Positions 1-45,699 of a DNA stretch of 45,699 bases are shown here, piece after piece. The notes under the pieces are model-generated. The model was not told the origin of the DNA, searched no databases, and saw nothing but the letters and a program-made list of their open reading frames with translations. Source of the DNA: Bryobacterales bacterium (lineage in GTDB: Bacteria; Acidobacteriota; Terriglobia; Bryobacterales; Bryobacteraceae); contig PLOR01000014.1 of the NCBI GenBank assembly GCA_003142185.1, positions 1 through 45,699 on the forward strand. The letters run 5' to 3'. Position 1 is the first letter of the stretch, and each line of letters begins with the position of its first letter. Position numbers and translations under genes: made by a program.

Positions 1-2
1 AC

Positions 3-140
3 AAGACACGATTCCGCAACAGCCTGGCGGGAAGCACGGTAACGATCCACGAACACCTGGATGGAACCGTCTCGATCCGCTATGGCCCTCGCCGGCCGCG
101 GCATGAACTGGGCTCACTATACTGTAAGTATTGGTACGGC
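3..140 (+). pseudogene. C-terminal remnant of an ISNCY-like transposase
   Basis: The forward frame is open from base 3 and reads STVTIHEHLDGTVSIRYGPR, which resembles the extreme C-terminus of ISNCY/IS1202-type transposases (a 'HLDGT-S-x-x-GPR' strand motif, recognised from memory). There is no stop before the histidine kinase ATG at 141, so the frame continues without a break into the next gene. Either the element lost its own stop by deletion, or the similarity is fortuitous. The start lies outside the window. Confidence 0.35.
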
Positions 141-2051
141 ATGGAACGGCGCGGGTGGAAAAACACGGCTACTTACGCGGCGCTGCTGGCGGCTGCCTTT
201 GTGGTAGCGGTGGCGGGGAGCTGGAAGTTCGGCCGGCAGTTGGACAACAACGCGTACGATTTCATGTTCCGGCTTTACGACCCTCCACCATGGCAGGCCG
301 AATCGGTAGTGCTGGCGATCGACGAATCCACGCTCAATGCGTGCGGCGGCATGCCGCGCATTCGCCAGCCGCTGGCCGAGTCGCTTCGCCTGGTGGCGGC
401 GGCGGCGCCGAAAGCTGTCGCCGTCGACGTGATTCTGGCGGCCCGCAGCGAAGACCCGCGCATCGACGCCGCTCTCGCCGCTGCCTTCGAGCGCACGCCC
501 AACCTGGTGCTGGCCAGCGAGTTATTGCCCGACGGTTGGGAGATCCCGATTCCCGAATTCGCCCGCTGGGCCGCCGCGCGCGGCCACGTCTACGCCAAAC
601 CCGATGACGATGGCATCGCGCGGTCGATTCCGCTCGAAAAGGCCTTCGGCCACGAACGGCTGTGGGCGCTCTCGCTCGAAGCCTTCCGGCTGAGCCGCGG
701 CGCCGAAATCGTGGAATCCCCTTCCGGCTTGCAGGTGGGCGCGCGGTGGGTCCCCATTCCGAAGGTTCCCGCCGGATGGCGGCACAGCCGCGACCGCGAC
801 GACAGCCGCTTCATGCGCGTCCGCTTCGCCCCGCGCAACGCGGATACCGGCGCCGATGCCATCCCGCGCATCGGCATGCGGCAATTGATCGATCACCCCG
901 AACTGGCACGCTCCTTCACCGGGAAAGTGGTGTTCGTGGGCCTCACTGCGGTGACCGAACTGCACGACCGGCTGCCCACGCCGGTGGCGCCGGCCATCCC
1001 CATCAGCGGCATCGAAATCAACGCGAGCGCGTTCGAAACCATCGCCAGCGGCCTGTTCATCATAGACTCGAGCCCGGCCTGGGTGCTGCTGTTCAGCCTG
1101 GCGCTGTTGGCGGGCGCGGGTGTGAGCTTTCGCTATCTGCCCGGCTGGTGGGCTTATTTCGGCGCGCTGGCGGTGCTGGCCGCGGCGCACATCACGCCTT
1201 ATGTGCTCTTCACCCACGGCCGCGTATTTTCGTTCGTTACGCCGGCTTCGGTGGCCTGGTTCGGCAGCCTGACTGCAGCGGCGTATTATCAGCTTGTGGT
1301 GCGCCGCAATTGGCACATCGAACAGGCTGCCCGCACCCGCTACCAGCAGGCCATGCAGTTCGTGACGCACGAAATGCGCACGCCGCTCTCCGCCATCCAG
1401 GGATCGAGCGAGCTGATCTCCCGCTATTCGCTCACGGAGGAGAAACGCAAGCAGGTGGCCGAGGTCATCCATTCGGAATCGAAGCGGCTGGCGCGCATGG
1501 TTGAGGTCTTTCTCAGCGTGGAGCGGCTCTCGGCCGGGCAGATGGAATTGAAACACGAAACGATCGCGCTGGGTCCGATGATCGCCACTTGCGTGGAACG
1601 CGCGCGCCCGTTGGCCGATCGCAAGCACATCGCACTTACTCTCGAGCCCATCGCCGATGGGCTGCAACTTACAGGCGACCGCGAGCTGATGGAGTACGCC
1701 TGTTACAATTTGCTTTCTAATGCCATTAAGTATTCGCCGCAGCGAACCGAAGTGACCGTCTCCGGCTGGAAGGACCAGGCGCACCTGCGCATTGCGGTCA
1801 AAGACCAGGGCATTGGCATGGATCGGAAGGAAGTCAAGCAGATCTTCCAGAAGTTCTACCGCACGCGGAAAGCGGAGGAATCGGGCGAAGCGGGCAGCGG
1901 AATCGGGCTTTCCATCGTCAAACAGATTGTGGAGCAGCACGGCGGCGCGATTGAAGTGGCCAGCCAGCCGGGCGCCGGTTCCTGCTTCACCCTGGTGATG
2001 CCGGCGGCGGTGACGATGCCGGTGACAAGATCACCGGTGCTACCGGGCTAA
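141..2051 (+). CDS. CHASE2-domain membrane sensor histidine kinase
   Basis: Inner-membrane sensor kinase of 636 aa. An N-terminal membrane helix (about residues 11-27) leads into an extracytoplasmic CHASE2 sensory domain (about 35-305, with VVLAIDESTL and GKVVFVGLTA). Three closely spaced membrane helices follow (about 312-330, 336-356 and 364-386). The cytoplasmic part has a HisKA H-box, VTHEMRTPLSAIQ, with the phosphoacceptor at H410. The HATPase domain shows an N-box (NLLSNAIKYS, about 523-532), G1 (DQGIGM) and G2 (GSGIGLSIVK). The ligand is unknown. The gene lies 13 nt upstream of an NtrC-type regulator, its likely partner. No Shine-Dalgarno sequence precedes the ATG, and the frame stays open upstream into a transposase-like tail, so the start is not certain. 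Confidence 0.92.
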   Translation: MERRGWKNTATYAALLAAAFVVAVAGSWKFGRQLDNNAYDFMFRLYDPPPWQAESVVLAIDESTLNACGGMPRIRQPLAESLRLVAAAAPKAVAVDVILAARSEDPRIDAALAAAFERTPNLVLASELLPDGWEIPIPEFARWAAARGHVYAKPDDDGIARSIPLEKAFGHERLWALSLEAFRLSRGAEIVESPSGLQVGARWVPIPKVPAGWRHSRDRDDSRFMRVRFAPRNADTGADAIPRIGMRQLIDHPELARSFTGKVVFVGLTAVTELHDRLPTPVAPAIPISGIEINASAFETIASGLFIIDSSPAWVLLFSLALLAGAGVSFRYLPGWWAYFGALAVLAAAHITPYVLFTHGRVFSFVTPASVAWFGSLTAAAYYQLVVRRNWHIEQAARTRYQQAMQFVTHEMRTPLSAIQGSSELISRYSLTEEKRKQVAEVIHSESKRLARMVEVFLSVERLSAGQMELKHETIALGPMIATCVERARPLADRKHIALTLEPIADGLQLTGDRELMEYACYNLLSNAIKYSPQRTEVTVSGWKDQAHLRIAVKDQGIGMDRKEVKQIFQKFYRTRKAEESGEAGSGIGLSIVKQIVEQHGGAIEVASQPGAGSCFTLVMPAAVTMPVTRSPVLPG

Positions 2052-2054
2052 CGC

Positions 2055-2059
2055 AAGGA
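2055..2059 (+). promoter_or_regulatory. Ribosome binding site of the response regulator
   Basis: AAGGA lies 5 nt before the ATG at 2065. This favours 2065 over the in-frame TTG directly before it at 2062. The site lies between the kinase stop at 2051 and the regulator start, as expected in a two-gene operon. Confidence 0.6.
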
Positions 2060-2064
2060 AATTG

Positions 2065-3372
2065 ATGCTCAAGCTACTGTTAGTGGAAGACGACCCGGCG
2101 CTGCAATTCACCATTCAGACGGCGCTCGAGGCGAAGGGGTATCTGGTGGACGCCGTTTCCACCACCGGCGACGCGCTCGATCGGCTGAACTCGGGCGAAG
2201 CGTACCCCGTCGTGGTCTCCGATATTTACGTGGATGAACGCACCGGACTGGACGTGCTGGAAGCCGCCCGCCTCCGCGACCCGCTCTGCGCAGTGATCCT
2301 GATGACCGGCCGCGGCACCATGGAGACCGTGATGGCCGCCACTCGCGGCGGCGCGTTCGACTACATCGCCAAGCCCTTCGATCTGGATGTGATGATCGAC
2401 GCGATCGAGCGCGCCGAGGCCGCCCGCCGCGATGAGGGCGGCGAGGCCTCGAGCGAAGAGATGCCGGAAACCGAAATGATCGGCAACACGGCGGCCATGG
2501 TGGAGATTTACAAGATGATCGCGCGCGTCGCGCCCACCGACGCAACGGTGATCATCGAAGGCGAAACCGGCACCGGCAAGGAAGTGGTGGCGCGCATGAT
2601 CTGGCGCAACAGCCTGCGCGCCGCCCAACCGTTCGCCGCCGTGGATTGTGGCTCCATCGCTCCGTCGCTGCTCGAAAGCGATTTGTTCGGCGCCGTGCGC
2701 GGCGCTTACACCGGCGCCGACCGCGACCGCACCGGCGTCTTCGAGGCCGCCCACCGCGGCACCGTGTTCCTGGACGAAATCGGCGACATCGACGGCAATT
2801 TCCAACTCGCCCTGCTGCGGTTCCTGGAGAACCATGAGATTCGCCCGGTCGGCGCGGCGCGGCCCAAGGATGTCGACGTGCGGGTGCTCGTCGCCACCAA
2901 CCGTGACCTGCAGCGCCAGGTCGAGGAAAAGAAGTTTCGCGAAGATCTGTGGTACCGCCTCAACACGGTGCGCATTTCCATCCCGCCCCTGCGCGAGCGC
3001 CGAGCCGACGTGCCGTTGCTGGCGCGCTTCTTCGCCAACAAATACAACACCCGCTATCAGCGCGAGATTAAGCTGATGGATTCCGGCGTGCAAGCGCTCA
3101 AGGATTACACCTGGCCCGGCAATGTGCGCCAGTTGCAACACCTGGTGGAACGGCTCGTCATCCTCGCCGAGCGCATCGACGGCGAAACCGTGGCCAGCGC
3201 CCTCATCAGCATGGATTCGCGCGAACGCCCCGTCGAAACTCTGGCCGATGCCGAAGAAGAACAGATCCGCCGCGTCATCGCCGCCACCGGCGGCAACAAA
3301 AGCAAAGCCGCGCAAGTCCTAGGCATCGAGCGCAAAACGCTGTATCGGAAGCTGGAGCGAATGAAGCTGTAG
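2065..3372 (+). CDS. NtrC-family sigma-54-dependent response regulator
   Basis: 435-aa three-domain activator. The receiver domain (about 1-120) has acidic residues in VEDDP, the phosphoacceptor D53 in VSDIY, and the KPF lysine. The AAA+ domain (about 140-370) has Walker A GETGTGKE, the sigma-54 contact loop as GAYTGA (Tyr for the usual Phe), Walker B VFLDEIGD, and an arginine-finger region with RFREDLWYRL-like sequence. The Fis-type helix-turn-helix at the C-terminus reads GNKSKAAQVLGIERKTLYRK. It probably receives phosphate from the CHASE2 kinase just upstream and activates sigma-54 promoters. Pairing of a CHASE2 kinase with an NtrC regulator is inferred from adjacency. No target promoter was recognised in the window. 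Confidence 0.93.
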   Translation: MLKLLLVEDDPALQFTIQTALEAKGYLVDAVSTTGDALDRLNSGEAYPVVVSDIYVDERTGLDVLEAARLRDPLCAVILMTGRGTMETVMAATRGGAFDYIAKPFDLDVMIDAIERAEAARRDEGGEASSEEMPETEMIGNTAAMVEIYKMIARVAPTDATVIIEGETGTGKEVVARMIWRNSLRAAQPFAAVDCGSIAPSLLESDLFGAVRGAYTGADRDRTGVFEAAHRGTVFLDEIGDIDGNFQLALLRFLENHEIRPVGAARPKDVDVRVLVATNRDLQRQVEEKKFREDLWYRLNTVRISIPPLRERRADVPLLARFFANKYNTRYQREIKLMDSGVQALKDYTWPGNVRQLQHLVERLVILAERIDGETVASALISMDSRERPVETLADAEEEQIRRVIAATGGNKSKAAQVLGIERKTLYRKLERMKL

Positions 3373-3393
3373 GGGGCGGGGCAACTCGTTTGG

Positions 3394-3654
3394 TCAGACC
3401 ATGCGGTCATAACCGGAGTGACTGCCGATCCAGTACCAGACGATGCGGCCTTTCTTCACGACCGCCAGCGCGCGGTAGTCGAGTCCGATGCGAGCCGAGT
3501 AGATGTCGTCCTCGCCTTCCAGTTTCTTGAATTGCAAACCAGGGTGAGCCGGATTCTCCGCGAAGAGACGATAGGCGCGTTTCGCGTCCCGCTGAACGGC
3601 CAACGGCAAATCAGAGAACAAACGCCGGAACTGCCGCGTGGTCCGGGACTGCAT
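3394..3654 (-). CDS. RelE/ParE-type toxin of a type II toxin-antitoxin pair
   Basis: 86-aa basic protein with the RelE/ParE fold pattern: an N-terminal helix pair (FRRLFSDLPLAVQRDAKRA), a GLQFKKLEG turn, then the beta strands YSARIGLDYRALAV and IVWYWIGSHSGYD. Family members are mRNA interferases or gyrase poisons; which one cannot be told here. The ATG at 3654 shares one base with the antitoxin TGA (TGATG). A TTG one codon upstream is possible but unnecessary. Translation is probably coupled to the antitoxin gene. Confidence 0.75.
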   Translation of the reverse strand: MQSRTTRQFRRLFSDLPLAVQRDAKRAYRLFAENPAHPGLQFKKLEGEDDIYSARIGLDYRALAVVKKGRIVWYWIGSHSGYDRMV

Positions 3655-3869
3655 CAAAGGAGATCGGCCAGCGGCTGCGTCTCGCCTCGCTCGTCTTCCT
3701 CAAGGGCTTCCTGCGCCATGCGGCGGATCACATCGCGCTTCTCGACAAAGCGTTTCTTCCAAGCCTCTTCGTCGGCCAGCGATGCCAGGATCTGGGTTGC
3801 GATCGCGTCCTGCTCATCCGGCGGCAAAGCGACGACCTTTTCCAGCGCCCTGTCCAGCAGCGATGACAT
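3654..3869 (-). CDS. Putative antitoxin of the RelE/ParE-type pair
   Basis: 71-aa acidic, predicted helical protein (begins MSSLLDRALEKVVALPPDEQ). The pattern 'LPPDEQDAIATQILASL' is typical of small antitoxins encoded just upstream of RelE/ParE-like toxins. The DNA-binding part would be N-terminal and the acidic C-terminus (EEDERGETQ) would wrap the toxin. It is first in the operon, the usual order for autoregulated antitoxins. An inverted repeat lies about 40 nt upstream of its start. Confidence 0.68.
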   Translation of the reverse strand: MSSLLDRALEKVVALPPDEQDAIATQILASLADEEAWKKRFVEKRDVIRRMAQEALEEDERGETQPLADLL

Positions 3870-3908
3870 ACTTCGATCTTACCAGCGCCAACCGCACTCC
3901 GCTACTCT

Positions 3909-3927
3909 CACATTGCGGGATAATGTG
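3909..3927 (-). promoter_or_regulatory. Inverted repeat, possible antitoxin operator
   Basis: CACATT and AATGTG form 6-nt inverted arms separated by 7 nt, about 40 nt upstream of the antitoxin start. Antitoxins of this class commonly repress their own promoter through such sites. The role is inferred from position and symmetry only. Confidence 0.3.
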
Positions 3928-3952
3928 CTTGCGGGTTGCCTGTCTTGCTCGC

Positions 3953-5494
3953 TTATTGGTGCCCTTTGAGGTATGGGGCAGCCGCCGCGCCGTAAGCCCG
4001 ATTCAGGCCGTAATTGATCTCGCCGCTGGTGTTAAAGCTCCCCAGCCTCGGCAGGTCGCGTGGATCGCCAATCCAGGTGAGACAGATCAGCGCCTGCCCG
4101 CGCACCGTCGTGCCCTGTTCCACAATGCGCCACAGCAGGTCGCGCGACGTGTCCGATTTCCAAATGCCAAGGTAGAGCGCCAGCGGCTGAAGGATCGTGA
4201 CATCTCGCGTTTCGATGAAACGACTCGCGTGCGCCGCGATTTCATTGTCCATCAGCGCCGGCATTCCCGGATTTGCCTTCCAGTCGTAGCCCCCCTTGAT
4301 GAAATACAGCGCCTGCAGTGCCCCGGCGCTGAGAAGCGGAGCGGTGGAATCCAGGTATTTCACAATCGAATGCACCAGGGTTGTCACCTGCGGCTGAAAC
4401 TTGTCTCGCCCCCAGCTCAACAGGTAGGCCAATTCATCGGTAGGTCCACGCTTTTCGACGAGACGAGGTATCTCCTGAAGGACCAGAGCGTTGTCAAACG
4501 CATAGAGCGCGTACATGCTGTACTTGCGGACCAGGTCGTTGGAGTTATACAGATACTCTTCCACCATGGAAAGAACCGCGCTGTCCGGCACGGCCAGTAT
4601 CGAGGGCAGGAAGTCACTGAGTAACTCAACTGGATCGGAAGGCGCCGTTTGGCGCATCTCCGCCAGCCACGCGGCACGTTTTGAGGGCGGAAAATCCCGC
4701 ACCTCGAACTGGAGCCAACCGGAGCGGGCGAGCGCCTGACTACCCGCACTGCGACCTTCGTAACCCGTGTAGCGGACCTCGTAGAGGCCTGGCCGGTCGA
4801 ACCGGTAGATCAGGTGCAAGGGGAGCCGGGACCTGTTCTTCGGCTCGTGCGGAAGGCCGAGCATGCTGCCGCCTCCGATCATGCCAAGCCCACTCGGACC
4901 GCTGATCGTTCTTGGAAACGAGCTTGCCAGCTTGATGGGCGGAAAATCGACACCGTTCCTGCGCACTTCAAACTGATGCCCGCCGAAATCGGCAGGCCAG
5001 ATCGTGATCGGATAGCGGAGAGAGTGAGACTGCGGCTCGGGCAGGCCGACCTCGATCCAGATCGGCATGTTCACGTACGCGGGCCCGGCCAGCTTGATGC
5101 TTGCGGGCAACGGCGCAAAGGGAAGCGGAACCGGAGCGCTGCTGACCCCGTTGTAAGTGACGACGAAGTCGATCATCCCGTTGGCCGTTGCAGGCACCCT
5201 GAGGTTGATCAGCTTTTCCTGCACGTACAGCAAGCCGGCCTTTCTGCCGCCTACGGCGACGCTGACGCCGCACAGTTCGGCCGGCTCCGGGAAAGCGCCG
5301 CGATCCGGCGTGCAGCCCGAATCCGGACCCAGGTGGCGCCCATAAATGGACAACAGCATGTACTGCTGGAATGACGCTGAGGGAGCCGCGTTGATCGGTA
5401 CGACCGAAGAAGCTGTGAATGTCGGCGCTTCGGCGCCGAATGCCACGAACGGGAGTAGTAATCCTACCGCTCGCGCAATTGAAGCGCCGCTCAC
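3953..5494 (-). CDS. Secreted Solibacter-type domain protein with HEAT-like repeats
   Basis: 513 aa. A signal peptide (hydrophobic ARAVGLLLPFVAFG, cleavage near AEA) precedes a domain at about residues 40-130. This has the signature known from Solibacter surface proteins: SIYGRHLGP, then CGVSVAVGGRKAGLLYV, then INLRVP. That domain normally sits at the C-terminus (TIGR03437 family, from memory); here it is N-terminal. The C-terminal half (about 290-510) is predicted alpha-helical with HEAT-like units such as NDLVRKYSMYALYAF and RGQALICLTWIGDPRDLP. Function unknown; it is probably an exported scaffold. The GTG start is forced by an in-frame TAG five codons upstream, and AGAGG lies almost against it. 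Confidence 0.75.
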   Translation of the reverse strand: MSGASIARAVGLLLPFVAFGAEAPTFTASSVVPINAAPSASFQQYMLLSIYGRHLGPDSGCTPDRGAFPEPAELCGVSVAVGGRKAGLLYVQEKLINLRVPATANGMIDFVVTYNGVSSAPVPLPFAPLPASIKLAGPAYVNMPIWIEVGLPEPQSHSLRYPITIWPADFGGHQFEVRRNGVDFPPIKLASSFPRTISGPSGLGMIGGGSMLGLPHEPKNRSRLPLHLIYRFDRPGLYEVRYTGYEGRSAGSQALARSGWLQFEVRDFPPSKRAAWLAEMRQTAPSDPVELLSDFLPSILAVPDSAVLSMVEEYLYNSNDLVRKYSMYALYAFDNALVLQEIPRLVEKRGPTDELAYLLSWGRDKFQPQVTTLVHSIVKYLDSTAPLLSAGALQALYFIKGGYDWKANPGMPALMDNEIAAHASRFIETRDVTILQPLALYLGIWKSDTSRDLLWRIVEQGTTVRGQALICLTWIGDPRDLPRLGSFNTSGEINYGLNRAYGAAAAPYLKGHQ

Positions 5495-5580
5495 GCCTCT
5501 ATGATGGCACTATCTGACGCCAGGCGCCGGCACGAATGCCGACGCGGCACGTACGATTGCGTGCGCCACGTTGGCCCGTC

Positions 5581-7107
5581 TTACGGCCTCGGAATCTCCT
5601 CTTCCGACGTAAACGGCGACGCGGGCAATCCTTCTGAGTTGAAGAGGTTGACCACGGGCGCATTTGCCCAGCCGTACCGGACGTACTTCGGTGCGGCCAC
5701 TTGCGCATTGCTCACCACGACGGTCTCGCCGTCGATACGCGCGGCCGCGGTCACAAAGCGGCCATCGTCTCCGGCAATCTCAAACCCTTGCAGAGCGTCT
5801 CCCTTGGCGACCAAGCCATGCGCGGTGTGATCGAACCAGACACGCACGCCGTCGCCGTCGGGCGCGGCTTGCCGAAACAGCGGGCCGGAATACTCCACGC
5901 TCTCGCCATATGCCAAGGCCCGCGCAGCCAGAGCGAGACGCGCGCCGACGGTCTGTTTATCGGGTGGATGGACATTGCCCGGGTCGCCGATATCGATGGT
6001 TACGGCCATTCCCGTGTTCGCCACCGAGAGGCTGCGGCGTTGCGCTTCGCGAATGATGGCCCATGCTTCGGTCGCATTCGATGTGAAGTTGGAGATTTGC
6101 ACGTAAAGAAACGGGAAATCCCCTTCATGCCACTGCGCGCGCCAGTCGGCGATGAGGGCCGGAAATAGTTTGGCGTACATAGGGGCGAAGGCCAGCTTGC
6201 TGTTGGATTCACCCTGATACCAGATGACGCCCTTGATGGCGTACGGCGTCTCGGGCGCGATCATTCCGTTGAACAGCCCGGCGGGTGCCCAGGACTCGGG
6301 GGCGGGGCGCCAGGTGTGGTTCGGCGGCGCTTGGCCCGCCTGCTTGGCGGCCAAGTCTTCGCGCCTTTCCTTGGCCAGGATCGCCGCCATTTCGCCTTGT
6401 GTCTGCATCATGTGGGCGCGGGTTGCGAAGACCGGCATGAGGCCCGCGTCGGCGGAGATGGCTTCGAGGCTCATCCATGCTTCGGCCACCGTGCCGCCCC
6501 AGGTCGCATCGATGAGTCCGATCGGAACGCGCTCGCGGGCGGCAAGTTCGCGTCCGAAGAAGTAGGCTACCGCCGAGAAGTTAGCGGCCGTTTCGGGAGA
6601 GCACTCAGTCCATGACGTGGCGCTGTTGAAGAGGGGGAAGTCGGCGGCCTTCTGAGGAATATGGAGCAGCCGAATCTGCGCCTGGCCGGCGTGGGCGATT
6701 TCCGCCGCGGAGTCTTTCAGCGGTGCGCCGCCAAAGCCTTTCAAGGGGAATTCCATGTTCGACTGGCCCGACGCGAACCAGACGTCGCCGATCAAAACAT
6801 CATCCAGAACGATCTTGTTGCTGCCGGTCACGGTGAGCTGGTACGGGCCTCCGGAAGACTCGGGAGGAAGGAAAATGCCCCAGTTTCCCAGACTGTCGCC
6901 GGTAGCCTCGCGGCTGATTCCATGGAACGCGACCGAGACCTTCTCCCCAGGGTCCGACCAACCCCAGATGTGAATGGGCTTATCTCGCTGCAACACCATA
7001 TGGCTGCTGAGAATCCCAGGCAGCCTGGCTTCGCACGTTCCAGTGCGCGGATAGCAAGCCAGCAAAAGGGCGAGAGCGAAGACGCGAAGGGCAGTAGTGA
7101 CGGGCAT
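5581..7107 (-). CDS. Sialate O-acetylesterase family SGNH hydrolase
   Basis: 508-aa exported esterase. The start was placed at the ATG at 7107 because a signal peptide follows at once (LRVFALALLLACYPRTGTCEA); the frame extends upstream to 7293 without protein-like sequence. Family marks: LSSHMVLQRDKPIHIWGW, the nucleophile block ASGQSNMEFPL, GVIWYQGESN, and the C-terminal Asp/His block DIGDPGNVHPPDK. These enzymes remove O-acetyl groups from sialic acids or from xylan and other polysaccharides. In an acidobacterium without visible sialic acid genes, plant or microbial glycan deacetylation is the likelier use. It is divergent from the helicase gene. Confidence 0.85.
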   Translation of the reverse strand: MPVTTALRVFALALLLACYPRTGTCEARLPGILSSHMVLQRDKPIHIWGWSDPGEKVSVAFHGISREATGDSLGNWGIFLPPESSGGPYQLTVTGSNKIVLDDVLIGDVWFASGQSNMEFPLKGFGGAPLKDSAAEIAHAGQAQIRLLHIPQKAADFPLFNSATSWTECSPETAANFSAVAYFFGRELAARERVPIGLIDATWGGTVAEAWMSLEAISADAGLMPVFATRAHMMQTQGEMAAILAKERREDLAAKQAGQAPPNHTWRPAPESWAPAGLFNGMIAPETPYAIKGVIWYQGESNSKLAFAPMYAKLFPALIADWRAQWHEGDFPFLYVQISNFTSNATEAWAIIREAQRRSLSVANTGMAVTIDIGDPGNVHPPDKQTVGARLALAARALAYGESVEYSGPLFRQAAPDGDGVRVWFDHTAHGLVAKGDALQGFEIAGDDGRFVTAAARIDGETVVVSNAQVAAPKYVRYGWANAPVVNLFNSEGLPASPFTSEEEIPRP

Positions 7108-7294
7108 AAGTACATTTTGATGCAAAGAGCACGCTCGGTGGGGAATATCGTGCGGCGGACGCCCGCGTCCGCGTCTGCACGCCACAACATTTCTTCCCGC
7201 TGTTGTTTCGCAGGCGCTTTCGGTGTATGGTAGAGAAGAAAAGGCGAAGCCAGAGAAAGGCGACGAAAAAACGATCGCCCGTCCTACCACCACT

Positions 7295-9637
7295 ATGAGC
7301 TTGTCGCTGGGATTTCCCGAATTTTCGCGTGAATTGGCGCTGGCGTCGAAGCAGTCGCTCGATGCGGTGGTCTCGCGCTTTCAGGCGGCGCATGCCGATC
7401 CCGAATCGCCCGTCCGCGCCATCCACCACCAGATGGCCGCGGAAGGCGTCTATGCCGACCTGCCGGCGGCCATCCATCCCGCCCTGCGCCAGGCGCTCGA
7501 AGCGCGCGGCATCGCGCGCCTCTACTCCCATCAGGCGGAGGCTTTCGCCGCGCTCGAAGCCGGCAAGAACGTAGTGGTGGTGACGCCCACCGCCAGCGGC
7601 AAGACGCTCTGCTACAACCTGCCCGTGACCAACCGGCTGCTGGCCGACGAGGGCGCCCGCGCCATGTACCTGTTCCCGACCAAGGCGCTGGCGGAAGATC
7701 AGTTGCACGAATTCCAGGGCGCGGTGGATGCGATGGGCGCGCAAATCCGCGCCTTCACCTATGACGGCGACACCCCGCAGGACGCGCGCAAAGCCATCCG
7801 CCAGCGCGCCAACGTGGTGCTCACCAATCCGGACATGCTGCATTCCGGCATTCTGCCGCACCACACCAAGTGGGCCCGCTATTTCGAGAACCTGCGCTAT
7901 ATCGTGATCGATGAGCTGCATTATTACCGCGGCGTCTACGGCAGCCATCTGGCCAACGTGCTGCGGCGGCTGAAGCGGATCACGGAGTTCTACGGATCGC
8001 ATCCGCAATTCATCTGCTGTTCGGCCACCATCGCCAACCCGCGCGAGCTGGCCGAAACGCTCACCGGCGAGCCGTTCGAATTGGTCGAGCGCAACGGCGC
8101 GCCGCGCGGCGAGAAGTATTTCGTCTTCTACAACCCGCCGGTGGTGAATCGCCAGCTCGGCATACGCCGCAGCTACATACAAGAAGCGCGGCGGGTCGCG
8201 ATGGAATTCATCGAAAGAAATCTGCTGACGCTGGTCTTCGCCAACAACCGCCTGGCCACGGAAGTGCTCGTGACTTATTTGAAGGACGCCTGCGACCGCG
8301 GGCCGGTGCCTTCGGAAACCGTGCGCGGTTACCGCGGCGGCTACCTGCCGCGCGAGCGCCGCGAGATCGAGCGCAAGCTGCGCGATGGCGAGATCCGCGC
8401 CGTGGTGGCCACTAACGCGCTCGAATTGGGCATCGATATCGGCTCGCTGGACGCGGTGGTGATGGCCGGTTACCCGGGTACCATCGCTTCGAGCTGGCAG
8501 CGCGCCGGCCGCGCAGGCCGGCGCCAGGGCACTTCCGCGGCCGTGCTGGTGGCCTCGAGCGCCCCGCTCGATCAATACATCGTCGAACACCCGGATTACT
8601 TTTTCGGCCGCTCGCCCGAGCATGCTTATATCAACCCGGACAATCTCGAAATCCTCATCGCCCACCTGAAGTGCGCCGCCTTCGAGCTGCCCATTCGCGA
8701 CGGAGAAACTTACGGCCAGCACTCGACGGCCGATGTTTGCGCCTTCCTCGAGGAAGCCGGCTTCCTGCATCATTCGGCCGGAGCTTGGCATTGGACTTCG
8801 GACACTTATCCGGCCGATGCCACCAGCCTGCGCTCGATTTCGAGCGATAACTTCGTGGTGATCGATATCACCGGCGAGGCCGAAATAATCGCCGACGTTT
8901 CGTTCACCACCGCTCTCACCACGCTGCATGAGAAAGCCATCTATCTGCACGAAGCCCGCCAGTATCATGTCGAGCGTTTCGATTACGACGAGCGCAAGGC
9001 TTACGTGAAGCGCGTCGAGTCCGATTACTACACCGACGCCATCGATTACACGCAAGTGAAGGTGCTCGAAGAGTACGAAGGCGAGAGCTTGGCCGGCGCG
9101 CGCCGCGTGCATGGCGATGTGCGCGTCAACCGGCAGATCGTCGGCTTCAAGAAGATCAAGTTCTACACCAATGAAAACGTGGGCGCGGGCAAGCTCAACA
9201 TGCCGGAGCAGGAAATGCACACCACCGCTTTCTGGCTGCATTTCCCGGCTGCCTTTCTGGCGCGATTGGCGGAATTCACGCCGGCCGAAAAGCAAAGCGG
9301 TATCGGGGGCTTGGGCAACGCGCTGCGCACAGTGGCCGCACTGCTGCTAATGTGTGACCCGCGCGACCTGGGCGTGGCGCTGAGCGAGGAAGACGCGGCG
9401 GGCGTGGGCACGTTCGAACCCAATCTCTATCTCTACGACGCGTACCCCGGCGGCATCGGCCAGAGCGCGCCGCTCTACCGCCTGGCGCCGCGCCTACTAT
9501 CTCAGACCGCCGAACTGATCGCCGCCTGTCCATGCGACGCCGGTTGCCCCTCCTGCGTCGGCCCGACAGGCGAAACCGGCGAACGGGGGAAGCAAGCAGC
9601 AGGCAGAATTCTGGCGGAGCTGGCGGCGAGCCAGTAG
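7295..9637 (+). CDS. DEAD/DEAH helicase with DUF1998, MrfA/YprA (Hrq1-like) family
   Basis: 780-aa superfamily 2 DNA helicase. Motif I TPTASGKT lies at residues 97-104, motif II is DELH at 206-209, motif III is SATIANP, and motif VI is QRAGRAGRR. The C-terminal DUF1998 region ends in a four-cysteine cluster CPCDAGCPSC, a zinc or iron-sulfur site in this family. Bacterial MrfA is a 3'-5' helicase involved in mitomycin-type DNA damage repair. The start is uncertain: 7295 gives a family-like N-terminus, while an in-frame ATG at 7223 would add 24 charged, low-complexity residues. Neither has a good ribosome site. No MrfB-type exonuclease gene is next to it. Confidence 0.88.
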   Translation: MSLSLGFPEFSRELALASKQSLDAVVSRFQAAHADPESPVRAIHHQMAAEGVYADLPAAIHPALRQALEARGIARLYSHQAEAFAALEAGKNVVVVTPTASGKTLCYNLPVTNRLLADEGARAMYLFPTKALAEDQLHEFQGAVDAMGAQIRAFTYDGDTPQDARKAIRQRANVVLTNPDMLHSGILPHHTKWARYFENLRYIVIDELHYYRGVYGSHLANVLRRLKRITEFYGSHPQFICCSATIANPRELAETLTGEPFELVERNGAPRGEKYFVFYNPPVVNRQLGIRRSYIQEARRVAMEFIERNLLTLVFANNRLATEVLVTYLKDACDRGPVPSETVRGYRGGYLPRERREIERKLRDGEIRAVVATNALELGIDIGSLDAVVMAGYPGTIASSWQRAGRAGRRQGTSAAVLVASSAPLDQYIVEHPDYFFGRSPEHAYINPDNLEILIAHLKCAAFELPIRDGETYGQHSTADVCAFLEEAGFLHHSAGAWHWTSDTYPADATSLRSISSDNFVVIDITGEAEIIADVSFTTALTTLHEKAIYLHEARQYHVERFDYDERKAYVKRVESDYYTDAIDYTQVKVLEEYEGESLAGARRVHGDVRVNRQIVGFKKIKFYTNENVGAGKLNMPEQEMHTTAFWLHFPAAFLARLAEFTPAEKQSGIGGLGNALRTVAALLLMCDPRDLGVALSEEDAAGVGTFEPNLYLYDAYPGGIGQSAPLYRLAPRLLSQTAELIAACPCDAGCPSCVGPTGETGERGKQAAGRILAELAASQ

Positions 9638-9643
9638 GTGTGA

Positions 9644-9666
9644 GGCGAGATCGCCGGAGCGGCTCC
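9644..9666 (+). promoter_or_regulatory. Two adjacent inverted repeats before brnT, possible operator
   Basis: GGCGA-GA-TCGCC at 9644-9655 and GGAGC-G-GCTCC at 9656-9666 lie back to back, 24 nt upstream of the BrnT start. BrnA-type antitoxins autorepress, so this is a candidate binding site. The evidence is symmetry and position only. Confidence 0.3.
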
Positions 9667-9689
9667 CGATTCGCTAAACTCGACGGAAG

Positions 9690-9977
9690 ATGTGTGGAAT
9701 CGCGTTCGAGTGGGATCGAGGAAAGGATTCGGCGAACCGGCGGAAGCACGGCGTGGGATTCGCGGAGGCGAGCACCGTCTTCGACGACCCGCTTTCAATC
9801 ACGATCCCAGACCCGGAGCACGGCATCGGCGAAGAGCGTTTCGTAATCATCGGGACCTCCAGCCAGCGCAGTCTGTTGATTGTGGTTCATACTATTAGAG
9901 GAGAGCGGATCCGTTTGATCAGCGCTCGCCCTGCGACGAAGCATGAGAAACGCAACTATGAAGAAACCTCCCTCTAA
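9690..9977 (+). CDS. brnT: BrnT family toxin
   Basis: 95-aa ribonuclease-type toxin of the BrnT family. Visible marks are FEWDRGKDSANRRKHGVGF near the N-terminus, the central strand pattern ERFVIIGTSS, LLIVVHT, and the terminal IRLISARPATKHEKRNYEE, the classic BrnT ending. BrnT folds like RelE and cleaves RNA; it is neutralised by BrnA. The toxin gene comes first and overlaps the antitoxin gene by 35 nt, the usual order for this family. GGAAG directly abuts the ATG, so the exact start could shift by a few codons. Confidence 0.85.
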   Translation: MCGIAFEWDRGKDSANRRKHGVGFAEASTVFDDPLSITIPDPEHGIGEERFVIIGTSSQRSLLIVVHTIRGERIRLISARPATKHEKRNYEETSL

Positions 9978-10182
9978 GCGCCCATCCCGTGAGATGAGGG
10001 CGGAGTACGACTTTTCCGGCGGCGTTCGTGGCAAGTACGTAGACAGATACCGGCGCGGAACCAACGTGGTGCTTCTCGATCCGGAAGTGGCCGAAGCTTT
10101 TCCGGATTCCAAGTCAGTTAATGATGCGCTACGGGCGCTGGTTGCCATTGCAGCACGAGCGGAAGCTCGCAAACGTGCGTGA
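9943..10182 (+). CDS. brnA: BrnA-type antitoxin
   Basis: 79 aa. The core RAEYDFSGGVRGKYVDRY, then GTNVVLLDPEVAEAFPDSKS and VNDALRALVAIA, is the ribbon-helix-helix antitoxin pattern paired with BrnT toxins. It probably binds both the toxin and the operon promoter. The ATG at 9943 lies inside the toxin gene; a second ATG at 9958 would shorten the protein by five residues. It ends 70 nt before the convergent peptide transporter gene. Confidence 0.83.
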   Translation: MRNATMKKPPSKRPSREMRAEYDFSGGVRGKYVDRYRRGTNVVLLDPEVAEAFPDSKSVNDALRALVAIAARAEARKRA

Positions 10183-10252
10183 TCGCGACCCTGTCGAGAA
10201 GTCCCCGATCATTCCGCCCGGAAAAGCTGCCCCACGAACAGCGTGCCCCGCT

Positions 10253-11764
10253 TCAATTCACGCCGGACATCAGCCGCACCGTCGGCCGAATGAGAATCAC
10301 CAGCACTAACGCGGCGACGATGGTGCAGCCGGCCACGATGCCGAAAAGCGATGGCAGCGGTATCGAGCTATAGAGCGACGCGGCTTTGCCCGCCAGCCAG
10401 TTGCCGATGCTGATCGAGAGGAACCAGATCCCCATCATGAAACCGGCTGCGCGCGCGGGCGCCAGCTTGGTCATGGCGCTCAACCCCACCGGGCTCAGGC
10501 ACAGCTCGCCGATGGTCTGCATGAAGTATGTGCCGGTGAGCCACCACGACGATACCAGCGCGCCGTGCGCCGCCATCATGGAAGCGGGCACCAGGATGGC
10601 CAGCGCCAGGCCCGCCCAGAGCAGGCCCATCGAAAACTTGGCCGGGCTGGAAGGCTCGGCGTGGCGGCGATTCAGCGCCATCCAGAGCCACGCGAACACC
10701 GGGGCCAGCGCAATCACGAAAATCGGCTGTACGAACTGAAACCAGCTCGCGGGGAATTCGAACCCGAAGATGTGACGGTCCGTGCTGCGTTCGGCGAAAA
10801 GGCTGAGCGACGAGCCGGCCTGCTCAAAGGAGGCCCAGAAAACCGCCGACGCCACGAAGAGCACCAGGATGGCCGCCGACCGCTTGCGTTCTTCCGCCGT
10901 CCAGGTGTGCGAGAAAATCAGCCACGTAAACACTACCACCGGGATGCCCAGCAAGGCCCAACCCAGCGAATCGGAGATCAGCGCGACCGTGAAGGCGATC
11001 ACGCCGGTGGCCCCCAGCACGCCAAGCGCGGCAAACACCGCCAAGCCGGCGCCCAGCGCCCATAGGGCGTTGCGCCGCTGCCGGGCGTCCTTCGCCGCAT
11101 CGCCGGTAGACGCGGGCCGCAGGCCGGCATCGCCCAGATACTTGCCGCCGAGCACATATTGAATCAGACCGGCCAGCATCCCCAGGCCGGCCAACCCGAA
11201 CCCCAGACGCCAACTGATCCGCTCTCCCACCCAGCCGCAGAAGATGGGGGAAATCAGCGCGCCGATATTGATCCCCATGTAGAAAATGGAAAAACCGGAA
11301 TCGCGCCGCGGATCGCCCTGCCGGTAGAGTTGCCCCACAATGGTGCTGACGTTGCCTTTGAGCAGGCCCGTGCCCACCATGAGCAGTACCAGCGCCAGAT
11401 AGAACGCGCCCTGACTAGGCCCCATCAGACAGAACTCGCCGGCGGCGATGAACAAGCCGCCCAGAAGCACGGCGCGCTGTTGACCGACGATGCGGTCCGC
11501 CACCCATCCGCCGCCCAGGCACAGCAGGTAGACCATGGCGGTATAGAGGCCATAGACCGCGCCGGCCTTATCGTCGTTGAAGCCGAGCCCACCCTTGACG
11601 ATTTTGTCGGTCATGTAAAAGATGAGGATGGCGCGCATGCCGTAGTAGCTAAAGCGCTCCCACATCTCGGTGAAGAACAGCGTGGCGAGTCCGCGCGGAT
11701 GGCCGAAAAACCGGGTGTCGTACTGGGCCTGGGAAGGTTGCGCGTCGGGCGGCGTGGTCGTCAT
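10253..11764 (-). CDS. POT/PTR family proton-coupled oligopeptide transporter
   Basis: 503-aa inner-membrane transporter with about 12-14 hydrophobic helices. The N-terminal signature EMWERFSYYGMRAIL contains the ExxERFxYY motif that couples proton and peptide binding in the POT family. The second family signature is seen around FSIFYMGINIGALISP. These carriers import di- and tripeptides with protons. The gene stands alone, convergent with the BrnTA pair and divergent from the ECF sigma operon. A long palindromic repeat lies in the shared upstream region. Confidence 0.92.
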   Translation of the reverse strand: MTTTPPDAQPSQAQYDTRFFGHPRGLATLFFTEMWERFSYYGMRAILIFYMTDKIVKGGLGFNDDKAGAVYGLYTAMVYLLCLGGGWVADRIVGQQRAVLLGGLFIAAGEFCLMGPSQGAFYLALVLLMVGTGLLKGNVSTIVGQLYRQGDPRRDSGFSIFYMGINIGALISPIFCGWVGERISWRLGFGLAGLGMLAGLIQYVLGGKYLGDAGLRPASTGDAAKDARQRRNALWALGAGLAVFAALGVLGATGVIAFTVALISDSLGWALLGIPVVVFTWLIFSHTWTAEERKRSAAILVLFVASAVFWASFEQAGSSLSLFAERSTDRHIFGFEFPASWFQFVQPIFVIALAPVFAWLWMALNRRHAEPSSPAKFSMGLLWAGLALAILVPASMMAAHGALVSSWWLTGTYFMQTIGELCLSPVGLSAMTKLAPARAAGFMMGIWFLSISIGNWLAGKAASLYSSIPLPSLFGIVAGCTIVAALVLVILIRPTVRLMSGVN

Positions 11765-11792
11765 GGAAAGGTCTTAGGGGCCAGTGTAGCAT

Positions 11793-11885
11793 CGTGGGGC
11801 AGACCCCCTGGTCTGCGACGCCCTCGTCCCGCTCCCGGAAAGGCCGACGAGGGCGTCGGCCGCGGACCAGGGGGTCCGCCCCACG
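11793..11885. repeat. Long REP-like inverted repeat
   Basis: Arms at 11793-11828 and 11846-11885 are near-perfect inverted copies: GTGGGGCAGACCCCCTGG against CCAGGGGGTCCGCCCCAC, continuing through GACGCCCTCGTC. The loop is about 17 nt. It lies between the divergent transporter and sigma factor genes, and its GTGGGGC outer edge matches the other REP-like elements in this window. Confidence 0.75.
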
Positions 11886-11933
11886 AAAATCGCATCCACG
11901 CTTTTGCCCCGCCGGCAGTTTATCTGATAGAGG

Positions 11934-12518
11934 ATGAAAGTTCTGGCATTGGCGACGGTGGAAGCGGGCGACCAACCGGAAGGCTGGGACAGCGTGCTCG
12001 CAGCCGCGCGCGCCGGCGACCGCGCGGCATTCGATCTGCTAATGCGCCGCCATGAACGCCTGGTGCTGGGGACGGCCTACCGTCTGGCCGGCAATCTCGA
12101 GGACGCGCAGGACGCCTCGCAGGAGGTGTTCCTGCGGCTTTATCGCAACCTCGCGAAGCTCGACAGCGGTAACCTGGCCGCATGGCTCTACCGGGTAACG
12201 GTGAATGTGTGCCACGATGCACGGCGGCGCCGGCCGGGCACGGTTCCGGTGGACGACGCACCGGAATTGGCCGCCGCAGGTGACGATCCGCAGCAGAGCG
12301 CGGACGAGGCCGAGCGGCGGGCGCTGCTGCTGCGCAGTTTGCGCGTGCTCTCCGAAAAGGAACGCGCCGCGTTGGTGCTGCGCGACCTGGAAGGGCTTTC
12401 CACCGCCGAGGTGGCGGGCGTCTTGGGATCGAGCGTCGGCACCGTCCGCTCGCAGATTTCGAAAGCTAGATTGAAGATGCGGGATTTTGTGGAGCGCTAT
12501 TCGCGGAGGCGCTTATGA
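11934..12518 (+). CDS. ECF-type RNA polymerase sigma factor
   Basis: 194 aa. Region 2 (about 25-95) contains RHERLVLGTAYRLAGNLEDAQDASQEVFLRLYRN, and region 4 (about 132-185) contains LSEKERAALVLRDLEGLSTAEVAGVLGSSVGTVRSQISKAR. There is no region 3, as expected for group 4 sigma factors. It directs polymerase to stress or envelope genes, which cannot be identified here. The anti-sigma gene starts inside its stop (ATGA), so the two are made together. AGAGG directly abuts the ATG. No GAAC-type autoregulated promoter was evident upstream. Confidence 0.92.
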   Translation: MKVLALATVEAGDQPEGWDSVLAAARAGDRAAFDLLMRRHERLVLGTAYRLAGNLEDAQDASQEVFLRLYRNLAKLDSGNLAAWLYRVTVNVCHDARRRRPGTVPVDDAPELAAAGDDPQQSADEAERRALLLRSLRVLSEKERAALVLRDLEGLSTAEVAGVLGSSVGTVRSQISKARLKMRDFVERYSRRRL

Positions 12519-13138
12519 GTTGTGCAATTTGGGAAGAACGGGTCGCGCTCTTTGCGGGTGGCGACTTGGGAACCGCCGAGGCCGCCGGCGTCGAGCGGCA
12601 TTTGAGCCAGTGCGCAGCGTGCAACGCTCTGGCGGCGGATTTGCGCGTGGAGCTCGACGGATTGCGCCAAGTACACGCGGAACCGTTGGCAGCGGAGCAC
12701 TACGCCGCCGTCCGCGGCCGGGTGCTGGCGGAGCTGGCAAAACCGCCGCGCCAGCGTGCGGCGAGGGCGTGGGCGTGGGCCGCTGCGCTGGCCGCTGCCG
12801 CGGCCGCCGTGTTGGTGGTGATGATGAAGCCGGCCGCGGTGCCAGTGCCCGACGTGCTGCGCCTGGTGGCTAGCGCGCCGGCAGTGGAACGGAGCCGGGC
12901 CCAGAGGGCACCCCGTAAGGGAGCGGTCATTTCCACGCATGTTCGGCGTCGGCGGGTGCGGGGGGCTGTCCCATCCGCCATCGAGGAGCGGAAGTTGGAG
13001 GTGGCCGAAGTCGTCACGCCACCAGCGCCAGTGCCGCCAGCCGTCGAAGATCCCCCGGTGCGCATGGTGCAATTGGCGACCGACGATCCCAACGTAGTGA
13101 TCTATTGGCTATTCGAAGCAAAGGGAGAAGAACGATGA
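12515..13138 (+). CDS. Zinc-finger (ZAS) transmembrane anti-sigma factor
   Basis: 207 aa. The N-terminal anti-sigma zinc motif is H29-x3-C33-x2-C36 (HLSQCAAC), with a further cysteine at residue 3. A single membrane helix follows at about 85-105 (an Ala/Val-rich stretch after ARAWAWAAAL). The remainder, Pro- and Arg-rich, would be periplasmic and ends NVVIYWLFEAKGEER. It should hold the ECF sigma factor at the membrane until a signal arrives. It overlaps the sigma gene and the following gene by 4 nt each. Similar ending sequences ('DDPNVVIYWL') are usual in acidobacterial and deltaproteobacterial anti-sigma factors. Confidence 0.85.
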   Translation: MSCAIWEERVALFAGGDLGTAEAAGVERHLSQCAACNALAADLRVELDGLRQVHAEPLAAEHYAAVRGRVLAELAKPPRQRAARAWAWAAALAAAAAAVLVVMMKPAAVPVPDVLRLVASAPAVERSRAQRAPRKGAVISTHVRRRRVRGAVPSAIEERKLEVAEVVTPPAPVPPAVEDPPVRMVQLATDDPNVVIYWLFEAKGEER

Positions 13139-13953
13139 AACGAATCGCTGCAGTATTGATGTTGGCTGCCATGTCTCTGGCGGCGCAGGATAACAAGAAC
13201 GCGCAATCGAAACCCACCGCATCCGACGAGACGATAAACAAGATGGCGGAAGAGCGGCTGGCGCGGAAGGCCGGCCCGGTTGAGAAGCTCTTCGTGCTGA
13301 AGTACGCCGACCCTAACCAGGTGGCTCATCTGGTGGGAGCGCTGGGAGGCTCGACCGCGACCGGTACCCACATGCAAGCCGTCGCCGTGACGGCGGATAG
13401 AGTTGCAATGGCAGTGATCGAGGATGCCATCAAGCAGTTGGATGTTCCGTCGGCTGCGCCCAAGAACATTGAGCTGACGGTCAACCTGATCGTGGGCACG
13501 GACGCCGAGAGCAGTCTGGGCAATTCCGTGCCCAAGGAACTGGAGAGCGTGGTGGCACAGCTCAAAGGCGCGTTTCCATTCAAGAATTACCGGCAAGTAG
13601 ATCAGATTGAGCTGCGGACCCGCACCGGGGAACGCGCGGAGACCAGGAGCGAGGGAGCTGTGGTCTCGAAGGATTCGCTGCCTGTGTACGTGCCGGAATC
13701 GGGACCGGCGAGACCCCAAGCCACAACGATCACAACCAGCTTCAACATTCATTCCGCCGGGCTGGCGCCAGATGGATCGACGGTGCGGCTGGACGGCATG
13801 GAGGCGTCTATCAATTGGCCCGGCATTGCCAATAACTTGAAGCTCGACGCCAGCGTGGACGTGAAAGAGGGCCAGAAAGCGGTGGTCGGACGGATTGGCG
13901 TCGCGCACGACCAAGCCTTGTTCGTAGTGCTGACCGCCCATGTAGTACAGTAG
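13135..13953 (+). CDS. Exported secretin-N-domain-like protein of the sigma operon
   Basis: 272 aa. The start was placed at the ATG at 13135, behind a GGGAGAAGAA ribosome site, overlapping the anti-sigma stop by 4 nt. A short signal peptide (AAVLMLAAMSLAAQ) precedes a segment at about 50-105 that resembles the secretin NolW/N1 fold: EKLFVLKYADPNQVAHLVG, then AVAVTADRVAMAVIEDAIKQLD. The later part (IELTVNLIV, TTSFNIHSAGL) is beta-rich. No secretin pore domain is present, so it is not itself a channel. The coupling suggests it acts with, or is sensed by, the sigma/anti-sigma pair. Confidence 0.7.
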   Translation: MKRIAAVLMLAAMSLAAQDNKNAQSKPTASDETINKMAEERLARKAGPVEKLFVLKYADPNQVAHLVGALGGSTATGTHMQAVAVTADRVAMAVIEDAIKQLDVPSAAPKNIELTVNLIVGTDAESSLGNSVPKELESVVAQLKGAFPFKNYRQVDQIELRTRTGERAETRSEGAVVSKDSLPVYVPESGPARPQATTITTSFNIHSAGLAPDGSTVRLDGMEASINWPGIANNLKLDASVDVKEGQKAVVGRIGVAHDQALFVVLTAHVVQ

Positions 13954-13960
13954 CCCTTGC

Positions 13961-14004
13961 GCGGTGGACCGGTAGCGCCGGCGGTCTTGCCGCCGGTCCG
14001 CCGC
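13961..14004. repeat. GC-rich double hairpin repeat
   Basis: Outer arms GCGGTGGACCGG (13961-13972) and CCGGTCCGCCGC (13993-14004) pair with one mismatch. Inside them CCGGCGG and CCGCCGG form a second stem with the loop TCTTG. The element starts 8 nt after the secretin-like gene stop. There is no T-tract, so a REP-type element is likelier than a Rho-independent terminator. Confidence 0.55.
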
Positions 14005-14059
14005 CCGTGTCCGTCGCCCGCTGTTTGCCGCCGTGGGTTGTGATACAGTGCAGGATAAG

Positions 14060-14536
14060 ATGGCATCCAGAAGCGTCAACAAAGTCATACTACTCGGAAA
14101 TCTCGGCAAGGACGCCGAGACCAAGTTCACGGCCAGCGGAATCTCAGTTTCCAAGTTTTCGCTCGCCACGGGCCGGCGCCAGAAAGACGCGCAGACCGGT
14201 GAGTGGAAGGACATCACCGATTGGCACAACATCGTCATGTGGAAGACGGAGAACGTCGCTAACTATCTGCTGAAAGGCAAGCAGATCTATCTCGAGGGCC
14301 GGATCGAGACCCGCAGTTATGAGGACAAGGAAAACCAGAAGAAGTACATCACCGAAGTGGTCTGCGACGCCAACAGCCTGGTGCTTCTCGGTGGAGGCAG
14401 CCGCGAAGGCGGCGCTCCCGGCGGCGATCCGGACCGCGTGGTCTCGATGCCTCGCGCCGGCGCCCGCCCGCAATCCGCGCCCTCCGCGCCCGACGACATG
14501 AACCAGGGCATCACCGACGACGACGTGCCGTTCTAG
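14060..14536 (+). CDS. ssb: Single-stranded DNA-binding protein
   Basis: 158 aa. The start at 14060 follows AGGA with 4 nt spacing and gives the canonical N-terminus ASRSVNKVILLGNLGKDAE; the frame extends upstream to 14033 without support. The OB fold covers about 1-112 (WHNIVMWKTENVANYLLKGK, YLEGRIETRSYED). A Gly/Pro-rich linker leads to the acidic tip DDDVPF, which recruits replication and repair proteins. It binds ssDNA as a tetramer. It is monocistronic, convergent with the hydrolase gene. Confidence 0.95.
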   Translation: MASRSVNKVILLGNLGKDAETKFTASGISVSKFSLATGRRQKDAQTGEWKDITDWHNIVMWKTENVANYLLKGKQIYLEGRIETRSYEDKENQKKYITEVVCDANSLVLLGGGSREGGAPGGDPDRVVSMPRAGARPQSAPSAPDDMNQGITDDDVPF

Positions 14537-14610
14537 AGAAGGTTGAACACTGCCGCGCGGCGATCACGGGCCATACTTCCGGCTGCCTGCCCCGGCGTTC
14601 GCCTCGCGCT

Positions 14611-15621
14611 TCACTGGAGGAACCAGTTTCGAGCGTCCTCGAAGATCCCCCTCCATCCGTCGCGTCCTGGCTGGTCGGCGATCTGGAAGGCGTGGTCCGC
14701 TCCGGCGATCCGGCGGAGGGTCACGTCCCGGCCCTTGGCCAGGAGCGTCGCGTATAGAACGTCGGATCCGGCCACGGACGCGTTCCGGTCCGCGGTTCCC
14801 TGCGCGATGAATACGCGCGCTTTCGTCTGGAGTAACTCCTCCATCGTCGATGAACTCCAGAAGGTTGACCAGCGCCGGTATGGATGGCCCAGGAAGTACT
14901 TGTCGGGGTTGTCCGGATCGGATTCAATTGCCGCCACATCGGCCAGCAGCCGTACCGTCTGCTGGTCGGGGTCCTGCGGCGAGTCTTCGTAGAGGTGGCC
15001 GTCCCGGGCGGATTCCAAAAGGCCGAAGAGCTGCGTGGGGCCGTCGCCTGCCAGCGAGGCGACATGGGTCACAAACCGGTTCATCGCAGCCACGCGGGCC
15101 GCGACGATCCCGCCTTCCGAACTCCCGATCGTCAGGCATCGGCTCGGGTCGCACAGGGGCAACTCGCGCGCCGCGCGCAGAGCGGCCGAGACGGCCTCCG
15201 CCCACCGTTCCAGGGTGTGCTCACGGCGAAACTCGGCCGAAGCCTGCGATGTTAGGTTGCTGTTTGCGTGGTGTTCCAGGAACTCGACCCCGGGCTTCTC
15301 CACGATCACGAGGTGCGCCTTTCCCGTGAAAATCTCCCTGTCCGCCCGATGGGCCTCGCGGGTCCGCCCATCGATGCGAATGAAATTCGAATACGCTCCG
15401 GAACCCAGGATCGAGACGACCAGCGGCAACCGTTCGGCCTGGTCGCCGCTGACGTAGAACGTGATCCGCCGGTCGAAACGGTCCAGCGTGTAATAGCGCG
15501 TGTAAGATATGTCCGGCGGCGATTGCGGGTCTTTCGCCGGCTGATACCGGCTCTGCGCACTCACGGCGGACAACAGGGCGAAGATCGGAGCGAGGTTGCG
15601 AGTTGCGGTTGAGATCCACAT
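14611..15621 (-). CDS. Exported alpha/beta hydrolase
   Basis: 336 aa with a signal peptide (LAPIFALLSAVSAQS). The nucleophile elbow GSSEGG puts the serine at residue 168; the acid is probably in GTADRNA and the base in GADHAF, in the correct alpha/beta hydrolase order. LVVSILGSGAYSNF matches the oxyanion-hole strand. The substrate is unknown; the layout resembles prolyl-oligopeptidase or dienelactone-hydrolase-like esterases. The start codon overlaps a perfect palindrome (15621-15636), which suggests repressor control of this single gene. Confidence 0.78.
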   Translation of the reverse strand: MWISTATRNLAPIFALLSAVSAQSRYQPAKDPQSPPDISYTRYYTLDRFDRRITFYVSGDQAERLPLVVSILGSGAYSNFIRIDGRTREAHRADREIFTGKAHLVIVEKPGVEFLEHHANSNLTSQASAEFRREHTLERWAEAVSAALRAARELPLCDPSRCLTIGSSEGGIVAARVAAMNRFVTHVASLAGDGPTQLFGLLESARDGHLYEDSPQDPDQQTVRLLADVAAIESDPDNPDKYFLGHPYRRWSTFWSSSTMEELLQTKARVFIAQGTADRNASVAGSDVLYATLLAKGRDVTLRRIAGADHAFQIADQPGRDGWRGIFEDARNWFLQ

Positions 15622-15636
15622 GCTAAAAATTTAGCA
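15621..15636 (-). promoter_or_regulatory. Palindrome over the hydrolase start codon
   Basis: TGCTAAA-AA-TTTAGCA is a perfect 7+2+7 palindrome, AT-rich in a GC-rich setting. Its edge overlaps the A of the hydrolase ATG. A repressor bound here would block initiation or translation. No regulator gene lies next to it. Confidence 0.4.
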
Positions 15637-15696
15637 CATTGCGGCTTGGCGGGCCAGTGCACCCGCGGCGATACCGAATCGAAGTGTTCCGTTCGC

Positions 15697-15852
15697 CTAC
15701 TGCATCACCCACAGCATGACGAGGAAGAACAGCACCATCAGCACGCCGATGGCGAGCCACACAAATACGTAGAAGCGTTCTTGTTCGGGCGGCGGGGTGC
15801 TGATGCCGATGGTGCAGTGCAGCCCGCGCATCAGCTTAATCAGGAATCGCAT
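15697..15852 (-). CDS. Small single-pass membrane protein
   Basis: 51 aa starting MRFLIKLMRGLHCTIGIST, with one C-terminal membrane helix (FVWLAIGVLMVLFFLVMLWV). A strong AGGAGAG ribosome site lies upstream; it is 5 nt from an in-frame TTG and 11 nt from the ATG chosen here, so the protein may carry two more residues at its start. The reading frame extends upstream to 15978 through repeat-like sequence and is not coding there. Function unknown. It follows the zinc-binding protein gene on the same strand. Confidence 0.5.
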   Translation of the reverse strand: MRFLIKLMRGLHCTIGISTPPPEQERFYVFVWLAIGVLMVLFFLVMLWVMQ

Positions 15853-15985
15853 CAACAATTCGGCTCTCCTGGGTTTGGTCACCGGCGCCGGCGAGGATCT
15901 GGCGGCCGGGAGACTGGGATTAGATTTACCAACTCCGGTGCCCGGCCGGGCTCGCCGCCCGGCTGGACCGATTGACAATCGGTCC

Positions 15986-16006
15986 GCAGGTTGTCAACCT
16001 GCCCCA
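15986..16006. repeat. REP-like palindrome abutting a stop codon
   Basis: GCAGGTTG-T-CAACCTGC followed by CCCAC is a shortened relative of the window's GTGGGGCAGGTC repeats. It touches the stop codon of the zinc-binding protein at 16007. A separate palindrome GCCCGGCCGGGC lies at 15940-15951. Confidence 0.5.
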
Positions 16007-16492
16007 CTACAGCTTCTTGAACAATTTGTCGAAAGCGCTGCGCGCGTCTTCCGGGTTGCGCGGCGCTGGTGGACCGCCTGGCCCCGAGGATTGCGCCCCC
16101 GAGCCGTTCGAGGTTCCTTCGCGCGCCACCGTCACCCGCGGCGTGAACAGGCTGCACTCGTTGGCCCCGTCCTTCACCGCGATGCGCACTGTGATCGGCT
16201 TCAAACATTGAAAACGCGTGGACGGCTCGAAGTGCGAGCACTGCTTGCAACAGTGCAGCGCGACGTTGCACTTCGGGCACGCGCCGTTGAAGTCGACGCC
16301 CTCCGGGAGTGCCGTTGAGCAGTTATAGCAGCGGGAGGCCGCCACATGCTGCACCAGACGCGGCAAGCGGGGGCCGGTCACATCGATGGGCGGACGCGGA
16401 CCTTGCGGCTTGGGACTGCCGTCCCGGGGAGCCCTGCCATCGCGGTCCGTGTCCATGTACCCGTGTTGTCTGTATTTGCGATCGCTGTCCAT
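16007..16492 (-). CDS. Cysteine-rich zinc-ribbon protein of unknown function
   Basis: 161 aa. The central part (55-113) holds nine cysteines: C55-x2-C58, C72-x2-C75, C81/C82-x2-C85, C96 and C113, with H80 and H87 nearby. This is enough for two metal sites (RCYNC, ACPKC, HCCKQC). The N-terminal 40 residues are charged and Pro-rich, and the C-terminus (PEDARSAFDKLFKKL) is a short basic helix. No enzyme motif is visible. It may be a small nucleic-acid or protein adaptor. Confidence 0.68.
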   Translation of the reverse strand: MDSDRKYRQHGYMDTDRDGRAPRDGSPKPQGPRPPIDVTGPRLPRLVQHVAASRCYNCSTALPEGVDFNGACPKCNVALHCCKQCSHFEPSTRFQCLKPITVRIAVKDGANECSLFTPRVTVAREGTSNGSGAQSSGPGGPPAPRNPEDARSAFDKLFKKL

Positions 16493-16796
16493 GGAGGTTT
16501 GCTCCGTATCTGCGGGAGAAGAGAGCCTTCGATTATCGAATCAGCTTTTCCGGGCGTTGACGAATTTCAACACAACGCACGTGCGCCGCAGGCCGATCCA
16601 TGGGCCAGGTGGGCGACGTGGGATAACTAGAGGGGCTGGGGCGGGGCATCCAATTACGTGCCGAACAGATTCGGCCTCCCGCCAGTGCCTAAACTCATAC
16701 ATACCACGGAACGGGGTCCAATTGCACGCCCCTTCAAGATAAGGGTAACCAGTGAGTAATAGTATTGTTGCCGGGTTTTCCAAGTAATCTCGATCC
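16493..16796. other. Intergenic stretch with a 13-nt palindrome
   Basis: About 300 nt between the zinc-ribbon gene and glycogen phosphorylase, less GC-rich than its surroundings. The clear structure is TTCGAT-T-ATCGAA at 16528-16540, 36 nt upstream of the zinc-ribbon start and a possible operator for it. An 87-codon minus-strand frame (16541-16804) has no ribosome site or recognisable sequence and was not called. Confidence 0.35.
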
Positions 16797-19349
16797 CTAC
16801 CCACCCGCGCTCCACTTCAACAGGTTGGTGCAGGGCCGGGTCAGCGGGTCGTCGAAATGGTTCGGGCTGACCCGGAGGGCATAGCCAAGCCGGCCGGTGC
16901 GATCGGGCAGGATCTCCTTTCCGAATACGGTCGCGGCGCCCTGCTGCTCGAACAACGGCAGCACCATCACCTCGGTTTCTTCCAGATGTCCATTGCTGCT
17001 CACCCGGCCCATCACCAGTTCCACTCTCACGTCCTCCGGCTGCAACCCGCCCAGGTCGATGGTGGCGCGCACCGGTACCGGCTTGCCGCTGATCCAGGAG
17101 CCGGTCGGGCCGTCGCCGGAATCCACGAACCGTACCCGGTCCCAGACCTCCCGCACGCGCGCGTTCCAACGCGCCCTTTCGTGCGTCAGCCTGAATTGCC
17201 CGGCCACCGCGCGCAGGTGCTGCTCGTGAGCCGGTTGGTACAACTGATCCATGTATTCCTTCACCATGCGCCGGCAATCGAACTGCGGGGTGATGTACAT
17301 CAGCGATTGCTTCATACGCCGCACCCATTCGCGCGGACCCTGCTCGCGCCGCTCGAAGAACATCGGCACAATCTCGTTCTCGAGCAGGTAGTAAATGGCG
17401 CTGGCGTGCAGCGCATCCTGGTCCTCGGAGTATTGTTCCCGCTCGCCGATCGCCCAGCCGCCCGAGTGTTCGTAGGCTTCGTCGAACCAACCGTCCAGAA
17501 TGCTGAGGTTGAGCACTCCGTTGATGGCGGCCTTCATGCCGCTGGTGCCGCACGCCTCTTCGCCGCGCCGCGGATTGTTCACCCACAGATCCACGCCCTG
17601 CACCAGCTCGCGCGCCACCTTCATGTCATAGTCTTCCACGAAGACCAGGTGCTTCCACAGCTCCGGATCGCGCGAAAGCTGGACAATCTCGCGAATGAAG
17701 CTCTTGCCCGGCTGATCCTTCGGGTGCGCCTTGCCGGCGATGACAATCTGCACCGGCATCTCTTTGTGGAGGAGCACCCGCTTCAGCCGCTCGACATCGC
17801 GAAACAACAGCGTGGCGCGCTTGTAGGTGGCGAAGCGGCGCGCAAAACCGATGGTGAAGGCGTTGGGGTCCAGCACTTCGCTCGAATGCCGAACTTCCGC
17901 CACCGGGGCCTGGCGCCGCACCGCGGACAAGCTCTGGCGCTCCCGCACGAAGGCCACCAGGCGCCGCTTCCGCCGCCGGTGCGCTTCCAGCAGTTCCTCG
18001 TCGGGAATCTCTTTCACCTGCTCCCAGATCGAGGCGTCGTTGAACCGCTCGCGCCAGTCCGGTTCCAGATACTGGTCGTACAGCCCCGCCAGGTCGCCAT
18101 TCAGCCAACTCGGCACGTGGACGCCATTGGTCACCGAAGTGATCGGGACTTCCCAAACCGGCAATTGCGGCCACAGGTCGTGGAACATTTCCTGCGAGAT
18201 GTTCCGGTGCAGCCGGCTGACCGCGTTGCGGTAGGCCGACGTCTTCAGCGCCAGCACGGCCATCGAAAAGCGTTCGTCGCGGTCGAGCGGGTTGCGCCTT
18301 CCCAGCCCCATCAAGTGGTTGAAGTCGATGCCGATCTCGCCGCAATACGCGGAAAAATAGTGGTACATCATGCCGGGATCGAACAAGTCGATACCCGCCG
18401 GCACCGGCGTGTGGGTGGTGAACACGTTGCTGGAGCGGGCCGCCTCCAGCGCCTCCTCGAAGCTGAGCTTGTCCTCGCCCATGTAACGCCGCACCTGCTC
18501 CAGCACCAGGAACGCCGAGTGTCCCTCGTTCATGTGGAACACGGTGGGCTTCAGACCGACCGCCTTGAGCGCCCGCATGCCGCCGATCCCGAGCACGATC
18601 TCCTGGCGGATGCGCGTATCGATGTCGCCGCCGTAAAGCGAATCGGTGATGTCGCGATCCTGCGGCAGTACGTTCTCCGGAATGTTGGTATCCAGCAGGT
18701 AGAGCGCGATCCGTCCTACATCCAGTTTCCACACCTGGATATACACGTCGCCGGTGGGCAACTGCACCGTGACTTTCAGGTCGTGGCCCTCCGCGTTCTT
18801 CACCGGGACCAGCGGCAGCGTATAGAAATCGTTGGTCGGATAGCGCTCCTGCTGCCACCCGTCCGGATTGAGCATCTGCCGGAAATACCCCTGCTGATAG
18901 AGCAGCCCGATGCCCACCAGAGGGTAATCCTGGTCGCTCGAAGACTTCAGATGATCGCCGGAAAGGATGCCCAAACCGCCCGAATACACCGGCAGGCACT
19001 CGGTGAGGCCATATTCCGCGGAAAAATAGGCGATCAGCTTGCCGTCGGCCGCGGGCGGTGCCTTCCTGACGTGAGCATCGAAAGTCTCGCAAGCCAGTTT
19101 GTACAGCGCCAGGTAGCGCGCGTCGGCCGCCGCCTTGTCCAAAGTCACTTGCGACACGCGGCCCAGCATCAGCACCGCGTTGTATCCGCAGTCTCGCCAT
19201 AGCGCCGGGTCAAGCCGCCGGAAGAGCGCGCGCTGCAGCGGCTCCCAACTCCATAAGATATTGTAAGCAAGCTCCGTCATCCGGGAGAGCGAAGGAGGCA
19301 AAGCCGGGCGGACCAGAAACTCCCGAATCGGTTGGATGTGAAACGGCAT
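16797..19349 (-). CDS. glgP: Alpha-glucan (glycogen) phosphorylase
   Basis: 850-aa GT35 enzyme of the shorter bacterial type that begins with a DUF3417 domain (about 10-115, LAYNILWSWEPLQRALFRRL). The pyridoxal-phosphate site EEACGTSGMKAAINGVLNLS places the PLP lysine at K606. Other conserved blocks are YFSAEYGLTE, FHMNEGHSAF and VTNGVHVPSW. It releases glucose-1-phosphate from glycogen or maltodextrin in the cytoplasm. No other glycogen gene is adjacent. Glucose-1-phosphate is also the usual substrate class of the uridylyltransferase-like genes near 40-44 kb. Confidence 0.93.
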   Translation of the reverse strand: MPFHIQPIREFLVRPALPPSLSRMTELAYNILWSWEPLQRALFRRLDPALWRDCGYNAVLMLGRVSQVTLDKAAADARYLALYKLACETFDAHVRKAPPAADGKLIAYFSAEYGLTECLPVYSGGLGILSGDHLKSSSDQDYPLVGIGLLYQQGYFRQMLNPDGWQQERYPTNDFYTLPLVPVKNAEGHDLKVTVQLPTGDVYIQVWKLDVGRIALYLLDTNIPENVLPQDRDITDSLYGGDIDTRIRQEIVLGIGGMRALKAVGLKPTVFHMNEGHSAFLVLEQVRRYMGEDKLSFEEALEAARSSNVFTTHTPVPAGIDLFDPGMMYHYFSAYCGEIGIDFNHLMGLGRRNPLDRDERFSMAVLALKTSAYRNAVSRLHRNISQEMFHDLWPQLPVWEVPITSVTNGVHVPSWLNGDLAGLYDQYLEPDWRERFNDASIWEQVKEIPDEELLEAHRRRKRRLVAFVRERQSLSAVRRQAPVAEVRHSSEVLDPNAFTIGFARRFATYKRATLLFRDVERLKRVLLHKEMPVQIVIAGKAHPKDQPGKSFIREIVQLSRDPELWKHLVFVEDYDMKVARELVQGVDLWVNNPRRGEEACGTSGMKAAINGVLNLSILDGWFDEAYEHSGGWAIGEREQYSEDQDALHASAIYYLLENEIVPMFFERREQGPREWVRRMKQSLMYITPQFDCRRMVKEYMDQLYQPAHEQHLRAVAGQFRLTHERARWNARVREVWDRVRFVDSGDGPTGSWISGKPVPVRATIDLGGLQPEDVRVELVMGRVSSNGHLEETEVMVLPLFEQQGAATVFGKEILPDRTGRLGYALRVSPNHFDDPLTRPCTNLLKWSAGG

Positions 19350-19441
19350 ACGCCAGGGGCTCCCTTTACGATAACAAATCGGAAAAAATCACACGAAACT
19401 GCACGCCGGCAGCTTCGCGTACGTCACAATATAAGAAGGTC

Positions 19442-20086
19442 ATGCGTTTTGCGCCAATCATCTGGTTGATTGCAGCCACTACGGGGTGGGCGGGAGAGTT
19501 CGCCGTCTTCGCCAACGGGTCACGTTTGCACGTGGACGGCCATGAACTTGCCGGCCCTCAGGTCCGGTTACATTCAGGCGCCGGCTACATGGAACTGGCC
19601 GCGTCCGCCATCGTGGGCTTCGAGCCGGATGGCGTGGCCACGCCGGAACCTGCACTCCGGGGCGATCCTCCAAAGCCGGACGCCATCACTCCAATCGTAC
19701 CGCGCCAACTGGCCGACGCCGCCGCCGACAAGTATGGGCTGCCACGCCAATTGGTTCGCAGCGTCATGGCTGCCGAATCCGGGTTCGACCCGCGGGCCTT
19801 ATCTCCCAAAGGCGCGATGGGCCTGATGCAACTCATGCCATTAACGGCCCAGAGTCTGGGAGCCGATCCCAAGGATCCGGCTCAAAACGTGGATGCCGGA
19901 GCCCGCTATCTTCGCGACCTGCTCCTCAAGTATGACGGATTACTCTGGCACGCGCTGGCCGCGTACAACGCCGGCCCCGAGGCTTTGGAGAAATATCATA
20001 ACCAAATTCCGCCCTACCGCGAAACCATCCTCTATATCGAAAAAATCGATCGGGACCTGAAGCGGTCAGCCGGCGCGTCCCAATAG
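19442..20086 (+). CDS. Exported lytic transglycosylase (GH23, SLT domain)
   Basis: 214 aa with a signal peptide (FAPIIWLIAATTGWAG). After an N-terminal beta segment of about 70 residues comes the SLT domain (about 85-205). It has the catalytic glutamate E112 in AAESGFDPRA, then GAMGLMQLMP, NVDAGARYLRDLL and HALAAYNAGP. It cleaves peptidoglycan glycan strands, leaving 1,6-anhydro ends. AAGG precedes the ATG by a few nucleotides. It is divergent from glycogen phosphorylase. Confidence 0.9.
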   Translation: MRFAPIIWLIAATTGWAGEFAVFANGSRLHVDGHELAGPQVRLHSGAGYMELAASAIVGFEPDGVATPEPALRGDPPKPDAITPIVPRQLADAAADKYGLPRQLVRSVMAAESGFDPRALSPKGAMGLMQLMPLTAQSLGADPKDPAQNVDAGARYLRDLLLKYDGLLWHALAAYNAGPEALEKYHNQIPPYRETILYIEKIDRDLKRSAGASQ

Positions 20087-20159
20087 CCGCGCTAGTTTCA
20101 TCAGTGGCTCCAAAATCCTTTTCTCGACTCTTTCAGCAGCCTGTAAAGCGTGCTCTACC

Positions 20160-21182
20160 TCACGCGCGCAGAGTCACGATTAACGAATCGAGCGCGATCG
20201 ATTTCTGAATGTTGCGCCGCAGCAGGCGCGCGATTTCATCCACCTGCGCCACCGCGCGGCGAATCCAGGCGAACTCCACTCTTCCGGCCAGCGCTTCCAG
20301 CTCGCGGCGTATGTCCTGGTTGCGGATTTCGCCGCCGCCCTCGCGCAGGATCAGCAGATCGCGCAGCAGGCCGTAGAGCGCTTCCAGGTGCAGCTCCAGC
20401 TTTTCGCTTTTGCTGCGCGCGATGGTCTCGGAAACCGGCAGCCATGCGCTGTATGGCGCCGCTCCGGCGGCCACTTTCGCCAGCGTCAGCATGGAGGCGC
20501 GCCGCTTGTCATAAGCGTCGAGATCGATCGAGACGGCCACGCCCGGACTGCCCGCTGCCAGCGCCACCCGCCGCTCCGGCCGGTCCAGGCCGCGCGCGCG
20601 GACGAACTGCTCCATCTCTTCGCGCCCCAGCGGCGTGAACTGGAACGGCACCGCGCGCGAGCGAATGGTGGGCAGCAGATCGTAAGCGTTTTCCGCGGTC
20701 ATGATGAGGATCAGGTGCGGCGGTGGCTCCTCCAGCGTCTTCAGCAGCGAGTTGGCGGCCTGGTCGTTGGCGCGGTCCACGTGGTCGATCAGGAAAATGC
20801 GCCGTGCGCCCTGGTGCGGCAGGAACGGCGCGCGCTCCTTCAGCTCCCGCGCCTGCTGAATCGTGATCTGCCGCAGCGGCCCATCCGGCGCGAAGGTCAC
20901 GAAATCCGGATGGCTCGAGAACAGCAGCGGATCTTGATTGCGTTTGTCGGGCGCCCACTTTTCGCGCGCGGTGACGGCATCCCGGTTGGCCTCCAGGCTC
21001 AAATCGTCCTGCTCGATCGCCGCCGGGCGCGGTAACAGCCGCTCACCCAACCGGCGCGCCAGCGTGGCTTTTCCGACGCCTTCCGGCCCCGCGAACAGCA
21101 GCGTCTGCGCCAGCCGGTCCTGCGCCACCATCTGCTCCAGCGCCTGCGTCACCTGCGGGTTGCCCCAGAAGTTGTCAAACAT
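20160..21182 (-). CDS. holB: DNA polymerase III subunit delta'
   Basis: 340-aa clamp-loader AAA+ protein. The N-terminus FWGNPQVTQALEQMV and Walker A GPEGVGKAT (32-40) are typical, followed by a sensor region (NSLLKTLEEPPPH, TIRSRAVPFQF, the SRC-like arginine motif). The cysteines of the usual zinc module are absent, as in some delta' proteins. It overlaps tmk by 8 nt, the common tmk-holB arrangement, so both are probably cotranscribed. Confidence 0.9.
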   Translation of the reverse strand: MFDNFWGNPQVTQALEQMVAQDRLAQTLLFAGPEGVGKATLARRLGERLLPRPAAIEQDDLSLEANRDAVTAREKWAPDKRNQDPLLFSSHPDFVTFAPDGPLRQITIQQARELKERAPFLPHQGARRIFLIDHVDRANDQAANSLLKTLEEPPPHLILIMTAENAYDLLPTIRSRAVPFQFTPLGREEMEQFVRARGLDRPERRVALAAGSPGVAVSIDLDAYDKRRASMLTLAKVAAGAAPYSAWLPVSETIARSKSEKLELHLEALYGLLRDLLILREGGGEIRNQDIRRELEALAGRVEFAWIRRAVAQVDEIARLLRRNIQKSIALDSLIVTLRA

Positions 21183-21813
21183 TCGGGCTCACCAGCCGCC
21201 AGATTGCGGCTTCGATCTCATCCATGCCGGCGCGGCCGTTGACCAGTTTCACCCGTTCCGGCTCGCGCGCAGCGAGCTCGTGGTAGGCGCGATAGACTTC
21301 TCGATGGAACTCGAGCGACTGCTCGTCCATCCGCGTCTCGCTGCTGGTTTCCGCCTGATTGCGCGCGTGCGCCCGCGCCAGGCTGGTCTCCGCGTCGATA
21401 TCCACCAGCAGCGTGAGGTGCGGCTGCAAACCGCGGCAGGCGATGCGGTCAAGCGCCATCACGTTCTCCGCGCCCAGCCCGCGCCCGTAGCCCTGGTAGA
21501 CCAGCGACGAATCCGTGAAGCGGTCCGCCAGCACCACTTCGCCGCGCCCCAGCGCCGGCAGAATCCACTCATCCACGTTCTGCGCGCGCGAAGCGAAGTA
21601 AAGCAGCAGCTCGGCGGTAGGGCACAGTTCCTGGTTCGCGCCATCGAGCAGAATGCGGCGGATCTTGGCGCCGATCGGCGTGCCGCCCGGCTCGGCTGTC
21701 TCGAGCACGGTGCGCCCCATCGCGCGCAGCCGCGCCGCCAGACGCCGCATCTGCGTAGTCTTCCCGGAGCCGTCCATGCCCTCGAAAGTGATGAACAAGC
21801 CGCTAGCCGGCAT
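21175..21813 (-). CDS. tmk: Thymidylate kinase
   Basis: 212 aa. The P-loop FEGMDGSGKTTQ lies at 10-21, the DR(X) motif is ADRFTDSSLVYQGYGRG, and a lid region is rich in Arg near RAHARNQAETSSETRMDEQ. It phosphorylates dTMP to dTDP. The start at the ATG at 21813 gives the usual short N-terminus; a TTG eight codons upstream adds nothing family-like. The gene precedes holB with an 8-nt overlap. Confidence 0.93.
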   Translation of the reverse strand: MPASGLFITFEGMDGSGKTTQMRRLAARLRAMGRTVLETAEPGGTPIGAKIRRILLDGANQELCPTAELLLYFASRAQNVDEWILPALGRGEVVLADRFTDSSLVYQGYGRGLGAENVMALDRIACRGLQPHLTLLVDIDAETSLARAHARNQAETSSETRMDEQSLEFHREVYRAYHELAAREPERVKLVNGRAGMDEIEAAIWRLVSPNV

Positions 21814-21876
21814 TCCGCACCACGGTTTGAGGATCAATAAAAATGTTGAGCAACTTCCACTATCTCACGGGCTCGC

Positions 21877-21940
21877 CATTGGCAGGTCGGGGACCTGCCC
21901 CACCCGCCGGCTCGTGGGGCAGGTCACCGACCTGCCAATG
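21877..21940. repeat. REP-like pair in inverted orientation
   Basis: CATTGGCAGGTCGGGGACCTGCCCCAC-type arm at 21877-21903 and its inverted copy at 21913-21940 are separated by 9 nt. Each arm also folds on itself through GGCAGGTC/GACCTGCC. Degraded pieces containing TTTGCCCCAC follow at about 21957 and 22009. The unit lies upstream of both tmk and the radical SAM gene. Confidence 0.8.
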
Positions 21941-22070
21941 CCGGCTGGGTGGGTGATTTGCCCCACCACGAGACATCCGCGCTCCAAACCGTTGTGTTTC
22001 TCAGCGATTTGCCCCACCCGGCCGTGGCCCATCAAGTGCAGCATTCTACTATACTCAACCGGAGGAGCCG

Positions 22071-23138
22071 ATGAATTTCGATCAAGCCCCTATGCTGGTG
22101 ATCTGGGAAGTGACGCAGGCCTGTGACCTGGCGTGCGTCCATTGCCGCGCTTCGGCTCAGTCCGAGCGCAACCAGAACGAGCTGACCACCGAACAGGGCT
22201 ACAAGCTGCTGGACGAAATTCGGCGCTTCGGCGAACCGTTGATGGTCTTCACCGGCGGCGACCCGCTCAAGCGGCCCGACCTGTTCGATCTGGCGCGCTA
22301 CTCGGTCAAGATCGGCTTGCGCACCAATGTCACCCCCAGCGCCACGCCGCTGCTGACCAATCAGGCTATCGACCAGTTCAAGGAAGCCGGCATTTCGCGC
22401 ATGGCCATCAGCGTGGACGGCCCCGACGCCCAAACGCACGACGATTTCCGCGGCATCCCCGGCACCTTCGACCGCGCGATGATCGCCTTGCGGCACGCGC
22501 GCGATATCGGCCTCGATACCCAGTTCCAGACCACCGTCACCCGCCGCAACATGCACCGGCTTCCGGAAGTGGCGGAGATCGTCAAGGAAGTGCGGTCGAA
22601 GATGTGGAGCCTGTTCTTCCTGATCGTCACCGGCCGCGCGCTCGAAGACGACGACTTGGCCGCCGCCGAATACGAAGATGTTTTCGCGTTCATGTACGAG
22701 CTTTCGAAGACCGCGTCTTTCGGCATCAAGACCACCGAGGCGATGCACTACCGCCGCTACGTGGCGCAGCGCATCAAGGCCGAGCACGGCGCCACCGAAA
22801 ACGAAAACGCCAAGGGCGTGGCCTTCCGCACGGCGGGCGTCAGCGATGGCAAGGGCTTCGTGTTCGTCTCGCACACCGGCGAGATTTTCCCCTCCGGCTT
22901 CCTGCCGGTGAGCGGCGGTAACGTGCTGCGCGAACCGCTGACCGATGTCTACCGCAATGCCGATCTTTTCCGCTCGCTGCGCGACACCTCGCAGCGTGGC
23001 GGCAAGTGCGGTGTCTGCGAATACCAGAAGATCTGCGGCGGCTCCCGCTCCCGCGCCTACGCCTTAACCGGCGACTATCTGGCCGAAGACCCGCGCTGCA
23101 CCTATCAGCCGCACCTGGCCGACGCCATCGCGGGGTGA
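22071..23138 (+). CDS. Radical SAM/SPASM protein (AhbD/TIGR04053-like)
   Basis: 355 aa, with GGAGG five nucleotides before the ATG. The radical SAM cluster motif is C18-DLA-C22-VH-C25, followed by FTGGDPLKRPDL (GGE-type loop) and ISVDGPDAQTHD. The C-terminal SPASM-like domain carries C313, C316, C322 and C343 (GKCGVCEYQKICGGSRSRAY, then DPRC). The layout matches the family of AhbD heme synthase, NirJ and the TIGR04053 group, which oxidise propionate side chains or modify peptides. No heme gene or precursor peptide gene is adjacent, so the substrate is open. A strong terminator follows. Confidence 0.85.
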   Translation: MNFDQAPMLVIWEVTQACDLACVHCRASAQSERNQNELTTEQGYKLLDEIRRFGEPLMVFTGGDPLKRPDLFDLARYSVKIGLRTNVTPSATPLLTNQAIDQFKEAGISRMAISVDGPDAQTHDDFRGIPGTFDRAMIALRHARDIGLDTQFQTTVTRRNMHRLPEVAEIVKEVRSKMWSLFFLIVTGRALEDDDLAAAEYEDVFAFMYELSKTASFGIKTTEAMHYRRYVAQRIKAEHGATENENAKGVAFRTAGVSDGKGFVFVSHTGEIFPSGFLPVSGGNVLREPLTDVYRNADLFRSLRDTSQRGGKCGVCEYQKICGGSRSRAYALTGDYLAEDPRCTYQPHLADAIAG

Positions 23139-23187
23139 GAGCGGAATCGGAGCCGCGACCGCGTGGCGCGGGCTGTCAAGCCTGCAG

Positions 23188-23213
23188 AGCCGAGAGTCAT
23201 CTCGGCTTTTCTT
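23188..23213 (+). terminator. Rho-independent terminator after the radical SAM gene
   Basis: AGCCGAGA-GTCA-TCTCGGCT is a perfect 8-bp stem followed by TTTCTT, about 50 nt after the stop codon. It is part of a 53-nt sequence (23161-23213) that recurs at 31362-31415. Confidence 0.7.
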
Positions 23214-23283
23214 CCCCCGCGCAGGCGTGATTTTCAACCAAGCGGTCGCTGTCCAGCGCGCGCCGCGGGCCGGTTAGACGATA

Positions 23284-24132
23284 ATGATTCCGATGCCAGA
23301 AACCGGCCGGACCGCTCCCTGGACTTTGCTGGTGGTGCTCTCGATGTGCGCGCCGGCGGGCCTTAGCGCACAGGAATTGAAGCCCGCGACAGCGCACGCC
23401 TTCGATTGCTACGCCCAATCCGCGGAAGCGCGCCTGGACGCCCGCAAGGCATTTCTGGCGGCGGATTTGGACGCCGCCCTGAATGATCGCCTGGTGCGAG
23501 GCCAGCGCGTCGAGACCTTTCCGGCCAACGGAGCCAATCCGCACAAACTCCCCGCCGCCCATCTCTATGATTGGATCGGCAGTGTCTTCATTCCCGGTGG
23601 CACGGCCGATCGAACCATCCGCCTGCTTCAGGACTACGGCCACCGCGCGCAGTACTTCCCCGACATGGTGTCGGAGTCCAAGCTGGCTTGCCGGACCGGC
23701 GACGGCCATTTTCAGTACTCCATGCAGGTAAAGGAGGCGGGGCACATCGAGATTCGCAGCGACGTGGTCTGGGAGCGGGTGGACCAGCATCGCTGGAAGT
23801 GCCGTTCCTACGCCACCAGCCTGCGCGAAATCGGCTCGAACCACGGCTACCTGTTGCGTCTCTACTCCTACTGGCGCGTCGCGGAGGTGGAGAAAGGCAC
23901 TTATGTGGAGGGCGAGTCCATCTCGGTCACCGCCGAATTCAGCGCCATCGCGCGCGTGTTCGGGTCAGCGCTGCTGGGCCTCAGTCCGGAGAAGACCCTG
24001 CGGCACTCGCTCGCGTCCATCCGCGAACTGGTGCTGAACCAGAGCCTGCAGTTCGCCGGCCCCCCGGCCGGTTTGCCCGCCTGCGGCGACGTATTTCGCC
24101 CCGCCCGCTGCGAAGCCGGGCAAGGCAAGTGA
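23284..24132 (+). CDS. Secreted protein of unknown function
   Basis: 282 aa with an N-terminal export signal (TLLVVLSMCAPAGLSAQ). The middle (about 125-235) alternates strands and a long helix in the manner of START/SRPBCC proteins (FQYSMQVKEAGHIEIRSDVV, LLRLYSYWRVAEVEKGTYVE, ISVTAEFSAIARV). This is a weak fold-level impression; no catalytic motif was seen. Four cysteines are present in the mature part. It is convergent with the glycosidase gene, with only 12 nt between the stops. Confidence 0.65.
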   Translation: MIPMPETGRTAPWTLLVVLSMCAPAGLSAQELKPATAHAFDCYAQSAEARLDARKAFLAADLDAALNDRLVRGQRVETFPANGANPHKLPAAHLYDWIGSVFIPGGTADRTIRLLQDYGHRAQYFPDMVSESKLACRTGDGHFQYSMQVKEAGHIEIRSDVVWERVDQHRWKCRSYATSLREIGSNHGYLLRLYSYWRVAEVEKGTYVEGESISVTAEFSAIARVFGSALLGLSPEKTLRHSLASIRELVLNQSLQFAGPPAGLPACGDVFRPARCEAGQGK

Positions 24133-24144
24133 AGGCGGCCTCGC

Positions 24145-25290
24145 TTACTTGTGCGCGTTCTTGACGGCCTTCGGGCGCTCCAGTATCGACTTCAGGAATG
24201 CTACTTCTTCCGGCGAATACGGCGTGCCGTCCTGGCGGAAGATCTCGTGGAACCAGACGGCAGGCTGGCGGTCTATGTACGGGCTCTTCCAGGAATCCCA
24301 CGGCAGGTAGGTTTGCGTCTTTCCCGCCACCAGCCCCCAGTTGTACGCGCCGATGTTGTGCTTCTTGGCGATCGGCAGGATGCTCTGGAACGTGCTGCCA
24401 TTGGGCCGCGCCATGTACTCGGTGCACAGGATCGGACGATGCAGCGCCTCCAGCCAGACCACGCGCTGTTCGAATTCGTCGGGCTTCGCGTAGCTATGAA
24501 AACTCACCACATCGGAATTGTCGAGCTGGATTTTCTCCATCTCGGTCAGCTTGTCCGGGCTCGACCAGTCGCCGCGCCACAGGCCGGTGGTCAGCGGCTG
24601 CTGGGGCAAACCGCCGCGCGCAAAAGTGAAAACCTTGGGTAACAGCGCCTCGACCAGCGCGGCCTTGTTGGCCGGTTCGGTGGTGCCGTAGCTGTCATCG
24701 TTGAGATTGTCCGGCTCGTTCCACAGGTCCCAGGCCAGCACTCGCTTATCGTTTCCGAAATCGTCGATAATGTCCTGCACGTAGGCCAGCAGGTTGTCGT
24801 ATTCCTTGGGATTCATCAATGCCTGCGCGCCGGGACTTTGCACCCAGCGGGAATTATGGATGCCAGGCTGCGGCGGCCGCTGCGGGCCGATTTCGGGGAA
24901 AGGATCCCAACAGGAATCGAAGAGCACAAACAGCGTCTTGATGTGGTGCTGGTCCGCGATTTTGAGGTACGTGTTGATGCGCCGCTTGAAACCGCCTGCG
25001 TCCTTGTGCCAGGCCAGGTAGTGCAGAAACACGCGCATGGTGTTCATTCCCAGCCCTTCGGCCAAGCCCAGCTCGCGGTCGATAGTGGTGGGATCGAACG
25101 TGTCCGCCTGCCACATTTCGAGCTCGTTGGACGCGGTGGAGGGAATGAAATTAGCGCCCACCGGCCAGGCTTCCCGCGCGTACCACTGCTCAGCCTCCGC
25201 TTCCGTCCAATGCCGCTGCTGCCGATTCCGTTGTTGTCCAAAAAGAGACAGCCCGGCCAGCAGACACAGCCCGATTCGCCATGGTTTCAT
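24145..25290 (-). CDS. Exported GH5-like glycoside hydrolase
   Basis: 381 aa with a signal peptide (WRIGLCLLAGLSLFG). The TIM-barrel clan A pattern is clear: MNTMRVFLHYLAWHKD, LFVLFDSCWDPF, then the acid/base glutamate E192 in DLWNEPD and the probable nucleophile E291 in LCTEYM. FHSYAKPD between them fits strand 6. Relatives cleave beta-mannan, cellulose or xylan; the substrate cannot be assigned. It lies downstream of kdsA across a REP element and is probably transcribed separately. Confidence 0.82.
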   Translation of the reverse strand: MKPWRIGLCLLAGLSLFGQQRNRQQRHWTEAEAEQWYAREAWPVGANFIPSTASNELEMWQADTFDPTTIDRELGLAEGLGMNTMRVFLHYLAWHKDAGGFKRRINTYLKIADQHHIKTLFVLFDSCWDPFPEIGPQRPPQPGIHNSRWVQSPGAQALMNPKEYDNLLAYVQDIIDDFGNDKRVLAWDLWNEPDNLNDDSYGTTEPANKAALVEALLPKVFTFARGGLPQQPLTTGLWRGDWSSPDKLTEMEKIQLDNSDVVSFHSYAKPDEFEQRVVWLEALHRPILCTEYMARPNGSTFQSILPIAKKHNIGAYNWGLVAGKTQTYLPWDSWKSPYIDRQPAVWFHEIFRQDGTPYSPEEVAFLKSILERPKAVKNAHK

Positions 25291-25318
25291 GTTGTGCTCG
25301 CCTTGATTGTAACGTAAG

Positions 25319-25401
25319 GTGAGGCAGGTCCCCGACCTGCCAACAGCGGGGCCGCGAGGCCGCCCCTACGGGGCTGTTGGCAGGCCGGGGACCTGCCCCA
25401 C
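25319..25401. repeat. REP-like inverted pair overlapping the kdsA 3' end
   Basis: Arms at 25319-25347 and 25373-25401 are inverted copies built on GGCAGGTCCCCGACCTGCC, extended by the AACAGC flank, with a 25-nt GC-rich loop that is itself partly palindromic. The right arm lies inside the kdsA coding region and encodes its last residues and stop. Confidence 0.8.
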
Positions 25402-26211
25402 GAGCGACTTCACCAGCCCGTCGATGGCCTGCAGCCTGCGCCAGAATTGCGGCAGCAGATCGAGCCGCAGCGCGTTGGGACCGTCGGAAAGGGCCTTCTC
25501 CGGCGCGTCGTGCACTTCGACGAAAATGCCGCTCACGCCGACCGCGACAGCGGCGCGCGCCAGTGGCTCGATGAACTGCGGCTGCCCGCCGGAGACCGCG
25601 CCGGCGCCGCTCGGCAGTTGCACGCTGTGGGTGGCATCGAACACCACCGGCCACCCCGCATCGCGCATGATCTCGAGGCCGCGCATATCCACCACCAGGT
25701 TGTTGTAGCCGAACGAGGAGCCGCGCTCGGTGATGACCACCTGCGAATTTCCGGTGGAAGCCACTTTTTCCGCGGCGCGATGAATGTCGTGCGGCGCCAC
25801 GAACTGTCCCTTCTTGATGTTGACGATGCGGCCCGTGCGGCCCGCCGCCAGCAGCAGATCGGTCTGCCGGCAGAGGAAAGCGGGAATCTGCAGGATGTCG
25901 GCCACCGCGGCCACCGGTTCGGCCTGCGCCGCCTCATGAATATCGGTGAGGATCGAAAAGCCTTCCGCCTTCAGCCCGGCCAGAATGCGCAGTCCTTCGA
26001 CGAGGCCCGGCCCGCGATAGGCGTCCAGGCTGGTGCGGTTGGCCTTGTCAAACGACGCCTTGAAGACGAAGCCGCCGCCCACGGCGTCGCGAATGCCGCG
26101 CGCCATCCGGTGGACGTGCTCTTCGCTTTCGATCACGCACGGTCCGGCGATCAGCACCAGCGGACGGGGTGCCCCCTGGGCCCGGCCGAACGCGCTGAAC
26201 TCAATCGCCAT
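25366..26211 (-). CDS. kdsA: 3-deoxy-8-phosphooctulonate (Kdo-8-P) synthase
   Basis: 281 aa. It condenses phosphoenolpyruvate with arabinose-5-phosphate, an early cytoplasmic step of Kdo and LPS synthesis. Visible family blocks: [53 protein letters not shown] and [11 protein letters not shown]. The cysteine in IAGPCV suggests the metal-dependent class is possible. It overlaps pyrG by 11 nt. The last residues, [11 protein letters not shown], are encoded by a REP element, so the natural C-terminus has been replaced or extended. Confidence 0.95.
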
Positions 26212-27859
26212 TCGAATACAACGTCTCCGCTCGGTCCCGGATCTCGGCGCCCGGCCCCAGCCGCCGCTGCCGGTATTCGTAAGCGGCCCCGATGAACGCC
26301 TTAAACAGCGGATGCGGCTCCATCGGCTTGCTCTTGAACTCGGGGTGGAACTGGCAGCCCAGATACCAGGGGTGATCGGCGATCTCGCAAATCTCGACGT
26401 AGGTGTTGTCCGGCGTTTCGCCGGTGATGCGCAGGCCGGCCGCCTTCAGCCGCTCTTCGTACTCGCGGTTGAATTCGTAGCGATGGCGATGGCGCTCCTG
26501 AATCTCGCGCGTGCCGTAGGCCCCGTAGGCGAAGCTGGTCTCCGCCAGCTTGCAGGGCCAGCTTCCCAGCCGCATGGTGCCGCCCAGCTCATCCACGCCC
26601 TTGAGTTCGCGCAGCTTGAAAATCACGCGGTGTGGCGTACCCGGGTTGAACTCGGTCGAATCCGCGCCCTCCAGTCCGCACACGTTGCGCGCGTATTCGA
26701 TCACCATCGTCTGCATGCCCAGGCAAATGCCGAAGTACGGCACCTTGCGTTCGCGCGCGTAGCGAATCGAGTTGATCATGCCCTCGATACCGCGCTTGCC
26801 GAACCCGCCGGGCACCAGGATACCGTCGTAGCCTTCGAGCTGTTTCTCCCATTCCGGGCCGAGCACGCCTTCGGCTTCGATCCAGTGAATATTGACTTTC
26901 AACCGGTGCGCCAACCCGCCGTGCAGCAGAGCTTCCTTCAGGCTCTTGTAGGAATCCTCGTATTCCACGTACTTGCCCACCAGACCGATGGTCACTTCGT
27001 CGCGCGGATTCTGCATGCGCTCCAGCATGGCGGTCCAGCGGTCCAGGTTGCGCTCGCCGGTGTTGAGGTGCAACAGGCGGCAGACGATGTCGTCCACGCC
27101 TTCGCCGGCGAACATCAGCGGCACTTCGTAAACGCTTTTGACGTCGCGCGCGGTCACCACGGCTTCCACATCCACGTCGCAGAACAGCGCGATCTTCTCT
27201 TTCATTTCCTGCGAAATGAAGCGTTCCGAGCGGCAGATCAGGATATCGGGTTGGATACCGATGCCGCGCAGCTCCTTGACGCTGTGCTGAGTGGGCTTGG
27301 TCTTCAGTTCCTGCGCGGCCGCGATCCAGGGGACCAGCGTGACGTGTACGAACACGCAGTTGCCGCGTCCCTGTTCGTGGCGCATCTGGCGAAGCGCTTC
27401 GAGAAACGGCAGCGATTCGATATCGCCTACTGTGCCGCCGATTTCGGCGATCACCACGTCCACGTCCTGCGCCACCCGTTTCAGCCCGGCCTTGATTTCG
27501 TTGGTGACGTGCGGGATCACTTGCACGGTCTTGCCCAGATAATCGCCGCGGCGCTCGCGGGCGATGATCTGCTCGTAGATGCGGCCGGAGGTCAGGTTGT
27601 TGCTCTGCGTGAGCTTGGCGTGGGTGAAGCGCTCGTAGTGCCCGAGGTCGAGATCGGTTTCGGCGCCGTCGTCGGTGACGAAGACTTCGCCGTGCTGGAA
27701 CGGGCTCATGGTGCCCGGATCGACGTTGAGATACGGATCGAACTTCTGGCAGGTGACCTTCAGCCCGCGGCTCTCGAGCAGGCATCCGATGGAAGCCGCT
27801 GCGATTCCCTTGCCCAGCGACGAGACCACGCCGCCCGTTACGAATATGTATTTAGCCAT
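26201..27859 (-). CDS. pyrG: CTP synthase
   Basis: 552 aa. It aminates UTP to CTP using glutamine. The N-terminal synthase domain (about 1-270) starts [18 protein letters not shown]; the C-terminal glutaminase has its nucleophile at C379 in GICLGMQ and the HPE pair near the end. It lies between kdsB and kdsA: CTP is the co-substrate of KdsB, a known arrangement. Its start region is duplicated upstream around a REP element. The ATG at 27859 has only GGGTGAA as a ribosome-binding sequence, now 69 nt from kdsB. Confidence 0.96.
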
Positions 27860-27939
27860 ATGATTTCACCCGTTGGCAGGTCGGGGACCTGCCCCACCTT
27901 GAGCGTTACGAAAATGTATTTGGCCATATCAATTCACCC
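27836..27939 (-). repeat. Duplicated pyrG start flanking a REP element
   Basis: Copies at 27836-27871 and 27904-27939 match at 32 of 36 positions. Each holds GGGTGAA, an ATG and the first eight pyrG codons; two of the four differences are synonymous (GCC/GCT, ATT/ATA). Between them, at 27872-27897, is one REP-like arm (GTTGGCAGGTC...GACCTGCCCCAC). The upstream copy abuts the kdsB stop, as pyrG probably did originally. Confidence 0.8.
27838..27927 (-). CDS. 29-codon frame made of a pyrG start copy plus REP
   Basis: The upstream copy of the pyrG start opens with ATG one base after the kdsB stop. It reads the first eight PyrG residues (MAKYIFVT), then [14 protein letters not shown] from the REP, and stops at a TAA inside pyrG codons 7-8 in another frame. 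It keeps the ancestral ribosome site GGGGGTGAAT. If translated, it would carry ribosomes across the REP hairpin onto the pyrG start. It may instead be a translated fossil with no role. Confidence 0.3.
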
Positions 27940-28675
27940 CCGGCATCATGGAAGCTTCGAAGAGCCGCGAGACCCGTTCCAGGTCTTCGGGCGTATCCAC
28001 GCCCAGCGACTCATAGTCGGTTTCGATTACCCGTATGGGGTACCCGTTCTCGAGAGCGCGCAGTTGCTCCAGGCGCTCGGCCCGCTCGAGCGGGCCCACC
28101 GGCAGGCGCGAATAGCCCAACAGAAAATCCCGCCGATACACGTAGAGCCCGATATGTTTGAACCACGCGCCGTCCTGTTCCCGCGTATAGGGGATGGCGC
28201 AGCGCGAAAAGTAAATCGCGTCCCCGGCATGGTTAGCCACCACCTTCACCACGTTGGGATCGTCGATTTCGCGCGGGTCTTCGATCTTTTTCTTCAGCGT
28301 CGCCATCACCACTTCGGAATCGTGAAACAGGGGCAGAATGGCGGCGTCGATGGCGGCGGGATCGATCAGCGGCTCGTCGCCTTGAATGTTGACCACCACC
28401 GCAGCCTCTTCGGCCGAGGCGACTTCCGCCACGCGGTCGGTGCCGGAGAGATGGTCGGCTCGCGTCATGCGGACCCGCGCTCCGAAACTCCTGGCGGCCT
28501 CATAAACCCGCTTGTCGTCAGTCGCGATGATAATGTCCGACAGGTAACGCGACTGGCAGGCGCGCTCATAGACGTGCTGCAAAACTGTTTTTGAGGAGAG
28601 GAGCGCCAGAACCTTGCCAGGAAAACGTGTAGAGCCAAATCGCGCGGGAATCACGCCCAGAATTTTACGGGGCAC
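27929..28675 (-). CDS. kdsB: CMP-Kdo synthetase (3-deoxy-manno-octulosonate cytidylyltransferase)
   Basis: 248 aa. It activates Kdo with CTP for LPS assembly. Conserved blocks: GVIPARFGSTRFPGKVL, IIIATDDKRV, DHLSGTDRVAEV, VNIQGDEPLI, and HIGLYVYRRDFL. The start is GTG at 28675, without a Shine-Dalgarno sequence. It heads the kdsB-pyrG-kdsA run; a TGGTATGAT extended -10 element just upstream suggests transcription begins at or next to the start codon. It is divergent from the VWA gene. Confidence 0.95.
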   Translation of the reverse strand: MPRKILGVIPARFGSTRFPGKVLALLSSKTVLQHVYERACQSRYLSDIIIATDDKRVYEAARSFGARVRMTRADHLSGTDRVAEVASAEEAAVVVNIQGDEPLIDPAAIDAAILPLFHDSEVVMATLKKKIEDPREIDDPNVVKVVANHAGDAIYFSRCAIPYTREQDGAWFKHIGLYVYRRDFLLGYSRLPVGPLERAERLEQLRALENGYPIRVIETDYESLGVDTPEDLERVSRLFEASMMPGVN

Positions 28676-28680
28676 ACAGG

Positions 28681-28689
28681 ATCATACCA
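28681..28689 (-). promoter_or_regulatory. Extended -10 promoter element of kdsB
   Basis: On the minus strand TGG-TATGAT matches an extended -10 (TGn plus a hexamer with 5 of 6 consensus bases). The -35 region is poor. Seven nucleotides downstream is the GTG start, so the mRNA may be leaderless. Confidence 0.4.
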
Positions 28690-28736
28690 TAAAACCCCTG
28701 TGATAGACTTGGTGTAGAAATGCTGGCCTGACAGCT

Positions 28737-29726
28737 ATGCTCCTGTCCCGGTGTGAGCTGCCCGTCGTCCTCGCCGCCTTCCTGGGTTTCTCATTTTGGG
28801 CGCAAGCTCAGGAGCCCGGTGGCTCTCCCGCTACCATCGCGCCGAGGCCCAAGGCGGCCGGAAAAGAGCAGGTTCTTCCTAAGGCCAACATCCGCGTGGA
28901 TACCACGCTGGTGCTGATTCCGGTTACCGTGACCGATCCCATGAACCGCTTCGTCACCGGCCTGGAAAAAGAGAATTTCAAGGTATTCGAAGACAAGAAG
29001 GAACAGGAAATCAGCCAGTTCTCGAGTGAAGACGCGCCGCTTTCGGCGGGCGTGATATTCGATTGCAGCGGCAGCATGGGCCACAAACTGGAAAAATCGC
29101 GGCTGGCGGTTTCCGAGTTCTTCAAGACCGCCAACCCGGAGGACGAGTTCTTCCTGATCCAGTTCAACGATACGGCTAATCTGGTGCAGCCCTTCACGCA
29201 AAATCTGGAGGAAATTCAAAACCGCCTGACGTTCACTTTCTCGAGAGGCCGAACCGCGCTGCTCGATGCCGTCTTTCTCGGTCTGCACACCATGAAGCGG
29301 GCGAAGAATCCGCGAAAGGCACTGCTGATCATCTCCGACGGCGGCGACAACAACAGCCGGTACACGGAAGCGGAAATCAAGAACCTGGTGAGGGAAGCGG
29401 ACGTCCAAATCTATGCGATTGGAATTTACGAGGAAGGCCCGGCGCGCTCGCGGAGCCCGGAGGAGAGCGCCGGCCCGGCGCTGTTGGCCACCATCGCCGA
29501 ACAGACCGGTGGGCGGCAGTATGAAGTGGACAACTTGAACGAACTTCCGGACGTGGCGGCGAAAATCGGCGTGGAATTGCGGAACCAGTACGTGCTCGGG
29601 TATAGCCCGCAAAATCTCGATCGCGACGGCAAATACCGCCATGTGGTAGTGAAGGTGATTCCGCCGCGCGGTCTGCCGCTGCTGCGGCCCTTCTGGAGAC
29701 TGGGATATTATGCTCCTTCGCAATAG
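28737..29726 (+). CDS. Acidobacterial VWFA-type secreted protein, first of a pair
   Basis: 329 aa with a signal peptide (VVLAAFLGFSFWAQAQ). A beta strand segment (NIRVDTTLVLIPVTVTDPMN, NFKVFEDKKEQEI) precedes a von Willebrand A domain (about 102-290). Its MIDAS residues are D109, S111 and S113 (FDCSGSMG), with GRTALLDAV and ISDGGDN later. The ending NQYVLGYSP...GYY is typical of the acidobacterial VWFA-related family (TIGR03436, from memory). It is probably a periplasmic or surface metal-dependent adhesion or assembly protein. It overlaps the next VWA gene by 17 nt. Confidence 0.88.
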   Translation: MLLSRCELPVVLAAFLGFSFWAQAQEPGGSPATIAPRPKAAGKEQVLPKANIRVDTTLVLIPVTVTDPMNRFVTGLEKENFKVFEDKKEQEISQFSSEDAPLSAGVIFDCSGSMGHKLEKSRLAVSEFFKTANPEDEFFLIQFNDTANLVQPFTQNLEEIQNRLTFTFSRGRTALLDAVFLGLHTMKRAKNPRKALLIISDGGDNNSRYTEAEIKNLVREADVQIYAIGIYEEGPARSRSPEESAGPALLATIAEQTGGRQYEVDNLNELPDVAAKIGVELRNQYVLGYSPQNLDRDGKYRHVVVKVIPPRGLPLLRPFWRLGYYAPSQ

Positions 29727-30693
29727 CTGGCGGGCGCCGGCGCTGCTCGTCGCGCTGGCCGCCTTCGGCCAGGAGAAACCCGCGGTTCCGCCCGGCGCCG
29801 AGGATGCGGGCGTGGTGTTCCGCGCCGACACGCGCCTGGTGGTGTGTCACACGACGGTGGTGGACAAGTACGGCCACCTGGTGCTGGACCTTCCCGAATC
29901 CGCTTTTTCGGTTGCCGAAAACGGTGTGCAGCAAGCCATCAAGCGGTTCAAGCGGGAGGACGTGCCGGTATCGCTGGGGCTGATCATCGACAACAGCGGC
30001 AGCATGCGCGACAAGCGCGCCAAGGTGGCGGCGGCGGCGCTGGGACTGGTCAAGGCCTCCAACAAGGACGACGAGGTCTTTGTGGTCAATTTCAACGACG
30101 ACGCTTACCTCGATTTGCCCCACGGCAAGGACTTCACCAACGACATCACCGAAATGGAAGAGGCGCTTTCCCACCTCGATTCGCGCGGCGGCACGGCCAT
30201 GCGGGATGCCATCCGCATGTCCATCGACCACGTCAAGCAGAAGGGCCACCGCGACAAAAAGGTGCTGGTGGTGGTGACCGACGGCAACGACAATTCGAGC
30301 GTCATCAGCCTGGAGAACCTGGTGAAGGCCTCGCAGCAGAGCGAAGTGCTGATTTACGCAGTGGGCCTGTTGAGCGAGGAAGAGCGTCGCGAAGCCGTGC
30401 GCGCCAAGCGGGCGCTGGAGGAACTGGCGGCGGCGACCGGCGGCGAAACATTCTTCCCCAAAGATCTGAGCGACGTCGACCACATTGCGCAAGACGTGGC
30501 GCGCGACATCCGCAGCCAGTACACCATCGAGTACTCGCCCAGCAATACCGCCATGGATGGTTCCTACCGCACGATCAAGGTCGCGGTGAATGCGCCGGGG
30601 CACCCGTCGGTGCGGACGCGCAGCGGCTATTACGCCACTCCCGACCAGGGATCGCCGGCGCCCAAGGGCTCCAACGCCCTGAAATCGAAATAA
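29710..30693 (+). CDS. Acidobacterial VWFA-type secreted protein, second of a pair
   Basis: 327 aa, a diverged paralogue of the preceding protein with the same plan: signal peptide (APALLVALAAFG), strand segment (DTRLVVCHTTVVDKYGH), MIDAS D94-x-S96-x-S98 (IDNSGSMR), GGTAMRDAI, VTDGNDNSS, and the ending QYTIEYSPSN...RSGYY. The start lies inside the first gene and its stop TAA overlaps the next ATG (TAATG), so three genes are translationally linked. The pair may form a heteromeric complex. Confidence 0.87.
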   Translation: MLLRNSWRAPALLVALAAFGQEKPAVPPGAEDAGVVFRADTRLVVCHTTVVDKYGHLVLDLPESAFSVAENGVQQAIKRFKREDVPVSLGLIIDNSGSMRDKRAKVAAAALGLVKASNKDDEVFVVNFNDDAYLDLPHGKDFTNDITEMEEALSHLDSRGGTAMRDAIRMSIDHVKQKGHRDKKVLVVVTDGNDNSSVISLENLVKASQQSEVLIYAVGLLSEEERREAVRAKRALEELAAATGGETFFPKDLSDVDHIAQDVARDIRSQYTIEYSPSNTAMDGSYRTIKVAVNAPGHPSVRTRSGYYATPDQGSPAPKGSNALKSK

Positions 30694-30908
30694 TGCTCGG
30701 TCTTCTCTGGCGTATGACCCGCGGCTACCGCCTGTGCCTGTGGCGCAGCCCGTACCTGCGCTGGCGCGTCGAAACTTACTCGGGGCTGCACGCCGGCGCC
30801 ATCACGCCGGCCGATTTCTGGCGCTTCGCCTGGCGCCAACGGCGGGAGTTGGCCGGTTATCTGCGCTGGGCCGGGAAGATGCGGCGAAAGACCCGCGCGG
30901 CCGGGTGA
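30693..30908 (+). CDS. Small Arg/Trp-rich protein coupled to the VWA pair
   Basis: 71 aa, starting MLGLLWRMTRGYRLCLWRSP. The start shares one base with the upstream stop (TAATG). It is strongly basic and has six tryptophans in spaced WR/RW pairs (LRWRVETYSGL, FWRFAWRQRREL, YLRWAGKMRRK), as in amphipathic membrane-surface helices. No known domain was recognised. Close coupling to two secreted VWA proteins is the main evidence that it is real. Confidence 0.6.
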   Translation: MLGLLWRMTRGYRLCLWRSPYLRWRVETYSGLHAGAITPADFWRFAWRQRRELAGYLRWAGKMRRKTRAAG

Positions 30909-30938
30909 TCAAGCGTAATTACCGGGAGATCGTAGGGA

Positions 30939-30952
30939 CCGGGCATGCCCGG
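30939..30952. repeat. Perfect 14-nt palindrome between convergent genes
   Basis: CCGGGCATGCCCGG lies between the ends of the small Arg/Trp-rich gene and the ferredoxin gene. It could help terminate both transcripts, but there is no T-tract on either side. It may belong to a second, GGGCATGCCC-type dispersed repeat. Confidence 0.4.
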
Positions 30953-30963
30953 CCCGGCTAGGC

Positions 30964-31215
30964 TCAGTTGTAGTGGGCCGCGTTGTTTTCCGCGAAACTC
31001 GCCAATTCCGCCGGCAGATCTTCCAGCGTATAGATCGAATTGGTCGGGCAGACCGGAATGCACGCGCCGCAATCGATGCAGTCCGCGGGATTAACGTAAA
31101 GATGCGGGACGTCGGCGAAGCCCGGTTCGTCCTTTTTCGGATGGATGCAATCCACCGGACAAGCCTCAATACACAACTCGTCCTTCGTGCAGGTATCTGT
31201 AATTACATATGCCAT
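30964..31215 (-). CDS. Ferredoxin with two iron-sulfur clusters
   Basis: 83-aa soluble electron carrier. One cluster set is C9-x5-C15-x3-C19-P-x2-C23 (CTKDELCIEACPVDC). The other is C46-x2-C49-x2-C52-x3-C56-P (CIDCGACIPVCP). The irregular first spacing is like 7Fe or 8Fe ferredoxins of the FdxA group; the first site may be [3Fe-4S] or [4Fe-4S]. The redox partner is unknown; the radical SAM enzyme at 22 kb is a conceivable client but is not linked. It is convergent with the VWA cluster. Confidence 0.9.
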   Translation of the reverse strand: MAYVITDTCTKDELCIEACPVDCIHPKKDEPGFADVPHLYVNPADCIDCGACIPVCPTNSIYTLEDLPAELASFAENNAAHYN

Positions 31216-31361
31216 GCCCGTTGATGTGCAATTGCCCTGCCACTACGCAGAATCATCAACTTACGTAGAATCAGTCGCGAAATTCGACACCCCAAGGCGC
31301 TGCGTGGGTGAAGTTCCGCAGCCGACCGGCAGCCGGGTGGTGGAATCGCGCTAACCGGCCA

Positions 31362-31415
31362 GCGTGGCGCAGAGCTGTCGGGCCTGCTGAGCCAAGAGTC
31401 ATCTCGGCTTTTCTT
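31362..31415. repeat. Second copy of the 53-nt hairpin element
   Basis: This matches 23161-23213 along its length (GCGTGGCGC, GCTGTC, GCCTGC, then AGAGTCATCTCGGCTTTTCTT). Its stem has one A-C mismatch on the plus strand. No plus-strand gene ends before it, so the unit is a dispersed repeat rather than a dedicated terminator. Confidence 0.6.
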
Positions 31416-31422
31416 TGGCGTG

Positions 31423-34092
31423 CTACAGCAGATCCCCACGCAAAATGGGCCGGCCCGCTAGTGAAGTCCGGAAGCCATACACGGCGATCACAGCCACAAT
31501 CGCCAGGGCTACCAGGTTGAGGGCCGACGGTTCCGCGCTCCATGGCACGTTTCCAAGGACGTCCTGCGCGGCAATCGCCACCATTAACGCCAGTAAGCCG
31601 AAGCGCAGAAGGATGAAAGCAAACAAGGCGGCGTAGGCGGCCTGGAACGGACGGTCGATCCAGTTGGAGCCTGGGCCGCTGATGACCACGGTGGTGAGCA
31701 AGATGAACGCAGCAGCCGCCAGCCACTGTTTGCGCAACAACACGCGCAGCACGAAAAACACGAAGAAGAGAAAAATGGAAGTGAACAGGCTGTTGCATAT
31801 CGACTGCGTGAGCAGATATACGCTGTGGCGAACCCCGGTGAGCGCGCCGAAGGCGGGTATGTTGGGAGCGCCACTGGCGCCGTGGCACGCCAGTTGAATA
31901 TAGGTGGTGACGGCAAACAGGGCTCCGGCGGCGGCTCCAATCAACAGGTCACGGCCCACCAATGGATCGCGGATACCCTTGGCTACGTAACGTGTCCACC
32001 CGATCATGGTGTGCGGCCAGCGCTTCCGCACCCATGGCTCCAACGCCAGATAGAGGACCCACGCCAAGCCGGCATTGATGCCGGCGACGGCCACCACGCG
32101 CCAGAATGTGTCGATCTCCTGGCTGGTGGTGGAATGGGCCGTGGCGAGGTAACGGCCGGCGGCCATGCAGACGAAATAGAGGGTCGCCAAAGCCAGCGCG
32201 CCGCGCTTGTCGCCCTTCCCCTGTTTGTGGTTGAACCAGGCGATGAAGCACGCGGCGGCGAAGGCGATATAGATCACCACCAGCACCAGCCAAGGCGCCT
32301 GGACGCCCGCGGCGCTTTGCATGCGCTCCGGCTTGGTCCAGGCGCCGATGACGCGGAAAAAGACCGGTCGCCCGCGCCAGGCCGCGGCTTCGATGCGCAG
32401 CGCGGAGGCGGTGACGGGATCGGCTCCGGTCCAGGCGGCCCGCGTGTCCCAGTTGGCGAGCGGCGTCCACTCGGGTGCGGCCGGCTGCCATTTGGCGAGG
32501 TCGAGGCCGGCGGCGGCGAACAGCCGGCTCCAGTCGAAAGCGGCTGCCGGGGCGGCCGGTGGTTCCTTCTGCGGCGGAACGGCCTCGAGGTCCAACAGGC
32601 GGCCCTCTCGGTCCGTGCGCAGGCGGATCATGCCGGAATTTTCCTGCGGCGGATCGGCGAAGTTCGGAATCGTGTTCAAGCTATAAATACCGGTCAGATC
32701 CTGCGGGCTCTCGCGATACCAGAAACGCACCAGCGGCGGAAAACCGGCGGTCGGATTGCGCCAGCGCCGCGCCGCCAGGTCAGGGTGAGTTTTCAAGTAC
32801 TCCTGGTAGACCGGATACTCGTCAAACCCCCACACTGCGTCGGCCGGCCGTGTGGTGTAGCCGAAGCCTTCCAGCATCAGACGCGCCTGATGCGCCAGCG
32901 CAGCCGGCGCAATGTCCAGCGGCACCTCCGCGCTGAGAGTGTATTTCGAGCCCACGAACCCGGCCACCGCGGTGAACACCAGCGCAGCCGCCAACCAGGC
33001 AAGTGCCACCACCGGACGCAGCCCTTCGGTTTCGCCGGCGGCGGCGACCAGTTCGGGCGTTGGCGTTTCGCCAGCCGCCAGTGCCGCCGCCAGCGGATCG
33101 GCGCCAGGCAGCGCGGCGGAAACGGCCCGCGCGGAGGCCGGCCGCTGGCGCGGGTCCGGGTTCAGGCAGCGCAACACCACGCGCTCCACCGCCGGGTCCA
33201 ATTCCCTCACCAGCGTGGTCAGGCTGGCCGGCTGGGCTTGCTCCTGCAAGCGCATCAGGTCCATCAGCGTGCCGGCTTCGAAGGCGCGCTTGCCGGTGAA
33301 CAACTCGTATAGCAGCAGACCCAACGCGTAAATGTCGCTCTTGAAGGTGACCTCGGAACCCGCCAACTGTTCCGGCGACATGTAAGCCGGCGTGCCGCTG
33401 CGCACGTCGCCCTGCAGTTGGGCACTCAAGCCGGCCAGTCCGAAATCCATGATCACGGCCTGGCCGCGGCCGTCGATCATGATGTTGGCCGGTTTCAAGT
33501 CGCGGTGCAGCACGCCTTTTTCGTGCGCGGCGGCGAGGCCGGCGCAAATCTGCCGCGCGGTTTCGACGGCCTTATCCACCGGCAGCCGGCCGATCCGGCG
33601 CAGCAGCACCGCCAGGTCCTCGCCATCGACATATTCCATCGAAATGAACTCGAGACCATCCACCTGGCCGACGTCATAGACGCGGCACACATTCGGGTGT
33701 GTGACCTGGCGGGCGATGCGGACCTCGTTGTAGAAGCGCGCCAGCGCCCGCTCGTCCCGCGAAGCGGCTTCCGGCAGGAACTTCAGCGCCACGGCCTGCC
33801 CCAAGGTCAGATCGGTGGCGCGGTACACCTCGCCCATGCCGCCGCGGCCCAACAGGCCGGCGATGCGGTATCGCGATGCCAGCAGGGTTCCGGGCAGGAA
33901 ACGGCCTTCATCCACCGCACTCGAAGCCGCCAACACCGGGTGGGACGCCGATGGCGGCGCCGAAACCGCCGGCGGCAGGACGGCGGTTTCGGCCGAGCTA
34001 GCATCGACCGGCGTGGCACACCAGGGGCAGAATCGGCCCGCTTCAGTGAACTCGCGGGAGCACGAAGGGCAGCGCGCCATAAGGTCTTTCAT
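31423..34092 (-). CDS. Zinc-ribbon Ser/Thr protein kinase with polytopic membrane C-terminus
   Basis: 889 aa from the ATG at 34092. An N-terminal zinc ribbon has C8-x2-C11 and C22-x2-C25 (CPSC, CPWC). After a Pro/Ala linker comes an active-looking Hanks-type kinase (about 75-335): GLLGRGGMGEV, catalytic lysine K104, HRDLKPANIM (D198), DFG at 216-218 and APE-like SPEQ. A membrane helix (about 375-397) leads to an external region of about 200 residues, then about eight more helices. The zinc ribbon and kinase are cytoplasmic. Starts at 34131 or 34080 are alternatives; none has a good ribosome site. Confidence 0.88.
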   Translation of the reverse strand: MKDLMARCPSCSREFTEAGRFCPWCATPVDASSAETAVLPPAVSAPPSASHPVLAASSAVDEGRFLPGTLLASRYRIAGLLGRGGMGEVYRATDLTLGQAVALKFLPEAASRDERALARFYNEVRIARQVTHPNVCRVYDVGQVDGLEFISMEYVDGEDLAVLLRRIGRLPVDKAVETARQICAGLAAAHEKGVLHRDLKPANIMIDGRGQAVIMDFGLAGLSAQLQGDVRSGTPAYMSPEQLAGSEVTFKSDIYALGLLLYELFTGKRAFEAGTLMDLMRLQEQAQPASLTTLVRELDPAVERVVLRCLNPDPRQRPASARAVSAALPGADPLAAALAAGETPTPELVAAAGETEGLRPVVALAWLAAALVFTAVAGFVGSKYTLSAEVPLDIAPAALAHQARLMLEGFGYTTRPADAVWGFDEYPVYQEYLKTHPDLAARRWRNPTAGFPPLVRFWYRESPQDLTGIYSLNTIPNFADPPQENSGMIRLRTDREGRLLDLEAVPPQKEPPAAPAAAFDWSRLFAAAGLDLAKWQPAAPEWTPLANWDTRAAWTGADPVTASALRIEAAAWRGRPVFFRVIGAWTKPERMQSAAGVQAPWLVLVVIYIAFAAACFIAWFNHKQGKGDKRGALALATLYFVCMAAGRYLATAHSTTSQEIDTFWRVVAVAGINAGLAWVLYLALEPWVRKRWPHTMIGWTRYVAKGIRDPLVGRDLLIGAAAGALFAVTTYIQLACHGASGAPNIPAFGALTGVRHSVYLLTQSICNSLFTSIFLFFVFFVLRVLLRKQWLAAAAFILLTTVVISGPGSNWIDRPFQAAYAALFAFILLRFGLLALMVAIAAQDVLGNVPWSAEPSALNLVALAIVAVIAVYGFRTSLAGRPILRGDLL

Positions 34093-34115
34093 CTTAGCGC
34101 GCTTTCGCGCCGCGA

Positions 34116-34146
34116 CTGAAGCGTGCCGCAAGTCGGATGTTACACT
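34116..34146 (+). promoter_or_regulatory. Possible promoter of tRNA-Val
   Basis: TACACT at 34141-34146 fits a -10 box 12 nt before the tRNA. A poor -35 (CTGAAG, 34116-34121) lies 19 nt upstream of it. Confidence 0.25.
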
Positions 34147-34158
34147 TGAGTGGGAAAC

Positions 34159-34235
34159 GGGCGGTTAGCTCAGCTGGTTAGAGCGTCTGGTTTACACCCA
34201 GAAGGTCGCAGGTTCGAATCCTGCACCGCCCACCA
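34159..34235 (+). tRNA. tRNA-Val (anticodon UAC)
   Basis: A 77-nt cloverleaf including an encoded CCA. The acceptor stem is GGGCGGT paired with ACCGCCC. The anticodon stem is TCTGG/CCAGA around the loop TTTACAC, anticodon TAC at 34193-34195, reading GUA valine codons. The T-arm GCAGGTTCGAATCCTGC is canonical. It is upstream of, and convergent with, the glycan cluster. No integrase or repeated tRNA end was seen, so there is no sign of a tRNA-borne island. Confidence 0.97.
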
Positions 34236-34336
34236 CGCCTTCTCTTTCACCGCAGCCGACATTTGGGCCCGCAAGGCAACGGAGAACAATACACCGCCGG
34301 AAATACCTCGCCGTATTTACGAACTGGTGTACTTGG

Positions 34337-35179
34337 TCAGCGCGGCGGCGGCTCGGGGGCGTCCAGGTTCGCGCCATCCGGCGCCGGCTCGACTATTGCG
34401 GTCTGCTGGCGTTTCTTGCTGTAGTCGCCGCGGCTGAAGTACTTTTCCAGCCAGCAATAGAGAGCGACAAAAAGATAGCGGCTCCCCATCTCTTTGATCT
34501 TCAGCTTGGATATGCCGGACCGCCGGTTGCGCCATGTGATGGGCACTACGGTCCAGGAATAGCCGCGCACGATGATCTTCAGCGGTAGCTCCACGGTGAG
34601 ATTGAAGTGCGGAGAAAGGAAGGGGCGGCAGCCATCCAGTGCGCGGCGCCGGTACGCTTTAAAGGCGTTGGTGAAATCATTCAAAGGGACGCGGAACAGT
34701 AACCGGAGAAACAGATTGGCCAGCCGGTTGATGGCCAGCTTGTGTGCGGGGTAGTCGATCACTCCGCCTCCCCGGACGAAGCGCGATCCGAAGACCGCGT
34801 CCCACCCCTGTCCCAGCAGTTCCCAGTAGCGAACCACATCGCGGCAATCGTCGGACTCATCCGCCATCATGATCACCACGCCGTCTCCCCGGCTATGATC
34901 GATGCCCCGGATGATCGCCCGGCCAAAACCGTGGTCGCCGTTATTCTGTACCGGCCGCAGGGTGGGCACGCGGGAGGACAGTTCGCACAACACGGTCCAG
35001 GTGGAGTCGGTGCTGCCGTCGTCCACGGCCACGATTTCGTGTTCGATATTGTGCAACCGCAGCTCGACGTACAAATGTTCAACGGTAGAGGGCGCCGCGC
35101 CTTCTTCGTCGCGCATCGGGATCACGACCGACAGCAGAGCGATGGGCTCGGGCGCCGTGGGGTCGGCGGGAGGGTTCAT
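34337..35179 (-). CDS. Family 2 glycosyltransferase (DPM1/polyprenyl-phosphate type)
   Basis: 280 aa. The GT-A fold starts LLSVVIPMRDEEGAA, with nucleotide-binding VDDGSTDST and metal-binding ADESDD (DxD-like). FNLTVELPLKIIVRGYSWT matches the region conserved in polyprenyl-phosphate sugar transferases. No C-terminal membrane helices are present. The start at 35179 overlaps the epimerase stop by 4 nt (ATGA). It probably moves a sugar made by the neighbouring epimerases onto a lipid carrier or glycan. Confidence 0.9.
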   Translation of the reverse strand: MNPPADPTAPEPIALLSVVIPMRDEEGAAPSTVEHLYVELRLHNIEHEIVAVDDGSTDSTWTVLCELSSRVPTLRPVQNNGDHGFGRAIIRGIDHSRGDGVVIMMADESDDCRDVVRYWELLGQGWDAVFGSRFVRGGGVIDYPAHKLAINRLANLFLRLLFRVPLNDFTNAFKAYRRRALDGCRPFLSPHFNLTVELPLKIIVRGYSWTVVPITWRNRRSGISKLKIKEMGSRYLFVALYCWLEKYFSRGDYSKKRQQTAIVEPAPDGANLDAPEPPPR

Positions 35180-36243
35180 ACGCCGCTCGTCTCCAGCCAA
35201 TCCGGATGCCGCTCGGCGTGGCTCGCGATTTCATCGAGCAGAGCCTCGATCGATGTCTTCGGCCGCCAGCCGAAGTCCCGCTCCGCATCCGAACTGTCCA
35301 TGGTCATCCACGGAATATCGTAAGGTCTGGGGCGGAGATCGGGCAGCGGAACGTGCGGCCCAAAGCGCGCATCGCACCACGTGGTGATTTGCGCCAGCGA
35401 CATGGCATTTTCCGCGCCGCCACCGGCCACATAGATGCGCCGCCCGCCGGTCCGCGACACCCCGATCTGCGCGTCCACCAGGGCGGCGAGGTCCCGCGGA
35501 TGGAAAGCGTCTCTCACCTGGCGGCCGGAGCCTTCGAAGCCAATGTAGCGCAGCGGGCGCCTGCGCAGGTGCGCGTTGACCCAATAGGAGAAGATCCCCT
35601 GGTCTGGCGTGCCGAACTGCCCCGCGCCAGCGAGCACACCGCAGCGGTTCACCCACACCGGAAACCCGAAAGCCTCGCCATATTCGAGAGCCATCGCTTC
35701 CGCCGCCAGCTTGGTGCCGCCGTACAGCGAAATCGGCGGCGCGGTGGAGAATGCCGCGTCAATGCCCCGCGAGGAAACGCCCGATGGGAGCGGCCCCGAG
35801 CAATCCAACTGAAACGCACTCCCGTCGATCTTGAGAGGCAGTGAGCATAGTGCCTGGATCGAATACACGCGGCTGCTGCTGAGCAGGATGAAGCCCGCTT
35901 TGTGTCTCTTCGAGTATTCGAGCAGGTTGACCAGGCTCGCCAGATTGTGCTCGAACAATTGGCGGCTGCTCAGCGGTCCTTGTACGCCCGCCAGCACACT
36001 CGGCGAGGCCGCTGCGTCGATTACCCAATCCGCGGCGGGCAGGTTCTCCAGGTCGCTGGCCGCGCGAATGTCGGCATGGATGAACTCAATACCCAGCTTC
36101 CGGAGGCGCGCGCGGTTCGTCTCCGAGCCCGGCCGTATCAGATTGTCCAGGCCTATGACCGCCAGACCCTGCCGCCGCTCAACCAACGACTCCGCCAGCG
36201 AACTGCCCACAAATCCGCAGGCGCCGGTGATGAGAACCCTCAT
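35176..36243 (-). CDS. NAD-dependent epimerase/dehydratase, CDP-paratose 2-epimerase-like (Tyr form)
   Basis: 355-aa extended SDR enzyme. The N-terminal dinucleotide motif is GACGFVG (7-13), and the active-site pair is Y174-x3-K178 (SLYGGTKLAAEAMALEYG). The substrate half, FGTPDQGIFSYWVNAH and GSGRQVRDAFHPRDL, resembles CDP-paratose 2-epimerase (TyvE/RfbE). The sugar it acts on is not certain, since no other CDP-dideoxyhexose genes are visible. It lies 15 nt from the next epimerase gene upstream and overlaps the GT2 gene downstream. Confidence 0.85.
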   Translation of the reverse strand: MRVLITGACGFVGSSLAESLVERRQGLAVIGLDNLIRPGSETNRARLRKLGIEFIHADIRAASDLENLPAADWVIDAAASPSVLAGVQGPLSSRQLFEHNLASLVNLLEYSKRHKAGFILLSSSRVYSIQALCSLPLKIDGSAFQLDCSGPLPSGVSSRGIDAAFSTAPPISLYGGTKLAAEAMALEYGEAFGFPVWVNRCGVLAGAGQFGTPDQGIFSYWVNAHLRRRPLRYIGFEGSGRQVRDAFHPRDLAALVDAQIGVSRTGGRRIYVAGGGAENAMSLAQITTWCDARFGPHVPLPDLRPRPYDIPWMTMDSSDAERDFGWRPKTSIEALLDEIASHAERHPDWLETSGV

Positions 36244-36258
36244 CCGCCACCTTTCCCG

Positions 36259-37314
<1,056 letters not shown>

Positions 37315-37435
37315 TCGAGAGATATTATCCGGAATATCCGTTTTGAGAATTCCACACCTTCAGTGTACACTTAGCCGCCATCTTCGATCGCGCTGCGAAC
37401 CCCGCCTCATCGATGCGACAATTGTGAATGCTCTT

Positions 37436-37786
37436 ATGACTGATTTCCCTGCGTTCATGAAACAACCGGCGAACCGGATTGCGAACACTCACCAGGCGAC
37501 GCCGGGAGTCGAGGGATACATATTCGACGGAGCCGACGGCAGCCAGATGGCGTTCTGGACATGCCAGGAAACGGCGGCGTCCGCGGAGCACGTCCACGAC
37601 TACGACGAATATATGCTGGTGGTCGAGGGCTGCTACACGCTGCTCATGGATGGGCAACGCGTACCGGTGAAGGCAGGAGAGGAGTACGTGATACCGCGCG
37701 GCGTTCCGCACGCCGGCGAAGTCCTGGCCGGGACCAGGACCATCCACGCTTTTGGCGGACACAGGGCGGACCGGACCGGCGAGTAG
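37436..37786 (+). CDS. Single-domain cupin protein
   Basis: 116 aa. The cupin metal ligands are all present: H52, H54 and E58 (EHVHDYDEYM), with H92 in RGVPHAGE. The second motif has the usual G-x5-P-x-G spacing. Such cupins act as sugar-phosphate or sugar-nucleotide isomerases, sensors or dioxygenases. In a sugar-nucleotide cluster an isomerase-like role is plausible but unproven. An in-frame GTG lies at 37424. It is divergent from the epimerases across a 121-nt gap. Confidence 0.72.
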   Translation: MTDFPAFMKQPANRIANTHQATPGVEGYIFDGADGSQMAFWTCQETAASAEHVHDYDEYMLVVEGCYTLLMDGQRVPVKAGEEYVIPRGVPHAGEVLAGTRTIHAFGGHRADRTGE

Positions 37787-37968
37787 GAACGCCGGGCCCC
37801 GGGTGTGCCCGTCCCCGGCGGCCACTCGCGAGCCGTCGCGCAGCCGCCCGTCGAGTCGCCTGCCATGCCCATGGCGGGTCCGTGCGAGAATCGAAAAGAG
37901 CCCCGCTCTCCGGCGGTGAGCCCGGAACACGATGGTTCGTCTCCGAAAAGGGTTTTGGGGATCTGCGC

Positions 37969-38802
37969 ATGAGCAATCAAGCCTACATCATTGGCTGTCA
38001 AAGATCCGGTACCACCCTGCTTCGCCTCGTCCTCGAGTGTCACAGCAAGGTCCAATGCTTCGACGAAGCCACGGCATATCGGCTGCTGGCGGCCAATGAG
38101 CCCTGTCCGGCCAGCGACAAAGCCACGTCGGTTTTCAAGATTCCCCGATGGACGGAACAAATGGACAGAGCGGAGCTCTGCGACTATGGTTTGGAGGAGA
38201 AGGCGTCGAGGTTCTATTGGCCGCCACAGAAGATCCTTTACGTGTTGCGTGATGTTAGAGACGTCGTTACATCGATGTTGGGGTTGAGAATGGGCCAGCA
38301 GAGTTGGCTTGAGGTTTGGGGCGTGCCGATCCTGAATTGGAAATTCGATCACGACCCCGACTTCGCCGCCGTGCATGGGGGCGATCTCATGAGGGCGCGG
38401 TCGAGCCCGCACCTGCTGGTGGCCGCGGGCGCCCTGTACTGGAAGTATAAGACTATGCCGCTCTTCCGCTATCTGGAGAGAGGCTACCCCCTGCTCGGCG
38501 TCTGCTACGAGAACCTGGTCAAGGCCCCGGTCCCGACCTTGCAGAGCGTCTGCGACTGCCTTCAGCTCGACTTCGAGCCCGCCCTGCTGAACCACCATCT
38601 GGTCCGCCACTCCGAGGTGTCCGAGAGTGGACTCGTGGTCGGGGATACCAATCCGCAGCGGCCGATCGACGCTGGGTCCGTCGGCCGGGCGCAGTCTATG
38701 TTCACACCGATCGAGATGGACGAGATCGACTCGATGGTGGGCGATCTGCCAGATCGGGTGAATACATGGCTTGCGCGAACCAGTTCCGCGCAGCCCGTCT
38801 GA
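37969..38802 (+). CDS. PAPS-dependent sulfotransferase
   Basis: 277 aa. The 5'-phosphosulfate loop is IIGCQRSGTTLLRLVL near the N-terminus; the 3'-phosphate site is YVLRDVRDVVTSML. YENLV and a C-terminal helix follow the Sulfotransfer fold. It transfers sulfate from PAPS to a hydroxyl, here probably of a surface glycan or lipid. GGGGAT lies a few bases before the ATG. It follows the cupin on the same strand after a 182-nt gap with decayed sequence. No PAPS synthesis genes are in the window. Confidence 0.85.
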   Translation: MSNQAYIIGCQRSGTTLLRLVLECHSKVQCFDEATAYRLLAANEPCPASDKATSVFKIPRWTEQMDRAELCDYGLEEKASRFYWPPQKILYVLRDVRDVVTSMLGLRMGQQSWLEVWGVPILNWKFDHDPDFAAVHGGDLMRARSSPHLLVAAGALYWKYKTMPLFRYLERGYPLLGVCYENLVKAPVPTLQSVCDCLQLDFEPALLNHHLVRHSEVSESGLVVGDTNPQRPIDAGSVGRAQSMFTPIEMDEIDSMVGDLPDRVNTWLARTSSAQPV

Positions 38803-38901
38803 GGACGGCACTCGGCCTGATCTTGGTATCGATGGCGCCTTGGCCAGCATGACGCCGGAGAAAAGGAGGGCGGACACCAGTGGGCTGGAGGACGTTGCGT
38901 G

Positions 38902-40209
38902 TCAACCGACCAGACGAACCCACTGGACTTTCCCCTGACCTTCCAGCCGTCCGCCACGACCGCTGTTGAACACGTCTAACCGTACCAGATGAATGTCTCC
39001 GCTCCACGCTGGGTGAGCCCCAACACGAAAGCGGATGGTTTGCCAATGCTGGCTTGGCTGATAGAACAAGTGGATGGCGCGATCTGGGCCTAGAGATTCA
39101 CCGGGCCCAGCCCAATAGATGGAGCTGGTTTCGCCTGCTCCCCCCTTCACGCAGAGCCAGATCTCTGTTACTTCATTTGCTTCAAATGGCTCCAGCGGCA
39201 AAACCATCCAGAAGTCGGAGCCGCTGAGATGGATGCTGGCGTGCCCGTCTGACGAGCGCTCGAAACGGCCATCGGGCGAAGTCACCAGCGTGCCGAGATC
39301 GACTCCGCCCAAGCCAAAATCGATGGCGGGAATGGTCGTGTGGTCCGCAGGCGGCCCAGTCGGATACCCCAAATGCGCCAGTTCTGCGCCCGCGCACCCT
39401 TCGAAAAGTTCGCCAACGTCCTTTGGCAGCCCCTCGCGACGCCACCGCGCTTCAGTCAGCGCCAGGCTGGCTGCCGTCCCATGGCTTGCAAAGCGCTCTG
39501 CTCCAGCGCCGGCATCGAGCACCAGTCCCGTAGCTGCCTCCAGCGCCGCCAATGCCTGCTTCGTGTTCCCAACGAGATCCTCGTAACGCAACAGCAGGCA
39601 GTCGTCACGGTCACGGTCGGCGACATAGTTGGTCACATACTCCACGAACGAGGCGCACACGCTTCGAGCGTGGTCCAGATCGGAATCTTCAGGACCTCTC
39701 TTGAAGCCGTAGTAATCCTTTTTCTTCATGAAAGCATTTGCCGAGATAAAGATGTCCCTGGGGTCGCGAATCAAGTACATCGTGCGGGCTGGAAAAGACT
39801 CCCGAACCATGTGTGGCATCCACACTGGCGTCTTCTCAGCGTAGAATTCTGTGCCGGGACGCGATGTGCATAGATGGTCAGCGAAGATCCGCCACATCTC
39901 ATTGAACCACTGCCGCCGATCCGGTACGGGTATTTGCGCATCCAGCGAATCAGTCAGTTTCCACGCGGGGCTTTCGGGAAGGCGCCCGCCTACTCCGAAG
40001 GCATCGAATCTCGCGAAATCCGGATTCAGATTATCCAGGAATTCTGGTCCTTCAAACAAACGAGCGAATTGGGCGATATACGTCAGGTAACGGCGTTCAT
40101 ACGGGTAAACTAAGTCAAAAGCCACACGGCGATCCGAAGCCAGCAGCGACATCAGCCATGTCGTGCCGCTGCGGCCTTGCCCGGATAATAGGAGGGGTGT
40201 CAGTGACAT
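38902..40209 (-). CDS. Sulfotransferase with a C-terminal beta-sandwich-like domain
   Basis: 435 aa. The PAPS loop is LSGQGRSGTTWLMSLL, the 3'-phosphate site is YLIRDPRDIFISA, and LLLRYEDLV supports the sulfotransferase fold (about 1-290). About 130 further residues (DFGLGGVDLGTL to WVRLVG) are beta-rich with aromatic residues (SIYWAGPG, AIHLFYQPSQHWQTIRFRVG), like a carbohydrate-binding jelly roll. The start at 40209 was chosen because the PAPS loop follows at once; the longer frame to 40374 is not protein-like. It lies 11 nt after the fusion gene on the same strand. Confidence 0.83.
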   Translation of the reverse strand: MSLTPLLLSGQGRSGTTWLMSLLASDRRVAFDLVYPYERRYLTYIAQFARLFEGPEFLDNLNPDFARFDAFGVGGRLPESPAWKLTDSLDAQIPVPDRRQWFNEMWRIFADHLCTSRPGTEFYAEKTPVWMPHMVRESFPARTMYLIRDPRDIFISANAFMKKKDYYGFKRGPEDSDLDHARSVCASFVEYVTNYVADRDRDDCLLLRYEDLVGNTKQALAALEAATGLVLDAGAGAERFASHGTAASLALTEARWRREGLPKDVGELFEGCAGAELAHLGYPTGPPADHTTIPAIDFGLGGVDLGTLVTSPDGRFERSSDGHASIHLSGSDFWMVLPLEPFEANEVTEIWLCVKGGAGETSSIYWAGPGESLGPDRAIHLFYQPSQHWQTIRFRVGAHPAWSGDIHLVRLDVFNSGRGGRLEGQGKVQWVRLVG

Positions 40210-40220
40210 TTTCCCAGCCC

Positions 40221-43200
40221 CTACTCCCACTCGCACAGTGAATCGACGTACGCTGCCGAGCCGTCGCGCAGCCAGCCGTCGAGCTGCGCGGGCTCTTTCA
40301 ACTGCTGCCCGCGGCGGCGGGAAACCACCGCGAAGCGGCAGCCGATTTGGGCGAGCCCCGTCATGTCTCCCCAAAGCTTTTCAAATTGCGCCACCGGGAA
40401 CACGTCTTCCTGTCCTTTGCCCCAGCGCTTTTTGACGTCCTTCAAAGTGATGTAGGTGGGCATGCGAGCGGCCACGGCGCGGACGCGGTCGGCGACCTTA
40501 GCGGAATCCCCCAAATCCTGGCGCGCCAGGCCGAACGCTTCCAGCAGCCGGTCCAGGTGAATCCACGCGGTCGCGCTGTTGTAATAGGACAGGCCCGCTT
40601 CCACTTCTTCGGAAGGCAGCGCCAGGCCTTCCACCAGCCTCGGGCGTCCGTCCACGCGGGCCAGGCCGCCGCCGCGATCTTCAAACTGGCGAGCGATGAC
40701 TTCGAAGCTGAGCGCCGCGTCCTGTTCGATGTGCCAGCCGAGCAAACCCGGATCCACATTCGCGCCGAGCGTGTCGATGTTGTGCACCATCAGGTACTGT
40801 AATTCCGGCCGGGCCGCGAGCAGGCGCTCCAGCACGCCATTGCGCAGCATGTTGGGAATCTCGTACCAATGCCCGGTGGGATGCAGACACTGCAATGGCA
40901 GATTGTCGGTATAGTCGGAGCCTTCGCCGGCATGCTGCGCCCATGCAATCAGGGCTGCGTGCAGGCTCTCGCGCACTTTTTGCTTCTGCTCGTCGAGGAG
41001 CTGCTGCGGCGTTTCCTCCCAGGCGAACTTGAGGTCGCGCGCCATGGGGACCAGCCGCAGGCCGACCGATCGCCCCGGCGACAGAAACAAGTCTGCGCCA
41101 CCGCAGTGCTCGCGATCGACCCATTCGGCGATGGCGTCGTGCGTCAAATAACTGGTCGTGATCACATGCGGCACTGGCGTTCCGCACAAGGAATTGGTGC
41201 GGCGGCTTTTCGCCAGGTGTACGTCGATGAAGTTGCGATGACGGCCCGCGAACCGCGCGAACGGGCTGAGCGCCTTGACTACGCCGGCGCCGCGCGTCCA
41301 GCGGGTGCCGATGCCGCCAGCCAGCGAAATCACGGCCACGCGCCCCTGGCGCAGAGCCTCCATTCCGACGTCCCGGTAGCGGCTGGCTCCATCTCCGGCG
41401 TGCCACACATCGCCGTCTTCCACATCGCGGATATCGGCGCTGGCGGGCAGCCTGTTCTGCGCCAGGCCGATGCGGCCCCTGCGCAGATCCGCCCGAATCT
41501 GCTCGTGCTCGGAGCTGTCAAACCCCAATTCCGGCAGCAACTCGTTGAGCGTTCGGCTCTGCTCGCCGGCCGCGCCGGCGCTCCGCGGCAACAAAACGTC
41601 GAATACGTTCTCGACCACGGGACGCATCTCGTCGCTCTGCCGGCACGCAGTGGCGAGGCTGGCCAGTTCGGCTTTGCGGGCGTCGGGCAGCAGGCGGGTG
41701 TCCGTTTTGACCAGCGCCGGAATCAAGAGCGTATAGTAGGCGGCCGGCATGAGCGCGGCGTTTCGCTCGAGCAACCGGGCTTCGGTGCCGCGTTCGTTGA
41801 TGGCGAAATCGTATACCACCGGCTCCATGGCGAACGGCACGGCCCGTTCGAGCTGCTGCTTGGTTTCCCGCATCAACGCGCCCAGCCGTTCCTGTGCCTG
41901 CGGCCGAACCTCGGGGTTGAACATGAATCCCATCCCGCCGCCGGCCATTCCGCCCAGCATCCAGAAGCCATAGAAATCCCGGCCGAACTCCGCGCGGACA
42001 GCGTGGATCAGCGTTTCCGTGTAGAGGTTGCTGGCCCAAGGGATGATGGTCTGAATGGGTCCGAAAAAGTTGCGTTCGGTGGCCGCCCCCAGCGCCGGAA
42101 TGTCGCCGGCTTTCAGGCAAGCCAGAATCTCGTCGAAGATGGCGATCGCCTGCTGGCGTCCCTGCCATTCCGCTTCCCCGCGCAACAGGTATTTCTCGGT
42201 GACCATTTCGAGGATCGGCCCCACGTCCTGCGCCATGCCGCCGTGCACCAGGACCAGGCTGTCTTCGAGCTTCTCTCTGGAGCTCGGTGGCACTTCTTCG
42301 TTGGTGAGGACGTGATGGCGCGGCAGCAGACAACCGCGGCTGATGCCGAATTCCGGGTCGGACTCCGCCGCGAGTACTCCTTGGATCACTTTCATCCCCG
42401 GCCACACGCCGCCGGAATCCTGCCAGCCGCCGCCCGAACCGCCCAGCCATTCTCCCAGAATCGCCCGTCCCGCCACCAGGCGGCGCTCATTCTCTTCGAG
42501 CGTTCCCGTCAGCGTGCGCACCTGACCGGTGGCGCGCATAGAGACCGCGATGATGGAAGCCAGCAGATTGGTGGAAACCGCCAGGCGGGAGCCTTTGGGG
42601 ATTCCGCTCACGTGGGTGACGATCTCCAGGCCGTAGCCCGGCACTCCGGTCAGCGCGGCCAGAACGTCGGAGAGGGGCTGGCGCGCCCCTTCCAATCCTG
42701 GAGGAACGATGCCGGCGGCGATGATACCGGCTTTGAGTAGCCCCAGGTAATCGCGCGCGAAGTCGAAAACCTCGGCTAAGGAAGTGACATCGTTGCTCGC
42801 ATTCAGATCGACGCTGGTCAGGCGCAGCACCGGCTCGTCGATCGCCCTGAGATACACATCGATGGGCGGCTGCGGGCGCGGCGAGCCGGAGCCGCGCAAG
42901 GCCAGATCGATTGAGACATTGAGCACGCGCGCGCCTTCCGGGTAATCCATTCCGAGGAAGAAAATATCGCTCCAGCCGCTGTGGCTGAGGTCCATGCGAA
43001 CTGGGGTCGATTCGCGCAGGATCGGAAATGCGCCACGCCCGCCGGGCCGGTCGAGCAGTTCGGGCCGGATGGTCAGCGGGTAATCGGCCGGATGTCCGAT
43101 GCGGGACATCCACTGGTTGCCGCGCACCGCTCGCACGCTGCGGCGCACCTGGGCCGCCAGCGTCTGGAAAGCGAGCCCTTGATAGGCCGCGGCCAGGGCG

Positions 43201-43538
43201 CTCGACAGAGCTGCGGTCGGGCCCACGGCCGAGAGCGCCAGCAGAGCGTCAATGGCTTCATGGAAACGCCGCTGCAGAATCTGCGCCAGCGCTTCCGGCG
43301 GCACGGGCTTCCCGGCCGGCACGCCGGTTTTATACGGCAGATGGAAGCGGTGAATCGAGTACAGAAAAAACTGCGCCCTCACCCGCTCGTACAGGTTGTC
43401 GCTTTCGCGGCGGAACCGGTCGAGCGCCACAGCCTCCTCCACCAATTGCGCGACGCTTGCCTGCTGGCAAAAGCCATCGAGCGGCCGGTTCCTGCGCTGG
43501 CTGGAAACGGCGGTGATGATGCCGATCAACTCACTCAT
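40221..43538 (-). CDS. GHMP sugar kinase (fucokinase-like) fused to UDPGP-type nucleotidyltransferase
   Basis: 1105 aa. After about 170 helical residues, the region 175-580 follows fucokinase-type GHMP kinases: RMDLSHSGWSDIFFLGMDYP, SGIPKGSRLAVSTNLLASII (311-330, where family members have PKGSGLGTSS), GGSGGGWQDSGGVWPGMK (366-383), and GGMAGGGMGFMFNPE (529-543). The region from about 732 to the end is UDPGP-like: SLAGGIGTRW (738-747), K756 in GVVKAL, HPTGHWYEIPN, and HNIDTLGANVDPGLL (919-933). Expected chemistry: sugar to sugar-1-phosphate to UDP-sugar. The order is opposite to Fkp/FKGP, where the pyrophosphorylase comes first. It overlaps the GalU-like gene by 4 nt. Confidence 0.82.
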   Translation of the reverse strand: MSELIGIITAVSSQRRNRPLDGFCQQASVAQLVEEAVALDRFRRESDNLYERVRAQFFLYSIHRFHLPYKTGVPAGKPVPPEALAQILQRRFHEAIDALLALSAVGPTAALSSALAAAYQGLAFQTLAAQVRRSVRAVRGNQWMSRIGHPADYPLTIRPELLDRPGGRGAFPILRESTPVRMDLSHSGWSDIFFLGMDYPEGARVLNVSIDLALRGSGSPRPQPPIDVYLRAIDEPVLRLTSVDLNASNDVTSLAEVFDFARDYLGLLKAGIIAAGIVPPGLEGARQPLSDVLAALTGVPGYGLEIVTHVSGIPKGSRLAVSTNLLASIIAVSMRATGQVRTLTGTLEENERRLVAGRAILGEWLGGSGGGWQDSGGVWPGMKVIQGVLAAESDPEFGISRGCLLPRHHVLTNEEVPPSSREKLEDSLVLVHGGMAQDVGPILEMVTEKYLLRGEAEWQGRQQAIAIFDEILACLKAGDIPALGAATERNFFGPIQTIIPWASNLYTETLIHAVRAEFGRDFYGFWMLGGMAGGGMGFMFNPEVRPQAQERLGALMRETKQQLERAVPFAMEPVVYDFAINERGTEARLLERNAALMPAAYYTLLIPALVKTDTRLLPDARKAELASLATACRQSDEMRPVVENVFDVLLPRSAGAAGEQSRTLNELLPELGFDSSEHEQIRADLRRGRIGLAQNRLPASADIRDVEDGDVWHAGDGASRYRDVGMEALRQGRVAVISLAGGIGTRWTRGAGVVKALSPFARFAGRHRNFIDVHLAKSRRTNSLCGTPVPHVITTSYLTHDAIAEWVDREHCGGADLFLSPGRSVGLRLVPMARDLKFAWEETPQQLLDEQKQKVRESLHAALIAWAQHAGEGSDYTDNLPLQCLHPTGHWYEIPNMLRNGVLERLLAARPELQYLMVHNIDTLGANVDPGLLGWHIEQDAALSFEVIARQFEDRGGGLARVDGRPRLVEGLALPSEEVEAGLSYYNSATAWIHLDRLLEAFGLARQDLGDSAKVADRVRAVAARMPTYITLKDVKKRWGKGQEDVFPVAQFEKLWGDMTGLAQIGCRFAVVSRRRGQQLKEPAQLDGWLRDGSAAYVDSLCEWE

Positions 43539-44401
43539 TGCGGATTTGAGCCCACCGGTTCTTCCATCGCCCGCGTCGCCAACAGCTCCAGCAGGTTGGC
43601 AAGCACTTGCTCGCGGTCGCGGCCCGTCAGCGCCACCGCCATCTGGGCGGTCAGAAGGCCGTACCGGACCCCCACGTCATATCTGCGATTGCTCTCTTCC
43701 AACGCGAGATACTGCTCGCGATGCGCCAGTTGATTCAGCACGCCGGACAGCGTGACCCGGCTGTTCCCGGCACGCAAGCCATGTTCGAGAAGGTCCATCA
43801 CGCCGGCGGTTAAAACATGCATGCCGAAAAAGCACAGGTAATATCCGGCGCGAAGCCCGGGGACAATCAAGTGCTCTTCGGCCTCGGTTGGGGTCGGCTT
43901 CTCCTTGACCACTTCAACGCGGTAGACTTCGGGCCGGCCGGCCACCGGTTGGCCGCCCACCACGCCGTAGTGGCCGATGTGATTTTCGCGTGCCGGCTGC
44001 ACCGAGGAAACCGCGCAGCTCTCACGTTCTGCCAAATCCACCAGCCGGCACGCGGGACGTCCGTGCGAGCTGCCCAGATAAACATGGTCGCCGACCAAGT
44101 GAAGAAACGGGTCGGTGCCGGTAAATGGGCGGGCGCAGAAGATCGCGTGCGCGTAACCACCGGGCGTTGGCTGTTCGATGAATTGGACCCGCTGCACCAG
44201 GTCGCCGGCCGCTCGCGCGTAGGAAGCTCGATCGCCGGGGGCGACGATCAGGCACGCCTCCTCAATCGGCGCTGCGAATACCTCTTCCAGCAAAATGCGG
44301 AGGATTGGTTTCTCGATCCCGTCGCGGTCGATCAGCATCTGCAACGGCAGCGCACGCTGGTGAACACCGGCGGCGGTGATGACGGCTTTGCGAACATTCA
44401 T
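43535..44401 (-). CDS. GalU/RfbA-like nucleotidyltransferase with altered active-site motif
   Basis: 288 aa. The fold is that of UTP-glucose-1-phosphate uridylyltransferases: an N-terminal AVITAAG, EKPILRILLEEVFAAPIEEACLIVAPGD, HLVGDHVYLG, and VVKEKPTPTEAEEHLIVPGLRAGYY. The signature that should read GxGTRxLP(x)TK reads GVHQRALPLQML: the second Gly and the Thr are replaced and the following Lys is gone, while Arg and EKP remain. It may be inactive, regulatory, or use another substrate. It is first in the minus-strand run that continues into the kinase fusion (4-nt overlap) and the second sulfotransferase. Confidence 0.75.
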   Translation of the reverse strand: MNVRKAVITAAGVHQRALPLQMLIDRDGIEKPILRILLEEVFAAPIEEACLIVAPGDRASYARAAGDLVQRVQFIEQPTPGGYAHAIFCARPFTGTDPFLHLVGDHVYLGSSHGRPACRLVDLAERESCAVSSVQPARENHIGHYGVVGGQPVAGRPEVYRVEVVKEKPTPTEAEEHLIVPGLRAGYYLCFFGMHVLTAGVMDLLEHGLRAGNSRVTLSGVLNQLAHREQYLALEESNRRYDVGVRYGLLTAQMAVALTGRDREQVLANLLELLATRAMEEPVGSNPQ

Positions 44402-44485
44402 GGCTTGAGCCGAAGGAGCGGCGCTTTGCCTATTGTTTCATGCTTCGCGCCGGGGAAGAGAACCGAAAATGGAGGCACATAAACA

Positions 44486-44518
44486 CATGGCCCGACTCCC
44501 CGCAGGGATCGGGCCATG
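44486..44518 (-). terminator. Strong hairpin after the PEP-CTERM gene
   Basis: CATGGCCCGA and TCGGGCCATG form a perfect 10-bp outer stem, extended inward by TCCC/GGGA. On the minus strand it is 31 nt after the PEP-CTERM stop and is followed by TGTGTTTATG, a weak T-rich run. It separates this gene from the GalU-like gene downstream. Confidence 0.6.
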
Positions 44519-44549
44519 GCGTAAAACGGAAGACTGTTGCGACCAAACC

Positions 44550-45179
44550 TTACTTCGCGAAGCGGCGGCGGGTCACCAGACCGAGCAGCCCTGCACCCAC
44601 CAGCGCGAACATCGCCGGCTCGGGCACGCTCGAAGTTGCATTGAGCGTAACGTCGTCGAAACTGGTCTGATTTGTGGACGAAGACAGATAGATCTCCAGC
44701 GGTTCGCCAACCTCCGCGCCCCAGCTCGCCGAATTGACGGTCAATGTCCAGTCTACCCAGTTCCCGAAAGTCGGGGTCGCACCTGTGGCCGTACCTATGA
44801 GAGTCGTACCCGCATACAGGTCGACGATACCCCCGAAGGTGTTGACCTCGTTATTGCGAAGACCCACATCCACCGACAGCACATAAGTCGTGTTCGCAGC
44901 CAGATCGGTCGTCAAAACCTGTTCGAGAACGCCGCCAGTGTTGGCCCATGCCACCTGCGAGCCATCCGGGATGCTATTATACTGGCCGGCCGTCGGTAAC
45001 CATTGATTGGCAGAACCAACAATGGTCCAACTGGCAGGAGTGCAACTGGTCCCTGCCGTGACACACGACGGACTCTCAAACGAATTGTTCGGCACCGTAA
45101 CCGGCACCGTGCCGGCCCAAGCTCCAGACGTCACAACAAAAAGCGCTACCAATAACGCAATTCCAAAACTCGTTCGCAT
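44550..45179 (-). CDS. PEP-CTERM sorted exported protein
   Basis: 209 aa. The start at 45179 follows GGAGG by 6 nt and opens a signal peptide (FGIALLVALFVVTSGAWA). The mature part is a beta-sandwich of DUF642-like or CBM-like character (NNSFESPSC, WTIVGSANQW, LSVDVGLRNN, TSFDDVTLNA). The C-terminus is the exosortase signal VPEP (185-188), a membrane helix (AMFALVGAGLLGLV) and RRRFAK. It should be cleaved and anchored or released by an exosortase encoded elsewhere, usually alongside exopolysaccharide. Confidence 0.9.
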   Translation of the reverse strand: MRTSFGIALLVALFVVTSGAWAGTVPVTVPNNSFESPSCVTAGTSCTPASWTIVGSANQWLPTAGQYNSIPDGSQVAWANTGGVLEQVLTTDLAANTTYVLSVDVGLRNNEVNTFGGIVDLYAGTTLIGTATGATPTFGNWVDWTLTVNSASWGAEVGEPLEIYLSSSTNQTSFDDVTLNATSSVPEPAMFALVGAGLLGLVTRRRFAK

Positions 45180-45250
45180 TCCAATCCTCCGTTTTTTCCT
45201 CAAAGATAAATATCTATGCACGCACAGCACCCACTTTGGGATGCTTCTGT

Positions 45251-45280
45251 AGGTTAGCCGAAAACCTGATCGGGCGTCAA
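45251..45280 (-). promoter_or_regulatory. Likely sigma-70 promoter of the PEP-CTERM gene
   Basis: On the minus strand TTGACG, 18 nt, then TAACCT. A transcript starting about 7 nt later has a 65-nt leader before the ATG. AGGTT/AACCT arms overlap the -10, a possible operator. The rest of 45281-45477 holds no recognisable gene or repeat. Confidence 0.4.
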
Positions 45281-45477
45281 GTACTTTTGGTGACCCCCGT
45301 CTGGGTCTCAATCGGAGAAGCAATGCTGTCTGTTTCAAACTACACAGTACCCTTGAGCAGCATCGCTAAAGAACAGGGTGGGCCTGGCTCGTTGTAATGA
45401 GCATATAAGTTACATAGAATCAATCGGTTGAGGCTGAACTGGCGGACGGGAGACTAAGTCGGGAAACGTTGCCGAGA

Positions 45478-45699
45478 TTAAACTCGCGGCCTAGAACCAA
45501 TGGTACTAAGGGCAAAGCGGAGCGGGTGCGACGTGACTTCCTGCAGTCGGCTCTCCGCCCCCTCGGCCCGCCGCTGTTGCTCCTCCGACAGGTCCTTGTA
45601 GTGCCCCGCCTGCGACGCCGCTTCCGCCAGCCGGTTCTCCGCATCCTGGGCCCGCTGCCGCTGCTCCTCCGTTAGGTTCTTGTGGTGCGCTAACTGCGA
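45478..45699 (-). CDS. C-terminal end of a coiled-coil repeat protein (cut by window edge)
   Basis: 73 residues plus a TAA stop; the frame runs off the right edge, so the start is unseen. It contains two copies of a 28-residue unit (four heptads): HHKNLTEEQRQRAQDAENRL, continuing AEAASQAG, then HYKDLSEEQQRRAEGAESRL. The heptad pattern and charge predict a long coiled coil. The last 20 residues (SHPLRFALSTIGSRPRV) leave the repeat. The 84-nt DNA period suggests recent unit duplication. Function cannot be told from this end. Confidence 0.6.
   Translation of the reverse strand, partial: SQLAHHKNLTEEQRQRAQDAENRLAEAASQAGHYKDLSEEQQRRAEGAESRLQEVTSHPLRFALSTIGSRPRV

Follow-up and report, generated by a model that had tools for sequence, protein, structure and literature searches.

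A REP unit gained between duplicated ends of kdsB and pyrG, likely by template switching

A duplicated junction between kdsB and pyrG

The window, by which we mean the whole 45.7-kb stretch of DNA that was analysed, is part of contig C79 of G000, the genome of an uncultured acidobacterium (5.79 Mb in 119 contigs). On its minus strand kdsB is followed by pyrG and then by a kdsA-like gene (Table 1). We take the first gene to be kdsB from its Pfam family together with the gene neighbourhood, and gene names that go beyond the Pfam families are likewise assumed from general knowledge. Among the matches listed, the closest named KdsB relatives belonged to Bryobacterales, Solibacter and Solibacteraceae bins of the Acidobacteriota. 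The second gene, pyrG, is an essential gene. No sigma-70-type promoter was predicted in positions 25200-28800, where 0.8 was expected, and the same region held 5 terminator-like sites (3.0 in shuffled sequences), none of them at the REP between kdsB and pyrG. A search of positions 27500-28300 against Rfam gave no match at E values up to 1.

A 32-nt REP unit separates two 36-nt copies of the kdsB-pyrG junction. The copies are identical at 32 of 36 bases, and a pair this good is expected by chance 1.9e-10 times in a 601-bp region and 9.6e-9 times across the window at distances of up to 200 nt. No other such pair was found in the 45.7 kb under the rule that we applied (ungapped 36-mers, at least 31/36 identical, period 37-200). 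The last base of the kdsB stop (27929) falls inside copy 1, whose ATG (27927) begins 1 nt later, and a GGGTGA motif six nt before the ATG is retained in both copies. An assembly artefact is unlikely because the two copies differ at 4 sites.

Working from the letters only, the first-pass annotation had placed both copies around a REP element at these coordinates and had noted that the upstream copy adjoins the kdsB stop and is open for 29 codons, ending inside pyrG in another frame. Both statements were borne out. It had also taken the spacer to be one REP arm; the spacer is instead a whole hairpin, with a predicted 8-bp stem (GGCAGGTC/GACCTGCC) and a 3-nt loop. In the titles and abstract starts of the open-licence literature we found no publication describing this kdsB-pyrG junction.

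Table 1. Features of the kdsB-pyrG-kdsA-like region of the window
Feature	Positions	Strand	Description
kdsB (CMP-KDO synthetase), 248 aa	27929..28675	-	ORF; Pfam PF02348 CTP_transf_3, 3e-53; last codons and stop within copy 1
Copy 1 of the 36-nt duplication	27904..27939	-	kdsB end and stop, old pyrG ribosome site, ATG, first 8 codons
Inserted 32-nt REP unit	27872..27903	-	CTCAAG, 23-nt core (27897-27875), AAC; full hairpin
Copy 2 of the duplication	27836..27871	-	ribosome site (GGGTGA), ATG, first 8 codons, in frame with pyrG
29-codon frame from the copy-1 ATG	27838..27927	-	ends 22 nt inside pyrG (ATG 27859), in another frame
pyrG (CTP synthase), 552 aa	26201..27859	-	ORF; Pfam PF06418, 1.8e-129, and PF00117, 1.6e-40
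kdsA-like gene, next on the strand after pyrG	25366..26211	-	ORF; Pfam PF00793, 1.6e-64

The junction is single in a congener and in other relatives

The comparison within the genus was made with one congener, G001 (91% complete). G001 aligns to both halves of the window (at its positions 10325-11096 and 10189-10360), and the two alignments overlap in G001 by exactly 36 nt, with window position 27904 corresponding to 10325 and 27871 to 10360. G001 is thus an exact empty site in which the junction is present once. The gain in the window amounts to 68 nt, and the gap between the kdsB stop and the pyrG start is 1 nt in G001 and 69 nt in the window. Read from the aligned sequences, this empty site documents the gain of the REP together with the 36-nt junction duplication as an event.

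We examined 110 loci, 67 of which had a readable pyrG start. A second junction copy within 300 nt upstream of that start was found in the window only (32/36); the same search gave none at the 66 other loci, where the best match was 20/36. These 66 are loci rather than species, and L014/L115 and L018/L116 have identical junction letters. A check of the junction in related genomes had been proposed with the first description, and its outcome is that the single copy is ancestral by parsimony. By the same reasoning the REP and the duplication would have been gained on the branch of the window, after its split from G001. A single copy would also result if G001 had undergone an exact deletion between the repeats.

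The copies differ from each other at 4/36 sites and each differs from G001 at 6 or 7/36, so the duplication is not a fresh event. Four sites have the same base in both copies and a different one in G001, and since the relatives L109, L113 and L108 carry the base of the copies at some of them, these sites do not date the duplication. Where the copies differ on the pyrG side, G001 matches copy 2 at both sites, as do L109 and L113, while L108, L112 and L015 match copy 1 at one. On the kdsB side G001 matches copy 1 at one site and neither copy at the other. Such a pattern would be expected if copy 1 holds kdsB and copy 2 holds pyrG, and we read it as a tendency only, because the differing sites are so few and so variable. 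Third-position sites are highly variable among the relatives, and the drift of each copy is weakly readable. A duplication of a different type occurs at the same junction in L015 (G031), where the 3' end of kdsB carries small repeats of the TTTGAAGCGACAGT kind.

The REP family in G000

The 23-nt core of the REP has 95 matches in G000 at up to 2 mismatches, and the reversed pattern, used as a control, has 0. The core is perfect in 33 of the 95, and these copies are probably young, to judge from their sequence. G001 has 15 matches, eight more genomes of this bacterial family have 0 to 3 each, and on the sequences compared the core is an expansion of the lineage to which the window belongs. The units agree with bacterial REPs in being short palindromes that form hairpins and in occurring as many near-identical copies, mostly outside genes. 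We looked for a Y1 transposase gene with this REP at its sides; G000 has 7 Y1_Tnp matches, and no REP core lay near any of the 7 (about 1.5 kb of flank, 19-nt core, up to 4 mismatches). Many genomes with REPs have no REP-associated Y1 transposase gene.

The family analyses cover 88 of the 95 matches (the window and the G000 loci L001-L008 and L041-L100). One of these, 60 nt from a contig end, was left out of the test for flanking repeats (n=87). A long flanking repeat was present at 1/87 copies, namely the one at the kdsB-pyrG junction, and a direct repeat at most insertions, as for a transposable element, was accordingly not seen in this family. At a score of at least 12 there were 2 copies with flanking matches versus 0.34 expected, and at a score of at least 8 there were 19/87 versus 11.3. 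This slight excess of short matches leaves room for very short flanking repeats as a trait of the family. The next best case after the window is L084 (minus strand), where an exact 13-nt direct repeat (CTCGGCCAACAGC) flanks the REP at 81 nt from start to start; none of the shuffled control pairs reached that score.

The original work on REPs next to stop codons in E. coli is said to be that of Liang et al. in 2015. In G000 the core starts -4 to 8 nt past the end of a same-strand frame of at least 100 codons in 43/88 cases, versus 4/88 on the opposite side, and -4 to 54 nt past it in 57/88; these are frames, not annotated genes. The stop codon (TGA) lies inside the REP in 5 cases, and in another 5 the last base of the stop is the first base of the REP. 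The placement resembles that in E. coli, where REPs occur close behind stop codons according to the relevant part of a recent paper (PMC12306157). At least one REP is part of a coding sequence, in its reading frame (L070:492-514), which has AAMVGQVSDLPQRAHIQACQGETD where the congener has AARDGAIQASSGETD. That coding sequence presumably corresponds to queA, which it resembles.

A flank match of at least 60 nt in G001 was obtained for 22/88 REP sites with 838,643 bases of G001 compared, about one seventh of it. Ten sites, the window included, were aligned to G001. L048 is one clean gain without duplication, and no gain other than this one and that of the window could be read cleanly. The REP is present in G001 as well at three of the ten (L056, L002 and L086), L001 and L070 were not simple, and L081, L055 and L050 matched on one side only. 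L088, outside these ten, had both flanks matched in G001. When the whole of G001 was searched, both flanks of L043 were matched, and L041, L061, L059 and L052 had flanks on different contigs or a match on one side only.

Origin of the duplicated junction

Templated insertions arise by template switching and have microhomology at their joints. We think it likely that the REP was gained at the abutting junction of kdsB and pyrG, together with the 36-nt duplication, by a template switch during replication, and that the copy-1 start is left over from it. Synthesis would have run through the pyrG start to ...GTAACG and then switched, via the common AACG, to a REP that carried the linker AACGCTCAA. 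About 30 nt of that REP would have been copied, to ...CCAACGG, before a return via GG about 36 nt upstream, so that the junction was copied twice. As the sequence reads, kdsB ends in copy 1 and pyrG starts in copy 2, which is presumably the start in use; the copy-1 start codon and the 29-codon frame would be left-overs.

The nearest REP copy to the junction unit is C33, which matches it at 37/38 nt including the linker AACGCTCAA. Among 87 copies, C33 is the one other copy that has this linker and the AACGG that follows. When all of G000 was searched for the pattern, the exact linker stood directly before a REP core in the window and at C33 only, with two more places at 3 mismatches. The duplicated stretch of pyrG likewise ends in AACG, and that of kdsB begins with GG. 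Common bases at both joints are the pattern that a switch to a REP and back would leave. In G001 the C33 site showed no REP at up to 5 mismatches; the donor could therefore be either copy, or both could come from a third. With a single event to go on, just 4 and 2 nt in common at the joints and C33 as the one similar copy, the route remains likely.

Where a stop and the next start are separated by 1 nt, an insertion would as a rule damage one of the two genes; with a duplication spanning both ends it would be survivable. Here both genes are whole because the duplicated stretch includes the kdsB stop as well as the ribosome site and first codons of pyrG. The present effect is most likely small, namely the change in kdsB-pyrG spacing from 1 nt to 69 nt with what is modelled as a stable mRNA hairpin in between.

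The earlier proposal that the locus records a REP insertion with a long target duplication holds as history, given the empty site in G001 and the lack of second copies at the 66 other loci, and fails as a habit of the REP family. Long duplications are not a property of the family (1/87, and L048 is clean), so this is not an ordinary target-site duplication, and the idea that such duplication is a family trait was rejected. If the REP were a mobile element inserted by a REP-associated Y1 transposase that makes long target-site duplications, the copy-REP-copy layout and the empty site would be explained, and the 7 Y1_Tnp matches would supply candidates for the enzyme. We consider this extremely improbable, since flanks of such a kind occur at 1/87 copies even though 33/95 cores are perfect and probably young, L048 was gained cleanly, and the REP core is absent from about 1.5 kb of flank at all 7 Y1_Tnp loci. 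Moreover, in the part of one paper that deals with IS200/IS605 elements (PMC2817692), known members are described as making no larger target duplications.

A history in two steps would leave nearly identical sequence. Slippage would have made a 36-nt tandem duplication, and a REP would later have landed in the dispensable seam between the copies. Short tandem duplications do occur in the sister genome without this REP (L213, period 44; L219, period 97), the kdsB tail of G031 has small repeats, and L048 is a REP gain that came without duplication. Two events would nevertheless be required at the same base, and the C33 match spans the left joint through the common AACG. Perfect tandem repeats are unstable. 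Weighing these points we hold the two-step history to be unlikely, though worth keeping in view, and favour template switching.

The 29-codon frame and its possible function

The earlier description had also suggested that the upstream start acts as a translated leader that opens the REP hairpin and couples CTP supply to KdsB. Ribosomes finishing kdsB would restart at the copy-1 ATG, cross the REP hairpin and tune pyrG. The copy-1 ATG does retain its GGGTGA and lies 1 nt after the kdsB stop. In the predicted fold the linker of the insert pairs with the GGG of the pyrG ribosome site at a probability of 0.46, extending the REP stem by a few pairs, and a ribosome on copy 1 would open this pairing. 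The mean predicted exposure of the pyrG ribosome site is below that of G001 (0.32 versus 0.52), and the direct repeats persist although they differ at 4/36 sites, for which neutral survival accounts too.

The length of the frame, in contrast, is the default outcome, because 70/88 REP units of G000 placed between the same ends in a simulation gave exactly 29 codons, as did 58 per cent of random 32-mers. The frame ends 22 nt inside pyrG. One study cited in the part of a review that treats coupling (PMC12548453) found that coupling falls with overlap, has nearly vanished at about this distance and is gone at 25 nt. Mean predicted exposure of the ribosome site is about equal whether the insert is present (0.32) or absent (0.38), the pyrG ATG is more exposed with it (0.33, versus 0.04 without; 0.33 in G001), and the local fold as a whole is no more stable than shuffled sequences (z 0.32). 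None of the 66 other loci at which the pyrG start could be read has the second start, and the 29-aa peptide has no known domain. The proposal of a leader thus finds some footing in the predicted pairing and in the lower exposure relative to G001, and little support otherwise; we regard it as very doubtful. The 29-codon frame is probably incidental, and to see a by-product in the extra start codon is the likelier reading than to see a new regulator.

Selection might also have kept the insertion for the opposite effect. Ribosomes leaving kdsB would enter a 29-codon decoy through the old pyrG site, and pyrG would start at the duplicated site, part of which the REP linker would cover. CTP synthase would thereby be uncoupled from KDO activation and tuned apart from it. 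We judge this improbable; if it were true, the survival of direct repeats that slippage could erase would be a sign of selection. Going by the sequence and the modelled folds, nothing yet indicates that the extra start codon matters for pyrG.

Relation to known systems

From the junction one can read how an operon of abutting genes can take up a short palindrome with neither gene broken, the gene ends being copied along, and it is a clear fossil of how short repeated hairpins spread. If the REP families of this order spread by template switching and not by a transposase, scars of this kind for which a sister species has the empty site would provide a direct test. The insert is like templated insertions in matching another locus, in sharing short bases at the joints and in the local duplication. 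It is unlike them in that the papers listed are mostly eukaryotic and that its route is read here from sequence alone. Compared with bacterial REPs, it is alike as a short GC-rich hairpin with about 95 copies in G000, and differs in lying inside an operon between duplicated gene ends and in belonging to a genome where no Y1 transposase gene was found to have this REP as a neighbour.

In G001 the kdsB stop is followed after 1 nt by an ATG, an arrangement like that of termination-restart coupling as presented in the pertinent section of the review (PMC12548453), whereas in the window the insert leaves kdsB and pyrG 69 nt apart with a hairpin in between. In 9 of the 27 junctions measured, the window's included, the stop overlaps the pyrG start (gap -8).

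REPs also occur at the far end of this operon. A second REP (core 25401-25379) encodes the C-terminal end of the kdsA-like protein (11 residues, then the stop), and an additional core lies near the 3' end of the gene (25319-25341). In the congener G001 the kdsA-like gene ends in KSLPAV and a stop, without a REP.
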